Shown here piece after piece: positions 1-64,000 of a stretch of 64,000 nucleotides of DNA. A program made the translations under genes and the position numbers. Origin of the DNA: Neolewinella aurantiaca (GTDB lineage: Bacteria > Bacteroidota > Bacteroidia > Chitinophagales > Saprospiraceae); NCBI RefSeq assembly GCF_008014675.1, contig NZ_VOXD01000019.1:1-64000 (forward strand). The letters run 5' to 3'. The notes below the pieces were generated by a model. The model worked only from the letters and a program-made list of their open reading frames with translations, ran no database searches and was not told where the DNA came from. How positions within the stretch are numbered: the stretch's first letter is position 1; each line of letters opens with the position of its first letter.

Positions 1-69
1 GCGCTTGAGTTGCTCCGAGTCGGTAAAAAGCTCTTCCAATGAGCGTGTCTTTTTGGTTTTCTTTGCCAT
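1..69 (-). CDS. Partial hypothetical protein (N-terminus only)
   Basis: An ATG on the minus strand at 69 opens a frame that runs off the left edge, giving 23 residues beginning MAKKTKKTRSLEELF. It is lysine-rich at the N-terminus and followed by an acidic amphipathic stretch. The pattern loosely resembles the short FTxDLxxLF motifs of the RHH protein at 20001-20507, but the match is too short to assign a family. No function is proposed. Confidence 0.45.
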   Translation of the reverse strand, partial: MAKKTKKTRSLEELFTDSEQLKR

Positions 70-190
70 AATAATCGTATCTAACTGTAAAGTAATGTAG
101 ACACACTTAGATGAACAGTCTCTTAGTAGATAGGAACTTAAAAATAGGGATTAAGAACCAGAGAGCCAGGGGCTAGCGATTGTAAGGTAA

Positions 191-262
191 TTCCTAGTTC
201 CTTTCTAGCTCCTAATTCCTGGTTCCCTTCTAGTTCCTAGTTCCCTAGCTCCTAGCTCCTAA
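191..262. repeat. TAG-rich iterated tract abutting a stop codon
   Basis: Short overlapping copies of CCTAGTTCC and TAGCTCCTA fill this stretch. Read on the minus strand it is GAGCTAGGA/GAACTAGGA repeated. It starts directly after, and includes, the TAG stop of the DUF6702-like gene, so every few bases bring another TAG. Similar tracts with a different unit sit at the 3' ends of genes near 37.7, 49.6 and 50.4 kb. Confidence 0.7.
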
Positions 263-753
263 TAACTGGCTTCCGGCCGGTCTTTGCTCATCAGCAAGGT
301 GGCCGATCGCTCGGTCCCGTTGTAAATCTTTACGATATTCTTCTGATCGGGGTAGACGCCGGTGATGAGCGTATTCGTGATGGTGACGTCTACTGGTGAA
401 GCATCGGTAGGAGCAGAGAGATAAACCCAGAGGCCATGGAGGTCGTCGGCAAGCTCGTAGCCGATAATTTCCAGGGGGAGTTCTTCGCCGTTCCAGTTGA
501 TCCCGAAGTTCTTTTTCAGATAAGAAGTCAGGTAGCGCTCCGCGTCGTCGTGCTGACGCTTAGTGCCGATCTCCATGCTTTCCGGGGCGCCGGAGGCGAC
601 CATGTCTTTTTCAATATCGTCGACGAAGACGTGCATTTCAACCTGCACCTGTCCCTTCTCTGCCACGTACCGGACGTTGGTTTTGGAAACGTGGTAATCG
701 TGGGCGGGAACCGGGCTGGTTAGAAGAGAAAGCAGGATGGTTATTAATAGCAT
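259..753 (-). CDS. DUF6702-like secreted/periplasmic protein
   Basis: The product is 164 residues with an N-terminal signal peptide (MLLITILLSLL...PVPA before HDYH). The remainder is a compact beta-rich domain with HVSKTNVRY and VFVDDIEKD motifs typical of the Bacteroidota DUF6702 family, whose function is unknown. The frame is open further upstream to a TTG at 816, but those extra codons are entirely made of the 20-bp inverted repeat at 773-816. The ATG at 753, directly before the hydrophobic signal, is therefore the better start. The gene ends in a TAG that is the first unit of a TAG-rich repeat tract. Family assignment is from recognised pattern only. Confidence 0.75.
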   Translation of the reverse strand: MLLITILLSLLTSPVPAHDYHVSKTNVRYVAEKGQVQVEMHVFVDDIEKDMVASGAPESMEIGTKRQHDDAERYLTSYLKKNFGINWNGEELPLEIIGYELADDLHGLWVYLSAPTDASPVDVTITNTLITGVYPDQKNIVKIYNGTERSATLLMSKDRPEASY

Positions 754-772
754 AAGAAAGTTGTTGATTGGG

Positions 773-816
773 TTGAGCGCCTCCGGCGCGATTCTGATCG
801 CGCCGGAGGCGCTCAA
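773..816. repeat. Perfect 20-bp inverted repeat (hairpin)
   Basis: Left arm 773-792 and right arm 797-816 are perfect reverse complements separated by TCTG. The arms are GC-rich (core CGCCTCCGGCGCG). The hairpin lies 20 bp upstream of the DUF6702-like start codon, in its probable 5' leader, with no T-run on either side. It is therefore not an ordinary terminator and could be a regulatory hairpin or a dispersed palindromic element. Confidence 0.8.
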
Positions 817-875
817 CTCAATATGGATGGGACAAAGGTAGCAACTAATGAAAAGTGGGATCGTTGAATCTTTAA

Positions 876-995
876 GACAAACTTAAAAAGGATAACCTTA
901 CCCTCATCACCGACAACACCAAATATATGCCCCGCATCGAGGGCATTCAGCTGAAGAACTGGAAGGAAGCCAAAGAAAATGCATACCTCAAATAG
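876..995 (+). pseudogene. C-terminal remnant of a VapC-like PIN-domain toxin
   Basis: The frame is open from just after a TAA at 873 to a TAG at 993-995. Its 39 codons read DKLKKDNLTLITDNTKYM then PRIEGIQLKNW then KEAKENAYLK. The order LTLxTxNTKxxxRIEGIxLxNW is the classic C-terminus of VapC-type PIN ribonucleases (T-x-N near the last acidic cluster, then the IEGLxLENW tail). No start codon, no PIN N-terminal acidic residues and no antitoxin gene are present, so this is a decayed fragment. The identification is by eye. Confidence 0.6.
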
Positions 996-1052
996 CGAAG
1001 CCGACCTTCTGGATGGGAAGATCGGCTTCGGTGGTTTTGGAAATCCTTAATG

Positions 1053-2420
1053 CTACTCTTCAAGAAGAAAGTTGAACCGAACTGGTAGCTTAGTAGGTAA
1101 AGTCACATCCAAAATAGTAAGGGGTGCAGGCAATTGAAGACCGTTCAATGTTTTCAGGACTTCTTCAACCAGCAGATCCGAGCCCCCCATTTTTTCAGCG
1201 TTGGTTTTTCCAATACCAACTACCGTAATTTCCCCAACAGGATCCTTTTCGTTTCCATCCTTACTGTACGTAGCGCTGGTTATCTTTCCTGTTTCGTCTA
1301 TATCGACCATGAAATCGAACTTACCTGTTTCACCAACTGAACGGGCAGCAACTGGATAAGTAATTTTTCGATAGACTGTTTCGGAAAACTCCCTGGCTAT
1401 TTTTTCTAAAGCTTCTTCAGCAGCTTGTTTACCTTCCGCGTACCCTTTTCGATAGCTCTCAGAATCAACTCCCGCAGGCACCGTTACTTCTTCAGATTCA
1501 ACCAATTCGCCGGGTATTTTCTCGGTAGTGTTATTCTCTTCTTGAGGAACAGCTACGTCTCCACGTATGCTGCTGCAGGTAAGCATTAAGCCCGCCATTA
1601 GCAAAGGAAGAATAAGTAAGGGAAGTAGGCGCAACTTCCGCGCCCGGGTTTTATCGGTAATCATGTTAATTCGCTTTTTAATAGGTGAAGAAAAAAGCCC
1701 CGGAAACCCCGCCGGGCCCAGCGTGGATTTAAGGAGCTGAAGGCCGTAAGTTCGCACCGGCACCCGTTGGATGACGGCCGCGTCGGCCTCGTATTCATGT
1801 ACGGCGGCGAGCAGGCGGCAGAGCATCCAGAAAAGCGGATGGAACCAAAGCAACAGGCTGCCGAGGGTGAGTAATAAGGTATCGTAGTGGTGGCGCGCAC
1901 GCAGGTGCGATGCTTCGTGAATAAGCGCAGTGTTTTCCAGGTCAGCATCGGACATCTCCGCGGGCAGGAAAATCAGCCCGAAGGCGACGAACGGACCGGT
2001 GATGCCCCGGTGGCGGATCACCCGGTAACCGTCGTAACGGTCTCTTTCGCCGGAGGAGGCCCAGTGCCGCAAAGCGTTCCATTGCACCAGCGTCCGCGCC
2101 GCAAAAAAGCCTACGCCCAAAAGGTACACCCACGGCAAAACAGTGAACCAGGACCAGTTGGAAACCACAGTCTCAGCCTCAGCACCTTCGGTGTAAAAGA
2201 AGGGCTCGGCCACGTAGGTTACCGACGGCAAAGCCGCCACCGGCAAGCCGCCGCCCAGCGCCGGCAACAGCGGCACCACCAGCCCGAAAGCCAGCGTACC
2301 AAGCAGGTAAAACCGCTGCGCCGCAAAGCTCCCCCGCCGCATGGTAAGGAAGTGGTAAGCGATCAGCACCGCCCAGATGACGGTGAGCCGCAACAGGTAT
2401 TCCAGAATTTCAGGTGTCAT
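1053..2420 (-). CDS. M56 (BlaR1/MecR1-type) membrane metallopeptidase sensor, copy 2
   Basis: The 455-residue integral membrane protein carries N-terminal transmembrane helices and the zinc motif HEASH at about 168-172 followed by HEYEADAA near 208, the M56 signature. A further helix at about 265-282 leads to a periplasmic tail (about 285-455) in which ITYPVAARSVGETG resembles a TonB C-terminal-like domain. In BlaR1/MecR1 relatives a signal activates the protease, which relieves BlaI/MecI repression. The start overlaps the upstream M56 stop by 4 bp (ATGA), so translation is probably coupled. The first ~260 residues are almost identical to the upstream copy, with about ten substitutions, while the tails are unrelated in detail. 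Confidence 0.85.
   Translation of the reverse strand: MTPEILEYLLRLTVIWAVLIAYHFLTMRRGSFAAQRFYLLGTLAFGLVVPLLPALGGGLPVAALPSVTYVAEPFFYTEGAEAETVVSNWSWFTVLPWVYLLGVGFFAARTLVQWNALRHWASSGERDRYDGYRVIRHRGITGPFVAFGLIFLPAEMSDADLENTALIHEASHLRARHHYDTLLLTLGSLLLWFHPLFWMLCRLLAAVHEYEADAAVIQRVPVRTYGLQLLKSTLGPAGFPGLFSSPIKKRINMITDKTRARKLRLLPLLILPLLMAGLMLTCSSIRGDVAVPQEENNTTEKIPGELVESEEVTVPAGVDSESYRKGYAEGKQAAEEALEKIAREFSETVYRKITYPVAARSVGETGKFDFMVDIDETGKITSATYSKDGNEKDPVGEITVVGIGKTNAEKMGGSDLLVEEVLKTLNGLQLPAPLTILDVTLPTKLPVRFNFLLEE
1892..1908 (-). repeat. Dispersed 17-bp motif, exact, in coding sequence
   Basis: Exact GGCGCGNNCGCAGGTGC inside the M56 gene, encoding part of SHLRARHH just after the HEASH zinc motif. Here it may simply reflect conserved protein sequence. 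Confidence 0.5.
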
Positions 2421-3817
2421 TCTTTCAGGATAAAGTTGAAGTCTACTACCAGCGAAAGCGATGTACTGCTACTTCCCTTTACCAAAGGTGGGCTAAAGTC
2501 TTGCAACTCTCCGATAACCCTGCGAACCTCTGCCTTTAGAAGGTCTGTTCTTTTTGCTCCCTTAAGTTCCTTTCCAGGATGCCCCACAATGGTTAACTCT
2601 AAAGACCCCGGCCCTGCTTGCATTTGCTTTTCCGTAGGAAAATATAGCGCCTCCAATTTTGTGGAGCCTTCACTTGGTATTTTCACTACTGCCCGTACAA
2701 CTCCTTCCGTTCCTGATTCGCGGGCAGCGGCGGGGTAACGAACTTCGGTGTAGGCCGCTTCAGTAAATGCAGGGTGCAGGTTTTTGGCGTATTCAGTTAT
2801 TAACGTTAGTCGCTCATCATTCAGAGTTCCATTGAGTCTAAAGTCTACTGCCCCAGAGGCTTCCGCCTCTATTACCTCCGGCTCCTCCGTGTATTCAAGC
2901 GGATCAACCTTTATTTCTGTGGACGGACTTTCGAGAACAAGCGGAACGGCTATATCCTCGTTCAGGTCACTGCAGGCAACAACAAGGCCAGCTAGAAGCA
3001 AGCAAAGCGTGAACAAGGGCAACAAACGCAACTTCCGCGTCCGGGTTTTATTAGTAATCATGGTAATACGGTTTTTAATCGGTGAAGAAAAAAGCCCCGG
3101 AAACCCCGCCGGGCCCAGCGAAGATTTAAGGAGCTGAAGGCCGTAAGTTCGCACCGGCACCCGTTGGATGACGGCCGCGTCGGCCTCGTATTCGTGTACG
3201 GCGGCGAGCAGGCGGCGGAGCATCCAGAAAAGCGGATGGAACCAAAGCAGCAGGCTGCCGAGGGTGAGTAATAAGGTGTCGTAGTGGTGGCGCGCACGCA
3301 GGTGCGATGCTTCGTGAATAAGCGCAGTGTTTTCCAGGTCAGCATCGGACATCTCCGCCGGCAGGAAAATCAGCCCGAAGGCAACGAACGGACCGGTGAT
3401 GCCCCGGTGGCGGATCACCCGGTAACCGTCGTAACGGTCTCTTTCGCCGGAGGAGGCCCAGTGCCGCAAAGCGTTCCATTGCACCAGCATCCGCGCCGCA
3501 AAAAAGCCTACGCCCAAAAGGTACACCCACGGCAAAACAGTGAACCAGGACCAGTTGGAAACCACAGTCTCAGCCGCAGCACCTTCGGTGTAAAAGAAGG
3601 GCTCGGCCACGTAGGTCACCGACGGCAAAGCCGCCACCGGCAAGCCGCCGCCCAGCGCCGGCAACAGCGGCACCACCAGCCCGAAAGCCAGTGTACCAAG
3701 CAGGTAAAACCGCTGCGCCGCAAAGCTCCCCCGCCGCATGGTAAGGAAGTAGTAAGCGATCAGCACCACCCAGATGACGGTGAGCCGCAGGAGGTATTCC
3801 AGAATTTCAGGTGTCAT
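2417..3817 (-). CDS. M56 (BlaR1/MecR1-type) membrane metallopeptidase sensor, copy 1
   Basis: The 466-residue paralogue of the following gene has the same N-terminal helices, HEASH zinc site (about 168-172) and HEYEADAA motif. Its different periplasmic tail (about 285-466) is acidic and Pro/Glu-rich, then has VRYPAAARESGTEG, again TonB-C-like. The ATG overlaps the BlaI stop by 4 bp, giving a tightly coupled blaI-M56-M56 unit. Near-identity with copy 2 over the membrane/protease half and divergence in the sensor half suggest a recent tandem duplication followed by sensor replacement or by gene conversion of the catalytic half. The ligand is unknown. Confidence 0.87.
   Translation of the reverse strand: MTPEILEYLLRLTVIWVVLIAYYFLTMRRGSFAAQRFYLLGTLAFGLVVPLLPALGGGLPVAALPSVTYVAEPFFYTEGAAAETVVSNWSWFTVLPWVYLLGVGFFAARMLVQWNALRHWASSGERDRYDGYRVIRHRGITGPFVAFGLIFLPAEMSDADLENTALIHEASHLRARHHYDTLLLTLGSLLLWFHPLFWMLRRLLAAVHEYEADAAVIQRVPVRTYGLQLLKSSLGPAGFPGLFSSPIKNRITMITNKTRTRKLRLLPLFTLCLLLAGLVVACSDLNEDIAVPLVLESPSTEIKVDPLEYTEEPEVIEAEASGAVDFRLNGTLNDERLTLITEYAKNLHPAFTEAAYTEVRYPAAARESGTEGVVRAVVKIPSEGSTKLEALYFPTEKQMQAGPGSLELTIVGHPGKELKGAKRTDLLKAEVRRVIGELQDFSPPLVKGSSSTSLSLVVDFNFILKE
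3289..3305 (-). repeat. Dispersed 17-bp motif, exact, in coding sequence
   Basis: The duplicated counterpart of the copy at 1892, at the same codons of the paralogous M56 gene. It is not independent evidence for dispersal. Confidence 0.5.
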
Positions 3818-4179
3818 TCTTCTTCGAGTTTACGGACGAGCGCGTTGAGTTCCTCCAGGCTTAGATTTTCACTCTTCGCCAGTTGACTGACCGCCACGGC
3901 CGCCGATCCCCCGAAGAAGTTTTTGATCAGTTGGCCCAGGCTTTTCCGGCCGTATTCTTCCCGTGTGATTGCCGGAGTGTACACCCAGGTTCGTCCGTAC
4001 TTCCGGTGCGTGACAAAGCCCCGCTCATCCAGCGCCAGCATGAGCGTGGAGATGGTACTGTGGGCCGGCTTCTTGCCGTCGCGCTTTTCGATCAGCTCCC
4101 GCAAATCGCCTACCGTACACTCACCCAGCTCCCAGACGAGGTGCATGATATCTTCTTGTGCTTTGGTTAATTTCTGCAT
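3814..4179 (-). CDS. BlaI/MecI/CopY-family transcriptional repressor
   Basis: The 121-residue winged-helix protein has the family layout: LTKAQEDIMHLVWELGECTV at the start, the recognition segment around HSTISTLMLALDERGFVTH, and a C-terminal dimerisation and cleavage region. It is first in an operon with two M56 proteases that would inactivate it on induction. In the family the dimer binds a short palindrome over its own promoter, and a candidate operator lies 11 bp upstream at 4191-4208. Length is standard for the family. The regulated genes beyond the operon are unknown; the next gene downstream on the same strand lies past the M56 pair. Confidence 0.92.
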   Translation of the reverse strand: MQKLTKAQEDIMHLVWELGECTVGDLRELIEKRDGKKPAHSTISTLMLALDERGFVTHRKYGRTWVYTPAITREEYGRKSLGQLIKNFFGGSAAVAVSQLAKSENLSLEELNALVRKLEEE

Positions 4180-4190
4180 ACTAAGTTAAT

Positions 4191-4208
4191 TAACGTAAAG
4201 ATACGTTA
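4191..4208. promoter_or_regulatory. Candidate BlaI operator
   Basis: TAACGTA-AAGA-TACGTTA is a perfect 7-bp inverted repeat 11 bp upstream of the blaI-like start. Its position and symmetry fit an autoregulatory BlaI/MecI-type operator, though the sequence differs from the TACA/TGTA core of characterised boxes. Confidence 0.55.
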
Positions 4209-4382
4209 CAATTTTCACTTCTGCAAAATTCCTGCTTAGGCCCGATAAATCTGGCGCTGTCCAACACCCTTGGATGTTGACAGAGAAGACGTGGACTCTA
4301 AGGAAAACACCTATGCCCCAAATGAAATCTGACCAAAATGCTTCGCGCTTCGCTTGCTAGCCATCGGCTAAAGCCGAGGCTG

Positions 4383-6980
4383 CTAAAAATCCATCGCCAC
4401 CCGCAAATTAATCCGTCGCCCGGTCAGCCGGTTAGGCACCGCATATTGCTGCGCCCCGATGGTTTTGATCCAGGTGTTGCCCGCCTGGTTGGCAACCTGC
4501 ATGAGGTTAAAAACCTCCAGGCTGAGGTTGGTCGCCCGTGTCCAGTTAAATAGTTTGCGCTCCTTCGTTTCACCTTGTTCGTAGAGGCGGAGACTAAAAC
4601 CGATATCGATACGGTGATAGGTGTCGAAGCGGAGGGTATTGCGGAATACCTCGTTGTCGTCGAGGATGCCGAAGGGCAGCCCGCCGCCGACGGTCAGGTT
4701 GACGTGGGTACGGAAGTTTTCGTTGCTGCGCAGGTAATCCTGAAAGAAAAGGCTGAGCCGCCAGTTTTGATCCGTTGGCCGGGGAACGTAGTCAACTTCC
4801 TCGCTGAGAACTTCTCCGTCTTCGCCGCGGCCGGTGACGTTGAGGTGCTGGACATCCGTCAGCGTCTCCTTGGCCTGAAGAATGCTGAGGTTGACCCAAC
4901 TTTCAGCGCCGGGAACGAACTCGCCGTTGAGGCGAAGATCAAGCCCGGCCACGTAGCCGGTTGCATCGTTCTGGCCGGAATAGCTGATGCGAACGTTTTC
5001 GATCTCGTAGCTCACCAGATCCCAAAGGCTTTTGTAGTACGCCTCTGCGATGAAGCGGAACTTCTTCGGATTCTTCTTGCCGTAGTAAAAGTCTGACGTG
5101 ATGCCACCGACGATGTGAGCCGATTTCTGGCTCTTCAGGTCGGTATTCACCTCTCCGTCCGGGCCGCGCATTTCACGGTAGAAGGGCGGCTGGGCGTAAA
5201 GGCCACCCGCCAGTTTGTAACTAATGTCGGCCGTTCCGCCGAGTGGTTTGTAAAGAATCTGGGCGCGGGGACTGAGGACAAACTCCTTGTTAAGGTCCCA
5301 GTACGTTCCGCGCAGGCCCGCGCTGATGCGTACGTCGGCCACATCTTCTTTGCGCCACGTCCATGTATCCTGCAGGAAGCCGGAGAAGCGGGTACTGTTC
5401 AATTCATTTTCTGTTTTCAGCACCTGAAAGAGTTCTACCGCGCCGGATTCCCGGTCGAAGGGCAAGCTGTAGCCCGCCGAGTCAAGCAGTTCCCACTCGT
5501 TGATGAAATCGTTGACGATTTCGTGCTGGGCTTTCACGCTCCACTGCAGGAAGTGGGCTTTGTTGACGTCCGCCGTACGGTTGTTGAGCTCAAGGCCTCC
5601 CCGCAGTTCGGCGTTGTAAACCTGAATGTCCAGAAAGTTACGAACATATTGTTGCTGCTCACCTGCTCCCAGTTCGTTTATCACCTCACCGAAAGTGCTG
5701 GAGCCAAGGTCGCTGTCCAGTTGTCCGAGGCTGTAATTTCCGCCGATAGAGATGGCTTCGTTTTCATCCGAACGGAAGGCCGAAGTCAGGAATTTGAGGA
5801 AGAAAGGGTTTTCCTTTTTTTCGGGAATGTAGGTGAGCGATAGCCCTCCCATTTGCGTCAGAAAATCATCGCGTTCTCCTCCGTCGAAGCGGGTGAAGAG
5901 CTGAAGGGTCTCGAAGAAACCGCCGAAGGCGGTACTCCGCTCCACCGGGTCGAAGTTGTAGACGCTGCGGTTGTAATCTGCGATCACGCCCAACTGGAGG
6001 GCAGGGTTGAAATCGTAGGTGAGATAGGTTTGAACGTCGACGAAGTTGGGCGTGTATTCGCCGCTGGTTTCCAGGCTTCCGAGCAGGTACTGGGTTGTTT
6101 TGTAGCGGGCACCGACGAGGTAGCGAAATTTCTTGAGGCCATCTTTATTCACCTTCGAGGAGCCCTCGAGGTAAGCCGACCCGCCGAGGAAGCTGGCCTG
6201 GAGGCCAGCCCGGAGACTATCCGGCCGTTTGTATTTAATGTCGAGAACAGAGCTAAGCTTGTCTCCGTACTGTGCTTCGAAACCACCCGAACTGAAGCTC
6301 AGGCTACGGACCATATCCATATTAGCGAAGGTGAGTCCTTCCTGCTGGCCGGCGCGGATAAGCTGGGGGCGATAAATCTCGAAGCCGTTGACATAAACGA
6401 GGTTTTCGTCGTAGTTGCCACCCCGCACGTTGTACTGGCTGGTGAGTTCGCCACCCGCACCGGAGCTTACCCCAAGTGCGAGGTGAGGCAGAATAGACTC
6501 CAGGTTGCCCGTAGTGGAAGGCAAAAGGCGGATCGCCTCGGGCGTCTCGCGGATCATGCCGCCTTCCTCGATCTTGCTCTCCCGGACAACGACCTCGAGG
6601 GTACTTTCGGTTGGTGCCAGGGCAACGTCGATCTGCTTGGTACTTCCTTCGGGTAAAACGCCCACGTTCACCTCCGTTTCGCGGTAGCCGAGGCGGCTGA
6701 AGACCAGAATGAAGTCTTCGCCTGCTGGCACCGTAGCCAGATAGCGGCCGGTGGTGCCGGACTCTACCGCAGTGGTGCTACCCTTCACGTAAATGGTAGC
6801 GTAATCTACCGGCTGATCGGTCAGCAGATCGGTTACTTTTCCGGTGATCGACGCAGTTTCTACCTGAGCGGCCAGGGGAAAAACACACAACAGCAGCAGC
6901 AGTACGCCCAGGCTTTTCAGGGCGCGGTCGCGGGTGCAGGGAATGTTGAAGGAAGCAGAGTAGGTAAAGCTTGGTCGCAT
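4383..6980 (-). CDS. TonB-dependent outer-membrane receptor with CarboxypepD_reg-like domain
   Basis: The 865-residue protein has a long signal peptide, a carboxypeptidase-regulatory-like beta domain (about 45-130, ITGKVTDLLTDQPVDYATIYVKG), a plug domain containing the YNVRGGNYDENLVYVNGFE segment, and a beta-barrel ending in a C-terminal aromatic (MDF). It probably imports an unknown substrate across the outer membrane. A TTG at 7013 opens the frame earlier, but the ATG at 6980 is preferred. The signal peptide region includes CTRDRAL, encoded by a one-mismatch copy of the dispersed 17-bp motif. It stands alone, with no SusD partner. Confidence 0.85.
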   Translation of the reverse strand: MRPSFTYSASFNIPCTRDRALKSLGVLLLLLCVFPLAAQVETASITGKVTDLLTDQPVDYATIYVKGSTTAVESGTTGRYLATVPAGEDFILVFSRLGYRETEVNVGVLPEGSTKQIDVALAPTESTLEVVVRESKIEEGGMIRETPEAIRLLPSTTGNLESILPHLALGVSSGAGGELTSQYNVRGGNYDENLVYVNGFEIYRPQLIRAGQQEGLTFANMDMVRSLSFSSGGFEAQYGDKLSSVLDIKYKRPDSLRAGLQASFLGGSAYLEGSSKVNKDGLKKFRYLVGARYKTTQYLLGSLETSGEYTPNFVDVQTYLTYDFNPALQLGVIADYNRSVYNFDPVERSTAFGGFFETLQLFTRFDGGERDDFLTQMGGLSLTYIPEKKENPFFLKFLTSAFRSDENEAISIGGNYSLGQLDSDLGSSTFGEVINELGAGEQQQYVRNFLDIQVYNAELRGGLELNNRTADVNKAHFLQWSVKAQHEIVNDFINEWELLDSAGYSLPFDRESGAVELFQVLKTENELNSTRFSGFLQDTWTWRKEDVADVRISAGLRGTYWDLNKEFVLSPRAQILYKPLGGTADISYKLAGGLYAQPPFYREMRGPDGEVNTDLKSQKSAHIVGGITSDFYYGKKNPKKFRFIAEAYYKSLWDLVSYEIENVRISYSGQNDATGYVAGLDLRLNGEFVPGAESWVNLSILQAKETLTDVQHLNVTGRGEDGEVLSEEVDYVPRPTDQNWRLSLFFQDYLRSNENFRTHVNLTVGGGLPFGILDDNEVFRNTLRFDTYHRIDIGFSLRLYEQGETKERKLFNWTRATNLSLEVFNLMQVANQAGNTWIKTIGAQQYAVPNRLTGRRINLRVAMDF
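6921..6937 (-). repeat. Dispersed 17-bp motif, one mismatch
   Basis: GGCGCGGTCGCGGGTGC differs from the consensus at one position. It encodes CTRDRAL in the signal peptide region of the TonB receptor. Confidence 0.65.
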
Positions 6981-7165
6981 ACTGAAATCTTGGGGGCGGA
7001 GGGGATCGGACAAAAGATGGTCCTTGCTCTCCCGGTACGGAACGACAAAGGTAACTTTCGTGGTGTACTCTTACAGGACGGTTTTCCGTGGGCAGCCCGA
7101 ACTATCCCGCATTCCTGCGTCAGTACTCCTCCCCTGCCCTCTTTGCCCGGAGCCTCCGGAAGACC

Positions 7166-7990
7166 TTACTGTGCACCTGCGACAGCGCCCTGTTCTTTTT
7201 CCTGCACCTCTCGCCCGTATACGACCATTGCCCACATAAATGCACTGTAGGCCAACAGGCCGAGCCCCAGCACCGCCAGCAGTACGGTTCGCAGACCGAA
7301 GGTTTTGAGGTATGTCAGTGAGTCTCCCACCCCCTTAAACTTCTCCGGGTCGACCGTCCATGCTGCCCGGTAGAGGAAGTACCCCATGATGAGGTAAACA
7401 ACGGAGATGGTAATGATGCCGAAGCGGCCCAGATTCCGGTAAAATGCTCCTTCGTAATGACCAAAGCGACCATTCTCCAGTAAATCCATATGAGTCCCCT
7501 TTACTGCCAGGTACATCTGAAATAAGCCGACGCCAACAATTATAGCCCCCACGAAAGTAATGAGCAGGTAACCGTATTCCCACATGAGCACCAATCCGAT
7601 TGCATCTTTGCGCGGATCGTCTCCAAGCCCGACACCAAACAGCAAACTGAAAGCAGTCCACGAAAGCCCTCCGTAAGCAATACCATTGATGAACCAGCCC
7701 AGACGATTGGCAATACCGTTTGCGTTGATGCCCTCATTTCTCGTATCCATCAGCCCCGAATAAACCTTGTACACCGAATATGCAGCCAGGCCGGTACCAA
7801 GAATGCCCAACAGAAAGTTCCCCAGGTGACTTTTATTCAGCCAGAGCATTATCTCCTCCGGCCCGCCAGGACCGTACGCTACACCGATAACGGTAGCCAG
7901 CGCGAAAGCCCCCATCAGGAAATAAACGACTCCCTTGGTACCGTAGCCGAAACGGTAGAGACGTTGCTGGTTAGCTTCGGATAAAGACAT
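7166..7990 (-). CDS. DUF1206 membrane protein
   Basis: The 274-residue protein has about six transmembrane helices arranged as three repeated helix pairs. Each pair starts with a GxGTKGVVYFLMG-like or GRFGIITISVVYLIMG-like motif, which is the DUF1206 repeat signature. Molecular function is unknown. The C-terminus GAVAGAQ and the TAA stop are formed by a copy of the dispersed motif at 7173-7189 and its flank, suggesting the original C-terminus was replaced or extended by this element. Confidence 0.85.
   Translation of the reverse strand: MSLSEANQQRLYRFGYGTKGVVYFLMGAFALATVIGVAYGPGGPEEIMLWLNKSHLGNFLLGILGTGLAAYSVYKVYSGLMDTRNEGINANGIANRLGWFINGIAYGGLSWTAFSLLFGVGLGDDPRKDAIGLVLMWEYGYLLITFVGAIIVGVGLFQMYLAVKGTHMDLLENGRFGHYEGAFYRNLGRFGIITISVVYLIMGYFLYRAAWTVDPEKFKGVGDSLTYLKTFGLRTVLLAVLGLGLLAYSAFMWAMVVYGREVQEKEQGAVAGAQ
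7173..7189 (+). repeat. Dispersed 17-bp motif, one mismatch
   Basis: GCACCTGCGACAGCGCC has one mismatch. It forms the last codons of the DUF1206 gene, and the flanking CAGTAAGGT supplies its stop. Confidence 0.7.
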
Positions 7991-8336
7991 AGAGGAAGGT
8001 TAGTAATTGGCCGTGCACGCTAAAGCGTTCGTTTTCAGGTTAAAGTTCGCACCTCATAGTTCTTTCCCCGGACGAAAAGCCTCCGCCTGTGAAGGATTTT
8101 GTTCAGGTTTTTCGCCTGAAAACACATTTTTCACACATATACAATAAATTATATTCGTTTCCCGTCTACTCAATTAATCAATTAGCCCCCTCAAATAAGC
8201 CTCAAGGTGGCACATGACGTAAAAGAGGACTGCACAACTCCTTTTTTTCCGTTACCTTATGGTAGGCAATCAGTCGTAAGACCAGCGCACAAAATGGTAT
8301 TTGTTTACGTAATGTTGTTCCATACCATTACTGATT

Positions 8337-8451
8337 CAAAAGTGTTTTCGCCCATCCAAATTAAGAAACAGTTGGCTTGCCCAACGGATCGAGAGAGACT
8401 TTGAACAACACTTTTGGGCGGCGCCGGCAATCTTGCCTGCGCCGCGTTTTT
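8337..8451 (+). ncRNA. Candidate structured small RNA
   Basis: A perfect 10-bp stem (CAAAAGTGTT at 8337-8346 with AACACTTTTG at 8407-8416) encloses a GTTGG/CCAAC hairpin and runs straight into a rho-independent terminator. CGCCCA (8349-8354) could instead pair with TGGGCG (8415-8420), giving an alternative fold. No gene precedes the terminator on this strand. The boundaries and the very existence of a transcript are inferred from structure alone. Confidence 0.4.
8419..8451 (+). terminator. Rho-independent terminator
   Basis: A ten-position GC stem (8419-8428 with 8435-8444, one mismatch) with loop AATCTT is followed by CGTTTTT. The T-run is only on the plus-strand side, so it ends a plus-strand transcript that is not the downstream gre gene. 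Confidence 0.75.
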
Positions 8452-8531
8452 GGGGGTATAAGCCCTGCCGGAGCAATTACTCCCGGTGAACGCGGGCTAC
8501 CCGCGGCGTGTTAAAGACATAAACCCCTTTT

Positions 8532-9035
8532 ATGTCCCGAGGCTTCGTTAAAGAATCAGACCAGGAAGAACTTCCACTTATCCCCGAACGGGCACCGCTG
8601 CCTTCCGGAACGACCAATTACGTTACACCGGCAGGCCTTACCGCCCTCGAAAAAGAACGAGCCGAACTGGAAGCTGCGAAAGACACAACTCCCACTGAGA
8701 ACGAAGATGAACACCGACGTGCCCTAACGGTACTGGACGGCAAACTGGCGCTCCTGCAAAAGCGCATTGCTACCGCCAGGGTCATAAACCCTGACAGCCA
8801 ACCGGCAAACGAGGTCCGCTTCGGCGCTACCGTAAAAATGAGAATGGGCGGTCCTTCCGGCAGGATTCAGGAGTTCCAGATCGTTGGCGTAGACGAAGCC
8901 AACGTCAAAGCGAAGAAGATCGCCTTTACTGCGCCCATCGCCAAAGCGATTACCGGCCTTTGGGTCGGTGAATCCGCCGATTTTCGGTTGGGAGGCGAAA
9001 ACCGCAAACTTGAAGTTCTGGAAATTCGGTACTAA
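8532..9035 (+). CDS. GreA/GreB-family transcription elongation factor
   Basis: The 167-residue protein combines an N-terminal coiled-coil-type region (about 30-90, with YVTPAGLTALEKERAELE, the Gre start motif) and a C-terminal FKBP-like domain (about 95-167). Gre factors enter the RNA polymerase secondary channel and promote transcript cleavage in backtracked complexes through acidic residues at the coiled-coil tip. The loop here is rewritten (TTPTENEDEH), so it may be a Gre paralogue rather than the main GreA. It is monocistronic, between a terminator upstream and a convergent gene downstream. Confidence 0.85.
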   Translation: MSRGFVKESDQEELPLIPERAPLPSGTTNYVTPAGLTALEKERAELEAAKDTTPTENEDEHRRALTVLDGKLALLQKRIATARVINPDSQPANEVRFGATVKMRMGGPSGRIQEFQIVGVDEANVKAKKIAFTAPIAKAITGLWVGESADFRLGGENRKLEVLEIRY

Positions 9036-9097
9036 ACCGGTAGGAGACCAGAACGGGTCCATTCGATCGATTCCTTTCTTGTGCGGAACAAAAAAAA

Positions 9098-9126
9098 GGC
9101 CTGCAACCATTCACCGGTTGCAGACC
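9098..9126 (-). terminator. Rho-independent terminator for the pentapeptide-repeat gene
   Basis: The CTGCAACC/GGTTGCAG stem is extended by GG/CC, and on the minus strand it is followed by a T-run (A-run 9089-9097 on plus). It lies 29 bp past the stop of the minus-strand gene and also separates it from the convergent gre gene. Confidence 0.8.
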
Positions 9127-9154
9127 TCACATAATATGAACATAAGCAAATTTC

Positions 9155-9979
9155 CTACCTGCCCTTGAAGTCGCGGCCATCAAGGCTGGTGTATTTAAAA
9201 TCGGCGTCGTTGCCGAAGTCTGTACCGTCGAAATTGGCCGGAGAAGAGAACTTGGTGTACTTGAAGTCTGCATCTCTGCGGAAGCGCGTATTGGCGAGGT
9301 TTACACCTTGCGGAAATTCCGCGTATTTGAATACAGCGTCGTCTTCAAACACGACATCAGACAAGTCCACTCCCCGGGGGAACTTTGTGTACTTGAAGTC
9401 TGCTTCTTCCTTGAAGGTGGCCGCCGCGATGTTTACGTACCGGTCGAACTTGGTATACTTGAAATCGGCGTCTCCCTCAACTTCAATACCGCTGAAATCG
9501 GCAGGCTCGTTGAATTCGGTGTATTTAAATCCGACGGCCTCTTCGAAGTCTGCGCCCGGGAAATCCGCTTTCTCGTGGAACCGGGTGTACTTGAAGTTCA
9601 CGTCTTCCTCGAACTTACAGTTCCTGAACAGCACATCTTCGTGAAAATCCGCAATGTGTACAGGTTCAGATTTCCAGTTCGAGCCTTTCCCCTCTACCCG
9701 GTACGCCCAAACGTTGCCCTCAAAGGTGCAGTCTACGAAGGAGAGAGAGTTGCGCACGTGGTACTTCCACTGCTGCTGACTTCCCCAACCTCCTTTCTGG
9801 GTTTCCTCCCGATCATCAAGGAGAGTAAAATCCAGATCGCCCGTGATGGTGACGCCCGTTAGTGCTACATCTGTTCCTGCATTGAGCTGAGCAATGATCT
9901 TTTCGGCAGAGATGGTTGACTGCGCGGATAAGCACAAGGAAAAACAGGAAAAAACAAGGAAGGAAAAAACGAATCTCAT
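9155..9979 (-). CDS. Secreted pentapeptide-repeat-like beta-helix protein
   Basis: The 274-residue protein starts with a signal peptide (MRFVFSFLVFSCFSLCLSAQ). After a short N-terminal region it is built of about seven 20-residue units with the core ADFKYTKF and a second F/V-rich strand. A 20-residue period equals one full coil of a right-handed quadrilateral beta-helix made of pentapeptide repeats. The ATG at 9979 is preferred over a frame-opening codon at 10066 because it begins the signal peptide exactly. Function is unknown; the highly regular FKYT ladder may serve binding or structure at the cell surface. Confidence 0.8.
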   Translation of the reverse strand: MRFVFSFLVFSCFSLCLSAQSTISAEKIIAQLNAGTDVALTGVTITGDLDFTLLDDREETQKGGWGSQQQWKYHVRNSLSFVDCTFEGNVWAYRVEGKGSNWKSEPVHIADFHEDVLFRNCKFEEDVNFKYTRFHEKADFPGADFEEAVGFKYTEFNEPADFSGIEVEGDADFKYTKFDRYVNIAAATFKEEADFKYTKFPRGVDLSDVVFEDDAVFKYAEFPQGVNLANTRFRRDADFKYTKFSSPANFDGTDFGNDADFKYTSLDGRDFKGR

Positions 9980-10133
9980 GGCTGTTGTTTTGTGGATGCA
10001 CCGGTAATGACGAGGTGGAATAAACAGGGTTGCATCATTGTGTAGCATTCGGTGATCTGTCAACAAATGAATCGTTTCAGCAGGCTCCTGGCCTGGTCGT
10101 ACTTTCCTGCTGGCGGGCCGTGCCGGTGACGCT

Positions 10134-10898
10134 CTACGGGTTAAGTACTACCCGAACTGCTTTGTGGTCGCTGAACCCTTTTTGCTCTCCGTAACCGATG
10201 TACCCAAGCTGATTGGTGAGTAGCCAGGTGTCGCCGATCTCGACATCGCCCACATTGCGATGGCTGTGGCCGTAGACCCAGGCTGCGATGTCGTTGTTTT
10301 CGATGAAGCGGGTTTTGTCCACACAAAACCCCTCGTTGAGCGCGCTTCCCTGAAAAGCGGGAGCATTGCATTGCTCCGAGGGCAGATGGTGCGTAACCAC
10401 CACCTTCGGGCCCGGTTCGATGATCTCTTTTTCCAGAAAAGCCCAGCATTGTTCGTGTACTTCGTTGAAATCGTTGACCGTGAGGTTGCGGCCGCAGTAC
10501 CGGATGACCCTGAAATCATACAGCCCTCTGAAAACATCCATCACCCTGTGGTCGATCCGGGACCACATGGTGGAAAACACCAGCCGGATACCGTTGTACT
10601 CCTCGGTGTGGTTGTTCAGCAGGATAACATTGCCGCGCAGTTCTTCCCGGAAAGAGAGAGCGTTATTGCCAAGGTCATATCCCCCGTAGTATTCGTGGTT
10701 GCCGGGGATGACGTACGTACGCTCGAAATTGGCGGCGCAGAAATCCCAAAAGTCCAGTTTTTTAAAAGCGGGTCCGAGGTGATGCGTATCGCCGGCAACA
10801 ACGAGCACATCTCCGATTGGTGTAATCGGGTTTTGCCGCAGCCAGAGTCGGTTGTCAGGAAATTCGAGGTGCAGATCAGAAAGGTACTGGAGGTGCAT
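10134..10898 (-). CDS. Calcineurin-like metallophosphoesterase
   Basis: The 254-residue protein has the full metallophosphoesterase motif series: SDLHLE near the N-terminus, VVAGDTHH, VIPGNHEYY, THHLPS and the late GHSHRN. These residues bind a dinuclear metal centre. No signal peptide is visible, so it is probably cytoplasmic; the substrate (nucleotide, phosphoester or RNA) cannot be told from sequence. The start at 10898 (MHLQYLSDLHLE) matches family N-termini better than the ATG nine codons upstream at 10925. Confidence 0.85.
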   Translation of the reverse strand: MHLQYLSDLHLEFPDNRLWLRQNPITPIGDVLVVAGDTHHLGPAFKKLDFWDFCAANFERTYVIPGNHEYYGGYDLGNNALSFREELRGNVILLNNHTEEYNGIRLVFSTMWSRIDHRVMDVFRGLYDFRVIRYCGRNLTVNDFNEVHEQCWAFLEKEIIEPGPKVVVTHHLPSEQCNAPAFQGSALNEGFCVDKTRFIENNDIAAWVYGHSHRNVGDVEIGDTWLLTNQLGYIGYGEQKGFSDHKAVRVVLNP

Positions 10899-10996
10899 GG
10901 AGTGGATGTTGAAACGCAATATCATTAATCTTGCGGTGCTGTTGATGCCTGTGCGGGGAAAACACCGATTATGACACCAAACAGTTTCGTTTACTG

Positions 10997-11013
10997 GGCG
11001 CGGCCGCGGGTGC
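10997..11013 (-). repeat. Dispersed 17-bp motif, one mismatch (left half of an inverted pair)
   Basis: GGCGCGGCCGCGGGTGC lies upstream of uvrB and is paired in opposite orientation with the degenerate copy at 11088-11104, 74 bp away. Confidence 0.65.
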
Positions 11014-11087
11014 CGGGAGAGGTTCAGAACAACGGATCCCGACTTAATGCCAGCCTCCTTCGGAGCCGGATTCCATCAACCTGCATT

Positions 11088-11104
11088 GCACCTGCGTCCC
11101 CGCA
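11088..11104 (+). repeat. Dispersed 17-bp motif, degenerate (right half of an inverted pair)
   Basis: GCACCTGCGTCCCCGCA keeps the GCACCTGCG half. The pair with 10997-11013 has nearly the same spacing and orientation as the pair at 52035/52125. Confidence 0.5.
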
Positions 11105-11180
11105 CAAAAATCGCTGCCAGCACCAGAACCATTCCCCCAACAAAATCGTTGACAAAAGGCAATCTCCCAACACCTTCTGC

Positions 11181-13208
11181 ATGTCATTTGAGCTCATTTC
11201 TCCTTTTTCGCCTACTGGCGACCAGCCGCAAGCCATCAAAGAAATCGTCAGCAACGTAGAAGCCGGAGAGCGCGGACAGGTTTTGTTGGGGGTAACCGGC
11301 TCGGGTAAAACCTTCACGATGGCCAACGCCATCGCCCAACTGAACCGCCCAACCCTTATTCTGACCCATAATAAAACCCTGACGGCCCAGCTGTACGGCG
11401 AGTTCAAGGAGTTTTTCCCAAATAATGCAGTCGAGTACTTCGTGAGCTACTACGATTACTACCAGCCGGAAGCCTACATCGCCTCTTCGGACACTTTCAT
11501 CGAGAAAGACCTTGCGATCAACGAGGAAGTAGATAAGCTCCGCCTGCGGGCCACCTCAAACCTGCTCACCGGCCGCCGCGACATCATCATCGTTGCGTCC
11601 GTCAGTTGCATCTACGGTATGGGTAATCCCGACGATTACAAATCGGGCATCATCCGGCTGGAAGCCGGGCAGGAAAAGAGCCGCAACGGCCTGCTGTACG
11701 ACCTCGTCGACAGCCTCTACAGTCGTACCGAAGAAGATTTCCGCAGGGCTACCTTCCGCGTCCGCGGAGACACCGTTGACATCAACCTGCCGTACGCTGA
11801 ATTCGGCTTACGCATCATATTTTTCGGAGACGAAATCGAGACCATCGAGAAGATCGAGATCGAATCAGGGAAGCGGATTGAATCGCTTCGCACTGCGGCC
11901 ATCTTCCCCGCCAATCTTTACGTTGCGCCTAAAGACCGGCTCAACGGCATCATCCATCAGATTGAAGACGAGCTCTACGATCAGGAGCGCTACTTCGAAC
12001 GTGAGATGCGGCTGGCCGAAGCCAAGCGCATCCACGAGCGGACGCAGTTTGATCTTGAAATGATGAAAGAACTCGGTTACTGTAACGGTATCGAGAACTA
12101 TTCGCGTTTCTTTGACCGGCGCAAGCCCGGTACCCGCCCGTTCTGCCTGCTCGATTACTTCCCCGATGATTACCTGATGATCATCGACGAGAGCCACGTG
12201 ACCCTGCCCCAGGTGCGGGGAATGTTCGGGGGCGACCGCGCCCGAAAGCTGAGTCTGGTGAATTTCGGGTTCCGCCTTCCTTCCGCGATGGACAACCGGC
12301 CGTTGAACTTCACCGAATTCGAGAGCCTCATCAATCAGGTTGTATACGTTTCTGCTACGCCCGGAGACTTCGAACTTGAGCAAACCGGAGGAGAGATCGT
12401 CGAACAGCTCATCCGCCCTACCGGTCTGGTGGACCCACCCATCGAAGTGCGCCCCAGTAAAGGACAGATCGATGACTTACTTGAGGAGATCGACAATCGC
12501 GTAAAGGCAGATGAAAGAGTGCTCGTAACCACCCTCACCAAGCGGATGAGCGAAGAGCTGACGAAGTACCTCGAAAGCCTGAGCGTGAAGGTCCGCTACA
12601 TCCACAGCGAGGTAGACACCATGGACCGGGTCGAGATCCTGCGGGACCTACGGCTGGGAGAGTTCGATGTACTTGTAGGGGTCAACCTCCTGCGGGAAGG
12701 TATCGACCTTCCGGAAGTTTCGCTCGTTGCCATCATCGATGCCGATAAAGAAGGTTTCCTGCGGAATGAACGCTCCCTCACGCAAACGGCCGGCCGTGCT
12801 GCCCGTAACGTAAACGGCAAAGTGATTTTTTACGCCGATAAGATCACGGACTCCATGCGGCGAACTATCGATGAAACCGATCGCCGCCGAAAGGTTCAGC
12901 TGGCCTACAACGAAGAGCACGGTATCACACCTACCGGCATGCGCAAAACGAAAGAGGAAATCCTTAAACGCGGATCGATTCTCGATATCCGGGGTAAAAA
13001 GGAAGCGAAGGCCTACACAGAACAGGTCGAAATCAGCAGTGCTGCGGACCCCGTGCTCAATTCCATGAGCCGGGAACAAATTGAAATCGCGATTGCAGAA
13101 GCTGAGCGCAAAATGAAGTCTGCGGCCAAAGATCTCGACTTTATGAGCGCCGCAAGTTTCCGGGATGAGGTCTTCGCGCTGAAAGCGCGCTTGAAGGGTA
13201 GAATGTAA
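11181..13208 (+). CDS. uvrB: Excinuclease ABC subunit B
   Basis: The 675-residue nucleotide excision repair helicase-like subunit receives damaged DNA from UvrA and recruits UvrC. Visible landmarks are Walker A GVTGSGKT, the damage-locking beta-hairpin region YYDYYQPEAYI, the DESH box (DESHVTLPQ), helicase motifs V/VI (LREGIDLPE, QTAGRAARN) and the C-terminal UVR motif that contacts UvrC. The open frame begins 70 codons earlier, but MSFELISPFSPTGDQPQAI at 11181 is the conserved UvrB N-terminus. The preceding 200 bp carry an inverted pair of the dispersed motif. Confidence 0.97.
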   Translation: MSFELISPFSPTGDQPQAIKEIVSNVEAGERGQVLLGVTGSGKTFTMANAIAQLNRPTLILTHNKTLTAQLYGEFKEFFPNNAVEYFVSYYDYYQPEAYIASSDTFIEKDLAINEEVDKLRLRATSNLLTGRRDIIIVASVSCIYGMGNPDDYKSGIIRLEAGQEKSRNGLLYDLVDSLYSRTEEDFRRATFRVRGDTVDINLPYAEFGLRIIFFGDEIETIEKIEIESGKRIESLRTAAIFPANLYVAPKDRLNGIIHQIEDELYDQERYFEREMRLAEAKRIHERTQFDLEMMKELGYCNGIENYSRFFDRRKPGTRPFCLLDYFPDDYLMIIDESHVTLPQVRGMFGGDRARKLSLVNFGFRLPSAMDNRPLNFTEFESLINQVVYVSATPGDFELEQTGGEIVEQLIRPTGLVDPPIEVRPSKGQIDDLLEEIDNRVKADERVLVTTLTKRMSEELTKYLESLSVKVRYIHSEVDTMDRVEILRDLRLGEFDVLVGVNLLREGIDLPEVSLVAIIDADKEGFLRNERSLTQTAGRAARNVNGKVIFYADKITDSMRRTIDETDRRRKVQLAYNEEHGITPTGMRKTKEEILKRGSILDIRGKKEAKAYTEQVEISSAADPVLNSMSREQIEIAIAEAERKMKSAAKDLDFMSAASFRDEVFALKARLKGRM

Positions 13209-13280
13209 AACAGGTTGCTCTGTCCTTCAACCGTTACAGCGTTGGATAATTTCTGGCTGAAGATCACAGCCCAAAAGAAA

Positions 13281-13311
13281 TCGCCCCGCCTTTACGAAAA
13301 AGACGGGGCGA
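13281..13311 (-). terminator. Terminator for the csbD-like gene
   Basis: TCGCCCCG/CGGGGCGA 8-bp stem. Read on the minus strand it is followed by TTTCTTTT. It lies between the convergent uvrB and CsbD genes. Confidence 0.7.
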
Positions 13312-13337
13312 CAACCTAAAAGGTAAAACTGATCGGT

Positions 13338-13529
13338 CTACAGACTGTCCAGCCAATCTTTAACTTGCTGTTTGGTCTTACCTGTCTTTTCCTGCAGGCG
13401 GCCAAACATTTCGTCTTCCTTACCTTCTTCGTAAAGAAAATCATCGTCGGTCAGGTCCGCATATTCTTGTTTCGCTTTTCCTTTGATCTGATTCCAGTTT
13501 CCTTTTACTTTATCACTAAATGCACTCAT
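13338..13529 (-). CDS. CsbD-family stress protein
   Basis: The 63-residue hydrophilic protein has the CsbD layout: FSDKVKGNWNQIKGKAKQ, then acidic DLTDDDF, then GRLQEKTGKTKQQVKDWL. Family members are abundant general-stress proteins of unknown mechanism, often induced by osmotic stress or stationary phase. It has its own terminator and sits convergent to uvrB. Confidence 0.93.
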   Translation of the reverse strand: MSAFSDKVKGNWNQIKGKAKQEYADLTDDDFLYEEGKEDEMFGRLQEKTGKTKQQVKDWLDSL

Positions 13530-13750
13530 GATATCAATATTTTAGTTTCGCCGGATATTCGGCTTGCTACTATAACCTTGTCTTCCTGTCCAGGTGTTCG
13601 GCGGCATCGTTCATTTCAGCATTAAAACATTGTAAGTCACAGGATTGCCCCTACCAAATCCCACCTGAAAGCACTTATGGTTATTAGCACCTTCTGGGGT
13701 GAACCGCAGGCATACCCACGTGTTATATGCACCTAACAAAACTCAATACT

Positions 13751-14386
13751 ATGCCAATCCGTTTGGGCGAAACTGCCCCCAACTTCAATGCCCAAACCAC
13801 CATGGGCGATATCAATTTTCATGAATGGGCCGGAGACAGCTGGGTTATCCTTTACTCTCACCCTTCTGACTTTACCCCCGTCTGCACCACTGAACTGGGA
13901 CGTACCGCTGCCCTCAAGGAGGAGTTCGAACGTCGCAACGCCAAGGCAATCGCACTGAGTGTGGATGACCTCGAAAGCCACATGAAATGGCTGGGAGACA
14001 TCGAAGAAACCCAGAACGTAAAAATGAACTTCCCCATCATCGCCGATGAAGATAAGTCTGTCGCTATCGCGTACGATATGATGCACCCCGAGGCAGATGC
14101 GAAATTCACCGTTCGTTCCGTGTACATCATCGACCCGAACCGTAAGGTTCGTCTCACCCTGACTTACCCGCCTTCGACTGGTCGTAACTTCCAGGAAATC
14201 CTCCGTGTACTCGACAGCCTCCAGCTTACCGATGGTTACTCCGTAGCGACTCCTGTAGACTGGAAAGACGGCGAAGACGTAGTGGTTTCCCCTTCGATCG
14301 CGACCGAAGACATCCCCGACAAATTCCCCAAAGGACATAAGGTCATCAAGCCTTACCTCCGCACCACACCTCAGCCCAATCGCTAA
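13751..14386 (+). CDS. 1-Cys peroxiredoxin (Prx6 type)
   Basis: The 211-residue AhpC/TSA-family protein has the peroxidatic cysteine in FTPVCTTELG, the conserved SVDDLESHMKW and RSVYIIDPNRKVRL segments, and the extended C-terminal arm typical of Prx6. It reduces H2O2 and organic hydroperoxides in the cytoplasm. A start eight codons upstream at 13727 is possible, but MPIRLGETAPNF is the usual Prx6 N-terminus. A strong terminator follows at 14433. Confidence 0.95.
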   Translation: MPIRLGETAPNFNAQTTMGDINFHEWAGDSWVILYSHPSDFTPVCTTELGRTAALKEEFERRNAKAIALSVDDLESHMKWLGDIEETQNVKMNFPIIADEDKSVAIAYDMMHPEADAKFTVRSVYIIDPNRKVRLTLTYPPSTGRNFQEILRVLDSLQLTDGYSVATPVDWKDGEDVVVSPSIATEDIPDKFPKGHKVIKPYLRTTPQPNR

Positions 14387-14432
14387 AAAGCGAGTGCAGG
14401 GCAATTAGCCCTTCAGCCATAACCACAATGAA

Positions 14433-14465
14433 GCCCCGTCCGGACAATTCCGGGCGGGGCTTCTT
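14433..14465 (+). terminator. Rho-independent terminator after the peroxiredoxin
   Basis: A 12-bp GC stem with one G-T pair (GCCCCGTCCGGA with TCCGGGCGGGGC), loop CAAT, then TTCTT. Confidence 0.88.
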
Positions 14466-14470
14466 GTATG

Positions 14471-14635
14471 TATACCGGAAACGAAGTGGTTTGGGACAAT
14501 TAGCGCGCCGTTGGCGTGGTGGCTGGTAAGGCGCTGAAAGCCGCGCCTGGCCTGAGCCAGGTAAGGTTTTCAGCAACGCCGCCAGACGCCGCGATAACAA
14601 GCGATAAAGTCCCAAACCACTTTGGTTCCGGTATA
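14471..14635. mobile_element. 165-bp near-palindromic MITE-like element
   Basis: The 27-bp ends (14471-14497 and 14609-14635) are reverse complements at 25 of 27 positions, starting TATACCGGAA. The interior is also self-complementary around a CCTGGC-CTGA-GCCAGG centre, so the whole element can fold into one long imperfect hairpin. It sits between convergent genes. TA at both outer edges would fit a TA target. No transposase is nearby, so mobility is inferred. Confidence 0.55.
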
Positions 14636-14670
14636 GTGGATATTCTCTTCCCGGTGATGCCCGGGGCGGA

Positions 14671-16113
14671 TTATTTCACCTCGTAGGTCATCTTCACCAG
14701 TCTCAGTCTGTTACGGTGTTCGCTGGGCAAGATCATCTCGTTAGCGGCCACCTGAACCCCATCCCTGAAACGGAGACGCAGGTTGAGGTCTCTGGTATGA
14801 AAAAGGCTGTTGCGGTCGAATTCTCCCCGTCCGTTTACGACGTATTCCGAGACGGTGTTCTCGAACCGGATTTCATCGTTGAATAAAAAGCGTAGGCTGC
14901 GCGGATTTTCCATCAGGAAGTAGCTGGAGAATACCCCTCCGTCGTCCTGGCTGTATTGCCGCTTATGCAGGATGTTACTCCAGTGTGGTTCCCCGTTCGG
15001 ATGAACACTAAAAACGACCAACTCATCGTAGTGATAATCCACCAGCGGCCGGATGCCGTAGTTGTTAACGACCTGAGTTCGGCTGGCGTTGCTCCTACGC
15101 TCCAGCTGCCGGTTGCGTTCGGTTATGATCAGCCCTCCCCCGTCCTGGCGCAGGACGATGTTGCGGACGGACAATTCGTCGATCCCCGGATTCTTTTTGT
15201 TGTACTTCTTGCCCTCGATGTTGCGGATCAGCGCAAGGGGAAAGGGCGTAAAATCCGGTTTACCGGCAGTAGGATTCCCGGGATCAAGGTTGACCCAGAA
15301 ATACCCATCGGCCCGGGTAAATTCTTTGGTGGTGTAAAGCCCTCCGGCCGTGAGGCGGTTATTGAGGTTGTCGTAGCGGAAAAAGATATCATACGTAAGG
15401 CTGTCTCCCATCGGGACCTCAAACAAGTCAAATTGCCTGTTGGGGCTGATCGTGTGTACTTCGTACTTATGCTCTTTCCGCTTGCTCCTGAAATTGTCAC
15501 GTTCTATTACGAAGAACGCAGTTCCGTCGTTGGCGACTTCGGCCTGGAGAAAATCATCGTTGAAGAAGAATTTCTCCGGTTCCAATTCAAGGTCGTAGGT
15601 CAGTTCCATTTGGGTCAGATCAAGCCCCAGACAGCGTACTTTGCTCTGTTGTTCAGTAACGAGCAGCAGCAATTTCGTTTCGTCTTCGGAACTGTATATC
15701 TCGTCCTGAGGAGACGTACTGAATACACCGAAATCAACCAAAGTGGTACTATCCACCAGATTGCCGGCAGGGTTGTAAGCATCGAGTTGCAGGTAGTTAC
15801 GGCTGCTCTTCCGAAAAATATAAAGCAGGTGAAACCCCGTGCCATCCTGCTTTGCCACCGAAGTCAGAAGCCGGATGTTTCGTCCGCGTAGTTCCAGTTC
15901 CTTTTCCCAGCTCTGGCGCATATTCCGGTCATAAGCTGTTAACAAGTGTTTGGTATCTCTGTCCTGCAACAGCAGGACCTGGCCGCCCAGTTTCCCGATC
16001 AGGTCATACTCGGTGTCGCTGCGCATCGTCATTTCATCGCTCACGGTGAGTACCTGGGCGCGGACGCTGGTGCAAAGAATGGTAAAAAGAGCAAAGGTCA
16101 GGAGAGTTCGCAT
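14671..16113 (-). CDS. Secreted hypothetical protein, beta-strand-rich
   Basis: The 480-residue protein has a signal peptide MRTLLTFALFTILCTSVRAQ and no transmembrane helix afterwards. The body alternates short hydrophobic strands and polar turns with repeated phrases such as LLVTEQQ and VLRQDGGGLIITERN, suggesting a beta-propeller-like or TolB-like fold. I do not recognise a named family. The end of the signal peptide (CTSVRAQ) is encoded by the dispersed 17-bp motif and is the same as in the lamin-tail protein at 45416-47668. Confidence 0.7.
   Translation of the reverse strand: MRTLLTFALFTILCTSVRAQVLTVSDEMTMRSDTEYDLIGKLGGQVLLLQDRDTKHLLTAYDRNMRQSWEKELELRGRNIRLLTSVAKQDGTGFHLLYIFRKSSRNYLQLDAYNPAGNLVDSTTLVDFGVFSTSPQDEIYSSEDETKLLLLVTEQQSKVRCLGLDLTQMELTYDLELEPEKFFFNDDFLQAEVANDGTAFFVIERDNFRSKRKEHKYEVHTISPNRQFDLFEVPMGDSLTYDIFFRYDNLNNRLTAGGLYTTKEFTRADGYFWVNLDPGNPTAGKPDFTPFPLALIRNIEGKKYNKKNPGIDELSVRNIVLRQDGGGLIITERNRQLERRSNASRTQVVNNYGIRPLVDYHYDELVVFSVHPNGEPHWSNILHKRQYSQDDGGVFSSYFLMENPRSLRFLFNDEIRFENTVSEYVVNGRGEFDRNSLFHTRDLNLRLRFRDGVQVAANEMILPSEHRNRLRLVKMTYEVK
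16057..16073 (-). repeat. Dispersed 17-bp motif, one mismatch
   Basis: GGCGCGGACGCTGGTGC, followed by AAAG. It encodes CTSVRAQ at the signal-peptide cleavage site of the secreted protein. Confidence 0.7.
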
Positions 16114-16211
16114 GATTCGGAGAGCTTTGCTATATAGACGGAAAAGCAGGGCGATTAGTTGTGTTGAAGCGCCAGCTCACCGTCAGGAAAATATGCTATG
16201 AGCCTTGCTCT

Positions 16212-17717
16212 CTATGGTTGGTGCTTCTGAATTACGCCTGAAGGCTCGTGTGGGGCTTGCTTTGGTTTCGTGCCCTGTCGGCCAGCTATGATTTCCCAGA
16301 TAAAAAAACCGAACACCAGCACGTACTCTCCGCCTACCAACCAGAGGTCCTCCTGATACGGCTCACCGATATAGCTAACGTACGTAAGCATTATCAGAAA
16401 CGACCACACCAACGGGAACCGCCACCTCGTAAAGCAGCACAGCACGATAGGCACACTCAGGTACCACGGGTGAACCGTTGTGGCGCACAGCAGGTAGAGC
16501 ACAAAGGCCCACAGCCAGCCTACCGGCAGTGATACCCAGTCGCGCCGCCGGTCCAGCAGCGCCAGCAGCAGGATACCTGCTGCGGCCGCCTTCGCCAATG
16601 AAGGGCCGATGGTCGCAATCTGGTTCCAGCCTACCTGCAGGTAACCAATGGCCCGTGCTACGTAGTAGATGCTGGCGTTAAATTCGAACTTCTTCTGGTA
16701 CAACTCCAGGCTGCTCTGAAAGCCGTCCAGAAACCCCGGAGACAAAAGCAGGGGCGCGAAAAAAAGCAGGCAGGCAATGCCAAAGGCCAGAGAGAAAACG
16801 TAAAAGCGTTTACCTGATCTCCACCAGTTCCGGACGGGCCACTCCCACAGTCGGCGGATCAACAGCGGCAGCAGCATCAGTGGCAGCAGCTTACTCGCTA
16901 CCGATGCAGCCATTGCCACCCCGGCCGCAATCCATTTGCTACGTTGCAAAAGGTAGTAAGCCAACAACAGAAAGAAAACCATCGCCCCTTCGAAGTGCAG
17001 GTTCCCCATTATCTCGACGATGATGAGCGGATTCAGGCAGTAGAACAGAAGATTGGTTGGGGATAGCCCCTTCTCCCCTCGGGAGAGTGGAGTCGGCTCA
17101 GCCGGCAAAGTATCCACATTTTTCAGCAAGCCGTGACTTGAAAAACCATTCTTTGCATCCTGCGTGCGCGCCGCTAAAAGCCGCCACAGCAACCACAAAC
17201 TCCCTAGTTCGCACGCGAGCAGAAACAGTTTCATTACCACCGCTGCTCCGTACCAGCTGTCCGGGCTCACCCATACCGCCAAAGTAAATACGCCCTGCGC
17301 TACCGGAGGGTAAATGGTGTAATAATCCGGAGAATTCAGGAGGTCGAACAGCTCCTGGCTAAGGCCGGTCACCTCCTGCCCTTCCGTGAGGTAATGAGCG
17401 GGCAATTCAGCAAAGGGATTATGGCCCGCCGCAATCAGGTGCCCGTCCCAGATGAAGCGGTAAACGTCGTCGCTCAGCAAAGGAAAGCCGAAAACGAGCG
17501 CTACGCGCAAGACGATACCGAGGCCAACCAGCCAACGCAGGTGCGTTTCGTCCGGACGATAAACCAGCGCGAGATATCCGCCAAAAGCAAGAACGAAGGC
17601 ACCGAATAAAGACCAAAAATCTGTCCGGTCCACCCCGTAGCCGAGATAAAACACTCCTACCGCCAACAGCAAACCACCAACTAAAGAAACCGACAACGGT
17701 TTTCCGCTTTTCCACAT
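16212..17717 (-). CDS. Polytopic mannosyltransferase-like glycosyltransferase (GT-C)
   Basis: The 501-residue protein has about eleven transmembrane helices. After the second helix it has LLSDDVYRFIWDGHLIAAG followed by HNPF, the acidic loop typical of polyprenol-phosphate-mannose-dependent transferases (MptA/MptB, PIG-M-like). Such enzymes transfer a sugar from a lipid carrier on the outer face of the membrane. The frame opens at a TTG (17726), but the ATG at 17717 is preferred. A degenerate copy of the dispersed motif lies in a cytoplasmic or loop region (17155-17172). The acceptor is unknown. Confidence 0.75.
   Translation of the reverse strand: MWKSGKPLSVSLVGGLLLAVGVFYLGYGVDRTDFWSLFGAFVLAFGGYLALVYRPDETHLRWLVGLGIVLRVALVFGFPLLSDDVYRFIWDGHLIAAGHNPFAELPAHYLTEGQEVTGLSQELFDLLNSPDYYTIYPPVAQGVFTLAVWVSPDSWYGAAVVMKLFLLACELGSLWLLWRLLAARTQDAKNGFSSHGLLKNVDTLPAEPTPLSRGEKGLSPTNLLFYCLNPLIIVEIMGNLHFEGAMVFFLLLAYYLLQRSKWIAAGVAMAASVASKLLPLMLLPLLIRRLWEWPVRNWWRSGKRFYVFSLAFGIACLLFFAPLLLSPGFLDGFQSSLELYQKKFEFNASIYYVARAIGYLQVGWNQIATIGPSLAKAAAAGILLLALLDRRRDWVSLPVGWLWAFVLYLLCATTVHPWYLSVPIVLCCFTRWRFPLVWSFLIMLTYVSYIGEPYQEDLWLVGGEYVLVFGFFIWEIIAGRQGTKPKQAPHEPSGVIQKHQP
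17155..17172 (+). repeat. Dispersed motif, degenerate with 1-nt insertion
   Basis: GCATCCTGCGTGCGCGCC matches the motif if one T is removed. It lies in a loop of the mannosyltransferase-like gene, encoding AARTQDA. Confidence 0.35.
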
Positions 17718-17840
17718 AAACCGCAAGTTAGTTCATTGGCACTTTCCCGTTGGCGACTTCCCCGATGGAGGCCTTGAAGCCGAGCACATAAGTCGTGAAA
17801 CGACCATCACACATAATTACACAAAACAAACATTTTGCGT

Positions 17841-17848
17841 TAACTTTG
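17841..17848 (+). promoter_or_regulatory. Bacteroidota -7 element, near-leaderless
   Basis: TAACTTTG matches TAnnTTTG exactly and ends 8 bp before the ATG at 17856, so the mRNA of the nuclease-fold/ParA cassette would begin at or within a few bases of its start codon. Confidence 0.6.
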
Positions 17849-17855
17849 CCATTTC

Positions 17856-19094
17856 ATGGCAAAAAAGACCCTAACCGAACGTTTCATCCAAAACAGTGTA
17901 GCCGAAAGGCTGAACAAGGAGTATTACCGCCGTAAACCGGCCTGGGTAACTACCGAGGAGTACACTAAACTAAAACGGGCAGATGTTTTTCTGGCTTTTA
18001 TGCGGGCGCGCAAACGCCCCTACGTGGTGGTTGTGGAGGCGAAGAGCCGAACAACGATCCACCAACTGAAACTAAAGGAAGCCCCCCGGCAAACCAGATG
18101 GGCGGGGCGGGCGATTACCATTGTATTCATCGTTGGCCTTTCGGCCGTTCTCGGTTACCAGTGGTATTTCAACGCCGTCAACACCCTCTTACTGCTGGGG
18201 CTATTTGTTTTGGGTTCCAGCCTTATTTCCGCCGTACTGAGCAAGTTGGAGCTGAGCGCTCTGGGTTCCATTTCGGCCATTGAGCAGCTTGGCCGTTACC
18301 CCGCCAACGAAAAATGGATTGCGGTGGGTGAAGACACCTTCGTCCGGCCCGAGGAGTACAAAACGCTCGTCGACCAGTGCAAGAAAAATGGCCTCGGCCT
18401 CATTGTGGTCGACGCGAAAGGCCGGTTGAAGCGTAAGCTCATTCCTTCTCCTCGCCACACGTTCAATAACTACCTCGGAAATTACAGCAAAGAAAGCAAG
18501 ATCCTTAGTGCGATCGATAAGCCGGCAGATTACGGCCCTACCCCGCCGGAACGGGCCAAACAACGCCGGCAGTTGCTCAACGCAACGGCCTTGCTGGCCG
18601 TGATCGGGCTGTTGGGCCTGGTATCTTACGAAGAGAATTACCGACCGGTTATCCCCGATCCGTTCTCAGAGAGTTACGTCGATTTGGAAAACGCCGAAAT
18701 TGACTCCGTAGCTGTGCCTAAGCCCGCAATGCCAGCAGATACGGGCGCGGCCGCAGGTGCATTGGAGGTTGAAGAACCCGGTCCGGATGCCGAAGACTGC
18801 TCCTCCTTGTCCGTAGAGCGCCGTTCGTTCATTGTTGTCGACGCGCTGCTTAATCCCCGTAATTCTTCAAAGCGCCTGGCCGAGCTTGAAGGAGCAGGTA
18901 TTGCGGGTTTTACGGCCATTCCGACGGATTGCCTCAACAGCTGGCCCGAACCGGGCCGCCACGCGGTCTACCTCGATTCTGTTTTTTCTCACCGGCCCGC
19001 AGCCAAGCGCTACGCCAACGCCCACCGGGATCGGCTGAACAAAGCGGGGATAGACTTCCGTTACGGCAAGGTCGTCAAAATACGGCCGCGTTAG
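17856..19094 (+). CDS. Membrane protein with split PD-(D/E)XK-like nuclease fold and SPOR-like tail
   Basis: 412 residues. RADVFLAF (D43) and VVVVEAKSR (E61-x-K63) resemble the active-site strands of PD-(D/E)XK nucleases. A transmembrane hairpin (about 84-101 and 105-128) follows, then AIEQLGRY, matching the QxxxY motif (Q144, Y148) of RecB-like members, and GLGLIVVDAKGR. A third helix (about 241-257) leads to an acidic, Pro/Ala-rich linker and a C-terminal domain (about 324-408) reminiscent of SPOR peptidoglycan-binding domains. The linker TGAAAGALE is encoded by an exact dispersed motif. It is followed by parA (97 bp gap) and an RHH gene. Nuclease and SPOR assignments are by eye and unproven. 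Confidence 0.6.
   Translation: MAKKTLTERFIQNSVAERLNKEYYRRKPAWVTTEEYTKLKRADVFLAFMRARKRPYVVVVEAKSRTTIHQLKLKEAPRQTRWAGRAITIVFIVGLSAVLGYQWYFNAVNTLLLLGLFVLGSSLISAVLSKLELSALGSISAIEQLGRYPANEKWIAVGEDTFVRPEEYKTLVDQCKKNGLGLIVVDAKGRLKRKLIPSPRHTFNNYLGNYSKESKILSAIDKPADYGPTPPERAKQRRQLLNATALLAVIGLLGLVSYEENYRPVIPDPFSESYVDLENAEIDSVAVPKPAMPADTGAAAGALEVEEPGPDAEDCSSLSVERRSFIVVDALLNPRNSSKRLAELEGAGIAGFTAIPTDCLNSWPEPGRHAVYLDSVFSHRPAAKRYANAHRDRLNKAGIDFRYGKVVKIRPR
18744..18760 (-). repeat. Dispersed 17-bp motif, exact
   Basis: GGCGCGGCCGCAGGTGC, then ATTGGAGGTT. It encodes GAAAGALE in the interdomain linker. Confidence 0.8.
18744..18773 (-). repeat. Extended form of the dispersed motif
   Basis: The 17-bp core is followed by six bases and then GGTTG. 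The same (G)GTT(G) downstream is seen at most other copies, for example near 25.6, 40.2 and 56.3 kb, suggesting the element is about 30 bp long. Confidence 0.5.
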
Positions 19095-19161
19095 CAGGCC
19101 GGTTTTACGGATGTTTATCGGTAAAGTCTCTCACAGAGACACGCTCTAAAAAACTAATTCC

Positions 19162-19168
19162 TACCTTG
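19162..19168 (+). promoter_or_regulatory. Weak -7-like element upstream of parA
   Basis: TACCTTG 23 bp before the parA ATG resembles TAnnTTTG lacking one T. It could give parA its own promoter in addition to read-through from the upstream gene. Confidence 0.4.
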
Positions 19169-19191
19169 CGCCCAAACTGAGCCTGAACCTT

Positions 19192-19989
19192 ATGGCAACT
19201 GTAATAAGCTTACTGAATCACAAAGGCGGCGTCGGCAAAACGACGAGCGCCATCAATATTGGAGCCGGACTTGTCGAATTGGGCAAGCGCGTCCTCCTCG
19301 TCGATCTTGACCCGCAGGCAAACCTTTCGCTCTCGTTGGGGATTCCCCGGCAGCAGGTCACCATTTACGAAAGCCTGATGGGCGAGAGCGACCTCGCCCC
19401 CTTCTCCGTCCGGGAAGGTTTTGATGTAATCACCTCCAGCCTGGATCTTTCCAGCGCAGAGATGGAACTGGTCAACGAAGCCGGCCGGGAGTACATCCTG
19501 CGGGAACTCTTTGACGGAGTAGACGACGATTACGACTTCATCATCATCGACTGTCCGCCAAGCCTCGGCCTCCTCACGCTGAATGCCCTTACCAGCAGCC
19601 AGCAGGTAATCATTCCGCTTCAAACCGAATTCCTGGCACTGCAGGGTTTGGCCAAGATCAAGCAGGTGATCCAGAAGGTGAAGCTTCGTCTCAACAAAGA
19701 GCTCCACATCAGCGGCGTACTCGCTACGATGTACGACCACCGCAAGGTACTGAACCGCGATGTGGTGGAGACCATCCAGAAGTATTTCGGCCCGCTGTTG
19801 TTCGAGACCTACATCCGCGACAATGTCGCGCTGGCGGAGGCTCCGGCCAGCCGCCAGGACATCTTTGGGTACGCCCGCTCCAGTAACGGCGCAAAAGATT
19901 ATCTTGCCGTGAGTAAAGAAATTCTCGAGCGTACGGCAAACCCAATTCACTTGCGGGAACGTTCCGATAAGAGCAAGACCACCAAATAA
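19192..19989 (+). CDS. ParA-family ATPase
   Basis: The 265-residue deviant-Walker ATPase has HKGGVGKTT (signature lysine) near residue 10, the VDLDPQAN switch, and the Walker B segment DFIIIDCPP. Such ATPases bind DNA nonspecifically as ATP dimers and position chromosomes, plasmids or protein complexes. It is 11 bp upstream of an RHH-domain gene, the usual ParA plus small DNA-binding-partner layout, and follows a membrane protein with nuclease-like and SPOR-like features. It may be the chromosomal soj/parA or a specialised positioning ATPase; no parB of the classical type is in the window. Confidence 0.93.
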   Translation: MATVISLLNHKGGVGKTTSAINIGAGLVELGKRVLLVDLDPQANLSLSLGIPRQQVTIYESLMGESDLAPFSVREGFDVITSSLDLSSAEMELVNEAGREYILRELFDGVDDDYDFIIIDCPPSLGLLTLNALTSSQQVIIPLQTEFLALQGLAKIKQVIQKVKLRLNKELHISGVLATMYDHRKVLNRDVVETIQKYFGPLLFETYIRDNVALAEAPASRQDIFGYARSSNGAKDYLAVSKEILERTANPIHLRERSDKSKTTK

Positions 19990-20000
19990 ACCCGCTAGCT

Positions 20001-20507
20001 ATGGCTAAAAAGCGCTTCACCGACGATCTATCCGGCCTTTTCGAAGAGCCCGACCACACTCCGGAAACAACCCGGGCTGAGGCCGCATCCGTCCGTGCAT
20101 CCGAGCCTGCAGCACCCGATGAAAAAGAGGAACGTGTAGAAGTAGACGTACCGACAAAGACCTCTAAGGCCCGTCGTAAACTGTCCAGCAAAGGATTTAC
20201 CGCCGACCTTGACGCCTTCCTGAGCGAAGGCTTTGAGCGGGAATCCACCGCCCCTTCAACTTCCTCTGCACCTGCGCCTGCGCCCCGAAAATCGCGCCGC
20301 CGCAAAACTGGCCTTGACCTCCTGATCCGCTCCACCGTGGAAGATGAAGACCGTACCCCTCGCGGCGCTAAAGCGCCCGACACCAAACGGGTAACCCTCA
20401 TTTTCAACAAGGAACACCTCGCCACGCTGAAGGAACAAGCCCGAAAGCGAGGGATGTACCTCAAAGATGTGGTGCAGGAAATGGTAGAGGGCTATTTGGA
20501 AGAGTAA
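20001..20507 (+). CDS. Ribbon-helix-helix DNA-binding partner of ParA
   Basis: The 168-residue protein has a disordered, charged N-terminal two-thirds and a C-terminal RHH domain (about 129-168: KRVTLIFNKEHLATLKEQAR then GMYLKDVVQEMVEGYL). Two short copies of an FTxDLxxxF motif occur at about 5-14 (RFTDDLSGLF) and 65-74 (GFTADLDAFL), and KTGLDLLIR near 102 may be a third. These short linear motifs could contact ParA. The Ala/Pro linker APAPAPRK is encoded by the dispersed 17-bp motif. The pair resembles ParA/ParB-like RHH partition modules, but no parS-like array was seen. Confidence 0.75.
   Translation: MAKKRFTDDLSGLFEEPDHTPETTRAEAASVRASEPAAPDEKEERVEVDVPTKTSKARRKLSSKGFTADLDAFLSEGFERESTAPSTSSAPAPAPRKSRRRKTGLDLLIRSTVEDEDRTPRGAKAPDTKRVTLIFNKEHLATLKEQARKRGMYLKDVVQEMVEGYLEE
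20268..20284 (+). repeat. Dispersed 17-bp motif, one mismatch
   Basis: GCACCTGCGCCTGCGCC. It encodes APAPAP in the disordered linker of the RHH protein. Confidence 0.6.
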
Positions 20508-20798
20508 TTCCCATGACCTACACTAAGCCTGACGATATTTTCCATCGGTGAGCCCCTCCCGCATGCTCTCTGCAAGCCCTGTCTTCAATTAGAAGATTGG
20601 TCGTTTCCGGTAAGCTGCCAGAACCGCCGGGCCGAGTGTCGCCCCAACAACATCCCGCACGATAAGCAAAAGAAAGTTTTAACTTTTGCGGACTCTCTTT
20701 ACGCACCACATAACCTTCCCCGCATCTTTCCGTTATATTAGGACCGAAATCGTTGTTTTAGCCCTCAGAACAACGCCTTCCGGCTAAACTATCCCAAG

Positions 20799-23700
20799 AT
20801 GCGTCTATCCCTTTACCTACTGATTTCTTTTTTCGGCGCCGGTTTATTTGCTCAGACCTCCCAGGTGGAGTTTGGCAAAAACCGCGTGCAGTACCACAAA
20901 GATTTTGATAGTTGGGAGCAATACGAATCGGACAACTTCATCACCTATTGGTACGGTGAAGGCCGCGATCTGGGCCAGTCAGTGGTGCAAATGGCCGAGT
21001 ATGACTTCGGCTACATCCAGAAAATGCTGGAGCACCGGATGAACGAAAAGGTACAACTGATCGTGTACCGCGACGTGACGGACCTGAAGCAGAGCAATAT
21101 TGGCAGCGAAGAAGTTTTCACCCTGCCGGGCAATCAAAACCTGGGCCGCAGTACGAGTTACATCTCAGCGACCCAAACCAAGTTCCTTGGCAACAAAGCC
21201 TTCGTTTATTTCAATGGTGATCATTCTGATCTCCGCCGGCAGGTCCGCGAGGCGATGGCCAGCGTTTACATTGAGCACATGCTTTACGGCTCTTCGGTGC
21301 AGGAGGTTGTTCAGAATGCCGTGTTGCTGAACCTTCCCCCATGGTTTAAGGACGGCCTGGTCGGCTACCTCGGGGAAGACTGGAATACGACCAACGACGA
21401 CCAGCTGCGTCAGCTTATGAACAGCGGAGAGTTTGAAAACTTCAAAGAGCTCGCAGCCGTTTACCCCCGCCTGGCGGGTCATTCGTTTTGGAACTACGTA
21501 GCCGAGAATTTCGGCAAACCGACGGTTTCCAACCTGCTTTACCTTACCCGCATCAACCGGTCGGTGGAAAACGGTTTCCTGTACGTACTGGGCAGCAACT
21601 ACGACAACATCCTGTTCAACTGGGGCGAATACTACCGGACCCGCTACGCCGAAGAGGCCGCCGGACGGGCGCTGCCGACGGGTGAAGAGGTTGCCATCAA
21701 GAACAAGCGTCGCCTGCCGGTAACACAGCTAAAAATCAGCCCCGACGGAACGCGCATTGCTTACGTCCTCAACGAGATTGGCCGTTACAAAGTCTACCTG
21801 CAAAACTTGCAAACCGGCGAACGTGAAGTGGTGGCCAAGGGAGGCCAACGCAACCTGCTGCAAGCGACAGACTACAATTACCCCCTTCTCGACTTTTCGC
21901 CCAGCAATCAGGAATTAGCTATCCTGTACGAATTCCGCGATAAGCCCAAACTCTTACTCAAAGACCTGAATTCAGGAGAAGAAGTGACAGAGGAGCTCAC
22001 GACTGTTTTCGACCGGGTATTCAGTATGGCTTATCAGGACCCCGGCAATATGATTCTTTCAGCTTCGGCGAAGGGCCAAACCGACCTCTACTACTATACC
22101 CCTAACGTTCAGCAGGTCCGCCAAATCACCAATGACTTCTGGGATGACCTGGACGCCACGCCCGTGAATATCCGGGGAAGAAGAGGTGTCGTCTTTGCCA
22201 GTAACCGTATCGACACAAAGCTCTCTCCGGCACGGTTAGATACTATCCTCCCGATCCGTGATTATGATTTGTACTACTACGACCTGGAGGGCAAGCCCGG
22301 AGAGCTCGTCCAGATTTCTGATACTCCGCTCGGCAACGAGCGCCAGCCCGTACCAATCGACGGAGATCACTTCAGCTTCCTGTCCGATGTTAGCGGCGTA
22401 GTGAACCGCTACCAGGCACACCTCGAAAATTACCTGGACCATTACGAGCAAACCATTTACCTCTCTACGGGAGACGAGGTTACCCTCCATGCCGACAGTA
22501 CGCTGGAAAGCCTGGACACCACTCTGATTGATTCGGTAGTCGTGTTTCCGGTCATCAAGGAACGCGCAGTGGTAGAAGCCGTGACTAATGGCAACAGCAA
22601 CATCGACATGCAGGACGCCAGCGGTAAACTTCCCCTCGGGGTCTCGCTCTACCTGGCCGATGACAATTTGGCGGTAAGAACCTTTACTTTCGACACGACA
22701 CTCAACGTTTCCGTAGTGCCCACAAATTTCCGGGTACGGAGTTATCAGATTACCGGGCAGAAGGTACCGGTGTTTACCCGTCCGGGTAGTACAGCAACCG
22801 GTGGTTTGATTGCTCCCAATAAAGCCAACCCCGCCGAACCCGTCAGCCCCGCCGACGAAGACGCCTATACTTTCCAGACCCGTTTTGAAGACTTCGTCGA
22901 TCCGCCGCGGCCTGAGTTGGAAAACATTCTCCTGCGGGACCCTGATACCGAAGACACCGAGATCCGGCCAGCCGGACCGGATACTACCGGCACCCGCCCT
23001 AACCTGACGGTGGTAACAAAAGACCCCAGGATACGCCGGCGTACACCATCTAAAGGCATCCTCAGGGGGGAGAGACCTATTCCGGAACTGAACCGGACCT
23101 ATAAATTCATCCGGGGCCGGATCAAGCCATACCGCCTGACCTTCCGGGTTAACTACGTAAAAACGGAAGCGGACAACGATCCGCTCTTTGCTGGCCTCAA
23201 CAACTTCTCGGCCAACCCAACCGGTTACACCCGTCAGCCGCTGGGTATCCTGTTCAAAGGGAATATTCTGGACCTTTTTGAGGATTACACCATTGAGGGC
23301 GGCCTGCGCGTACCGACCAGTTTCAACGGCACCGAATACTTCCTGACCGCCGCAAACCGCAAAAACAGACTGGATAAGATTGTTTCGGTGTACCGCCGTA
23401 ACCGGCGGCTGGAGTCCGGCTTTTACGATGTTCTGCGCCCAAACGCTCCGCGTTTGGTGGAAGAAAACACCCTGCTGGCCCAGTACGGGGTTCGTTACCC
23501 GCTCGACGTTTTCCGTTCCCTGCGGGCAACCGCTACCGTCCGCCGGGACCGGGTACAGACTCTCCCGACCGAACTAGCCGCCCTGCAGACCAGTCCGGAA
23601 AGTCAGGCGCGCGTAGGCGCGAAGTTGGAATACGTCTTCGACAACACCCTCAACCTGGCGACCAATTTACGGATGGGGACGCGGTATAAAGTGTACGCTG

Positions 23701-24392
23701 ACTTCTACAAAAGCTTCAACATCAGTTTCAGTTCCGGAGGGGAAGAAACCGGTTTCGAACCGGGTTTTCTGGGTATAGCAGGCTTCGATGTCAGACATTA
23801 CCAAAGGCTCGACAAGCGTAGCATTCTCGCTGTACGCCTGGCCGGCTCGACCAATTTCGGTCAGCAAAAGTTACTCTACTACCTCGGCGGAGCCGACAAC
23901 AGCCTCCTCAACACCTTCAACGAAGGCATCCCCACACCAACCACAGGCAATTTCGTTTTCCAGGATCTGGCTAATCCCCTTCGTGGGTTCGACGTCAACA
24001 TCCGTAACGGAGGCACTTATTTGCTGAGCAACGCCGAGCTCCGGATTCCGGTGTTCAACTACCTCTTCCGTAATCTCCGCTCTAAGTTGCTGCGCGACTT
24101 TCAGGTCGTCTCGTTTTTTGACATAGGGACTGCGTGGTCAGGCAACGATCCCTTCGATGAAGACAATCCCGTTAACATCACGACTTACCCGGACCCCAAC
24201 ACCATCGGTGCGGGTACAGTTCCCGTTACCGTACGGGTACGGCGCTTCCGCGACCCTATCATATACGGTTACGGTTTCGGAGCACGGACTACTGTCTTCG
24301 GTTACTTCGTCCGGGCAGACTACGCCTGGGGCGTAGAAACCGGCATCCGGGGAGAAGGGAAATTACACCTCAGTTTGGGGATGGATTTCTAA
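20799..24392 (+). CDS. Large outer-membrane protein: peptidase_MA-like, PD40 propeller and beta-barrel
   Basis: The 1197-residue protein has a signal peptide (to FAQ at about 20). Residues about 30-290 resemble a gluzincin-type (peptidase MA-like) domain, but the expected HEXXH is absent (REAMASVYIEHML lies there). A PD40/TolB-like beta-propeller spans about 300-560 (KISPDGTRIAYV, LDFSPSNQELAIL, VFASNRIDTK). A Pro/Thr-rich linker leads to a C-terminal barrel (about 780-1197) of Omp85/BamA-like character with GNFVFQDLANPLRGF and a final LHLSLGMDF. The last 23 bp overlap the convergent DUF3089 gene. It is probably a surface-exposed or assembly-related protein; substrate unknown. Confidence 0.75.
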   Translation: MRLSLYLLISFFGAGLFAQTSQVEFGKNRVQYHKDFDSWEQYESDNFITYWYGEGRDLGQSVVQMAEYDFGYIQKMLEHRMNEKVQLIVYRDVTDLKQSNIGSEEVFTLPGNQNLGRSTSYISATQTKFLGNKAFVYFNGDHSDLRRQVREAMASVYIEHMLYGSSVQEVVQNAVLLNLPPWFKDGLVGYLGEDWNTTNDDQLRQLMNSGEFENFKELAAVYPRLAGHSFWNYVAENFGKPTVSNLLYLTRINRSVENGFLYVLGSNYDNILFNWGEYYRTRYAEEAAGRALPTGEEVAIKNKRRLPVTQLKISPDGTRIAYVLNEIGRYKVYLQNLQTGEREVVAKGGQRNLLQATDYNYPLLDFSPSNQELAILYEFRDKPKLLLKDLNSGEEVTEELTTVFDRVFSMAYQDPGNMILSASAKGQTDLYYYTPNVQQVRQITNDFWDDLDATPVNIRGRRGVVFASNRIDTKLSPARLDTILPIRDYDLYYYDLEGKPGELVQISDTPLGNERQPVPIDGDHFSFLSDVSGVVNRYQAHLENYLDHYEQTIYLSTGDEVTLHADSTLESLDTTLIDSVVVFPVIKERAVVEAVTNGNSNIDMQDASGKLPLGVSLYLADDNLAVRTFTFDTTLNVSVVPTNFRVRSYQITGQKVPVFTRPGSTATGGLIAPNKANPAEPVSPADEDAYTFQTRFEDFVDPPRPELENILLRDPDTEDTEIRPAGPDTTGTRPNLTVVTKDPRIRRRTPSKGILRGERPIPELNRTYKFIRGRIKPYRLTFRVNYVKTEADNDPLFAGLNNFSANPTGYTRQPLGILFKGNILDLFEDYTIEGGLRVPTSFNGTEYFLTAANRKNRLDKIVSVYRRNRRLESGFYDVLRPNAPRLVEENTLLAQYGVRYPLDVFRSLRATATVRRDRVQTLPTELAALQTSPESQARVGAKLEYVFDNTLNLATNLRMGTRYKVYADFYKSFNISFSSGGEETGFEPGFLGIAGFDVRHYQRLDKRSILAVRLAGSTNFGQQKLLYYLGGADNSLLNTFNEGIPTPTTGNFVFQDLANPLRGFDVNIRNGGTYLLSNAELRIPVFNYLFRNLRSKLLRDFQVVSFFDIGTAWSGNDPFDEDNPVNITTYPDPNTIGAGTVPVTVRVRRFRDPIIYGYGFGARTTVFGYFVRADYAWGVETGIRGEGKLHLSLGMDF

Positions 24393-25404
24393 ATGCTTCC
24401 GCACGTTCCACAGCATTCTCCCGTACGTTCACCCAGAAGAGATTGTAGTCGGCGATGTGGTAATTCTTTGTAGTAAAGAAGATATCGCCAAAAAACGAAG
24501 GTTTGTTGGTCACCAGTATGCCGCCTCGCCGTTGGGCCCAGACCAATTCCGGAATCGGCCCCTTATCGTAATTCTGCAGTACGCCTCCATTATTGAGGCT
24601 GGCGGGAGCACGGGTTTCTCCGGTCGTCCAGCTCAGCGGATTTACGACAGCGATGTTGCTTACCGTATCACGATAACCGGGCTTTGCTTCGATATCTTCA
24701 CGGTAGGTGCGCCAGCTCACGAAACAGCCCGTTTGGACAGCATCTTCGCAGACGGGAATAGTAGCGTAAGCATCGGCCGAGACGGGCATCCCTACCAAGT
24801 AAGCAGCGACCAAACGACCCCCTAGCTTTTTTCCGTCGAACCGGTCAGACAAGAGCCTTTTGGCGTGGGTAGTTCCCTGACTATGGCTCGCGATGATGAT
24901 GGGCCGGTCACCGTTCCACGTTTCGATGAAATAATCGAACGCGTTCAGGATATCGGCATAAGCGGTATCGAGGGCCCTCTTGCTAACGGATCGTCCTTCG
25001 GGGTAATACACCGCAAGGTTGGCCTGACGGTACCTCGGAGCGAAGACCCGGCCGGCGGCGTTGAAGATCGACGCCTGGTTCAGGATAGTCGATTCATCTA
25101 CGGCCTCGTTCAGCTTTTCATCGGCGAGGTTAGCGTTCCAAAGATCGTTGCCGGTTACCGCTTTGCGGTAGATGGTGGGGTGAAGAAAGAAAACATCGGC
25201 TGTCGCCGTAGATTGCTTGTCGGCCAATTCATTCCCCGGGGTCCGGTCGGCTTCGTCCTGAGCGAAGGGAGTTGCGGCCCAGTTTTCGGGCAGGCTGTAA
25301 TCCGGTGCCTCCGGCACCGGGAAGAGGTTTCCTTTGGGTAATGAAGGTTTGTTTCCGCATGCAACAAAGAGAAGCAGGGGAAGAACTAAAATTACGCTAC
25401 GCAT
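24370..25404 (-). CDS. DUF3089 alpha/beta-hydrolase lipoprotein
   Basis: The 344-residue protein begins MRSVILVLPLLLFVACGN, a lipobox with Cys at about 16, so it is a predicted lipoprotein. DUF3089 features are DVFFLHPTIY, the nucleophile elbow IIASHSQGTTH, and the late acidic and histidine segments near NYHIADYNLFW. It is probably a serine hydrolase of the alpha/beta fold with unknown substrate. Its 3' end overlaps the convergent PD40-barrel gene by 23 bp. A 24-codon small frame lies 15 bp upstream. Confidence 0.88.
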   Translation of the reverse strand: MRSVILVLPLLLFVACGNKPSLPKGNLFPVPEAPDYSLPENWAATPFAQDEADRTPGNELADKQSTATADVFFLHPTIYRKAVTGNDLWNANLADEKLNEAVDESTILNQASIFNAAGRVFAPRYRQANLAVYYPEGRSVSKRALDTAYADILNAFDYFIETWNGDRPIIIASHSQGTTHAKRLLSDRFDGKKLGGRLVAAYLVGMPVSADAYATIPVCEDAVQTGCFVSWRTYREDIEAKPGYRDTVSNIAVVNPLSWTTGETRAPASLNNGGVLQNYDKGPIPELVWAQRRGGILVTNKPSFFGDIFFTTKNYHIADYNLFWVNVRENAVERAEAFRNPSPN

Positions 25405-25419
25405 CGTGGGGCGGAGTTT

Positions 25420-25494
25420 TTACTGGCTGGCGCGGTCGGTCTGCAACAGGTAGACAATACCAAAGCATACCATACCTAAAATGAAGAGTGTCAT
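25420..25494 (-). CDS. Possible 24-residue membrane microprotein
   Basis: ATG at 25494 to TAA at 25420-25422 encodes MTLFILGMVCFGIVYLL followed by QTDRASQ, a single transmembrane helix with a short polar tail. It ends 15 bp before the DUF3089 lipoprotein start on the same strand, and a strong hairpin stands 7 bp before its ATG. The composition is that of small membrane subunits such as KdpF-like peptides, but no partner operon is present. Could be a real leader or microprotein, or chance. Confidence 0.4.
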   Translation of the reverse strand: MTLFILGMVCFGIVYLLQTDRASQ

Positions 25495-25501
25495 GGGGAT
25501 T

Positions 25502-25558
25502 TAATTAAGGTAAGGATGCAGCTACAACGGGAGCTGCATCCTGAAAGTTCCTTAATTA
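25502..25558. promoter_or_regulatory. Two-tier stem-loop in the DUF3089 leader
   Basis: An outer 9-bp stem (TAATTAAGG/CCTTAATTA, 25502-25510 with 25550-25558) and an inner 10-bp stem (GGATGCAGCT/AGCTGCATCC, 25514-25523 with 25532-25541) are both perfect. It lies directly upstream of the microprotein ATG on the minus strand. A regulatory leader is the likeliest role. A plus-strand terminator is less likely because no plus gene lies near. Confidence 0.55.
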
Positions 25559-25630
25559 TTTTCTTTAAACTTTGTTTAAGTCTCCAGACAAAACAAGCCC
25601 CGGAGCTCTCTGCTCCTCCAACCTTACTTT

Positions 25631-25647
25631 GCACCTGCGAGCGCGCC
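25631..25647 (+). repeat. Dispersed 17-bp motif, exact, intergenic
   Basis: GCACCTGCGAGCGCGCC preceded by CAACCTTACTTT, the same 12-bp left flank as the copy at 56284. It lies in the gap downstream of pyrH. Confidence 0.85.
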
Positions 25648-25731
25648 ACGAACTGCTCAACATCGTAGTGTTGAGGGCTAACTTTTCCTGTTGCGGTATT
25701 ATTTATCCGGTAAGCCGGACTTGAGCGAAAC

Positions 25732-26457
25732 TTACTCTCCTTCCTGATTGGTCACCAGAGTTCCCACTTGCTCTCCGAACATGATCCTACGGAGATTGGT
25801 CGGTTCGTTGATGTCAAAAACGATGATTGGCATCTTGTTTTCGGCACAAAGAGCAAACGCTGCCTGGTCCATTATTTTGAGGCCTTTGTTCATTACTTCC
25901 CGGTAAGAAATCTGGTCGTACTTGGTGGCCGTTGGATCTTTTTCCGGGTCTGCCGAGTAAATACCGTCCACGCGGGTCGCCTTGAGAACGATGTCTGCTT
26001 TGATTTCATTGGCGCGCAGAGCTGCCGCACTGTCGGTCGTAAAATAAGGGTTGCCGGTGCCCGCGCTGAAGATCACCACCCGGCCTTTTTCGAGGTGACG
26101 GACGGCGCGGCGGCGAATGTACGGCTCGGCGATCTGTTCCATTTTGATGGCCGAGATCAGGCGGGTGAAAACGCCGTGGGTCTCCATCATGCTTTGCAAA
26201 GCCATGCCGTTGATGACCGTAGCGAGCATCCCCATGTAGTCACCCTGGGTGCGTTCAACACCAGACTCTGCAGCAGACAATCCCCTGAAAATATTACCTC
26301 CACCGATTACTACCGCCACTTCGACACCTATATCAATCAGTTCCTTAATTTGCTTGGTGTAGTAGGTAAGCATTTTGGAATCGATGCCGTACTGTTGGTC
26401 GCCCATAAGGGTTTCACCACTCAGTTTCAACATTACTCGACGGTACTTGAGGGCCAT
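25732..26457 (-). CDS. pyrH: UMP kinase
   Basis: The 241-residue amino-acid-kinase-fold enzyme phosphorylates UMP to UDP in pyrimidine nucleotide synthesis. Signatures are [12 protein letters not shown] at the N-terminus, [11 protein letters not shown], the [16 protein letters not shown] loop and [13 protein letters not shown]. Length and start match bacterial PyrH. The usual downstream frr is not adjacent here; the gene stands alone with a dispersed-motif-bearing gap after it. Confidence 0.97.
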
Positions 26458-26772
26458 GTAGAAGGAGATTTTTTTGCCGTTACACTCCGGCGGCGCTAAG
26501 ATAGGTGGATAGTTTCAATTGCGGGTGGTTGTGAGCCTTTCCATCCCGAATTCTCGCCCATACTGAAGTGCCGGAACTGACGTCAACGGGCAAATTTCAA
26601 CTGGCAGTGAGCACGATGATTCCGGACCAATCAGGGCGCAATCGCAGGAGCAGAGCGGGTTTAACGGCAAAACCGTCGGACCGCTCTCCTTCCGAAAACC
26701 GGGCGGACCAACCAACAATACGAAGTTCCACCTTATTTATCGCGTAAAAGTTAGTCTTTCGTTCCCTATACC
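26458..26772. other. 315-bp gap between divergent pyrH and a lipoprotein gene
   Basis: No coding sequence is supported. It contains a degenerate dispersed motif (26635-26651) followed by an AGAGCGG/CCGCTCT stem, and the promoter-like TACCTTG at 26769. Confidence 0.5.
26635..26651 (-). repeat. Dispersed 17-bp motif, degenerate
   Basis: GGCGCAATCGCAGGAGC has two mismatches and is followed by AGAGCGGGT, the same right flank as the exact copy at 31979. Confidence 0.45.
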
Positions 26773-26775
26773 TTG
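26769..26775 (+). promoter_or_regulatory. Candidate -7 element overlapping the only in-frame TTG
   Basis: TACCTTG, of the TAnnTTTG type, overlaps the TTG at 26773 that would otherwise be the start of the lipoprotein gene. If it is the promoter, translation must start further downstream. Confidence 0.4.
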
Positions 26776-27366
26776 CGCCCCGCAAGCAGCGTTATATCCG
26801 TCCAAACAAACTTCTCTGCCATCGTTCGTTTCCTCTACTTCGCCCTACCCTGCCTGTTTCTGATTTCCGCGTGTAAGCGAGACACAAACGGAGACCTCCT
26901 CTTCGAGGTCCCCTACCCCGTTGTAAACTTCGTCATCCCGGCCGGAGTACCCAGCTTCCAGACATTTGTTATTTCTCAGAACAGTGTTCCTACCGGCCTG
27001 GTGGAAGCCATGCGGGTAGCCAACGTTACGGCCGACGACATTGACGTCTACGGCGGTCTGCGCGCCCGGGTGGTATCACTCTCCGGCGAAGACTTCAGCG
27101 AAATCGAGCGCATCGAATTGCGCGCCTGCCCGGTAGGTACTGCATTCGGGTGCGACCAGGCTTCGATCGTGTTCAGCCAGAGCGACCTCTACCGCCGTCG
27201 CCAGCAATCGGTCGACCTAAGTCCTCAGCTTCTCAACTTCAAGAACCTCTTTCTTGGCAACGACAACGTAAGGATCGAGCTCGTTTTCCAACCCGGCATC
27301 ACCACTTCGCAAACTATCGAAGCCCGCCTCGAATGGGCGGGCGCTGCCTTCGGGAACGTCGATTAG
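26773..27366 (+). CDS. Lipoprotein of unknown function, start codon uncertain
   Basis: The product is up to 197 residues with a lipobox (LFLISAC). From the first in-frame TTG (26773) down to the lipobox there is no ATG, GTG or other TTG. An ATC at 26821 would give MVRFLYFALPCLFLISAC, an ideal lipoprotein signal. The rest is a beta-rich domain (VVNFVIPAGVP, ADDIDVYGGLRARVVS, RIELVFQPGITTS) that I do not recognise. Either a TTG or rare ATC start, or a sequencing error, explains the missing ATG. Confidence 0.6.
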   Translation: MRPASSVISVQTNFSAIVRFLYFALPCLFLISACKRDTNGDLLFEVPYPVVNFVIPAGVPSFQTFVISQNSVPTGLVEAMRVANVTADDIDVYGGLRARVVSLSGEDFSEIERIELRACPVGTAFGCDQASIVFSQSDLYRRRQQSVDLSPQLLNFKNLFLGNDNVRIELVFQPGITTSQTIEARLEWAGAAFGNVD

Positions 27367-27439
27367 TCGTAAGTCTTTACGCCTGAGCTACCACCTAAAA
27401 ATCAGCCTGCGCAGATCGCGCAGCGGTTACCCCGATTGT

Positions 27440-28726
27440 CTACGTCTTGCGCTTTTTCTTCTTAGCGGCCGGGAACAAAATGTTATTCAGGATCAACCGG
27501 TAGCCGGGGCTGTTGGGGTGCAGGCTCAGGTCTGTTTCAGGATCATTGACCAGGTGGCGGTAATCGGCAGGATCGTGACCAGCGTAGAAACTGAAAAAGC
27601 CTTCGCCGAAGTTCCCGTGCAGGTAGCGAGCTTCATCGGCAGCTTTGTTTTCGCCCAGAATCAGAGCGCTGGACTTGATATGTTCCTTCCGGAAGGCCGT
27701 CGTCTGGCCCATGAATCCTTTTACCGACCGGGTATGGTTTTGCGTCAGCATAGTAGGAACCGGATCCCACTTGGCACTGAATTCGAAGAGACTGAAGTAA
27801 TCCTCGTTCTGCCGTACGGAGCGGGGGTTGTGGTCGATGGAACTGAACTCGTACTCGAGCGGATTACGCTGCAGCTTGAAGTTTTCGAAGACGAAGGTTT
27901 TGCTGAAGTCCAGTTTGCTCTGCGCTTGCGGGTCGATGGGGTCGCCGTCGTAATAATGGGCGCAGATGTCGACGCCGTCGGCAGCCAGAGCGATGTCGTA
28001 ACTGTCGGTAGCGGAACACATCGCGAACATAAAGCCTCCGCCGCCAACGAATTCCCGAGTCTTTTTCACTACAGCAAGCTTAAGCTGACTGACCTTTTCG
28101 AAGCCGTTTTCGGCGGCCAGCTTTTCCTGGTAGGCCACCTGACGGCGGTACCAGTCGGCCGTATGGAAACTCCGGTAAAAACGGCCGAATTGCCCGGTAA
28201 AATCCTCGTGGTGCAGGTGAAGCCAGTCGTATTCGGCCAGTCTGTCGCCCAGCACTTCATTATCATAGACCGTTTCGTAGGGAATCTCGGCGTAGGAAAG
28301 CACGAGCGTTACGGCGTCGTCCCATGGCTGAACTTTTGTTCCTTCCCGGAAATTGAATTCCGGGGTATAAACCGCAATCTTGGGTGCTTTTTCCAGCTTC
28401 ATCGCATCCATGTTCTTTTCAGGATTAGCGATCTCGGCCAGGATCGCGTTGAATTTTGCGTCGGGGATAACTTCGTACTTCACCCCGCGGGTAAGGCACT
28501 CCCGCTCGAAAGCGCGGCTGTGCTGAAAAGCAAAGCTGCCTCCACGGTAGTTCAACAGCCACCAGGCATCGATCTGGTTTTCGAGTACCCAGTAGCAAAT
28601 TCCGTATGCTTTCAGGTGATCGGTTTGCTTGTCATCCATCGGGATGAGCATCGTGCTGGCTCTGAGGGCGCTGCCGCAGGTGCAGACGAAAAGGATTAGG
28701 AGCAGAGATAGTTTACGTAGACTCAT
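27440..28726 (-). CDS. Bacteroidota protein of the family often labelled 'asparagine synthetase B'
   Basis: The 428-residue protein has a signal peptide (about 1-24) and then STMLIPMDDKQTDHLKAYGI, the hallmark start of this Bacteroidota-specific family. It lacks the glutamine amidotransferase and synthetase motifs of AsnB, so the common label is probably wrong. The central VGGGGFMFAMCSATDSYDIAL stretch resembles a flavodoxin-like or GATase1-like strand-turn. The signal peptide piece CTCGSAL is encoded by a one-mismatch dispersed motif. Function unknown; secreted or periplasmic. Confidence 0.7.
   Translation of the reverse strand: MSLRKLSLLLILFVCTCGSALRASTMLIPMDDKQTDHLKAYGICYWVLENQIDAWWLLNYRGGSFAFQHSRAFERECLTRGVKYEVIPDAKFNAILAEIANPEKNMDAMKLEKAPKIAVYTPEFNFREGTKVQPWDDAVTLVLSYAEIPYETVYDNEVLGDRLAEYDWLHLHHEDFTGQFGRFYRSFHTADWYRRQVAYQEKLAAENGFEKVSQLKLAVVKKTREFVGGGGFMFAMCSATDSYDIALAADGVDICAHYYDGDPIDPQAQSKLDFSKTFVFENFKLQRNPLEYEFSSIDHNPRSVRQNEDYFSLFEFSAKWDPVPTMLTQNHTRSVKGFMGQTTAFRKEHIKSSALILGENKAADEARYLHGNFGEGFFSFYAGHDPADYRHLVNDPETDLSLHPNSPGYRLILNNILFPAAKKKKRKT
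28667..28683 (-). repeat. Dispersed 17-bp motif, one mismatch
   Basis: GGCGCTGCCGCAGGTGC. It encodes CTCGSAL in the signal peptide of the preceding gene. Confidence 0.65.
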
Positions 28727-28855
28727 TTCGTTTGGGGCTGTATTTATTCTTGGGAATAAAGATAACGCGCAGGGAAGGCTTTTAGGTGTACATACTCACG
28801 GGACAACCCTGGGTTAGCCCACAAACACCTTTTACGAGCCCGCCACAACGCAGTT

Positions 28856-28880
28856 GGGGCCAGACGAATCGCCTGGCCCC
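28856..28880. terminator. GC hairpin downstream of the M43 protease gene
   Basis: GGGGCCAG (28856-28863) pairs perfectly with CTGGCCCC (28873-28880). It sits 54 bp past the protease stop but lacks a T-run. Confidence 0.45.
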
Positions 28881-28933
28881 GTACCACTGATGATCATGAG
28901 TCGTATGAATACCTCCCTAAACAAGTCCCGGCA

Positions 28934-31528
28934 CTACTGCTTCAGGAATTTACCCGAGTAGGATACGCCCTTCACTTCTGCCTGGAACAGAATCAGACCG
29001 GCCGATAAGCGACTCATTTGCTCTTCTGAGACTTCTATTTTACCGTTGTTCACGTAGGCGTTGAGTCTCGTCTTCTGGCCCCGAACATCGTAGATGCTTA
29101 GTGCACAGGTTTCGTTCAGGCTGCGGGCCTCGGCTGGCAGGAGTATGGCTACGTCCGAACTACTTGGGTTAGGGTACACCAGGCACGCTTCGGCAGGAGC
29201 GTTTGCCAGGTCCTCATGTGCTTCCACCTCTACCGCCGGAGTGCTAAAACTGTCCCCACTGTTTTTGAGCCCGGTTTCGTTGAAATAAACGATTTCACCG
29301 CTTACGATGATGTCGTGTTTCTTAGAAGTTCCCTTTGTAAGTTTTTCAACCTCGACATCGAACAGGTCTGCTCCTTTCGCCATCCCTGTACCTTTTGCTG
29401 GCAGCCAGATGATTTCGATCAGGGAGTCTGAGACCTGAGAGTAAACGTAATCGCCTTCGCTGGCGCCGTACTCGTTGGTCGGTTCAATTCCTTTCAGTTT
29501 GATATCGGCACCGGGCACTACTTCAATTTTGTACCGAACACCGCTGATGTCGCTCTCCGCGTCTTTTACGCCGAATTTCACCTGGGAAGTACCACCAAAC
29601 TTCAGGCCGGTAAGTTTAAACGCTTCCGCAACAATCTCTTCTTCAACGAAAGCACCAGGAATGTCGGTCATCGACCGGTCGTAAGACATATCTACGTTGC
29701 CGTACTTGATCGCCAGGTAGCTCCACGTTTCGATGTCCGCTATCCGGGGGTCAGAGAGAGAGTAGTAAAGAGACGACCGGTTAGATTTCGAGGTGCTCTT
29801 GTTACCGATGTAAGTGTTGTTGTTCCCATCGGGCAGGTAAGATAAAAGCTCGCCGTTGTGCATCAATTCGGCGCTGAACGGATCTTCGTTGAACTGGTGA
29901 TTAAAGGTACTGTCCTGCAATGCCGCCCGCGGGAAGAACAACCAGTTGTACACCAGATCATGGTTATGGCGATCTTCGAGGATTGCGCTTGACATATGCG
30001 TCAGGTCGGTCACAGTTACGCGCCCGTCGTAATTCATATCTGCAGCCAGGTGCTGGTAGGGAGAAGTGAAACCGTCCATACCAAGCACGTGTCGTAGCGT
30101 AAGGACGTGGTCCATGATCGAAATTCCGTGAGAAGCCTTTTTGTAGGGGAAATACTGGTTGGTATTTTCTTTCCCTTCGCAGTAGTTGCCAAGGCCGCTG
30201 AAACTGTAGAAACCGATAGAAACGCCTTCTTTCTCCTCATTGAAAAGATTGAGTTCATTGAGGTCAAAATCTATTTCGAATACGCCTTTGCCCAACGCTA
30301 AATCTCCGAAGGAGGTCACCGGGTGGTAAATGGTATTTACCCGGCCGTAGGGAAAAGGAATGGTCGTTTCGTTCCGCTTGTAGCTCGTGAGGATATCGAT
30401 ACGTCCGGTTGCAGCCATCAGTCTTGATTTTTGGTTCAGGTCCTGACAAACCGGAACGTCATTGTCTATGAGGAAAGACATATTCCCCAGGCTGCCACCA
30501 TTGGCGTATGCGTATGGGTGGCTTCCTTCGGTCGTATCGGTCAGGGTTTGGTACACCCTTTCTTTTTGCCCGGGGGAGAGCGCTACCCGCGCCTGGTACT
30601 CCCAGGTGAAGTCCATCACGTTCGAGTAGTCTCTGAGGTAAACAACTTCTTCGCCGTTCACTTGCACGGGGCAGGAAACCGGACAGTTTGCGTCGAAGTA
30701 AGAGCCGTCGCCCTCGAAGAACTCCGTCCGGCATTCCTTCGTCATATAGTCTACGGGAGTGTCCGCGATTTTATCGCCGAAGCATTCTCCGGGGGTGAGG
30801 CCACCACAGTCCCGCTCCGGATCGGGATGGCTACCGGGAACAGGGGTATGGTCAGGGTACAAAGAAGGAGCATAGCGGCCCTGGGCATCTCTGCCAATGG
30901 TTCCGTGATTGGTATGCAGCAAGCCGAAGTAGTGGCCAAATTCATGCAGAATAAAAGGATGAATCCCGATACCTCCCGCGGGGATTTTAATCGCGTTGTC
31001 CGCAAACACACCGTAACCGGTAGACTCGCTGTTCACGAAAACACGAATAGAGTTGTTATCCTCCGCTTCGGGGTACCTCGCAAACAGATCGTCGATCATA
31101 TTCGAGGGATTGGCCGTGAGGTTAGCAGCAGAATCCCGCAATACCGTGACGTTGCACAGGTACAGATCGATGTTGTCGTGCAACTCTTTGCTGACCGACT
31201 GCAGAGAGCTTTTAAAAATTTCCGTTATCTGCTCCGCGCTTTCGTAAGGAAAGGAGCTCGTTTGGGGCAGGTTGCCTGCCTCGTCTGCCAGGATGTACAG
31301 GTGCACGGGGAGGTTGTAGTTCCTGTAGCTTTTCACGGCAGCGACTCCTTTGGCTTTCCGGTTCTTCAGGACCGCAGTAAAGGCTTGCGCCTCGGCAGCG
31401 GAAAGGTCGGGAGTCGCACACGACACCCCCCGGTCCTGGCCGTAAAGCGGAACAGTGAAAACGAAGGTTAAAAAGAGCCATGCGAGGATGGCGAATTGGT
31501 TTGTTTTTTTTGAGAGAGATGAACACAT
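28934..31528 (-). CDS. Secreted M43-type metalloprotease with dockerin-like and T9SS sorting domains
   Basis: The 864-residue protein has a signal peptide (to YGQ near 31). The metzincin zinc motif HEFGHYFGLLH is at about 195-205 and the Met-turn SNVMDF follows about 120 residues later, matching the pappalysin (M43) family. DMNYDGRVTVTDLTHMSSAI is a dockerin-like EF-hand repeat. The C-terminus from YPNPSSSDVAI to the final SGKFLKQ is a type A T9SS sorting domain, so the enzyme is exported by the type IX system. The ATG at 31528 is preferred to a TTG at 31549. The long gap upstream carries several hairpins. Confidence 0.88.
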   Translation of the reverse strand: MCSSLSKKTNQFAILAWLFLTFVFTVPLYGQDRGVSCATPDLSAAEAQAFTAVLKNRKAKGVAAVKSYRNYNLPVHLYILADEAGNLPQTSSFPYESAEQITEIFKSSLQSVSKELHDNIDLYLCNVTVLRDSAANLTANPSNMIDDLFARYPEAEDNNSIRVFVNSESTGYGVFADNAIKIPAGGIGIHPFILHEFGHYFGLLHTNHGTIGRDAQGRYAPSLYPDHTPVPGSHPDPERDCGGLTPGECFGDKIADTPVDYMTKECRTEFFEGDGSYFDANCPVSCPVQVNGEEVVYLRDYSNVMDFTWEYQARVALSPGQKERVYQTLTDTTEGSHPYAYANGGSLGNMSFLIDNDVPVCQDLNQKSRLMAATGRIDILTSYKRNETTIPFPYGRVNTIYHPVTSFGDLALGKGVFEIDFDLNELNLFNEEKEGVSIGFYSFSGLGNYCEGKENTNQYFPYKKASHGISIMDHVLTLRHVLGMDGFTSPYQHLAADMNYDGRVTVTDLTHMSSAILEDRHNHDLVYNWLFFPRAALQDSTFNHQFNEDPFSAELMHNGELLSYLPDGNNNTYIGNKSTSKSNRSSLYYSLSDPRIADIETWSYLAIKYGNVDMSYDRSMTDIPGAFVEEEIVAEAFKLTGLKFGGTSQVKFGVKDAESDISGVRYKIEVVPGADIKLKGIEPTNEYGASEGDYVYSQVSDSLIEIIWLPAKGTGMAKGADLFDVEVEKLTKGTSKKHDIIVSGEIVYFNETGLKNSGDSFSTPAVEVEAHEDLANAPAEACLVYPNPSSSDVAILLPAEARSLNETCALSIYDVRGQKTRLNAYVNNGKIEVSEEQMSRLSAGLILFQAEVKGVSYSGKFLKQ

Positions 31529-31941
31529 AACACTTACGCTTGATAACAATCAGCCGTACCCAGCAGGAAGAGGGATCCCCCAACTACTGCTCATACTCCA
31601 CTATCCGAAACAGATAGTGACAGTGTAGCGCGGCCTGCACAACCAACCGGAGGTGGTTGTGTAGCAATCCAATAAATCCGAAATACAAAATCTATACGTG
31701 CTAAGCAGAGCTTAGCATACACACATGATTGTGCCGCAAAAGAGCAGCAGGGGGAATACCCGTGTAGGAATGACTAATTGTAAGGTTTAAATTTGAGAGA
31801 GAGATAATACGCTTACAATATACGGCAAATAAGACATGTAAACAAAATCATATACTTGTCAGAGTATGATAACAGCCATCTGAATTTAACCTTTTCTACG
31901 GACTCTTAATAGCATCTACCCGGACTTTGGAACCGGTTATT

Positions 31942-31958
31942 GCACCTGCGTTCGCGCC
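31942..31958 (+). repeat. Dispersed 17-bp motif, exact (left of an inverted pair)
   Basis: GCACCTGCGTTCGCGCC. The 20 bp between it and 31979 contain CTGA/TCAG, so both copies can form one long stem. Confidence 0.88.
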
Positions 31959-31978
31959 TGAGCCCTTGGTCAGGCCGT

Positions 31979-31995
31979 GGCGCGACCGCAGGTGC
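31979..31995 (-). repeat. Dispersed 17-bp motif, exact (right of an inverted pair)
   Basis: GGCGCGACCGCAGGTGC followed by AGAGCGGGT, facing the copy at 31942 in a head-to-head palindrome of 54 bp. Confidence 0.88.
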
Positions 31996-32047
31996 AGAGC
32001 GGGTAGAACGCCAAGTTTCCTCCGCAAGCTTTTAAATTTCAATGACT

Positions 32048-32181
32048 AACGTCAAACCCACCTTTCTACGGGATGAGCAAAAACCTTCAGTTCAGCCACC
32101 CGAACGGCCGCCGGGCAAGCGGTTAACTAAAACCAACGGCAAACAGAGGAGGGCGGTATGATTTTCCTACGTACTTTTTTT
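32048..32181. repeat. Duplicated leader, orphan copy
   Basis: Matches 33276-33397 over most of its length: AACGTCA...CCCACCT, GCCACCCGAACGGCCGCC, GGCAAGCGG, AACTAAAACCAACGGCA, CGGTATGATTTT and a TTTTTTTAAAAAAAA palindrome at the end. This copy is not next to a start codon. Confidence 0.65.
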
Positions 32182-32319
32182 AAAAAAAAGACTACGTGCT
32201 CCATGCAGAGATTCGTTAGGTGGGCTGCTGTTGCCCAACATTCTACCTCCGCAGAAGTAAACTCCGGTCCAAAATGAGTGCCAGTAACATCCCTTACACC
32301 TTTAGCACCTATCCCAAAA

Positions 32320-33267
32320 TCACTGCACCACCCACTTCAAAGTCCGGAAGCTCCCGCTCCGATCAATGATCCGGACCAGGTAAACGCCCGGAGATAATTC
32401 TCCGGGCTGGAAGTTGACTTCCAGCTCCTGCAACTCTCCTCTCCGGCTTAGTTGGTCAAGTGATTTCACCTCCCTGCCGCTGGCATCGAGAATGACGATT
32501 TTCTTGAGGCTCCGGCCAGCACCATCAGGAAATGTGATTTTCAGGCTGCTTTGGGCGGCGGAGATAAAAGGGTTCGGGTATAATAAGAAGTGCTCCTTGA
32601 TATAGTCATGCGCTACACTTGATACGACTTGGCATTCTCGGTAATCTTCGATGGACAGGCTGTCTAATGTAGAGATGTATTTTTGCTTAGTGTACCTTGA
32701 TTCACAAGACAGATCGAAACAATCAAACCCAAGAAAAGGGTGTTGAATGTCGCCAATACTTTCTACCCATCTGCTTCTGTATGTCGTAGGAGATATCTCA
32801 AATGGAACTTTGAACTCAACAGTTAACCGAAGCAGGTTACGCCCACTACAGTCAATTGTATCCCGATCAGTTATTCGGTAGAGCACTTCATCTTCTTCAA
32901 AATTCTGCGGCCCTTTTATCAGCACGGAATCCCCAGCGTTCAGGCTAAAGTCGTATTGCAAATATTCTGGATAAAGGTCACCCAACCCTTCTCTCACAAA
33001 TACTTTAGGGCCTTCAACTCTGTAGTAGCCAAGTTCTCTGGTCTCAAAATCATCTCCATCAACCGTTGTACTTTGCTCTACCTTATAGAGCCAGTTTTCA
33101 TCGTGAAAAACTGAGTCTCTAGCGGTTATGGAATACAGTACCAATGGGCCATAAAATAGTTCTGACCGCGTCCATACAGGCTCGTGGGTTGGCGTAGGGA
33201 AGAACACCTGGGCTTTTGCTAAGGGGGAAAAGCAAAGAACCAATATGGGAAAAAAAGATAGTTTCAT
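32320..33267 (-). CDS. Small secreted protein with T9SS type A sorting domain
   Basis: The 315-residue protein has a signal peptide (about 1-19, ending AKAQ), a central beta-rich domain of about 200 residues that I do not recognise, and a C-terminal sorting domain from about 230 (LLYPNPF, IVILDASGREVKSLDQL, LSPGVYLVRIIDRSG, LKWVVQ). It is exported by the type IX system. Its 5' leader (33276-33397) is one of two copies of a duplicated intergenic sequence. AT content seems slightly higher than in the neighbours. Confidence 0.8.
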   Translation of the reverse strand: MKLSFFPILVLCFSPLAKAQVFFPTPTHEPVWTRSELFYGPLVLYSITARDSVFHDENWLYKVEQSTTVDGDDFETRELGYYRVEGPKVFVREGLGDLYPEYLQYDFSLNAGDSVLIKGPQNFEEDEVLYRITDRDTIDCSGRNLLRLTVEFKVPFEISPTTYRSRWVESIGDIQHPFLGFDCFDLSCESRYTKQKYISTLDSLSIEDYRECQVVSSVAHDYIKEHFLLYPNPFISAAQSSLKITFPDGAGRSLKKIVILDASGREVKSLDQLSRRGELQELEVNFQPGELSPGVYLVRIIDRSGSFRTLKWVVQ

Positions 33268-33275
33268 ATCGAAAG

Positions 33276-33397
33276 AACGTCAGCCCCACCTCTCCACGAG
33301 ATGAGCAATATAGCCACCCGAACGGCCGCCCGGCAAGCGGCCAACTAAAACCAACGGCAGGTGGAAGGTACGGTATGATTTTTTTTAAAAAATAGTT
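33276..33397. repeat. Duplicated leader, copy next to a start codon
   Basis: The second copy of the repeat at 32048-32181, ending 9 bp before the ATG at 33267. It contains GCCACCCGAACGGCCGCC and a T6A6-type palindrome. It could hold the promoter and 5' UTR of the T9SS gene, and also the 3' end of the upstream gene's transcript. Confidence 0.65.
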
Positions 33398-33408
33398 CTG
33401 GCGCAGAA

Positions 33409-36003
33409 CTACTCCACCACCAACCTTTGCCCAAGCCCCAGAGCCCGCCCCCTGGCATCCAAACCCTGCACGAAGTAAAGCCCGGCCCGTAAACCGTTCA
33501 CTGGCACCTGCGTCCGCGCCCCCGTACTTTTAGTCTGGCTCACTTCGCGGCCGGTGACGTCGTACAGGCGGTACGCCGCGGCGGCGCCCTCCACTGTAGT
33601 GCTTCCGGACGCCGGGTTCGGGTAGATTTTCAGCAACTGCTCACCGGCGAGCGCGTCGCGGGTGGATACCACCTCCTCCACCTGGAAATCCCAGATACCC
33701 CGGCCGTAGGTGCCAAAGCGCGCCAGGTTTTCCTCGTCGATGAACTCAACGGAGGTGTAACGCTGGGTGGGCGCGAACTGGCCCGAAAGATCGTACCAGC
33801 GCTCATCCGCCATCACGTATACGAAGGGGCCGGCCTCGGTGGCGGCAAACAGCAGCGTTTCCGCCTGGTTGGAGGCCAGGCCGATCACCGTCGTGGGCGG
33901 CAGACCGTCGCTCAGGGGCTCGAAGTTTTGGCCGCCGTCGGTCGAGCGCCAGACGGCGGGGTTGTTGTAGCCCGAGCCGGCCAGCCAGACGGTCTCCGGC
34001 TCCGTGCGGGAGGCGTGGATGGCCTGGCCGTAGAGGTACCAGCCCTCGGGCAGGAAGTTGAGGGTTTCCTCCCACGTTTCGCCCCGGTCGTCGGACGCAA
34101 AAAAGCGGCCGCGCTCGGTAGCGACGTAAAAGCGGTCCGGGTTGAGCGGAGAGTAGTTCATGGCGGAGATATTGCCCCCCGCTGATTCGAGGAAGTTGTA
34201 AGGCTTGTTCACGCCCGTCATTTCGCCGTAGCTGCTGCCCAAAATGTTACGGTCCATCGTTACCTCGATCAGGTAAGAGCCCGGCTCGTCGTCGACGGCG
34301 CTGCCGCCGCCAATGTAGAATTTCGTTCCTGATCCCGGCGGAGCCATCGAAGGCGCAATCCAGAGAAACTCATCTTCGCTCCTGATTTCGAAGCTCGACC
34401 ACTGGTCCACTCCGTTGAGGAGGTTGTAGAAAGCGTAGGTGGTCCCGAAGGGGTAATGGCAAAAGACCACCTGTCCGTCGTCTCCGAATTCGAGGTGACC
34501 GTAGTCTCCGCTGATGTGCTGGTAGCCGCCCAGGATGTCCCGGTCACCGGTCCCGCTTTGCTCAAAAAACTGCATCCCCTGATCCTGCGATCCCGCAAAA
34601 ATGAGCGCCGGGTCTTCCGGGTTTGTGCGTACATCGTAGTACTGCGACACGTTGAGGCCCTCGTTGGCGATATTGTACCAGAGGCTGTCCGATTCCTCAA
34701 GGCGGTTGAGGCCGCCGTGACTGCTGACCAGCACGCGCGGCGTACCGTCTGCCTCGGTAATCTGGGTTACGTTCATGATGTCGGCGTGGACGTACTTCGT
34801 GATGTCGTCGTAGTAATCATACCACCGATTGGGCTGCTTGAAGGTCTCGCCGCCGTTGTAGCTTACGAACAGTTCCACGGCGCCGAAGGCGACGAAGTCG
34901 GGGTCGGTTGGGCGAACGTAGATCGGCTGATTACTCCAGGGAACAACCTCAAGGTTGGGCATTTCTTCCCAGTCAAGACCATCGTTGTTGCTACGAAAGA
35001 GCTGATCATCGGCCTGCAGGTAGATTCGCAGGCTGTCGGTTCCCGGCTGAACGGCCGCCGCAACGCGGCTGCGGAAAAAGCCGTCGGTAACGATCGGCTG
35101 CTCCGCAATGAGTTCGTAAGCGTAGGTACCACTGTCGGCCTTTATTTCATAGAGTTTCACGTGCTGATTGGTGTGCATCTTCTTCATCAGCACGAAAGTC
35201 CGATCAGTGCCCGGCGCGTGGTGCAGGTGGGTAAGTTCCTGAATGAGGCTTCCGATCCGGGTAGGAGGCTGGTTTATTTGCTGGTAGCTCAGGCCGCCGT
35301 CGGTAGAATGGAAAATTCTGAACTGGCCGCCGCTGATGGCGAGCGAGGTCAGTATCGTACTGTCGGCGAGGGTGGCACTGAAGGCACTGGAGACATCATC
35401 GCCGTTCACCGGGCCGTCGTCGTTACTTACGGCGGCGTATTCCCAGCTTTGCCCGTTGTCGGTGGAGTACATCGGCCGGCTTCCGGAGTAAGCAATCAGG
35501 TTGCGGCCTTCCGGCGTAGGTACGAAGCCGAGGTAGGTTGCGTCGAACTCAATATCGTGGGTAACCAGTTTCCACTCCTCTTTTTCGTAGTCCATTTCCC
35601 AGATCGAGCCACCGTCGGCCAGGACAAAGAGGCGATTGGGGTCCAGCGGATCCTGAGCAACATCATGAACTGAGCCAGCGGTGTACTTACTTCCCCGCTC
35701 AAACCATTCCCCCAAAATGAGGCCGTTGGCAAAGGTTTCGGTACTTTTTTCGTGAGCTCCGTTCTTCCGTTTCTGGTGGCGGGCCATGGCGTTGCGGGCT
35801 TCCAGTTTGCGCCAGTTGGTACCTGGCGCCGTGGCGTGCAGGCGTTCCTCCCACACTTCGCGGGCCATTTCCTTGCGCTCGCCGTCGGCCTCACCGTTCA
35901 AACTGATGGCGGTGGGCAGAGGGTTGGGGACCGCTTTTTCGGGGGCGCGGTCGCAGGTGCAAAGGAGGAGTAAAAGAGCAAGGGAAATCAGGGAACGTCT
36001 CAT
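33409..36003 (-). CDS. Lipoprotein-like BNR/VPS10-type propeller protein with T9SS sorting domain
   Basis: The 864-residue protein starts MRRSLISLALLLLLCTCDRA, a signal with a lipobox-like LLCTC. The body has repeated asp-box/BNR phrases (YSTDNGQSWEY, FHSTDGGLSYQQ, FASDDRGETWEE, WRSTDGGQNFEP), giving a sialidase/VPS10-like multi-bladed propeller. The C-terminus (LLKIYPNPASGSTTVEG, LYDVTGREVSQ, LRAGLYFVQGLD) is a T9SS sorting domain. A lipobox plus a T9SS domain is unusual. The frame extends 68 codons upstream to 36207, but the ATG at 36003 starts the signal. The CTCDRAP residues and a later segment (ARTQVPV) are encoded by exact dispersed motifs. Confidence 0.85.
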   Translation of the reverse strand: MRRSLISLALLLLLCTCDRAPEKAVPNPLPTAISLNGEADGERKEMAREVWEERLHATAPGTNWRKLEARNAMARHQKRKNGAHEKSTETFANGLILGEWFERGSKYTAGSVHDVAQDPLDPNRLFVLADGGSIWEMDYEKEEWKLVTHDIEFDATYLGFVPTPEGRNLIAYSGSRPMYSTDNGQSWEYAAVSNDDGPVNGDDVSSAFSATLADSTILTSLAISGGQFRIFHSTDGGLSYQQINQPPTRIGSLIQELTHLHHAPGTDRTFVLMKKMHTNQHVKLYEIKADSGTYAYELIAEQPIVTDGFFRSRVAAAVQPGTDSLRIYLQADDQLFRSNNDGLDWEEMPNLEVVPWSNQPIYVRPTDPDFVAFGAVELFVSYNGGETFKQPNRWYDYYDDITKYVHADIMNVTQITEADGTPRVLVSSHGGLNRLEESDSLWYNIANEGLNVSQYYDVRTNPEDPALIFAGSQDQGMQFFEQSGTGDRDILGGYQHISGDYGHLEFGDDGQVVFCHYPFGTTYAFYNLLNGVDQWSSFEIRSEDEFLWIAPSMAPPGSGTKFYIGGGSAVDDEPGSYLIEVTMDRNILGSSYGEMTGVNKPYNFLESAGGNISAMNYSPLNPDRFYVATERGRFFASDDRGETWEETLNFLPEGWYLYGQAIHASRTEPETVWLAGSGYNNPAVWRSTDGGQNFEPLSDGLPPTTVIGLASNQAETLLFAATEAGPFVYVMADERWYDLSGQFAPTQRYTSVEFIDEENLARFGTYGRGIWDFQVEEVVSTRDALAGEQLLKIYPNPASGSTTVEGAAAAYRLYDVTGREVSQTKSTGARTQVPVNGLRAGLYFVQGLDARGRALGLGQRLVVE
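33504..33520 (+). repeat. Dispersed 17-bp motif, exact
   Basis: GCACCTGCGTCCGCGCC. It encodes GARTQVPV within the T9SS sorting region. Confidence 0.8.
35944..35960 (-). repeat. Dispersed 17-bp motif, exact
   Basis: GGCGCGGTCGCAGGTGC, then AAAGGAGG. It encodes CTCDRAP in the signal peptide. Confidence 0.85.
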
Positions 36004-36153
36004 TCTGAATAGGAGTAAATGGTGTCCTGCCAAGTTAGTCATTTTGGGTAAAACAAATAAACTCATGCACTTCGCCGAGAACTCGTTCTTTAGAAAAGTC
36101 TTCAGCGACAATTGAATTAAATTCATTTCAACACTTACGACATAAAACAATTG

Positions 36154-36161
36154 TATATTTG
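36154..36161 (+). promoter_or_regulatory. Bacteroidota -7 element
   Basis: TATATTTG matches TAnnTTTG exactly, 85 bp before the ATG at 36247, in an AT-rich region. Confidence 0.55.
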
Positions 36162-36246
36162 ACTTACACCCCATTCTTTTAATTAAAAGAATATACATCC
36201 AATTCATTCAAAAACACCCTGTTTTATGCACCTAAACAAATAACTC

Positions 36247-36840
36247 ATGAGATTTCAAAATATTTTCACACTATGCCTGGTGGCCTGCTGCATCTTACCA
36301 GCTGGCTGTATTGACGATGACCAGCCTGTGTCTGGCCCACTCCCCGAACCATTTACTTGTGCCTTAGGGTTCGACACAAACACCATGGATGAAACATGCG
36401 ATTGCCCCGACCCTAAAGTCCGGATTGGAGACATGGAATGCCGTGAACTCGAACTAGGAGAATTTTACTCTGATATGAACGGCTGTCTGACCGATATAGG
36501 CATGATCTTTTATTTCGAGGCCGACACCGTTAGAAACGGCTGCTGTAGACGGATTCAGATGGAATTTCCAAGTTCCACTGCGTCAAGACCAATTTTCACC
36601 CCTGTATTTGGAAGGCAAACAAGGCTTGACAACGGAATGGATAGTTTGTCTTTTGAGGTTGGAGGAGGAGATTACTTCGTACCCGATCCCACCGGAGGAG
36701 AGTTTGATTTAGAAACCCGTTTCAGGGGGAAGTTTATCGATGAATTTACCATTGAAGGAACGTTTGAATGGGGGCCTGCATTCGATCAGCAAATTACAAT
36801 TCAAACACACCCGGGAACTTTTCGCCGGCGAGCAGAATAA
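36247..36840 (+). CDS. Cysteine-rich lipoprotein of unknown function
   Basis: The 197-residue protein begins MRFQNIFTLCLVACCILPAGC, with a lipobox (LPAGC) whose Cys21 would be lipidated. The mature part has clustered cysteines (TCALGF, ETCDCPD, ECRELE, NGCLTD, NGCCRR) and ends in a beta-rich region. I recognise no family. Codon use is more AT-rich than neighbouring housekeeping genes. A perfect 16-bp hairpin follows. Confidence 0.75.
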   Translation: MRFQNIFTLCLVACCILPAGCIDDDQPVSGPLPEPFTCALGFDTNTMDETCDCPDPKVRIGDMECRELELGEFYSDMNGCLTDIGMIFYFEADTVRNGCCRRIQMEFPSSTASRPIFTPVFGRQTRLDNGMDSLSFEVGGGDYFVPDPTGGEFDLETRFRGKFIDEFTIEGTFEWGPAFDQQITIQTHPGTFRRRAE

Positions 36841-36887
36841 TTCAATTATACGGTAAACCATTTTCTATTCGGAAACGGCACTGCGTA

Positions 36888-36925
36888 GGAGTTTTACTCC
36901 GATCAGAGAATCGGAGTAAAACTCC
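36888..36925 (+). terminator. Perfect 16-bp hairpin
   Basis: GGAGTTTTACTCCGAT (36888-36903) pairs with ATCGGAGTAAAACTCC (36910-36925), loop CAGAGA. It lies 47 bp after the lipoprotein stop, without a T-run. A factor-independent role is uncertain, but it probably protects or ends the upstream transcript. Confidence 0.6.
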
Positions 36926-36996
36926 CCCACCATAAACAATTTGTGTTACCCGCTCAAAATCCCTACATTTGCAATAGTACCTGACTGATCCCAAGA

Positions 36997-37683
36997 ATGA
37001 AGAAAAAGCAAAAGGTAAACCGTAAGTACAACTTCCCCGATGCCGATCTCTACCAGATGTGCATGGACGCCATTCGCCTGGCCAAGCGTGACCTGAAGCA
37101 CTTCAAGGATTACGGCTACGACGGCAACCGCCTCAAGGGTTTTCACGCCCGCTGCCAGAAGTTCGTCAACGTCCCCGACGACGATGAGCTGCTCGGCGAC
37201 CAGATGGTCGTAACCGATAAAAAATACGATGCCGCCGAAAAAGTCAAACACGCCATCCGGTCCGTCATGACCCGTGTGCGCATGAAGTTCAGCAACCGCA
37301 CCGGGCGCTACCGTAAGTTCGGCACCTCCAAGATCGGAGACATGACCGACGCCCAACTCTTATTCTGTGGCCGCCGCGTCATTCGGGTTGCCCGCGCCCA
37401 GTGGGACTTCCTCGCCGAAACCGGCCTCAACGAGACCCACCTCAAAAAACTGGCCGATGCCTGCCAGGCTTTCGAAACAGCCATGAACATCCAGCAAGAC
37501 AAGGTCGCTGACCGCGACATCGCCGTCGAAAACCGCATCGATGTCGGCAATATCCTCTACGATGAAATGATCAAGGTCTGCGACATCGGTAAAGACATCT
37601 GGGGCGAAACCGACCGGGCCAAATATGATGCTTACTGCATCTATGAGAGTAACAACGAACAGAAGATTATTGCTAAGAGCTAG
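36997..37683 (+). CDS. Hypothetical protein with internal duplication
   Basis: The 228-residue soluble, Lys/Arg-rich helical protein has no signal peptide. The halves align: DADLYQMCMDAIRLAKRDLK to about residue 90, and DAQLLFCGRRVIRVARAQWD to about residue 195, both followed by a Leu-Lys-Ala-Cys-Gln-Phe-type helix (FHARCQKF, LADACQAF) and an acidic stretch. This suggests a duplicated helical-bundle domain of about 95 residues. I recognise no named family. Its TAG stop is the first unit of a TAG-rich repeat tract. Confidence 0.7.
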   Translation: MKKKQKVNRKYNFPDADLYQMCMDAIRLAKRDLKHFKDYGYDGNRLKGFHARCQKFVNVPDDDELLGDQMVVTDKKYDAAEKVKHAIRSVMTRVRMKFSNRTGRYRKFGTSKIGDMTDAQLLFCGRRVIRVARAQWDFLAETGLNETHLKKLADACQAFETAMNIQQDKVADRDIAVENRIDVGNILYDEMIKVCDIGKDIWGETDRAKYDAYCIYESNNEQKIIAKS

Positions 37684-37732
37684 AAGTAAGTAGTGGGTAT
37701 TAGGTAGAATGTAGTAGGTAGTGCTCCGCACG
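37681..37732. repeat. TAG-rich repeat, single copy of the 46-bp family
   Basis: TAGAAGTAAGTAGTGGGTAT, then TAGGTAGAATGTAGTAGG and TAGTGCTCCGCACG. It overlaps the stop codon of the preceding gene and shares its unit with the array at 49571-49757. Confidence 0.75.
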
Positions 37733-37883
37733 CTGCAAATGCGACGGACACAACAGGCAGGACATGTAGATAAAAGGTAGTGAATAGAACTACCCACAGC
37801 TTTTTCTATGCGGGGAGACTACACACCATTAAGGTTCCGTTTTTCTTTACGGAGACCCATCGTTACCAGTCTTCATATCGAGA

Positions 37884-39197
37884 TCAATACCGCATTTCCT
37901 CCCGCGCATCGATGAAGTAGACTACGTAAATATCCCGTTTTCCCAATCCGTCTTTGCGGTCGCTGGCTAAAAAGCCGGTGAAGGTATCTGAGGCCAGGCG
38001 GAAGTGTGTGTCGTCTCCGGCAGAGTTCAGCGGCATTCCCGCATTCTCGGGAACGGTAAACTGTCCTTCCACACCTGCCACCCGAAAAGTACGGACGACA
38101 TCGAATCCGCCCACGCTGTGGGCGGGATCGTTGGTACTGAAGTAGATCGTGCGCCCGTCGTTGGCCACGAAGGGACAAACCTCATCGTAAGGTCCGTTCA
38201 CGTTTGGCCCCAGGTTCTGGGGCGGCCCAAAGCCGCCGTTGGGGAGCCGTGGGAGCCGGTAAAGGTCCAGGCCTCCGTAGCCTCCGCTACGGTTACTGGC
38301 GAAGTAGACAGCATCGGCAGCTCCGTAGTAGGGCGTCATATCTCCCGTTCCCGCCGAGATGGGTACACCTGCATCCAAGGTCACCATCTGGTTGGTATTG
38401 GTCCGGAAAGTATCCATCAGGTAGCGACCGTCGGTACCGTTATTACCACGGTAGTAATAGAGTCGTTGCCCATCGGGGCTGATGTCGATAAGGCTTTCCT
38501 GAGCGGAGGTATTGATGAAATCGTTGAGGGAAGAAGGTGTCCCCCAGCCAGAGTCGGCGTTACGGCTCACGACGATGTCGCTCTGCACCCGCCCTGTGGC
38601 GATTTCCGGACGGACCAGGCTGAAGTACAAGCGTCCGCTTCCGACCGGGCTCGGAATGGGTCCGAATTCATCGTATTCCGAATTCACCCTTGGCCCCATA
38701 TTTTCGGCCACCATTTGATCGGTGACGAAGCCGGCGCGCACACCGTTGTCTACATTTCTCAGCAGGTTAACGACCGTCCGCCGCTCGGGCCCGTCGTCTC
38801 CGAGCGTACGCAGATAGCGTTTGTACTCCGTAGCTGCCCTTACAAAGCGGTGCTGGGTATGATAAATCCGGCCGAGGTAAAACCAGACCAGGGGGTAGTT
38901 GTCTTTCTCCCGCTCGGCCAGCGCCAGCAGGCCAGCTTCGGCGGCCAGCAGATCATTGGCATGGAACTGGCTCACACTCAATAGCAGGCTCGCTTCAGCG
39001 TCGCCTTCAATCCCCTTAATGGTCTGCAGGGTACGGATAGCACCAGGGTAATCGCCCGTTGTAAATTCGCGGTTAGCGCGGTCCAGTTTATCCTTCCGCT
39101 GCGCGGTCAGAAAGAGCGGAAACACAACAAACAGGAGTAAAGGCAGCCAGCGCCACTTAATCGTAACGGTCTTTCTCAGCAGAAGTGATTTGTTCAT
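37884..39197 (-). CDS. TPR and PD40 beta-propeller periplasmic protein
   Basis: The 437-residue protein has a signal/anchor near 17-33 (LPLLLFVVFPLFLTAQ), TPR-type helices (about 36-135), and a WD40-like PD40 propeller (about 165-430) with ISPDGQRLYYYRG, VYFASNRSGGYGGLDLYR, FVANDGRTIYFST and FLASDRKDGLGKRDIY. The layout is like the T9SS-associated PorE family but without the C-terminal OmpA domain, so the link to secretion is only suggestive. It is 27 bp upstream of the E2 gene stop on the same strand side; the two genes may be co-transcribed. Confidence 0.8.
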   Translation of the reverse strand: MNKSLLLRKTVTIKWRWLPLLLFVVFPLFLTAQRKDKLDRANREFTTGDYPGAIRTLQTIKGIEGDAEASLLLSVSQFHANDLLAAEAGLLALAEREKDNYPLVWFYLGRIYHTQHRFVRAATEYKRYLRTLGDDGPERRTVVNLLRNVDNGVRAGFVTDQMVAENMGPRVNSEYDEFGPIPSPVGSGRLYFSLVRPEIATGRVQSDIVVSRNADSGWGTPSSLNDFINTSAQESLIDISPDGQRLYYYRGNNGTDGRYLMDTFRTNTNQMVTLDAGVPISAGTGDMTPYYGAADAVYFASNRSGGYGGLDLYRLPRLPNGGFGPPQNLGPNVNGPYDEVCPFVANDGRTIYFSTNDPAHSVGGFDVVRTFRVAGVEGQFTVPENAGMPLNSAGDDTHFRLASDTFTGFLASDRKDGLGKRDIYVVYFIDAREEMRY

Positions 39198-39224
39198 ATT
39201 CGCAGCCTTTACTCCTATTATATT

Positions 39225-40589
39225 TTACACGTCCGTTCTGCTATCGTCAAACGCTTCGAGGTAATCACCGATACGTTTGAGGAAGGAGCCGCCCATCATT
39301 CCGTCCACCACCCGGTGGTCGTAACTGAGCGACATGAACATCATCTGACGAACGGCAATCAGATCGCCGTACTCCGTCTCCACTACGGCTGGTTTCTTAC
39401 GGATTGCGCCTACGGCGAGAATAGCCACCTGGGGCTGGTTAATGATGGGGGTTCCCATCACATTGCCAAAGGTACCAACATTCGTGAGGGTGAAGGTTCC
39501 GCCCTGAATGTCTTCGGGCTTAAGTTTGTTTTCGCGGGCGCGACTGGCCAGGTCATTTACCGACTTGGTCAGTCCCATCAGATTCAGTTGGTCCGCATTT
39601 TTAATGACGGGAACGATGAGGTTTCCGGTTGGCAGCGCAGCAGCCATACCGATGTTGATATTGCCTTTCTTGATGATATTCGTTCCATCCACCGACACAT
39701 TCACACCCGGAAAATCACGGATGGCCTTCGCTACGGCCTCGATGAAGATCGGCGTAAAGGTGATGTTCTGGCCGTGCTTAGCTTTGAATGGGCCCTTCAC
39801 TTTGTTGCGCCAGTTCACGATGTCGGTCACGTCCACTTCGATAAAGCTGGTTACGTGCGGGCTGGTCGCTTTGCTCATCACCATATGATCGGCGATGAGT
39901 TTACGCATCCGCCCCATTTCTACGATTTCGTCGGTGCCGGACAGTGTTGGTGCAGGCGTGTGGACTGGCTTGGCTGCCGGAGCCGACGTCGGAGCTGCGG
40001 CAGATTGTGGTTGGTTTGTTCCGTTCAGGAAGCTGTTGTCCCGCCGTTTCAGGTAAGCCATCATATCGGCTTTGTTTACACGGCCGTCTTTGCCCGAACC
40101 GGGGATCTGATCCAGTTCGGCCTGGCTGATGTGCTCGGCCTTCGCGATCGTCCGTACGAGTGGGCTGTAAAAGCGGCCTGCGGAATTAGCGACCGTTGCG
40201 GTAGCCGGCGTGCTTTTTGGCGCGGCCGCAGGTGCAGCAACCGGTTGAGGGGCAGGCGCCGCGGGAGCTGGCGGTGCCGGAGCGGGCTCGGGGGTTGCGG
40301 GAGCTGCCGATCCTCCGGTAGCCGGGCTGGCGGACACCTCAGCACCAGCTTCGGTTTCAATAAGTGCAATAACCTCGCCGACGGCAATGGTCGCATCGAC
40401 ATCGAACAAAATTTTGCTGATGGTACCATCTACAGGACTCGGAACTTCGCTGTCTACTTTATCCGTCGCGATTTCCAGAATGGTATCGTCCACTTCTACA
40501 CTGTCTCCAACCTGCTTTACCCAGTTAAGGATGGTTGCTTCGATGATGCTTTCACCCATTTTGGGCATAATAAGTTCTACGAGAGCCAT
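39225..40589 (-). CDS. Dihydrolipoamide acyltransferase (2-oxoacid dehydrogenase E2)
   Basis: The 454-residue E2 has a lipoyl domain with lysine 44 in EIATDKVDSEV, a Pro/Ala-rich linker, a peripheral subunit-binding domain (SPLVRTIAKAEHISQAELDQ), a second Ala/Pro linker and a catalytic domain ending SLSYDHRVVDG (H425, D429). It moves acyl groups to CoA in the pyruvate, 2-oxoglutarate or branched-chain complex; sequence alone suggests the branched-chain/pyruvate type but does not decide. Cytoplasmic. The first linker's PAAAPKS is encoded by an exact dispersed motif. Confidence 0.9.
   Translation of the reverse strand: MALVELIMPKMGESIIEATILNWVKQVGDSVEVDDTILEIATDKVDSEVPSPVDGTISKILFDVDATIAVGEVIALIETEAGAEVSASPATGGSAAPATPEPAPAPPAPAAPAPQPVAAPAAAPKSTPATATVANSAGRFYSPLVRTIAKAEHISQAELDQIPGSGKDGRVNKADMMAYLKRRDNSFLNGTNQPQSAAAPTSAPAAKPVHTPAPTLSGTDEIVEMGRMRKLIADHMVMSKATSPHVTSFIEVDVTDIVNWRNKVKGPFKAKHGQNITFTPIFIEAVAKAIRDFPGVNVSVDGTNIIKKGNINIGMAAALPTGNLIVPVIKNADQLNLMGLTKSVNDLASRARENKLKPEDIQGGTFTLTNVGTFGNVMGTPIINQPQVAILAVGAIRKKPAVVETEYGDLIAVRQMMFMSLSYDHRVVDGMMGGSFLKRIGDYLEAFDDSRTDV
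40219..40235 (-). repeat. Dispersed 17-bp motif, exact
   Basis: GGCGCGGCCGCAGGTGC, then AGCAACCGGTTG. It encodes the Ala/Pro linker of E2. Confidence 0.8.
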
Positions 40590-40961
40590 GGCTTTTCAGT
40601 TTTATTCAGTTTACGGCTGGTTAGGCCTTCATTTGGTTAGGTGAGGGCGAAATTACGGTTTTTCCCGTTGGCCCCGCATCCTGATAGCAGAAGTCCGTCG
40701 TGACTGGCCAAAGATTAGAATTTACGAGCACACGCCAACAGCGAGCACACGGCCGGGGGAGGTATCTGAACGCCCTAACATCCGAAACATTTATTCTTCC
40801 GCGAACCAATAAACAAGCATTCTCAACAATCCTTTATCCCCTAAAAAAACAATATTAAACGCAAGCCGCAGGCCGCATACGCCATATAATTTTCGTTTCC
40901 TATATTACCATTCCTAAAACGACCTAACCTAACCATTCATTCACTAAAAACCGTTTTCTAT
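40590..40961. other. 372-bp gap between divergent E2 and SusC genes
   Basis: No coding sequence is supported. The right 100 bp before SusC are AT-rich with TATAATTTTCG-like runs that may hold its promoter. No repeats were seen. Confidence 0.45.
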
Positions 40962-43868
40962 ATGTATACTTCCCTTGGGAAAGCCGGCCTACTGCTGGTT
41001 TTCACCCTCCTAACCCATGCCACTATGTTGGCTCAATTCACCGTCTCAGGTAATGTTTCCGATTCGGACGGCTTCTCTCTTACCGGTGTTTCTGTCTTGG
41101 TAGTCGGCACTACTTCGGGTACAGTAACCGACATTGATGGCAATTTTTCGGTTCAGCTTCCCGCCAACAGCGAGCAACTGCGCTTCAGTTACACAGGTTT
41201 TGCTCCTCAGACGGTCAACGTCAGCCCCTCCACTAGTGAGCTCAGCATCATCATGAAAGAAGACATCGCTAATCTCGAACAGATCGTAGTTACCGGCCTG
41301 GCTTCTTCCATTAAACGCTCGAACCTTGCCAATGCTGTTTCTACCGTTTCGGCGGAGGAGCTAACCGGTGTAACCAGTCAGCAGACCGTAGACGGTGCAC
41401 TATACGGCAAAATGACCGGCGTAAACATTACCCAGTCCTCCGGAGCTCCGGGCGGAGGCTATGCGATTCGCCTGCGGGGCGTTTCGTCTCTTTCCGGCAA
41501 CAACCAGCCGCTGATCATTCTCGATGGTGTCTATATCTCCAACGTGGAGATACCCAGTGGCTCCAGAAATGCGTCAGGAGCAAACGCCGGCAATGAAGAA
41601 GGAGCATCGAACCGACTGGCAGACATAAACCCTGATGACATTGAGTCAATGGAGGTCCTGAAAGGTGCTTCTGCAGCAGCAATTTATGGTACCCGCGCCA
41701 ACGCGGGGGTAATCATCATCACCACAAAACAGGGAACCTCTGGCCGCACGGATATCAGTTTCAATCAGGATTTTGGGTTTAATACCATCATCAAAAAAGT
41801 CGGCCGGCGCTCTTATACTGCAGACCAGGTAGAGGAAGCCTTTGGAGCCGATGAGCGTGCCATCTTCGAAGCAGCCGAAGCCCGGGGAGAAATCTTCGAC
41901 TATGAAGATGAAATTTACGGAGAACAAGGTTTCATCTCAGATAGCCGCCTGCGCATCAGCGGCGGCAACGAAAAGACCAGCTTCTTCCTCAGTGGAAGCT
42001 ACCGCGATGAAGATGGGATCGTTAAAGGAACCGGATACGAACGGCTCTCCACCCGCCTCAATGTTACCCATAAATTCAGCCAGCGGCTGAAAATACAATC
42101 CAACACCAGCTACATCCGCTCCAACTCCAACCGGAGTTTCTTCGGCAACGAAAACGATGGTGGTCTCAGTTATGGCTACACGCTTGCCTTCACCCGCGAC
42201 TGGTACAACCTCTTCCCCGATGAAAACGGTAATTACCCCGACAACCCTACAGCGGCTGGTAACCCCATCCAAACCCGCGACCAAACACGGAACACCGAGA
42301 ACATCGACCGGGTACTGCAGGGCGTAAACCTCCAGTACAACGTACTTCAGAAAGACAACCAGAACCTCAAGGTCGTTCTAAACGGAGGGGTAGACTTTTT
42401 TCTCAACCAAACGGAGGTGTATGTACCCGAAACTTTCCAGAGCCAGCGAGGCCTGCAGAATGGTTTCCTTGGCGTTGGTAAAAACAATGTTTTCAACGTC
42501 AATTACAGCGCCATCGCGGTACACAGCTATTACACCCCTAGCGACGTCAGCTTTACCACTCAGGCGGGAATCACCTACCTCAATTTCGAAAACGACTTCG
42601 TTTACAACCAAACGACTCAGCTCATCCCCGGCCAACAGAACCTGACCCAGGGTGGCGCTCAGTCTATCACTCAGACCCTCAGTTCTACCGAAGAGTTCGG
42701 CTTCCTGGCTCAGGAAGAGGTTAACATTCAGGACAAAATCATTGGTACGGTAGGCGTTCGCTTCGATAAGTCCAGCTTGAACGGCGACCCGAATAAGTAT
42801 TACGCCTTTCCCCGGGCATCGCTCGCCCTTAACCTCACTGAGTTTGACTTTTGGGACCAAAGCTCGTTCGTCAACCAGTTTAAGCCCCGCATCGCATACG
42901 GCCAGACAGGAAACAGTGCTACCTTCGGGCGACTGTTCACTTCCCTTACGCCAGTCGGGATTGGAGGCCAATCCGGTTTCTCCGTATCCGGAGCCCAAGG
43001 CAACAGCGAACTGGAGCCGGAAACAAGTACGGAGTTAGAGTTCGGTGTTGATGTTGGGCTGGCCCAAAACAAGGTCAACCTTTCCGCTACCTACTACATT
43101 CGGGACGTAAAGAATCTCCTGTATGATCGCTCCCTGCCAACCTCCTCCGGTTTTGGCAATGAAATCAGAAACGACCTCGACCTGCGCAATACCGGCTTTG
43201 AATTTCAACTTGGCCTTAACCCGGTCAGGACGGCCAACCTCGATTACAGCACCACCCTCAACTTCTGGTTCAACAACAGCGAAATTACCCGCCTCGGAAT
43301 TCCGGATGGTGAAAGCGGCGACGACATCCCGAGCTTCGTCCCTCCCGGCGCAGGCTTTGGCCTCGGTCTTGGTACTTTCTACATCGACGAAGGCAGCCCC
43401 ATTACCGGCCTTTGGAGCAACGGGGAAAACGGACCGGAACAGATTGGAAATACCGAACCTGACTTCCAGTTTGGCTGGGGCAACAACCTCAGCATCGGCA
43501 AAAACCTGACCGTAAGCGCACTCTTCCACTGGCGTCAGGGCAGCGACATCCTTAACCTGACGCGCCTCCTGACGGACATCGGAGGAACAACACCCCGCTC
43601 AAGCGACGACCTTGAAGGCTTCATCGAAGATGGATCCTATTTCCGCCTCAGAGAAGCATCCGTTTACTACGACATTCCGCTTCAGAGCGACTTCATCCGC
43701 GGGCTGAAAGTAGGTGTTTCAGGACGTAACATTTTCACCCTGACCGACTACAGCAGCTACGATCCGGAAGTCAGTGTAAACGGCGGATCGGGCTTATCCT
43801 CCAACCTGGAGGTAGGACCATTCCCGTCTTCCAAGCAATTTTATTTCCACCTTGGTTTCAATTTCTAA
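40962..43868 (+). CDS. SusC/RagA-family TonB-linked outer-membrane transporter
   Basis: The 968-residue protein has a signal peptide (to MLAQ at about 25), a carboxypeptidase-regulatory-like domain (about 27-105), a plug (LEQIVVTGLASSIKRSNLAN, IRLRGVSSLSGNNQPLIILD, MEVLKGASAAAIYGTRANAG, the SusC signature) and a 22-strand barrel ending FYFHLGFNF. With the next gene it forms the SusCD uptake pair that binds and imports an oligosaccharide or peptide. No glycosidase is next door, so the substrate is not predictable. Confidence 0.95.
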   Translation: MYTSLGKAGLLLVFTLLTHATMLAQFTVSGNVSDSDGFSLTGVSVLVVGTTSGTVTDIDGNFSVQLPANSEQLRFSYTGFAPQTVNVSPSTSELSIIMKEDIANLEQIVVTGLASSIKRSNLANAVSTVSAEELTGVTSQQTVDGALYGKMTGVNITQSSGAPGGGYAIRLRGVSSLSGNNQPLIILDGVYISNVEIPSGSRNASGANAGNEEGASNRLADINPDDIESMEVLKGASAAAIYGTRANAGVIIITTKQGTSGRTDISFNQDFGFNTIIKKVGRRSYTADQVEEAFGADERAIFEAAEARGEIFDYEDEIYGEQGFISDSRLRISGGNEKTSFFLSGSYRDEDGIVKGTGYERLSTRLNVTHKFSQRLKIQSNTSYIRSNSNRSFFGNENDGGLSYGYTLAFTRDWYNLFPDENGNYPDNPTAAGNPIQTRDQTRNTENIDRVLQGVNLQYNVLQKDNQNLKVVLNGGVDFFLNQTEVYVPETFQSQRGLQNGFLGVGKNNVFNVNYSAIAVHSYYTPSDVSFTTQAGITYLNFENDFVYNQTTQLIPGQQNLTQGGAQSITQTLSSTEEFGFLAQEEVNIQDKIIGTVGVRFDKSSLNGDPNKYYAFPRASLALNLTEFDFWDQSSFVNQFKPRIAYGQTGNSATFGRLFTSLTPVGIGGQSGFSVSGAQGNSELEPETSTELEFGVDVGLAQNKVNLSATYYIRDVKNLLYDRSLPTSSGFGNEIRNDLDLRNTGFEFQLGLNPVRTANLDYSTTLNFWFNNSEITRLGIPDGESGDDIPSFVPPGAGFGLGLGTFYIDEGSPITGLWSNGENGPEQIGNTEPDFQFGWGNNLSIGKNLTVSALFHWRQGSDILNLTRLLTDIGGTTPRSSDDLEGFIEDGSYFRLREASVYYDIPLQSDFIRGLKVGVSGRNIFTLTDYSSYDPEVSVNGGSGLSSNLEVGPFPSSKQFYFHLGFNF

Positions 43869-43920
43869 ACAACCATTCCTTCTCCCCACGAAAGTGGGGA
43901 AAAGTCAAAAATATCTTCAC

Positions 43921-45237
43921 ATGAAATTCACTCATGCTTTACGCGTCACTTTTCCGGCGCTCCTACTGCTTTTCTCACTTCTATCCTGTGAAATAGAAGA
44001 ACAGTTTGACCCCAACGGACCAAGTATCAACAGTGTCCTCTCCAATGCCACTCCTTCTGAACTGAACCTGCTGGTAACCGGCATCGAGGCCAGAACGCGC
44101 GATGGTTTCTCCAACTACGTAACGGCATCCGGCACCATCGCCCGGGAACTGTATATTTTCGATGCCGACCCGCGGAACACTTCCGACCTGCTGGGAAAGG
44201 ACGAGACCTTCATTGACGCCAATACTTTTTACCTCACCGCCCCCTTCAGCTCGCGGTACCGGGTCGTCAAAAACGCCAATGTCCTGCTGGAAGCAGTGAA
44301 CAACACCACGCTAATCAGTGCCGACGAAGCCGACGGCTACCGTGGCTTTGCCAATACTATGAAGGCTCTGATGCTGAGCCAGGTTCTCGACCTTCTGAAC
44401 GAAAACGGTATTCGTGTCGACGTTGCTGACCCTGAAAACCTGGGACCTTTCCTCAGCAAAGAAGCCAGCTATGACGCCATCCTTGCCCTTTATGATGAGG
44501 CTTTCACCCAGCTGCAGGGCAGCACCTTCAACTTCACCCTCTCCAGTGGCTTTACCGGTTTCGACACACCGGAAGAATTTGCGAAGGTCAACCGTGCACT
44601 TTCTGCCCGTACCGCAACCCATGCGGAGAGGTACCAGGAAGCCCTGACCAGGGTCAACGCCAGCTTTCTTGACCTGAACGGAGACCTCAGTTCCGGACCA
44701 GAGCATATCTTCGGTACCGGAAGCGGAGACATTCTCAACCCGCTCTTCAAGGCTCCCGGGCAGAGCGGAGACCAACTCATCGTTCATCCCCGGATCATCG
44801 CCAACGCAACCAGCGGAGACGCCCGCCTCGGCAAATTCCGAATGAGAGTGAGCTCCAGCTCGGTAGACGGACTGACCGGAGATTTCGAAACAGCATTGTA
44901 CGAGTCTGTCACCTCCCCGATCGATATTATCCGCAATGAAGAACTCGTCCTTATCTGGGCCGAAGCAAGCATTAATACCGGTGAGTACGACGACGGCGTA
45001 ACGGGCATCAACATAATCCGCAATGCCGCCGGCATTGGTGACTACAGCGGTGATGTATCCGAAGATGCTCTTATTGACGAGATGCTTTACCAGCGCACCT
45101 ACTCCCTCTGGGGCGAAGGACATCAGATGTTTGACCTGCGCCGCTACGGCCTGCTCAACGCCGACTACCTGCCGATTGACCGGGTCGGAGATGACGTGTT
45201 TACCCAGTTTCCTATTCCGCTCTCCGAAGGGCAATAG
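43921..45237 (+). CDS. SusD/RagB-family surface lipoprotein
   Basis: The 438-residue protein has a lipobox (LLLLFSLLSCE). It is helix-rich and TPR-like in the N-terminal half (VVKNANVLLEAVN, GFANTMKALMLSQVLDLL), and its C-terminus has YQRTYSLWGEGHQMFDLRRY and FPIPLSEGQ, typical of SusD. It captures ligand above the SusC pore. The start at 43921 (MKFTHALRVTFPALLLLFS) is 52 bp after the SusC stop. A strong bidirectional terminator follows. Confidence 0.94.
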   Translation: MKFTHALRVTFPALLLLFSLLSCEIEEQFDPNGPSINSVLSNATPSELNLLVTGIEARTRDGFSNYVTASGTIARELYIFDADPRNTSDLLGKDETFIDANTFYLTAPFSSRYRVVKNANVLLEAVNNTTLISADEADGYRGFANTMKALMLSQVLDLLNENGIRVDVADPENLGPFLSKEASYDAILALYDEAFTQLQGSTFNFTLSSGFTGFDTPEEFAKVNRALSARTATHAERYQEALTRVNASFLDLNGDLSSGPEHIFGTGSGDILNPLFKAPGQSGDQLIVHPRIIANATSGDARLGKFRMRVSSSSVDGLTGDFETALYESVTSPIDIIRNEELVLIWAEASINTGEYDDGVTGINIIRNAAGIGDYSGDVSEDALIDEMLYQRTYSLWGEGHQMFDLRRYGLLNADYLPIDRVGDDVFTQFPIPLSEGQ

Positions 45238-45268
45238 CGAAAATCACCGGCGAGAACCGCCTGACTAA

Positions 45269-45307
45269 AAAACGGGTGCGTCTCCAGAATGGAGGCGCAC
45301 CCGTTTT
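45269..45307. terminator. Strong bidirectional terminator
   Basis: An 18-bp arm pair (one G-T) with loop GAA: AAAACGGGTGCGTCTCCA with TGGAGGCGCACCCGTTTT. Poly-A and poly-T arms serve both the SusD transcript and the convergent T9SS gene. Confidence 0.88.
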
Positions 45308-45389
45308 ACGTTACCGGCAGGGAGAAAGCTCATCTGACCCTCGGAGCAGGAAAATAAGCATGGGAGCATACTCCCGAATAACTTTCTCT

Positions 45390-45406
45390 GCACCTGCGAC
45401 CGCGCC
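45390..45406 (+). repeat. Dispersed 17-bp motif, exact, intergenic
   Basis: GCACCTGCGACCGCGCC preceded by ATAACTTTCTCT. It ends 10 bp before the stop of the T9SS gene. Confidence 0.85.
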
Positions 45407-45415
45407 TGATTTCCT

Positions 45416-47668
45416 TTACTGCTTCACAAACCGTACCACTTCGGTGCCGGAAGCCCGCGCTACGCGGAGCAGGTAAACGCCCGCAGACAAACCGCTCAGA
45501 TCTGCCCGGTCGCTACCGGCGGGTAGCTCGCGGAGCACCCGGCCGTTGGCATCAAGAAGGCTGATGTGATCGCCAGCGGAGGTATTGCCCCCGAAGCGAA
45601 TTTCGGAGCCCGCAGGGTTAGGCCAGACGCTGAATTGCGCCGCCGTAATGCTGACAAGAACAGGGCCGTAAACCGCCGCAGTCCCGTCCGTATCAATTTG
45701 CTGAAGGCGGTAGATATTTTCTCCCTGCGCAGGCGCTTCGTCGGTAAATTCGTAACGGTTGCTCCGGCCATTCAAAGCAGGAACCGTACCTAGAACCGAC
45801 CAATGTGTACCGGACACGAGCCTTTCTACAACAAAGTACTGGTTGTCAATCTCGCTAGCGGTTTCCCAGTCCAGCAGCACCGTTTTACCGTCAGCCTGCC
45901 CCGTGAAAGACAAGAGTTCTACGGGGAGCGGGTCGTCGGCGTCTTCGTTGTTCATACAGGGCGAACTCGTTTCTCCCGAGGCAGAAACCGTGGAGTGCAG
46001 CTGGTAGCCACCGTCCAGGTTACCGTCGGGGCTAAGGGCAAGCGACTCCTGTACATCTGCTTCAACTCCGTAGGCATACTGCTGCAGAATCAGTCCGTTT
46101 TCATCGCGTAGAATAATGACGTCTCCGTCGTTGTTGAGGCCGATGAACGGTGCATTCACCAGCTGGCAGCCCGCTGGCATCGGGGTCATTCCCCCAACGA
46201 TTACCAGACCTTCTCCCGGGTTCAGGAAAGTACCCGCAGGGATATCGATTGTCGTTCCGGCTCCTTCCTCGACGCTGTAATCCGAAACGTCCAGTACCGT
46301 CAGGCCACGGTTGTACAATTCAATATATTCGTACTCACCAGCACCTGTGTTTGGCGAGGCGTAAAATTCGTTGATTACGAGGTCTCCGACCGGCACACAC
46401 AGATCTGCATCAACGGTAGCGTTGATGACGAACTCTTCAGTTCCGGTACAGGCTCCGCCGCTGATTGTGATCGTGTAGGTGCCTCCTTCCTGCAAACCAC
46501 TAAGCAGTATTTTTCGGGTATTGGCTGCGCCCGTGCCTCCTTCTTCGGTTGCGGGATCGTTTCCGCTAACGGTAACACCGCCGGAGGCGGTGACCGTAAC
46601 ACCTGGCTCAGAACCAAAGTAGCGGATTTCGGCACTCACAGCATCGGTACCTGCAGTAAAGTCATCGCAGAAGAGACGGATGGGATCGAGGGTCAGGTCG
46701 CAGGTAGACACACAGGTTCCGGTGGCCACGCTGCCGGTAACGGAGTAAGCACAATCTCCGGCCATATCGGTAAACGTGATTTCGTAACTCGTGCCTTCCA
46801 CCAGGTCGGGGCTGCTCAGGTCAATAGTTCCGCCGTTGGTTGTTGTGGGGTCGTCGCCATTGTTGGTGAATGCGCTGGCGGGGTTGCCATCCACCAGCAA
46901 CGCCAGCGTTCCGTCGGCGTCGGAGCCCAGGTAATCAACGGCAAGTGTGTATTCGTTGGGCGTGCCGTTCGTAAACGCAACGCACGTCTCAGTAGCGGAG
47001 GGACCGAAGGAGCTTACGCCGCAGGGCAGGCCGGGGTTATCGGCCGTAACGATGAAGTTGTCGAAGGCAACGTAATCATCGCCCGCCTGGTCGACGTAAA
47101 TAGTTACACCAACACTACCAGCGCCTCCAGGAACGATGTAAGAAACCGTTCCTGCGTAAATCTCGGTAGAAGCGCCATTGGCTCCATCAACGATCTGAAC
47201 ACGGCCCTGTGGCGTTCCGTCAACGCTGAATTCATAGAAAATATCATCGCCGCCATCAAAGTCATAAGCACGGTAGAAAAACTCAAAAACCACGTCTGAC
47301 TGACCAGTAACGTCCACAGGCCCAATGGTGAGGGACGTTTCTGCACTGCCGGGACTGAAAGAGTTTTCGCTTACCAAGAAGAGAAAATCACCGCTAACGG
47401 GAGCTCCGCTAACGTTATCCGGCCGAGTAGTTGATTGCGTATCGCCGGTATCCGTAGGTGTCCCGTCGGTATCGTCACCGTTTGCGTCATAGATGCCAAA
47501 AAACTCAGCGGACCCATTGTCGGCGAATGGTACTGAACTAGAGACTGTCATCTCCGTCCCGTTCCCGTCAAAGTCCATAACAGCAACGGTAGTTTGGGCG
47601 CGGACGCTGGTGCAAAGTAGGGTGAGAAGCAAGATAAGCGCTCCGGTAAAACGGTAAAGTCTGTTCAT
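45416..47668 (-). CDS. Secreted lamin-tail-domain protein with T9SS sorting domain
   Basis: The 750-residue protein has a signal peptide (MNRLYRFTGALILLLTLL then CTSVRAQ). Its beta-rich middle is built of Ig-like and jelly-roll segments, followed by a lamin-tail domain (about 450-560: GDLVINEFYASPNTGAGEYE, YIELYNRG). A C-terminal T9SS type A domain follows (FSVWPNPAGSEIRFGG, SLLDANGRVLRELPAG, LSAGVYLLRVARASG). LTD domains occur in extracellular nucleases and surface proteins. The ATG at 47668 starts the signal. CTSVRAQ is the same as in the gene at 14671 and is encoded by the dispersed motif. Confidence 0.85.
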   Translation of the reverse strand: MNRLYRFTGALILLLTLLCTSVRAQTTVAVMDFDGNGTEMTVSSSVPFADNGSAEFFGIYDANGDDTDGTPTDTGDTQSTTRPDNVSGAPVSGDFLFLVSENSFSPGSAETSLTIGPVDVTGQSDVVFEFFYRAYDFDGGDDIFYEFSVDGTPQGRVQIVDGANGASTEIYAGTVSYIVPGGAGSVGVTIYVDQAGDDYVAFDNFIVTADNPGLPCGVSSFGPSATETCVAFTNGTPNEYTLAVDYLGSDADGTLALLVDGNPASAFTNNGDDPTTTNGGTIDLSSPDLVEGTSYEITFTDMAGDCAYSVTGSVATGTCVSTCDLTLDPIRLFCDDFTAGTDAVSAEIRYFGSEPGVTVTASGGVTVSGNDPATEEGGTGAANTRKILLSGLQEGGTYTITISGGACTGTEEFVINATVDADLCVPVGDLVINEFYASPNTGAGEYEYIELYNRGLTVLDVSDYSVEEGAGTTIDIPAGTFLNPGEGLVIVGGMTPMPAGCQLVNAPFIGLNNDGDVIILRDENGLILQQYAYGVEADVQESLALSPDGNLDGGYQLHSTVSASGETSSPCMNNEDADDPLPVELLSFTGQADGKTVLLDWETASEIDNQYFVVERLVSGTHWSVLGTVPALNGRSNRYEFTDEAPAQGENIYRLQQIDTDGTAAVYGPVLVSITAAQFSVWPNPAGSEIRFGGNTSAGDHISLLDANGRVLRELPAGSDRADLSGLSAGVYLLRVARASGTEVVRFVKQ
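47597..47613 (-). repeat. Dispersed 17-bp motif, one mismatch
   Basis: GGCGCGGACGCTGGTGC, then AAAGTAGGGT. It encodes CTSVRAQ and has the same variant (CGCTGG) as the copy at 16057. Confidence 0.75.
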
Positions 47669-48167
47669 AACTATCGTTGTTTGACTGATTTTGAGCCTGT
47701 TAGAGAGGGACTGGTAAAACTTAGACAAAGTTAATAACCCCAATGTTAGGTCAGGGTGAAGTTTTGTTGCGGCCCGGACTTCTTGCCCAATTGCTCCTTC
47801 GGGGTACGCTCGGTCACCGTGCTTTCAGCCGAAGATTTACTCTTGCCAAGAGTATGTTGAACCACAAAACATTCACATCTGCCCCCTAAAAACACCTCTT
47901 GGCACATTGCCAGGGAAGCCAAAAAAATGGAAAATATTATTTTAACTTTCACTTTACCAACACTTTCAATTTCCCGCCCTTCCTTGTGAATCAGGTTGTC
48001 GGCCCTTCGTAATTGCCCCAATAACAACAGCTATCTGGGGCAGTTTTGCCGCAAAAGCTGGGCTCCAATATCCTGGCCACACGCAGGGTCGGGGTCTTCA
48101 CTTATTTCATCGAAGGGTCTCAGCAGGAAAGTAGTTCCCGCTCTCCGTATTATCTTCGCGCTCCAAT
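47669..48167. other. 499-bp gap between divergent T9SS and cca genes
   Basis: No convincing gene. A weak hairpin TGCCCCA (48014-48020)/TGGGGCA (48036-48042) is followed by GTTTTG on the plus strand and a -7-like TATCTTCG lies at 48151, near the cca start. Confidence 0.4.
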
Positions 48168-49571
48168 ATGATTTTCCAGATCCGCGACAACGAACGAAAA
48201 ATTTTCGAAGTCATCAGTAAGGCCGCTGCCGAACTGGGCTTCCCTACCTACGTAGTGGGCGGTTACGTACGTGACCGCTTGCTCGCCCGGCCGAGTAAAG
48301 ACCTCGACATCGTCTGTGTTGGCAGTGGTATCGAGTTGGCCAAGCGGGTAGGCAACAGCCTTCACCCCCGCAGCCGCGTAACGGTGTACAAGCGTTTCGG
48401 AACCGCGGCGTTGAAGCACCGCGATCTGGAAATTGAATTTGTCGGTGCCCGCAAAGAGTCTTACCGCTCCGACAGCCGCAAACCTACCGTAGAGTCCGGT
48501 TCGCTGGCCGACGACCAAAACCGCCGCGATTTCACGATCAACGCCCTGGCCATCAGCCTTAACGAACAGGATTACGGCACCATCATCGACCCCTTCAACG
48601 GCCTGGAAGACCTGGAAGCAAAGCGACTCATCACTCCGCTTGACCCCGCCAAGACTTTCACCGATGATCCGTTGCGGATGATGCGCGGCGTCCGCTTCGC
48701 CAGTCAGCTTGGGTTCCAGCTCGACCCCGGCACAAAAACAGCAATGCGCGAGCATTGCGACCGCCTCAAGATCATCAGCTGGGAACGTATCGCTACCGAG
48801 ATGCACAAAATCATGCTCTCGCCCCGCCCCAGCGTAGGGCTTAAACTGATGGACGATACCGGCCTGCTCGATTACGTTCTACCTGAACTCGCCGCCCTTC
48901 GCGGCGTAGAGTCGCGCAACGGCCGTAAACACAAAGACAACTTCCTCCACACCATTCAGGTCGTGGATCAACTCGCAGAGCGAAGCCCCGAAATCTGGCT
49001 CCGCTGGGCGGCTTTACTCCACGACATCGGCAAGGCAAAAACAAAGCGCTGGGAAGCTTCGGCCGGCTGGACGTTTCATGCTCACGATGCTGTTGGGGCC
49101 AATATGGTTCCCCGCATTTTCCGCCGCCTCCGGTTACCCAACGACAAACTGAAGTACGTCCAGAAACTCGTCTCCCTTCACCAGCGGCCCATCAGCCTGA
49201 CGCAGGAAGAGATTTCGGACTCCGCCATTCGTCGCATCCTTTTTGAAGCCGGCGAAGACATCGATGACCTGATGACGCTCTGCGCCAGCGACATCACGAG
49301 CAAGAACCCACATAAGGTCAAACGCTATCAGGAGAATTACGTCCTGCTCCGCAACCGTATGACCGAAATCGAGGAAAAAGACCAGCTCAAAAACTGGCAA
49401 CCTCCAATTACGGGTGAGATGATCATGGAGACCTTCAACATCCCACCCAGTCGGCAGGTAGGCCTGATCAAAGATGCCGTCCGCGAAGCCATCCTCGACG
49501 GAGAAATTCCAAACGAACTGGAAGCCGCCCGGGAGAAAATGATGGCGGTAGCGAAGGAATTGGGCGTTTAG
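48168..49571 (+). CDS. cca: CCA tRNA nucleotidyltransferase with HD domain
   Basis: The 467-residue class II nucleotidyltransferase/poly(A) polymerase-family enzyme adds or repairs the 3' CCA of tRNA. The N-terminal head has VVGGYVRDRLL and the metal-binding DLDIVC. The RRDFTINAL and RMMRGVRFASQLGF neck motifs follow. A C-terminal HD domain (LLHDIGK and HDAVGA) adds phosphohydrolase-type residues. Length fits Bacteroidota Cca. It starts about 10 bp after a -7-like TATCTTCG, so the message may be nearly leaderless. Its TAG stop begins a TAG-rich repeat array. Confidence 0.95.
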   Translation: MIFQIRDNERKIFEVISKAAAELGFPTYVVGGYVRDRLLARPSKDLDIVCVGSGIELAKRVGNSLHPRSRVTVYKRFGTAALKHRDLEIEFVGARKESYRSDSRKPTVESGSLADDQNRRDFTINALAISLNEQDYGTIIDPFNGLEDLEAKRLITPLDPAKTFTDDPLRMMRGVRFASQLGFQLDPGTKTAMREHCDRLKIISWERIATEMHKIMLSPRPSVGLKLMDDTGLLDYVLPELAALRGVESRNGRKHKDNFLHTIQVVDQLAERSPEIWLRWAALLHDIGKAKTKRWEASAGWTFHAHDAVGANMVPRIFRRLRLPNDKLKYVQKLVSLHQRPISLTQEEISDSAIRRILFEAGEDIDDLMTLCASDITSKNPHKVKRYQENYVLLRNRMTEIEEKDQLKNWQPPITGEMIMETFNIPPSRQVGLIKDAVREAILDGEIPNELEAAREKMMAVAKELGV

Positions 49572-49757
49572 TTGGTAGTGGGTAGAATGTAGTAGGTAGT
49601 GCTCCGCGCGGCTCTAGTGGGTAGTGGGTAGAATGTAGTAGGTAGTGCTCCGCGCGGCTCTAGTGGGTAGTGGGTAGAATGTAGTAGGTAGTGCTCCGCG
49701 CGGCTCTAGTGGCTCTAGTGGGTAGTGGGTAGGATGTAGTAGGTAGTGCTCCGCGCG
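49571..49757. repeat. TAG-rich 46-bp tandem array at the cca stop
   Basis: About four copies of a 46-bp unit (GTAGTGGGTAGAATGTAGTA then GGTAGTGCTCCGCGCGGCTC). The array begins at the cca stop codon. The unit holds four to five TAGs spread over more than one reading frame. Single copies occur at 37681 and, inverted, at 50355. Confidence 0.85.
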
Positions 49758-49921
49758 TTACAGGCAAAATAAGAACCTCACAGCAAGCTCCACAATTTAT
49801 TGATAATCAATAAATTAATTTCAAATAGCCGCATACAAACGCATATATTCGTTTATATACGCGTAAAAGACGACTAATAAATGTTTGCCGGCTGATGTTT
49901 GGGGCAACCAATACTATTGCC
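49758..49921. other. AT-rich gap before the four-helix-bundle gene
   Basis: AT-rich DNA with runs such as TTTATTGATAATCAATAAATT. Nothing else identified; likely promoter region of the next gene. Confidence 0.4.
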
Positions 49922-50287
49922 ATGTCCGGTTTCAGAACCCTTGCCGCTTACCAGAAGAGCTATCTGCTTGCAACTTCTATCAGAAGAATGACCGTGGATT
50001 TCCCAAAAGAGGAACGTTATAGCATGACAGATCAAATACGGCGGTCTTCCCGTTCCGTTTCTGCGAATCTGGCGGAGAGCTACGGTCGCAGAAGGTACCC
50101 AAAGCATTTCGTGGCGAAGCTGGCAGACGCCGTTTCTGAGAACTACGAAACCCAATGCTGGCTCGATTTCGCCCTGGAAGCAGAATACATAAAAGAAGAA
50201 ACCTACGATAGATACATCGCTGCGTCCGAAGAAGTAGGAAAACTCCTAAGCTTTATGGAGAACCATCCCGGAAAGTATCTGCGGTGA
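49922..50287 (+). CDS. Four-helix-bundle (23S rRNA IVP-like) protein
   Basis: The 121-residue helical protein of the S23/IVP family has RTLAAYQKSYLLATSI near the start, the conserved IRRSSRSVSANLAESYGRR turn and a terminal helix (YIAASEEVGKLLSFME). Some relatives (Avd) assist diversity-generating retroelements, but most are standalone and of unknown function. No reverse transcriptase is nearby. ATG at 49922 is preferred to 49895. The gene is flanked on both sides by TAG-rich repeats, suggesting the block may have moved together. Confidence 0.85.
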   Translation: MSGFRTLAAYQKSYLLATSIRRMTVDFPKEERYSMTDQIRRSSRSVSANLAESYGRRRYPKHFVAKLADAVSENYETQCWLDFALEAEYIKEETYDRYIAASEEVGKLLSFMENHPGKYLR

Positions 50288-50354
50288 AAACGAAGCCAAC
50301 CTGCCCTGTCTGAGCCGTGCGGTAGCAGTTCAATACCTCCAACGTGCGGCAGCA

Positions 50355-50389
50355 CTACAAACTACCCACTACATTCTACCCACTTACCT
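50355..50389. repeat. TAG-rich repeat, inverted single copy
   Basis: CTACAAACTACCCACTACAT, then TCTACCCACTTACC. It is the reverse complement of the 46-bp family unit and overlaps the stop codon (TAA) of the minus-strand TPR gene. Confidence 0.7.
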
Positions 50390-50995
50390 AGTCTTCGGCC
50401 GACGACGCTTGCCGCCGCGTCCCATCATCTGGTGTCCTTGAGAGCCCATCCGCTGAGCGGCTTTCATCTGTCCGGTTTGTTTCAGGGCTTTGTCCATCAT
50501 ATCGATCTGCTCACGAATCTGAGGGATTTTGATGTTAGCATCCTGAGCTTTTTTGAGGTACTTCTTGGCGGCTACGAAGTTCTTCTTCTGGTACTCGATC
50601 TGGGCGAGTTGGAAGTGCAGGGTAGCCTTTTCGGTTGGCGTCGGGATGTCGACCTCTTCCGCTTTGCGGAGCCATTCTTCGCCGGCTTTGATTTCTTTAC
50701 GGCTCAGCGCGATGTTGCCGCGCATCATGTAGTAAAAGGCGCGGTTTGCGCTGTAAAGCCATTCCGGCTTCAGGGTAAGATTGAGGAGTTTCTCTGCACC
50801 ATCGAAGTCCTGAACCTGGACCTTCTGGGCAGCGGGAGCGACAGTCCCCAAAAAGATGTAGCCCGCCAGAAGTGCCAAGCCGGCGATGACGAAGAAAATA
50901 CCGTACCAGATGCCAAGCGTTGCCCAAAGGGCGATACCGCCCAGGATACCTGCAGCGATGAGGGCAAATCGGATGTACGGAGGGATGATGAACAT
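50384..50995 (-). CDS. Membrane-anchored TPR protein
   Basis: The 203-residue protein has two transmembrane helices at the N-terminus (about 8-27 and 31-50) followed by TPR-like helices (about 60-160: WLYSANRAFYYMMRGNIALS, TEKATLHFQLAQIEYQKKN, FVAAKKYLKKAQDANI) and a basic Gly/Arg tail. It is probably a cytoplasmic-facing scaffold at the inner membrane. Function unknown. It is 84 bp downstream of tatC on the same strand, possibly co-transcribed. Confidence 0.75.
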   Translation of the reverse strand: MFIIPPYIRFALIAAGILGGIALWATLGIWYGIFFVIAGLALLAGYIFLGTVAPAAQKVQVQDFDGAEKLLNLTLKPEWLYSANRAFYYMMRGNIALSRKEIKAGEEWLRKAEEVDIPTPTEKATLHFQLAQIEYQKKNFVAAKKYLKKAQDANIKIPQIREQIDMMDKALKQTGQMKAAQRMGSQGHQMMGRGGKRRRPKTR

Positions 50996-51079
50996 AATAG
51001 ACTTTGATTTAGGAAGACAAAGATAAGGGCTGACCGGAGCATTTAAGAAACATCACCCCGGCAGCGGAGCAGGAACGTG

Positions 51080-51949
51080 CTATTCCAGATCTGCCTGATA
51101 CTTTTTCTCGGCACGTTTAGCCACAAAGACCGAGATCTCGTACAAGAAGTAAAGCGGCACCGCAATGAGGACCTGCGTGACTACATCCGGAGGTGTAAGA
51201 ACACTTGCCAGCACCAGAATCCCGATAAAGCTGTGCTTCCGGTACTGGCGCATACTCTCGGCGGTAACGAGGCCAAAGCGGGCCAGGAAGTGAATCAGAA
51301 CAGGTAATTCGAAAATGAGTGCAGCCGGCAGCGTAAACATTACCATGAAGCTGATGAGCGAGCCCATCGTTGGTTGGTTCACCGCACCACCAACCTCGAA
51401 GCCCATCAGGAAGTTGGTTCCGAAAGGAGCAATCACGAAGTAGCCGAAGGCGATCCCGATGAAGAACAACAAGGAACAAATAAAGATCACGCCGCGGGTA
51501 GCTTGCTGCTCTTCTTTGTACAGGCCTGGCCTTACGAAAGACCAAATCTGGTAAAAGACGTACGGGAAAGCAATCACAAAGCCACCAACAAACGACATTT
51601 TAACGGCCGTGATGAACTGCTCTCCAAACTGAGTTGCCTGAATTTTCACGTTCGGCCCCGTCATACACAATGCATCTCCGGTTCCCAGCTCACCGGAAAG
51701 CCAGCAGAAGAACTCGTAGCTGGGGAAATCGTCGTAATTGGTACCAAACAGGATATGACGAAAATACCATTCCTTGAAAATGAACAGTACCACACCCGCA
51801 AGAGCAACTGCGATAAGCGCCTTAAGAACGTGCCAGCGCAATTCCTCGAGGTGATCGATGAAAGACATTTCCTTGTCTTCCTCGGGGGGGCGGGGCTGTC
51901 CGTGCTCGTCCAGTTCCCAATCATCTACATTAATTTGGTCTAGTGCCAT
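51080..51949 (-). CDS. tatC: Sec-independent (twin-arginine) translocase TatC
   Basis: The 289-residue protein has six transmembrane helices and an acidic N-terminus before MSFIDHLEELRWHVLKALIA, the TatC hallmark. The EQFITAVKMSFVGGFVIAFP then YVFYQIWSFVRPGL stretch is also conserved. It recognises twin-arginine signal peptides and, with TatA, exports folded proteins. No tatA or tatB is adjacent. Confidence 0.96.
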   Translation of the reverse strand: MALDQINVDDWELDEHGQPRPPEEDKEMSFIDHLEELRWHVLKALIAVALAGVVLFIFKEWYFRHILFGTNYDDFPSYEFFCWLSGELGTGDALCMTGPNVKIQATQFGEQFITAVKMSFVGGFVIAFPYVFYQIWSFVRPGLYKEEQQATRGVIFICSLLFFIGIAFGYFVIAPFGTNFLMGFEVGGAVNQPTMGSLISFMVMFTLPAALIFELPVLIHFLARFGLVTAESMRQYRKHSFIGILVLASVLTPPDVVTQVLIAVPLYFLYEISVFVAKRAEKKYQADLE

Positions 51950-52034
51950 TGCGCGAAGGTAATTCGTTAATTGCTTAGTTCATTAACGCGCCGGCCGGAT
52001 AGTCGTTGGCCTGGCCGAACATTTTAGTTTTCCG

Positions 52035-52051
52035 GGCGCGGCCGCAGGTGC
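52035..52051 (-). repeat. Dispersed 17-bp motif, exact (left of an inverted pair)
   Basis: GGCGCGGCCGCAGGTGC upstream of the Gfo/Idh/MocA gene, facing a degenerate copy 73 bp on. Confidence 0.88.
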
Positions 52052-52124
52052 AAACACCGTTAAGAGGCAACCGCTCCGCAGGAACTTAACCCCGGTTGGT
52101 AACCGAAGCCAAAAAACAAACCAT

Positions 52125-52141
52125 GTACCTGCGTATGCGCC
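52125..52141 (+). repeat. Dispersed 17-bp motif, degenerate (right of an inverted pair)
   Basis: GTACCTGCGTATGCGCC has two mismatches. Spacing and orientation relative to 52035 nearly match the uvrB-upstream pair. Confidence 0.5.
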
Positions 52142-52174
52142 CAAAAAGATCAGGGAAGTAAAAAACTAACGAAC

Positions 52175-52182
52175 TACCTTTG
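52175..52182 (+). promoter_or_regulatory. Bacteroidota -7 element, leaderless start
   Basis: TACCTTTG matches TAnnTTTG exactly and ends 5 bp before the ATG at 52187, so the mRNA is predicted to start at about the start codon. Confidence 0.65.
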
Positions 52183-52186
52183 TGCC

Positions 52187-53188
52187 ATGCTAAAAATCGG
52201 ACTCCTCGGCACCGGCCACCTCGGTAAAATCCACCTCAAGTGTATTCGTCTCGCTAAAGCACGTTACGACCTCATCGGCTTTTACGACGCCGACCCCGAT
52301 ACGGCGCGCCACGTCGCTGAAGAATTTCACCTAAAAGCATACGACAGCCCCGAAGCCCTCATTGCGGCCAGTGAAGTTGTGGATGTAGTTACCCCTACCC
52401 CAACCCACCACGCGATGGTTAAGCTTGCTCTGGAAGGAGGCTGTCACGTTTTTGTCGAAAAACCGCTCACCCGCACCCTCGAAGAAGCCAAAGAACTCAT
52501 CGAACTGAGCCGGAAGACGGGCAAAATCGTTCAGGTTGGTCACGTGGAGCGCTTCAACCCCGCGTTGCTCGCCCTCGGCGACCTGAAGGTAAAACCTTAC
52601 TTCATCGAGGCGCACCGGTTGGCAATGTTCAACCCGCGCGGCGTGGACGTGAGCGTGGTGCTTGACCTAATGATCCACGACCTCGACATCATTTTGAAGC
52701 TTGCCGACGATGAAGTAACCGACGTTCGTGCCAGCGGCGTTGCTGTAGTGTCAGATACTCCCGACATCGTGAACGCCCGCATCGAATTTAAAGGCGGAGC
52801 AGTAGCTAACCTTACGGCTTCCCGCATCAGCCTGAAGAACATGCGCAAGGTCCGCCTCTTCCAGCCCGACGCTTACATCAGTCTCGACCTGCTGGAGAAA
52901 AAATCGGAGATTGTCCGCTTGTTTGAGATGGACGCCCAACTTCCCGAAGACGGTCAGCAGTTCCCGCTCGAGACACCAAAGGGGCCACGCATCATTCATG
53001 TTGACCAACCAGACAGTGGCCCGGTAAACGCCATCCAATTAGAGCTGGAAAGTCTTGCAGACAGCATAACGCAAGGAAAACCTGCTGCCGTAAGCATCGA
53101 AGACGGTTATCGTGCGTTAGACTTGGCACACCGTATTACCGAAGCAGTAGAGGCTAACCAGCAACGGTTGCCCGACGCAGAGGTATAA
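52187..53188 (+). CDS. Gfo/Idh/MocA-family NAD(P)-dependent oxidoreductase
   Basis: The 333-residue protein has an N-terminal Rossmann domain (GLLGTGHLGKIH, DADPDTAR) with the family EKP motif (VFVEKPLTRT) and a C-terminal alpha/beta substrate domain with DLMIHDLDIILKL. It probably oxidises or epimerises a sugar or sugar nucleotide. It stands near a lipoprotein and a polyprenyl-phosphate sugar transferase, so it may serve glycan precursor synthesis. Confidence 0.92.
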   Translation: MLKIGLLGTGHLGKIHLKCIRLAKARYDLIGFYDADPDTARHVAEEFHLKAYDSPEALIAASEVVDVVTPTPTHHAMVKLALEGGCHVFVEKPLTRTLEEAKELIELSRKTGKIVQVGHVERFNPALLALGDLKVKPYFIEAHRLAMFNPRGVDVSVVLDLMIHDLDIILKLADDEVTDVRASGVAVVSDTPDIVNARIEFKGGAVANLTASRISLKNMRKVRLFQPDAYISLDLLEKKSEIVRLFEMDAQLPEDGQQFPLETPKGPRIIHVDQPDSGPVNAIQLELESLADSITQGKPAAVSIEDGYRALDLAHRITEAVEANQQRLPDAEV

Positions 53189-53283
53189 CTACTTATGCTA
53201 ATGCACTGAGCAAAACCACTTTTACCAACCGAAGCTTTACGAGGAAGGATAAAAGAATTTTTGGACAGTGCTACCTACCGAAT

Positions 53284-54189
53284 ATGATGACTATAGAAAA
53301 GATGAAACTGAAGTCTGATCGCCCCGCAGGATCATTCCTTACGCGCGTATTGAACACTTTAGGCCTTTTGTTGCCCCTGTTGGTATTTACCGGTTGCCCC
53401 GCCGATACCGATCTCGTACCCGCTTACGTAATGATGGAAGGGTTTGAGCTGCAAACACCCGGACAGGGAACCCCTACTTCAGACATTCCGGAGGTGTGGG
53501 TATTTGCCGACGCCGAATTCATCGGTGTGTTCGGTTTGCCGGCCCGTATCCCCGTTCCGCGGGCGGGGTCCTCGCAGATCCGCCTCGAGCCCGGGGTGCG
53601 GCAGAATGGTTCCAGCGCTACGCCTGAACCTTACGATTTCTACACCCCCGTAAACCTCACCCTCGAACTGACTCCGGGAGAAACCATTAACATAGGAACA
53701 CAACCAATTACGTACAAGCCTGAAGTCCGTTTCTCTATTTTCGAAACCTTCGAACCCGGCGATGTGCGGGCCTTCAGCGAAGTGATAAACGGAATGGGAA
53801 CTCTGGCTCCGACCCAGGAAATTGTCAGAACGGGTGATTACAGCGGGAAAATTCACCTGACGGCCGACAGCCCCGTTTTCGAAGTCGCCTCGGAGCAAAG
53901 CTTCCCCGACCTGACAGCAACAAGGCGCTACGTCTGGCTGGAGATGGACTTCCTGAGCGCGGCCGATGGCCGCATCGGCGTCAGCGGAAGTAATGGGCTG
54001 AACAGTTCCAGTTTGTTTGACCCCAGCTTCCGACCACAGGAACAATGGACAAAGATCTACTTCGACATTACGAACATCATCGTTGACCTCAACCTGGATC
54101 CGATTCAGATTAACCTTGCGGCTATCCTTCCACAAGATCTGGAAGAAGGCGACGTCTACCTCGACAACATTAAACTGATCCACTTTTAG
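53284..54189 (+). CDS. Lipoprotein of unknown function
   Basis: The 301-residue protein has a signal with a lipobox (LLVFTGC, Cys about 38) and a mature region of beta-strands, a jelly-roll or Ig-like domain by appearance, ending GDVYLDNIKLIHF. The late strand DVYLDNIKL is like the closing strand of carbohydrate-binding modules, but I recognise no family. It is 2 bp upstream of the sugar transferase (stop TAG at 54189, start TTG at 54192), so the two are translationally coupled. Confidence 0.75.
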   Translation: MMTIEKMKLKSDRPAGSFLTRVLNTLGLLLPLLVFTGCPADTDLVPAYVMMEGFELQTPGQGTPTSDIPEVWVFADAEFIGVFGLPARIPVPRAGSSQIRLEPGVRQNGSSATPEPYDFYTPVNLTLELTPGETINIGTQPITYKPEVRFSIFETFEPGDVRAFSEVINGMGTLAPTQEIVRTGDYSGKIHLTADSPVFEVASEQSFPDLTATRRYVWLEMDFLSAADGRIGVSGSNGLNSSSLFDPSFRPQEQWTKIYFDITNIIVDLNLDPIQINLAAILPQDLEEGDVYLDNIKLIHF

Positions 54190-54191
54190 GT

Positions 54192-55658
54192 TTGGCTTCA
54201 ACTCCTGGCACATCCACCAAAGGCATCCGGCCCGATACGGCACTTCGCCGCCGGCGCGACCGGCGTGTGTACATCGTAGCAGACTTCGTTGCCGCGTGGC
54301 TGGCGTGGACCATCTTCTTCCTCATCCGCAGCGGTAAAGAAGGTCAGATTGTAACCATCGAGAGCCTGACGGGCGACGTCAACTACCTCTGGGGCAGCCT
54401 GCTCATCCCCCTCGGCTGGGTACTTGGCTACACCCTCTTCGATCAGTACCGCGACATCTACCGGCTGAGCCGGCTGAGGATCTTAGCTCAGACCTTACTG
54501 ATTACCGCCGTTGGGGTAATCCTTTTGTTTTTCACCGTAATGCTGGACGACAAAGCACCGGACTACCACGATTACTATCAGAATGTACTCACACTCCTCG
54601 GTCTGCATTTTTCGTTGACGGCACTGGTTCGGATGATTCTGCTCACCCGCGCCAGCCGAAGATTAAAAAACGGAGAGATCACCTTCAACACGCTCATCAT
54701 TGGAGGCAGTGAGGCTGCGCTCAATCTCTACAAAGACATCCAGTCTCAGCAAAAAGCACTGGGTTACCGGTTCGTCGGTTTCGTGGACTCCCGGCGCAAG
54801 GCGACGCCCCTGCTGGCAGAAGAGCTACCTCTGCTGGGCAGCCTACTCAAGCTCTCTTCGGTCATCGAAGAGCACAACATCGAGGAAGTGATTATTGCAA
54901 TAGAAACCAGTCAGCATAATCGCCTGCGTGAGGTAATGACCGTCCTGTTCGATTATGAAGACCGTTTGCTGGTGAAGATCATCCCCGACATGTACGACAT
55001 TATGTTAGGCTCGGTGAAAATGGACCACGTGTTCGGGGCGGTTCTCATCGAGATCCATCAAAAGATGATGCCGCGTTGGCAGCGCTTCGTAAAACGACTG
55101 ATGGACCTCGGTGTTTCGGCGGTGATGCTGATCCTGCTGTCCCCTTTATTGCTGTACATAGCCATTCGGGTTCGCCTTTCGAGCAAAGGACCTATTTTTT
55201 ACCAGCAGGAGCGCATCGGACTGAATGGGCAGCCCTTCAACATCATCAAATTCCGGAGTATGTACACCGACGCCGAAGCCGCCGGGCCTCAACTCAGCAG
55301 CGACACGGACGACCGCTGTACGCCCTGGGGAGGCCTTATGCGAAAATGGAGGCTCGATGAATTGCCACAGTTCTGGAACGTGCTGCGCGGCGATATGTCT
55401 TTGGTAGGTCCGCGCCCGGAACGACAGTACTATATCGACCTGATCAGCGCCCGTGCCCCCCACTACCGCCACCTGCTGAAAGTACGCCCCGGCATCACCA
55501 GTTGGGGCCAGGTGAAGTACGGTTACGCCAGCAACGTAGACGAAATGATCCAACGGCTGAAATTCGACATCCTGTACATCGAGAACCGTTCTTTGGGGCT
55601 GGATTTCAAAATCCTGTTCTACACGGTAGTGGTCCTGATACAGGGAAAAGGGAAATAG
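54192..55658 (+). CDS. Polyprenyl-phosphate sugar-1-phosphate transferase (WbaP/WcaJ type)
   Basis: The 488-residue protein has an N-terminal group of about four transmembrane helices, a Rossmann-like CoA-binding-type domain (NTLIIGGSEAALNLYKDI), and a C-terminal bacterial sugar-transferase domain (KRLMDLGVSAVMLILLSPLL, ERIGLNGQPFNIIKFRSMYT, VGPRPERQYYIDLI). It starts capsule or O-antigen repeats by linking a sugar phosphate to undecaprenyl phosphate. The only start near the stop of the upstream gene is a TTG (54192), so a non-ATG start is likely. Confidence 0.93.
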   Translation: MASTPGTSTKGIRPDTALRRRRDRRVYIVADFVAAWLAWTIFFLIRSGKEGQIVTIESLTGDVNYLWGSLLIPLGWVLGYTLFDQYRDIYRLSRLRILAQTLLITAVGVILLFFTVMLDDKAPDYHDYYQNVLTLLGLHFSLTALVRMILLTRASRRLKNGEITFNTLIIGGSEAALNLYKDIQSQQKALGYRFVGFVDSRRKATPLLAEELPLLGSLLKLSSVIEEHNIEEVIIAIETSQHNRLREVMTVLFDYEDRLLVKIIPDMYDIMLGSVKMDHVFGAVLIEIHQKMMPRWQRFVKRLMDLGVSAVMLILLSPLLLYIAIRVRLSSKGPIFYQQERIGLNGQPFNIIKFRSMYTDAEAAGPQLSSDTDDRCTPWGGLMRKWRLDELPQFWNVLRGDMSLVGPRPERQYYIDLISARAPHYRHLLKVRPGITSWGQVKYGYASNVDEMIQRLKFDILYIENRSLGLDFKILFYTVVVLIQGKGK

Positions 55659-55665
55659 CGGGACT

Positions 55666-56110
55666 CCCTCCCCAACTCGACAGGCGAACTTTTTTGCGCC
55701 CAACCAGACTCAAGGGTTTTGAGCTCGTCCTGCTCCCTCCCCAACTCGACAGGCGAACTTTTTGCATCCAACCAACCTCAGGGGGGTGAGCGCGTCCTGC
55801 TATCTCCCCAACTCGACAGGCGAACTTTTTGCGCCCAACCAGACTTAGGGGTTTGAGCTCGTCCTGCTCCCTCCCCAACTCGACAGGCGAACTTTTTTGC
55901 GCCCAACCAGACTCAGGGGGTTGAGCGCGTCCTGCTCCCTCCTCAACTCGACAGGCGAACTTTTTTGCGCCCAACCAGACTCAGGGGGTTTGAGCTCGTC
56001 CTGCTCCCTCCTCAACTCGACAGGCCAACTTTTTTGCGCCCAACCAGACTAAGGGGGTTTGAGCTCGTCCTGCTCCCTCCCCAACTCGACAGGCGAACTT
56101 TTTTGCGCCC
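55666..56110. repeat. Seven-copy 67-69 bp minisatellite
   Basis: Seven copies start with AACTCGACAGG at 55674, 55743, 55810, 55877, 55945, 56014 and 56083 (spacing 67-69). Each contains GCGAACTTTTTTGCGCCCAA and CTCGTCCTGCTCCCTCC. Units are contiguous with no spacers, so it is not CRISPR. The unit length is not consistently a multiple of three, so it is not coding. Confidence 0.92.
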
Positions 56111-56283
56111 GATTTGGAGGCTTTGATCCAGAGGTTTGAAGTTCCCATAAAAGATGATGATTCTCATAAGACTTTGAGGCAAAAAAGAATTCGACTGGCG
56201 AGTTGGGAGGGGACTGGCAGATTTGGGGTTAATGGGGTTAGAGCTGGCTTGTCGGTACGTCAGGCGACTGACAACCTTACTTT

Positions 56284-56300
56284 GCACCTGCGGCCGCGCC
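56284..56300 (+). repeat. Dispersed 17-bp motif, exact, upstream of a ROK gene
   Basis: GCACCTGCGGCCGCGCC preceded by CAACCTTACTTT, matching the flank at 25631. Confidence 0.88.
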
Positions 56301-56314
56301 CGAAAAAACCTCCT

Positions 56315-56321
56315 TACCTTG
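56315..56321 (+). promoter_or_regulatory. Weak -7-like element before the ROK gene
   Basis: TACCTTG 22 bp upstream of the ATG at 56344, resembling TAnnTTTG with one base missing. Confidence 0.4.
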
Positions 56322-56343
56322 CCACAAGTAATTAAAGCAAAAC

Positions 56344-57237
56344 ATGATGAACTGGGGAATAGACCTGGGCGGAACAAAGATAGAAGGCGTAATTCTCGAC
56401 CCTTCCGGCAACGTGATTGATCGCCGCCGCATTGCCACTGAACGAGAGCACGGTTACGAGCACATAGTTAGCCGCATTGCTTTGCTGGTAGAGCAGATGA
56501 AAGAAGCCACCGGTCTTGAGCCGGAAAAAATCGGCATCGGCACCCCCGGAACCATTGACCCGCCCACGGGGCTGATGAAAAACTCTAACACAACGGTGCT
56601 CAATGGCCAGCCGTTGGGCAAAGACCTCGAGGCAGCCATTGGGGTTCCCCTTACACTTGCCAACGACGCCAACTGCTTCGCTGTTGCGGAAACGCTCATG
56701 GGGTGCGTACCAAAAGAGATGCCTGACGCAAAGGTCGTCTTCGGCGTCATTCTTGGCACAGGAACCGGAGGAGGCCTGGTTATCAACGGAGAAATAATCG
56801 GCGGTGCTCAAGGCATCGGCGGAGAATGGGGGCATATGTTTCTCGACAATTCGGGGGGCTACTGCTACTGCGGACGTGTGGGTTGCGCTGAGCGCATCCT
56901 CTCCGGACCGTCGGTCGAGAAGTACTACGCCGCTATGTCTGGCCGTAGCCTGACCATGAAGGAGATCGTGCCGCGATACCGTGCCGGCGGCAACCCCGCG
57001 GCAACCGCGGCAATGGAGCGCTGGTTTCATTACTTCGCTAAGGGGATAAGCACCATCATCAATGTGATCGATCCGGACGTAGTCGTGCTCGGAGGAGGAC
57101 TCAGCAACATCGAAGAGTTGTACACCAAAGCTGTCCCGCAGGTGGTAAACCATCTGTTCAACCCAAGGATGGATACGGTCTTCCTGAAGCCTGAACTGGG
57201 GGATTCAGCAGGAGTATTCGGAGCGGCACTGCTTTAA
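56344..57237 (+). CDS. ROK-family sugar kinase/regulator
   Basis: The 297-residue protein has the phosphate-binding start WGIDLGGTKIEGVI, the zinc-site CYCGRVGCAE with an upstream GxWGH-type histidine (GEWGHMF), and the adenosine motif VVLGGGLSN. It is a kinase-type ROK member (no N-terminal HTH), probably phosphorylating glucose, N-acetylglucosamine or N-acetylmannosamine. Starts at the first ATG. Confidence 0.93.
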   Translation: MMNWGIDLGGTKIEGVILDPSGNVIDRRRIATEREHGYEHIVSRIALLVEQMKEATGLEPEKIGIGTPGTIDPPTGLMKNSNTTVLNGQPLGKDLEAAIGVPLTLANDANCFAVAETLMGCVPKEMPDAKVVFGVILGTGTGGGLVINGEIIGGAQGIGGEWGHMFLDNSGGYCYCGRVGCAERILSGPSVEKYYAAMSGRSLTMKEIVPRYRAGGNPAATAAMERWFHYFAKGISTIINVIDPDVVVLGGGLSNIEELYTKAVPQVVNHLFNPRMDTVFLKPELGDSAGVFGAALL

Positions 57238-57286
57238 GGCAGAAAGCAGAAAAATGGTGAGGTCCGGAATTCCAAACGGAAACCAA

Positions 57287-57378
57287 TTAGAGCTTGTTCG
57301 GGTTTTGCCTTCTGGCTCATCGTTCAGCATTGAATTTGGCGCAAGCAAGCCGAAGTGTCAAACCCGAACAAGCTCTTA
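57287..57378. mobile_element. 86-bp MITE-like element with TTA duplication
   Basis: Perfect 16-bp terminal inverted repeats GAGCTTGTTCGGGTTT (57290-57305) and its complement (57360-57375) enclose 54 bp. TTA on the left (57287-57289) and on the right (57376-57378) looks like a 3-bp target duplication of the kind made by IS5-group transposases (TNA). No transposase is present. Confidence 0.6.
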
Positions 57379-57400
57379 GTTTTCTGTACGCTGGTACTTC

Positions 57401-57826
57401 CTACTTCTCCATGTCAGAGTAAAGCTGCCCGGCGTTGTATGCTTTCAGGACATGCCGTACCGTACCGGTAAGATTTTTGGGCAACTCTTTGAGCGGCCAC
57501 CATTCTACGTTTTCGAACTTCTCCAGTTCCTTGCTCTCGGGAGAGCCCTTATAATGATAAGCACGGAAGTAGAGTACGATCCGGTGTTCTTTGCTGGAGC
57601 GCTTGTGCAGAACGTGCACCAGTTCGAGATCATTCTTTTCAAGTCGGATTCCGGCCTCTTCCCAGCTTTCCCTGATCAGGGTGCGGGCGGCATACTCTTT
57701 GCGTTCGATGGTGCCTCCTACCAACGTGTAGTTGCCACCATTGGGCTTGGTTTGCTTGAGAAGAAGTAACCGGCCGTGATTCTGCAGAATGAGGCGGGCT
57801 TTGAGAGAGACGGCGAATTTGGCCAT
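57401..57826 (-). CDS. NUDIX hydrolase
   Basis: The 141-residue protein has a complete Nudix box: GGTIERKEYAARTLIRESWE then EAGI, fitting GX5EX7REUXEEXGU. It hydrolyses a nucleoside diphosphate linked to another group; the substrate cannot be told. Divergent from the cysteine synthase gene. Confidence 0.93.
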   Translation of the reverse strand: MAKFAVSLKARLILQNHGRLLLLKQTKPNGGNYTLVGGTIERKEYAARTLIRESWEEAGIRLEKNDLELVHVLHKRSSKEHRIVLYFRAYHYKGSPESKELEKFENVEWWPLKELPKNLTGTVRHVLKAYNAGQLYSDMEK

Positions 57827-58092
57827 TTATACTAAGGATAGTTCTGTAAGGAAAAAATGGAAGCCGGTTGAAAATGGTTACTTTTGCGGCACCAAACGTA
57901 CTCAATGTATGTTCGAATGTTCATAACACTGAAGTCCCGATAAGCTCTAAACCCTTGATTAAGGCTGCTTGTTTGGATTTGTAAATTTACACGAACCAAC
58001 ATTATTTCAGCGACGTTCGTACTTTGGGTCACGATTAATATTCGTTTAGTACTGATTTTAACAGTGATAACTCGAACCACTAAAGATTTTCT
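57827..58092. other. 266-bp divergent promoter region
   Basis: TACTTTTG at 57879-57886 on the plus strand matches TAnnTTTG. A 12-residue frame from the ATG at 57905 follows it, but nothing supports its being translated. No other structure was recognised. Confidence 0.35.
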
Positions 58093-59184
58093 ATGCGGCA
58101 CGACAGCATTCTATCCACCATCGGTCATACTCCACTGATCAGCCTTGATCGTATCTGCGGAGACCGGATACCGGCAAAAGTTTACGGAAAAGTAGAGTCT
58201 TTCAACCCAGGACAGTCCGCCAAAGACCGTGCCGCTCTGTACATGATCGAACAGGCCGAAAAGAAAGGGCTCATCAAACCGGGCGCAACCCTCATTGAAG
58301 CAACCAGTGGAAATACCGGTTTCAGTATTGCCATGATTGCAGCGGTAAAGGGCTACAAATGTATCCTTACTCTATCGGACAAGGCCGGGCCGGAAAAACG
58401 CGCCCTGATGACCGCACTAGGTGCAAAAATTGTACTGTGCCCCAAAGACGCAGCCCCTGAGCACCCCGACTCCTACTACTCCCGTGCAGAAGAGCTCGCC
58501 GCTACCATCCCCAATAGTTTCTACCTCCGGCAGAACTGGAACCTGGACAATAGTGGCGCCCACTACGCCAGTACTGGCCCGGAAATTCTGGAAGACACCG
58601 ATGGCAAAGTGACGCACTACGTTTGCTGTGCAGGAACAGGCGGAACGCTTTCCGGCACCGCCCGCTACCTGAAAGAAAAGAAGCCCGACGTGACCATCGT
58701 AGGCGTAGACGCCTACGGCTCCGTCCTCAAAAAGTACTGGCAAACCGGAATCTTCGATACCAACGAAATTTTCAGCTGGAAAGTAGAAGGCCTCGGAAAA
58801 ACAATCATTCCCGACAATGTTGCCTTCGATCTTATCGATGAATTCATCAAGGTGGGCGACCGCGCCGCAGCCCTGAGGGTGCGTGAACTCGCTACCCGCG
58901 AAGGGATGCTGCTTGGCTACAGCAGCGGAGCAGCTCTGGAGGCAGTCTTTGCCATCAGAAAGCAACTAACCAAAGACGATGTCGTCGTTGTATTGTTCCC
59001 TGATCACGGAAGCCGCTACCTTGGTAAGGTCTTCAACGACGACTGGATGAAAGAGCAGGGTTACCTGACCCCTACCGGCGAGCCGGCAACCTACAGCGTA
59101 AAACACCTGCAGCGTATGTACCGGGTGTATAAACGCATGTATGGGAGAAAAATCAAGCAGCGTCTCAAACTGACCTCAGAGTAA
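58093..59184 (+). CDS. Cysteine synthase / cystathionine beta-synthase-like PLP enzyme
   Basis: The 363-residue fold-type II PLP enzyme has PGQSAKDRAA (PLP lysine), the substrate loop ATSGNTGFSIAMIAA, the phosphate cradle AGTGGTLSGTARYL and YSSGAALEAV. It makes cysteine from O-acetylserine and sulfide or acts in transsulfuration. It is longer than a usual CysK because of a basic C-terminal tail of about 45 residues (YRVYKRMYGRKIKQRLKL) whose role is unknown. Confidence 0.88.
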   Translation: MRHDSILSTIGHTPLISLDRICGDRIPAKVYGKVESFNPGQSAKDRAALYMIEQAEKKGLIKPGATLIEATSGNTGFSIAMIAAVKGYKCILTLSDKAGPEKRALMTALGAKIVLCPKDAAPEHPDSYYSRAEELAATIPNSFYLRQNWNLDNSGAHYASTGPEILEDTDGKVTHYVCCAGTGGTLSGTARYLKEKKPDVTIVGVDAYGSVLKKYWQTGIFDTNEIFSWKVEGLGKTIIPDNVAFDLIDEFIKVGDRAAALRVRELATREGMLLGYSSGAALEAVFAIRKQLTKDDVVVVLFPDHGSRYLGKVFNDDWMKEQGYLTPTGEPATYSVKHLQRMYRVYKRMYGRKIKQRLKLTSE

Positions 59185-59244
59185 GAGCGTTTCTAACGCG
59201 AAGACGAAACAATTGCGCCCACTGAGCCGGCAAAACCGAGCCTT

Positions 59245-59904
59245 ATGAAGACGAGTACCGAAAAGTTTAAATCCAATGGGGAGGCCCCACCGATGTTTGA
59301 GAACAAGTTTCTCAACCGTCTCACCCAAACCCATATTGCTACACCCATCATCATCTTTCTGGTCTATGCCGCAGGATTGTTATGGTACACCGTAGCTAAA
59401 ACCGACGTCCCGCCCTCAGCTGTCGTTGGGTTATTCTTCCTGGGTACGCTCGGCTTTACTTTTGCCGAGTACGTAGTACACCGCTGGGTTTACCATCCTC
59501 CTCATGGCGCATCCGACAGCTATAAGGAGATGACCTACAATATGCACGGATTTCACCATGATTACCCCAAAGACAAGAAGCGGTTGGCTATGCCCCCCAT
59601 TCTTGCGGTGATTATTTCCACTTTGCTCCTTTTCCTCTTCGAGCTCGTGCTGCAACAATACGCTTTTGCCTACCTCGCTGGTTTCGTGGTTGGCTACGCC
59701 ATGTACCTGGTTGTTCACTATACTGTGCACATGTACCCTCCACCCAAAAACTTCCTCAAAGCTCTTTGGGTAAACCACGCCTTGCACCACTACAGTGAGG
59801 ACGACATCCTCTTCGGTGTTTCCCAGCCTTTGTGGGACTATGTTTTCCGGACCATGCCCAAAAGTGACAAAGACAAAAAACGGGGAGTGGAGATCGTCCG
59901 GTAA
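59245..59904 (+). CDS. Fatty acid hydroxylase/sterol desaturase-superfamily membrane protein
   Basis: The 219-residue protein has about four transmembrane segments and the histidine-box set HRWVYHP, HGFHHDYP, HYTVH and HALHHY that bind the di-iron centre. It resembles fatty acid 2-hydroxylases (Scs7/FA2H), which act on sphingolipid acyl chains. Bacteroidota make sphingolipids, so the role fits. Confidence 0.87.
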   Translation: MKTSTEKFKSNGEAPPMFENKFLNRLTQTHIATPIIIFLVYAAGLLWYTVAKTDVPPSAVVGLFFLGTLGFTFAEYVVHRWVYHPPHGASDSYKEMTYNMHGFHHDYPKDKKRLAMPPILAVIISTLLLFLFELVLQQYAFAYLAGFVVGYAMYLVVHYTVHMYPPPKNFLKALWVNHALHHYSEDDILFGVSQPLWDYVFRTMPKSDKDKKRGVEIVR

Positions 59905-59918
59905 CCCCAAAACCAACA

Positions 59919-60239
59919 ATGGCTCAATACATAGAAGACGTACACGACGTGGCGAGGCTCATTCCGCCCGGGCGGGTCACTAATTACGGAGCCATCGCCG
60001 ATTTCCTTACCCTTGGTAGTGCTCGCATGGCTGGCTGGGCGATGAATAAAGCCCACGGAGATGAAACCATCCCTGCCCACCGGGTAGTAAACCGGAAAGG
60101 AGAACTGAGTGGCCGCAACCACTTTGCCACACCAACGTTGATGCAGGAGCGGCTGGAAGCCGAAGGCGTTGAAGTTGTAGACAACAAAATTGTAAACTTT
60201 GACGAACTATTCTGGTCACCCACTGAACTCCTGAAATGA
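59919..60239 (+). CDS. MGMT-family alkyltransferase-like (ATL) protein
   Basis: The 106-residue protein has the MGMT DNA-binding domain (VARLIPPGRVTNYGAIADFL) but reads IPAHRVV where alkyltransferases have PCHRV, so the catalytic cysteine is absent. ATL proteins flip alkylated guanines and hand them to nucleotide excision repair rather than removing the alkyl group. Its stop overlaps the tsaB start by 4 bp. Confidence 0.9.
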   Translation: MAQYIEDVHDVARLIPPGRVTNYGAIADFLTLGSARMAGWAMNKAHGDETIPAHRVVNRKGELSGRNHFATPTLMQERLEAEGVEVVDNKIVNFDELFWSPTELLK

Positions 60240-60973
60240 TTCGATTACTACTGGAAACCGCTACCGACGTTTGCTCGGTTGCGGTGGCTAAAGATGACCT
60301 GATCCTTGCGGAGTATACTGCAGCAGAGGTTCACCAGCACTCCAGCCACCTCACTCTTTTCATCCAGCAAGTGATGGAAGAAGCCCAACTCAGCATGGCG
60401 GACCTCGACGAGGTGGTACTGTCTGACGGGCCAGGAAGCTACACCAGCCTAAGGGTCGGAGCCGCTACGGCAAAGGGACTTTGCGTGGCTTTACCGGAGT
60501 TGAAATTACGGGTAGTTCCCACCCTGCAGGCGCTGGCTTTTGCCTGCGCTCATAACGGGCCGGTTCTGGCCACGATCAAGTCCCGGAAAGGGGAAGTATT
60601 TGGTCAGCTTTTCGGGGCTCGGCAGCAGGTGCAGGGCTCGGTAAATGGCACAGCCTCTGACGCTACAAACCAGTCTCACCTGCTTCTGGAACCACAAAAT
60701 ATCCGCATGACGGAGGACGGCTGGCTGGAGGCCATCACCGCCGCCGGCGACGCCCGCGTTACCGTGGTCGGCTCCGGAGCGGAACGGCTCCGGGATGCTA
60801 CCGAAGGTAGCAATGTGTTCAACTTTGCTTCGCCCAGTCAGTGTGCCGCCCAACTTTTGCTTGCACCTGCGTTATCGCCCGATACCTCCCGGCTCGAAGA
60901 CATGGCCTCTTACGAACCTTTCTACCTCAATCCTCCCTTCGTAACCAAGTCGAAGAAAAAATTACTGGGCTGA
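60236..60973 (+). CDS. tsaB: tRNA threonylcarbamoyladenosine biosynthesis protein TsaB
   Basis: The 245-residue ASKHA-fold subunit of the t6A machinery, partner of TsaD and TsaE, has LLLETATDVCSVAVA at the N-terminus, HSSHLTLF and GPGSYTSLRVGAATAKGL. The start overlaps the ATL stop (ATGA) and its stop overlaps the truA ATG (TGATG), showing tight coupling. A degenerate dispersed motif lies at 60863. Confidence 0.94.
   Translation: MIRLLLETATDVCSVAVAKDDLILAEYTAAEVHQHSSHLTLFIQQVMEEAQLSMADLDEVVLSDGPGSYTSLRVGAATAKGLCVALPELKLRVVPTLQALAFACAHNGPVLATIKSRKGEVFGQLFGARQQVQGSVNGTASDATNQSHLLLEPQNIRMTEDGWLEAITAAGDARVTVVGSGAERLRDATEGSNVFNFASPSQCAAQLLLAPALSPDTSRLEDMASYEPFYLNPPFVTKSKKKLLG
60863..60879 (+). 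repeat. Dispersed 17-bp motif, degenerate
   Basis: GCACCTGCGTTATCGCC has two mismatches in the second half. It encodes APALSP in TsaB. Confidence 0.4.
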
Positions 60974-61743
60974 TGGAAGGCAACCGCTACGCCCTGGAAC
61001 TGGCATACAACGGTACGAATTACGCTGGCTGGCAACGCCAGCCCAACGCCATGAGCGTGGAGCAAACCGTAGACTCGGCACTGAGCCTGATCCTCAACGA
61101 AAAAATAAAAATCGTAGGCTGTGGCCGTACCGATGCTGGTGTACATGCATCTCATTACGTTGCTCATTTTGATTTCACCGGTGAATTCCCGCCTTTTTTC
61201 CTGCGCCGCCTGAACCGCTTTCTGGCCGAAGATGTATCGGTTCAAGCCCTGTGGCGCGTGCAGCCACACTTTCACGCCCGGTTTCACGCTACCGGCCGCA
61301 GCTACATCTATAAAATCGCCCTGAAGAAAGACGTATTCCGAAGAGATACCGTAGCAAGTCTGCCTCAGCTCCGCGATCGGGTCGATCTGAAAGCGATGCA
61401 GGCTGCAGCAGACATGCTTCTTGAATTTGAAGCTTTTGCTCCTTTTTGTAAAACCAACTCCGACGCCTTCACTATGAACTGCGATCTTACCGAGGCAAAG
61501 TGGGAATTTGCAGAAGACACCTGGACTTTCCACATTTCGGCCAATCGTTTTCTCCGCGGCATGGTACGGCTGATCGTCGGGATGTGCATCAGAGTAGGCC
61601 AGGGTAAACTATCCCTGGACGATTTACGCACTGCGTTGGAGCAACAAACCCGCCTGCCGAAGCCCTGGAGCGCCCCTGCCGAAGGGCTCTTCCTGAACGA
61701 TATCCGCTACCCAGAACGGGATAGATGGGAGGAGGTGAAATAA
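60973..61743 (+). CDS. truA: tRNA pseudouridine(38-40) synthase
   Basis: The 256-residue enzyme has the catalytic aspartate in GRTDAGVHA, the family LAYNGTNYAGWQRQ start, HARFHATGRSYIYKI and RFLRGMVRLIVG. It pseudouridylates the tRNA anticodon stem-loop. The open frame begins 44 codons earlier within tsaB; the ATG overlapping the tsaB stop is the real start. Confidence 0.95.
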   Translation: MEGNRYALELAYNGTNYAGWQRQPNAMSVEQTVDSALSLILNEKIKIVGCGRTDAGVHASHYVAHFDFTGEFPPFFLRRLNRFLAEDVSVQALWRVQPHFHARFHATGRSYIYKIALKKDVFRRDTVASLPQLRDRVDLKAMQAAADMLLEFEAFAPFCKTNSDAFTMNCDLTEAKWEFAEDTWTFHISANRFLRGMVRLIVGMCIRVGQGKLSLDDLRTALEQQTRLPKPWSAPAEGLFLNDIRYPERDRWEEVK

Positions 61744-61773
61744 TAAAGCCGCTATTTTCCGGCACATTAAGTT

Positions 61774-61781
61774 TACCTTTG
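61774..61781 (+). promoter_or_regulatory. Bacteroidota -7 element for the WecA-type gene
   Basis: TACCTTTG matches TAnnTTTG exactly, 49 bp before the ATG at 61830 and 22 bp before a GTG at 61803. Confidence 0.55.
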
Positions 61782-61829
61782 TGTGACCTAAAAACTGAAA
61801 TAGTGCTTCCATTTGACATCCCGAGAGAC

Positions 61830-62936
61830 ATGTTGATTCTCGTTCTGAGCTTCCTCATGTCGTTTGCCTTAGTGTTTTCCATCTCTCCATCCGTTATCAG
61901 AATAGCCAACGAAAAAGGGCTAGTCGCTAAAGCTGTTAACCGCAGTAGCCACAAAATCCCTACTCCCTGCATAGGGGGTATCCCCATCTTCATGGGTATC
62001 ATGTTCACGACGCTTTTGCTTACTCCTCATCATCAGTGGGATACGCTGCAGTACATTCTGGGAGCAACCGTCATTGTATTCATGGTGGGATTCAAAGATG
62101 ACATCGAGGGGCTTTCGGCCTGGAAAAAGATGGTTGGCCTCATCGTTGCTATTTCTATTCTGGTTTTAAAGGGCGGCGTCCAGCTGAAAGGCATGTACGG
62201 TCTGTTCGGTATCGAAGCCGAATTCCCGGGCTGGTTATCTATGATCATCACCGGCTTCACCCTTCTCGTTATCTCAAATGCTTTCAACCTTATTGACGGC
62301 ATCAATGGTTTATCCGGAGTTGTCGGGACAATCGCATCGGTAACTTTTGGTATTTATTTCTTCATGGTGGACCAGTTCTACCTCGGTGTGCTTTCGATGA
62401 CGACTGCCGGCAGCCTCCTTGCTTTCCTACACTTCAACATCAGCCCTGCACGCACTTTTATGGGAGATACCGGAGCACTGGTCATCGGGCTTCTGCTGGG
62501 GATTTTCACCATCAAATTCATTGAGGTTGGTTCGGGTGCCGACATCTTACCACAGTACCGTTTCGTCAACCCTGTTGCCGTTGCGGTCAGCATAATGATT
62601 ATTCCTCTGTTCGACACCATCCGTGTATTCACGACACGGGCGCTACGGGGGGTGAGTCCATTCACTCCTGACCGCCGCCACATCCATCACCTTCTGATCG
62701 ACTCCGGCCTGGACCACATGCAAGCCACCGCCGTTCTGGGGCTTACCAACCTGTCGTTCATCAGCACCATTTTTTACCTCGACTCTTTCGTGGAGCTGCA
62801 CACTTTGATCGGGTTGCAACTCGTCGTGGCCCTGGCCATAACTTATTTCCTGCACCGCAATGTTGTCCGGATCAACGCCGAAAAGCAGGCTTTGGCCGAC
62901 AATCGTGCAATCGAGATCAACCCTAAAGTGGTCTGA
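61830..62936 (+). CDS. Undecaprenyl-phosphate sugar-1-phosphate transferase (WecA/MraY family)
   Basis: The 368-residue polytopic protein (about 11 helices) has GFKDDIEGLS, FNLIDGINGLSG and RTFMGDTGALVIG (Mg-binding aspartates) and the HHLLIDSGL end motif seen in WecA-type enzymes. It loads a sugar-1-phosphate, probably GlcNAc-type, on undecaprenyl phosphate for envelope glycan. The start could also be a GTG at 61803 (377 residues); an upstream ATG at 61725 lies inside truA and before the promoter, so it is not used. Confidence 0.9.
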   Translation: MLILVLSFLMSFALVFSISPSVIRIANEKGLVAKAVNRSSHKIPTPCIGGIPIFMGIMFTTLLLTPHHQWDTLQYILGATVIVFMVGFKDDIEGLSAWKKMVGLIVAISILVLKGGVQLKGMYGLFGIEAEFPGWLSMIITGFTLLVISNAFNLIDGINGLSGVVGTIASVTFGIYFFMVDQFYLGVLSMTTAGSLLAFLHFNISPARTFMGDTGALVIGLLLGIFTIKFIEVGSGADILPQYRFVNPVAVAVSIMIIPLFDTIRVFTTRALRGVSPFTPDRRHIHHLLIDSGLDHMQATAVLGLTNLSFISTIFYLDSFVELHTLIGLQLVVALAITYFLHRNVVRINAEKQALADNRAIEINPKVV

Positions 62937-63304
62937 TGCCGTGGCTCTTCGTCTTTATTGGAGGAGGGTTAGGTAGTCTTGCCCGTTACGGTGTGGGGCA
63001 ACTCCTGCCGTCGGCGACACTGGAAGATGGTCAGATTCCCTGGTTTACGCTGGTGGCCAACCTGCTGGCCTGTGTCGTTCTTGGGTTAGGCGTCGGCTGG
63101 GTGAGTAAGGACCTCCTTTCTAAAGAACTACAACTTCTGTTACTCACCGGTTTTTGCGGTGGGTTCTCTACGTTTTCCACCTTTGCGCTGGAGTTAGTAC
63201 TGATGGGCGAGGAAGGGCACTGGGGCAGCGCTGCTGTGTACCTAGGCATCAGTTTAGCCGGTGGCGTTCTCGCCATCGTGGCCACTTACTGGTTGGTACG
63301 GTAA
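62936..63304 (+). CDS. crcB: Fluoride channel CrcB/Fluc
   Basis: The 122-residue protein has four helices and the family motifs GGGLGSLARYGVGQ and TGFCGGFSTFSTF. As a dual-topology dimer it exports fluoride. Its ATG overlaps the stop of the preceding gene (TGATG), and its 3' end overlaps the convergent O-antigen-ligase-like gene by 51 bp. Confidence 0.95.
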   Translation: MPWLFVFIGGGLGSLARYGVGQLLPSATLEDGQIPWFTLVANLLACVVLGLGVGWVSKDLLSKELQLLLLTGFCGGFSTFSTFALELVLMGEEGHWGSAAVYLGISLAGGVLAIVATYWLVR

Positions 63305-64000
63305 ACCCGACACCAGCAACAAGAACAAGCAAAAGAGAGTTACCCCCGCCGAGGTTTCCAGGGTGTTTTCGACCTGGCAACTGAGGAAAAGCACCGTCCA
63401 TACAGCCAGGTAGACCGGCGCCCGCCTCCGGATTCCGACCCTGGCCAAAAGGAAGAAACAAGCCAGCGTAAAAACGCCCCCGATCAGTCCGCTACCGGCC
63501 AGAGCGCTGACAAATTGATTGTGGGGTCTTTTCCCTTCTGTTCCGGGCAGAATAGCGGCGTAGCGGGCATCCATTTCCTGACGGAGGTTTCCCGGCCCAA
63601 CACCAAGCCAGAAGTGATCCTGCCACAAAGCAAGGCCAAGACGAATGCTCGTCAGCCGTCCCTCGTCACTGTATTCATGGGTATCTTTACTCGCATCGCG
63701 GTGAAAAAGTTCGTAGCGGGCATACTGTATTTTAGTGCGAAAGCTCGGCACCGCGACGTAGGCAACTACCGGCAAAGCGGCCAGCCCGATCAGTCCTGCA
63801 ACCGCCGGCCACCAGGTTCCCCGCTCCCAGGCCAAAGCAAGCACCAACACCCCTACCCCACCGTAAGCTCCGGCCAGACCACTACGTACCGCCAGAATAT
63901 GCTGTCCGATAAAAAGTAATGCTGCCACAGCAAGCCAAAACTTCCGGCCGCCCCAAGCTTTCAGCCGGTATGCTCCAACACTCAGCAAAGACGCAATGGC
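63254..64000 (-). CDS. Partial O-antigen-ligase-like (Wzy/WaaL) membrane protein
   Basis: The C-terminal 248 residues of a polytopic protein are open to the right edge (the start is outside the window). GVGPGNLRQEMDARY and PHNQFVSALAGSGLIGG match the Wzy_C periplasmic loop and the conserved histidine segment. It would join or polymerise glycan on a lipid carrier. It fits the nearby sugar transferases. Confidence 0.85.
   Translation of the reverse strand, partial: AIASLLSVGAYRLKAWGGRKFWLAVAALLFIGQHILAVRSGLAGAYGGVGVLVLALAWERGTWWPAVAGLIGLAALPVVAYVAVPSFRTKIQYARYELFHRDASKDTHEYSDEGRLTSIRLGLALWQDHFWLGVGPGNLRQEMDARYAAILPGTEGKRPHNQFVSALAGSGLIGGVFTLACFFLLARVGIRRRAPVYLAVWTVLFLSCQVENTLETSAGVTLFCLFLLLVSGLPYQPVSGHDGENATG

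What the first reader, a model, noticed from the sequence alone, without database searches (positions are those of the whole stretch)
17841..20507. Candidate undescribed cassette: membrane-anchored nuclease-fold protein, ParA and RHH protein
The first protein has D43, E61-x-K63 and Q144xxxY148 in PD-(D/E)XK order, but the fold is interrupted by a transmembrane hairpin after the ExK strand. It ends in a possible SPOR-like domain. It lies upstream of a ParA ATPase and an RHH protein that carries repeated FTxDLxxxF motifs. A DNA-acting module anchored in the membrane, with a septal-glycan-type domain and a positioning ATPase, could link chromosome ends or plasmids to the division site, or could be a defence module.
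Basis: partly seen in the sequence, partly recalled or inferred. Interest (0 to 1): 0.72.

Follow-up and report, generated by a model that had tools for sequence, protein, structure and literature searches.

The report
Membrane nuclease beside a partition gene pair
The window holds two things that happen to be neighbours: a little-known membrane protein that looks like a DNA-cutting enzyme threaded through the inner membrane, with a cell-wall-type domain outside it, and a two-gene DNA-positioning system related to those of plasmids.

Summary
The three genes are real, but they are not a conserved cassette. The 412-aa protein (A) is next to ParA-RHH in 5 of 17 Lewinella-type loci and in 0 of 41 other loci. 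In 10 of 17 it is head-to-head with comM instead. ParA-RHH is a separate gene pair: 52 of 150 genomes of the own family have the RHH gene but no class I A.

A model of A shows a restriction-endonuclease-type core whose loop after the E-x-K strand carries a transmembrane hairpin, then a third transmembrane helix and a SPOR-topology domain with two invariant cysteines. Among 75 class I sequences (those with K63), D43, E61, Q144 and Y148 are in all 75; a sister class of 65 keeps D43, E61 and Q144 without K63.

ParA is closer to Bacteroidota plasmid ParAs (up to 62% identity) than to the genome's next ParA (42%). C's FTxDL motif matches the N-terminus of plasmid partner proteins.

Best reading: an inner-membrane PD-(D/E)XK nuclease acting on DNA at the membrane, probably at the septum, beside an unrelated ParF/ParG-like pair. 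Architecture is well supported; activity and target are inferred.

The parts
17856..19094 (+). Gene A: 412-aa membrane-inserted PD-(D/E)XK-type protein with a C-terminal SPOR-like domain
   Evidence: ORF; model, pLDDT 86.6; 54-row alignment; 75 class I sequences
17856..18071 (+). First half of the nuclease core, residues 1-72: helix with E8/Q12, strands with E34, D43 and E61-x-K63
   Evidence: model elements H8-24, E29-37, E41-51, E54-63; invariant columns
18084..18263 (+). Transmembrane hairpin, residues 77-136, inserted between the E-x-K strand and the QxxxY helix
   Evidence: model helices 77-103 and 109-136; hydropathy peaks
18273..18515 (+). Second half of the nuclease core, residues 140-220: Q144xxxY148 helix, strand, helix, strands
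   Evidence: model; Q144, Y148, W154 and G181 in 75 of 75 class I sequences
18543..18638 (+). Third long helix, residues 230-261, with a transmembrane stretch at about 240-258, after the basic segment ERAKQRR
   Evidence: model; hydropathy; positive-inside rule (inference)
18813..19085 (+). Probably periplasmic SPOR-like domain, residues 320-410; Cys315 just before it and Cys359 inside it are invariant
   Evidence: models; structure matches; both cysteines in 87 of 87 sequences that have the region; profile match to SPOR
19162..19169 (+). Promoter-like TACCTTGC upstream of parA (similar to the Bacteroidota -7 element TAnnTTTG, recalled)
   Evidence: upstream sequences of Lewinella-type relatives, also where A is not the neighbour (L053, L085); the sigma-70 scan found no site
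19192..19989 (+). Gene B: ParA ATPase, 265 aa, deviant Walker A KGGVGKTT
   Evidence: AAA_31 E 1.4e-57; nearest solved relatives are ParA-type proteins
20001..20507 (+). Gene C: 168-aa protein with a ParG-like ribbon-helix-helix C-terminus
   Evidence: profile A3 vs ParG 1p94, E 3.7e-5; ParG Pfam E 0.0018, below its cut-off
20001..20042 (+). N-terminal motif MAKKRFTDDLSGLF of C, shared with plasmid ParA partners
   Evidence: alignments; plasmid partners MAKK(S/N)F(S/T)GGLxSLL
20187..20222 (+). Second copy of the motif in C, SKGFTADLDAFL
20307..20339 (+). Third conserved motif in C, RKTGLDLLIRS (family consensus GLDALIRxT)
20373..20504 (+). Ribbon-helix-helix region of C

Best explanation
A and ParA-RHH are two separate systems. 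A is an inner-membrane protein whose cytosolic PD-(D/E)XK nuclease core is threaded by a transmembrane hairpin in the loop between the catalytic E-x-K strand and the QxxxY helix, so that the active site faces the cytosol close to the lipid surface. A third transmembrane helix carries a disulfide-bonded SPOR-like domain into the periplasm. The likely mechanism is metal-dependent cleavage of DNA that lies at the membrane; in Neolewinella the SPOR-like domain would hold it at the septum, where DNA caught by the closing division site could be cut or trimmed. ParA-RHH is a chromosomal descendant or sister of a plasmid ParF/ParG-type partition pair: the RHH end binds DNA, the basic FTxDL tail stimulates the ParA ATPase, and the duplicated motif gives more than one contact with ParA. 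Shown here: motifs, predicted fold, hairpin position, invariant cysteines, gene order. Inferred: topology, disulfide, catalysis, septal location, DNA target and ATPase stimulation.
For: Fold: the model matches PaqCI 8epx at Z 10.9, rmsd 2.6, 125 aligned over residues 7-200, and XisH 2inb at Z 8.1, rmsd 3.1, 110 aligned. D43, E61, Q144 and Y148 in 75 of 75 class I sequences. C-terminal domain: five SPOR-domain structures rank 2 to 6 at Z 5.4-6.6, and hhalign against a profile of nine SPOR domains of the same genome gives probability 68.8, E 4.5e-5 for that single comparison. Two cysteines in 87 of 87 sequences that have the region and basic flanks fit nuclease inside, domain outside. No tblastn match in the phage or plasmid collections and shared synteny beside comM in 10 of 17 Lewinella-type loci fit a vertically inherited gene. 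Separate systems. Plasmid link of ParA-RHH. Basic N-terminal tails of ParA activators, ParG included: PMC7993993, passages read.
Against: No sequence library recognises the nuclease core: in Pfam, of 54 members one gave PDDEXK_7 at E 0.032 and one SPOR at E 0.051. Foldseek alone gave no match at E 0.001 or better. For the C-terminal domain alone its first two hits were GlnK and IsdG, with SPOR structures (CwlC, DedD) third and fourth, and the SPOR Z values lie below the level of 8 that the tool calls safe. In 53 of 75 class I sequences the region with the cysteines is missing, so the septal role cannot be the core function. No activity is known. No repeated operator-like site was found upstream of parA.
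Confidence: 0.55

Rival explanations
1. Entry restriction: A works like SNIPE, a membrane-bound nuclease that cuts phage DNA as it crosses the inner membrane; anchoring protects the host chromosome.
For: Membrane-anchored cytosolic nuclease as in SNIPE (PMC13190303, abstract and sections 5 and 9 read). The PD-(D/E)XK family COG4741, with an N-terminal membrane helix, was proposed as a guard against foreign DNA (PMC1189080, passages read). Class I is in 38 of 150 family genomes, so it is not universal.
Against: The only defence-library hit is JetD at E 0.0092 to residues 14-62. Shared synteny in Neolewinella; no tblastn match in phages or plasmids. Not a SNIPE homologue: neither GIY-YIG nor DUF4041 is among the Pfam results. 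Enrichment in defence islands was not tested.
Confidence: 0.25
2. Natural transformation: A processes incoming DNA together with the branch-migration helicase ComM.
For: Head-to-head with comM in 10 of 17 Lewinella-type loci, and comM lies between A and ParA-RHH in N. lacunae L085.
Against: The comM neighbour cluster holds 10 loci, all Lewinella-type, and none of the 41 others. In the window genome comM is about 87 kb away. Divergent neighbours need not share a function. ComM's role in transformation is recalled.
Confidence: 0.12
3. The trio is a functional cassette that links chromosome or plasmid DNA to the division site.
For: Adjacent and co-directional in 5 of 17 Lewinella-type loci. Genomes with class I nearly all have the RHH gene: 37 of 38.
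Against: 0 of 41 loci outside that group have B or C beside A. The RHH gene is in 89 of 150 genomes and class I in 38 of 150. The gap from the stop of A to parA varies from 85 to 425 bp (coordinates). Co-occurrence is confounded by shared ancestry and was not corrected for it.
Confidence: 0.06
4. A is a non-catalytic structural membrane protein that has kept a nuclease fold.
For: The sister class II (65 sequences) has lost K63 yet keeps the other core residues and the C-terminal cysteines, so a non-standard role may exist in the family.
Against: Class I keeps D43, E61, Q144 and Y148 in 75 of 75 sequences, with identities to the window protein down to 23%.
Confidence: 0.12

Closest known systems
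PD-(D/E)XK superfamily (PaqCI, XisH)
   Same: Core fold and residue order E, D, E-x-K, QxxxY; PaqCI Z 10.9, XisH Z 8.1
   Different: A transmembrane hairpin of about 60 residues sits inside the fold, and a third helix and SPOR-like domain follow
RmuC and COG4741, membrane-linked PD-(D/E)XK families (PMC1189080, passages read)
   Same: PD-(D/E)XK core with a membrane helix, predicted cytosolic in COG4741
   Different: There the helix is N-terminal, outside the fold; no periplasmic domain is described in the passages read
SNIPE (PMC13190303)
   Same: Inner-membrane nuclease with the catalytic domain in the cytosol
   Different: GIY-YIG nuclease with DUF4041 and an N-terminal helix; unrelated fold and architecture
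SPOR proteins DamX, DedD, FtsN
   Same: Cytosol-membrane-periplasm layout with a C-terminal domain of SPOR topology (their layout is recalled)
   Different: Their cytosolic part is not a nuclease (recalled); A has two invariant cysteines; glycan binding untested
ParF-ParG of TP228 and Bacteroidota plasmid ParA-RHH pairs
   Same: ParA followed by a short RHH protein with a basic N-terminal tail; tail motif shared with three plasmid partners
   Different: On contigs of 7.3 to 8.4 Mb, so chromosomal, in G062, G125 and G127; tail motif duplicated, plus a GLDALIRxT motif absent from the three plasmid partners read

Membership tests
PD-(D/E)XK nuclease superfamily | alpha-beta core fold of the superfamily | tested here: met
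   Model; PaqCI Z 10.9 rmsd 2.6 with 125 aligned, XisH Z 8.1 rmsd 3.1 with 110 aligned
PD-(D/E)XK nuclease superfamily | D ... E-x-K catalytic motif kept across the family | tested here: met
   D43 and E61 in 75 of 75 sequences with K63 (class I); class II keeps D and E in 65 of 65 but has T (61), S (3) or V (1) in place of K
PD-(D/E)XK nuclease superfamily | Sequence-profile match to a known family | tested here: inconclusive
   1 of 54 members, PDDEXK_7 E 0.032; no PDB chain better than E 0.8 by sequence
PD-(D/E)XK nuclease superfamily | Metal-dependent phosphodiester cleavage | not testable with these tools
   Needs an assay
SPOR domain | beta-alpha-beta-beta-alpha-beta topology | tested here: met
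   Models
SPOR domain | Homology to SPOR by structure or sequence | tested here: inconclusive
   Five SPOR structures rank 2-6 at Z 5.4-6.6; Foldseek ranks GlnK and IsdG above them; hhalign probability 68.8, E 4.5e-5; Pfam SPOR 1 of 54 at E 0.051
SPOR domain | Binding of denuded septal glycan | not testable with these tools
   Needs a binding or localisation assay
ParF/ParG-type partition pair | ParA with deviant Walker A next to a small RHH gene | tested here: met
   Sequence; ParA within 0.8 kb upstream of the RHH gene on the same strand in 30 of 30 loci (the best 30 of 89 hits) and in 19 of 20 regions (L158 lacks it)
ParF/ParG-type partition pair | RHH related to ParG | tested here: met
   Profile A3 vs 1p94, E 3.7e-5
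ParF/ParG-type partition pair | Centromere-like repeats upstream | tested here: inconclusive
   No shared repeat seen in the 34 upstream stretches read; sites could lie elsewhere
SNIPE defence | GIY-YIG nuclease plus DUF4041 | tested here: not met
   Neither is in A's Pfam result or in the 20 families matched by A2 members

The most novel reading that the evidence does not exclude
A is the founder of a membrane-threaded PD-(D/E)XK nuclease family in which the catalytic fold itself is stapled into the inner membrane. It often works as a pair of paralogues: an active class I subunit and a class II partner that has lost the catalytic lysine but, in all 65 sequences read, carries the cysteine-marked SPOR-like end. 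In class II a lysine often appears at position 12 (45 of 65), one turn from E8 on the first helix, so class II could be a lysine-migrated enzyme instead of a dead one. The pair would guard the closing septum and cut DNA trapped there, a job so far given to pumping by FtsK (recalled). Five of 38 class I genomes lack class II, so the pair cannot be obligate.
Probability: 0.15. Interest if true: 0.8.

Novelty: new variant of a known kind. Interest (0 to 1): 0.5.

Why it matters
No PD-(D/E)XK protein with a transmembrane hairpin inside its catalytic fold, nor a nuclease fused to a SPOR-like domain, was evident in the papers searched (listings only, except passages of PMC1189080; the library lacks most subscription papers and a main review of the superfamily). 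If it cuts DNA at the septum or at the entry site, it shows a way to confine a nuclease by building the membrane anchor into the enzyme. The family also offers a natural K-bearing and K-less pair for testing what the lysine does. The ParA-RHH part shows a plasmid-type partition pair settled on chromosomes with a duplicated ParA-contact motif, in a genome that has a ParB gene and another ParA elsewhere.

Tried and rejected
Trio as a cassette: rejected on gene order. A functional link of A to its neighbours outside the Lewinella group: the recurrent neighbour clusters did not point one way. Representatives searched in Pfam were a 902-aa PDDEXK_1 protein (cluster of 7 loci), a PAS histidine kinase (6), an LVIVD-repeat protein (5), RNase Y (4) and three without a match; clusters 8 and 17 had no representative in that search. 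A plasmid-borne or phage origin of A: no match. The RHH protein itself found no plasmid match by single-sequence search; the link came from reading the gene after ParA on three plasmids and scoring it with profile A3. Repeats upstream of parA: mostly AT-rich words and the promoter-like TACCTT. Pfam FA_desaturase E 0.0028 on A spans the hairpin and is below its cut-off. PADLOC JetD E 0.0092 covers 49 residues and was set aside. Foldseek without the second aligner gave no significant match. Absence of further folds from the VIA lists proves nothing.

Co-occurrence of class I, class II and RHH is strong by Fisher test but not corrected for ancestry, so it was not used as evidence of function. In that call classes were assigned from the score and frame length, not from K63 in every genome. 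Weak fragments (G020:C401, G065:C394, G074:C311, further pieces of G014 and G137) and the C-terminal-only hits of G012 and G119 were left out before counting. In one search, 203 hits were reduced to 140 distinct sequences and the window was added; one search showed that one of the 140 (L140) was the window's own gene, so the counts given here are those: 75 class I and 65 class II. Alignment A2 used the window and 53 of the 57 loci (L115, L127, L134 and L135, at locus ends, were left out).
Full report
What is there. The window carries three same-strand genes: A (17856-19094, 412 aa), B (19192-19989, 265 aa, ParA) and C (20001-20507, 168 aa). The genome is a draft of 5,995,659 bases in 104 contigs, and the window lies on contig C16. 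The nearest named relatives of A are Lewinella and Neolewinella sequences; I call these loci, with the window, Lewinella-type.

A is a membrane-inserted PD-(D/E)XK-type protein. No Pfam, NCBIfam, PHROGs or PADLOC model covers it at its cut-off; all 54 members of A2 were scanned in Pfam, only the window protein in the other three. A model built from 54 sequences has mean pLDDT 86.6 and pTM 0.61. It shows helix 8-24, strands 29-37, 41-51 and 54-63, a helical hairpin 77-103 and 109-136, helix 140-146, strand 152-158, helix 165-177 and strands 181-185 and 191-195. The second aligner placed residues 7-200 on PaqCI 8epx at Z 10.9, rmsd 2.6, 125 aligned, and residues 9-196 on XisH 2inb at Z 8.1, rmsd 3.1, 110 aligned.

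Motif conservation. Of 140 distinct sequences (recounted), 75 have K at position 63. In all 75, D43, E61, Q144, Y148, W154 and G181 are present; E8 is in 74, with one gap. The other 65 keep D43, E61, Q144 and W154 in all, but have T (61), S (3) or V (1) at 63. Position 12 is Q in 73 of 75 class I and K in 45 of 65 class II. That exchange next to E8 is suggestive of lysine migration, but it was not tested in structure.

Distribution. In 150 genomes of the own family, 38 have class I and 67 have class II; 33 have both, and 5 have class I alone. In a sample of 395 genomes of the class, 4 matched: three are of the own family and one is not. Named members of other genera include Rufibacter and Pontibacter. 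In locus L048 the class II gene lies between folP and an abhydrolase gene followed by tamB.

The C-terminal region. Residues 324-409 form beta-alpha-beta-beta-alpha-beta in both models. With the second aligner SPOR structures CwlC, RlpA (two entries), DamX and DedD rank 2 to 6 at Z 5.4-6.6; the first rank, an exported Burkholderia protein 6ozd, has Z 9.3 with rmsd 2.5 and 80 aligned. Foldseek alone ranked GlnK and IsdG first, then CwlC and DedD, none significant. A profile comparison with nine SPOR domains of the same genome gave probability 68.8 and E 4.5e-5. Cys315 and Cys359 are present in 22 of 22 class I and 65 of 65 class II proteins that have the region; 53 of 75 class I lack it. A disulfide outside the cytosol is the natural reading (inference).

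B and C. B is a ParA with the deviant Walker A motif; its nearest solved relatives are named ParA family, segregation and Soj proteins, and two entries named cobyrinic acid a,c-diamide synthase. C ends in a ribbon-helix-helix region; profile A3 matches ParG 1p94 at E 3.7e-5. ParA lies within 0.8 kb upstream of the RHH gene in 30 of 30 loci read, the best 30 of 89 hits, and in 19 of 20 regions; the exception is L158. The surroundings of the pair vary. The genome has one ParB match, on contig C28, and another ParA at 42% identity on C48, so this pair is additional.

Plasmid link. The best plasmid ParA, from Flavobacterium, is 61.9% identical to B. The genes after ParA on plasmids of Flavobacterium, Adhaeribacter and Tenacibaculum encode short proteins that begin MAKK(S/N)F(S/T)GGLxSLL and match profile A3 at both ends (E 4e-16 to 1e-14 in a search of three sequences). 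A search with the Tenacibaculum partner found 9 plasmid records, so this partner type is not shown for most of the 312 plasmids with a similar ParA. The FTxDL motif of C therefore corresponds to the N-terminal tail of this kind of ParA partner, present twice in C. Basic N-terminal tails are known to stimulate ParA-type ATPases, ParG included (PMC7993993, passages read). Whether the chromosomal pair came from a plasmid or the reverse was not tested.

The trio. A, B and C are adjacent in the window, L081, L082, L084 and L086: 5 of 17 Lewinella-type loci (the window and L081-L096). In 10 of 17 (L085, L087-L089, L091-L096) A is head-to-head with comM. L083 and L090 have neither, and L083 ends 0.8 kb after A. 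L085 has RHH, ParA and comM on one strand with A opposite. None of the 41 other loci (L097-L137) has a B or C match beside A, though some are cut by contig ends. On the tree of A the trio rows and the comM rows fall on two sides of one branch, support 78/85. In G006, whose contig length is that of N. aquimaris L089, A and ParA-RHH are on different contigs. The adjacency is thus a local arrangement of one group.

Function. The evidence supports a membrane-held nuclease fold with intact catalytic residues. What it cuts is inferred. A septal role rests on the SPOR-like domain, which the short class I proteins lack. An entry-restriction role rests on analogy with SNIPE (PMC13190303, abstract and sections 5 and 9). 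A competence role rests on comM synteny in one group. I rank them in that order.

Literature. Searches for nuclease with SPOR domain, EXK nuclease with transmembrane helices and EXK with phosphodiesterase superfamily showed no paper on such a protein in their listings. Membrane-linked relatives in print are RmuC and COG4741, both with an N-terminal helix (PMC1189080, passages). A review of the superfamily that I looked for was not held.

Noticed in passing
L048:7875-9293 and other class II loci; own genome G000:C34:43412-44050: A K-less sister class of A (65 sequences) with an invariant cysteine pair and SPOR-like end; in L048 it lies between folP and abhydrolase/tamB genes, and L036 and L044 have neighbouring genes of similar size and order in part.
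   Followed up: partly
L085, L087-L089, L091-L096: Class I gene head-to-head with comM in 10 Lewinella-type loci.
   Followed up: partly
class II proteins, position equivalent to 12 of A: Lysine at position 12 in 45 of 65 class II sequences where class I has Q: possible lysine migration.
   Followed up: partly
L158 (genome G057): An RHH gene of the C family without a ParA match in the 19-kb region.
   Followed up: no
window 20799-24392: 1197-aa protein downstream with TolB-propeller matches far below their cut-offs; a homologue also follows the RHH gene in L082 and L084, with a short ORF between.
   Followed up: no
window 24370-25404 (-): DUF3089 protein, E 2e-59.
   Followed up: no
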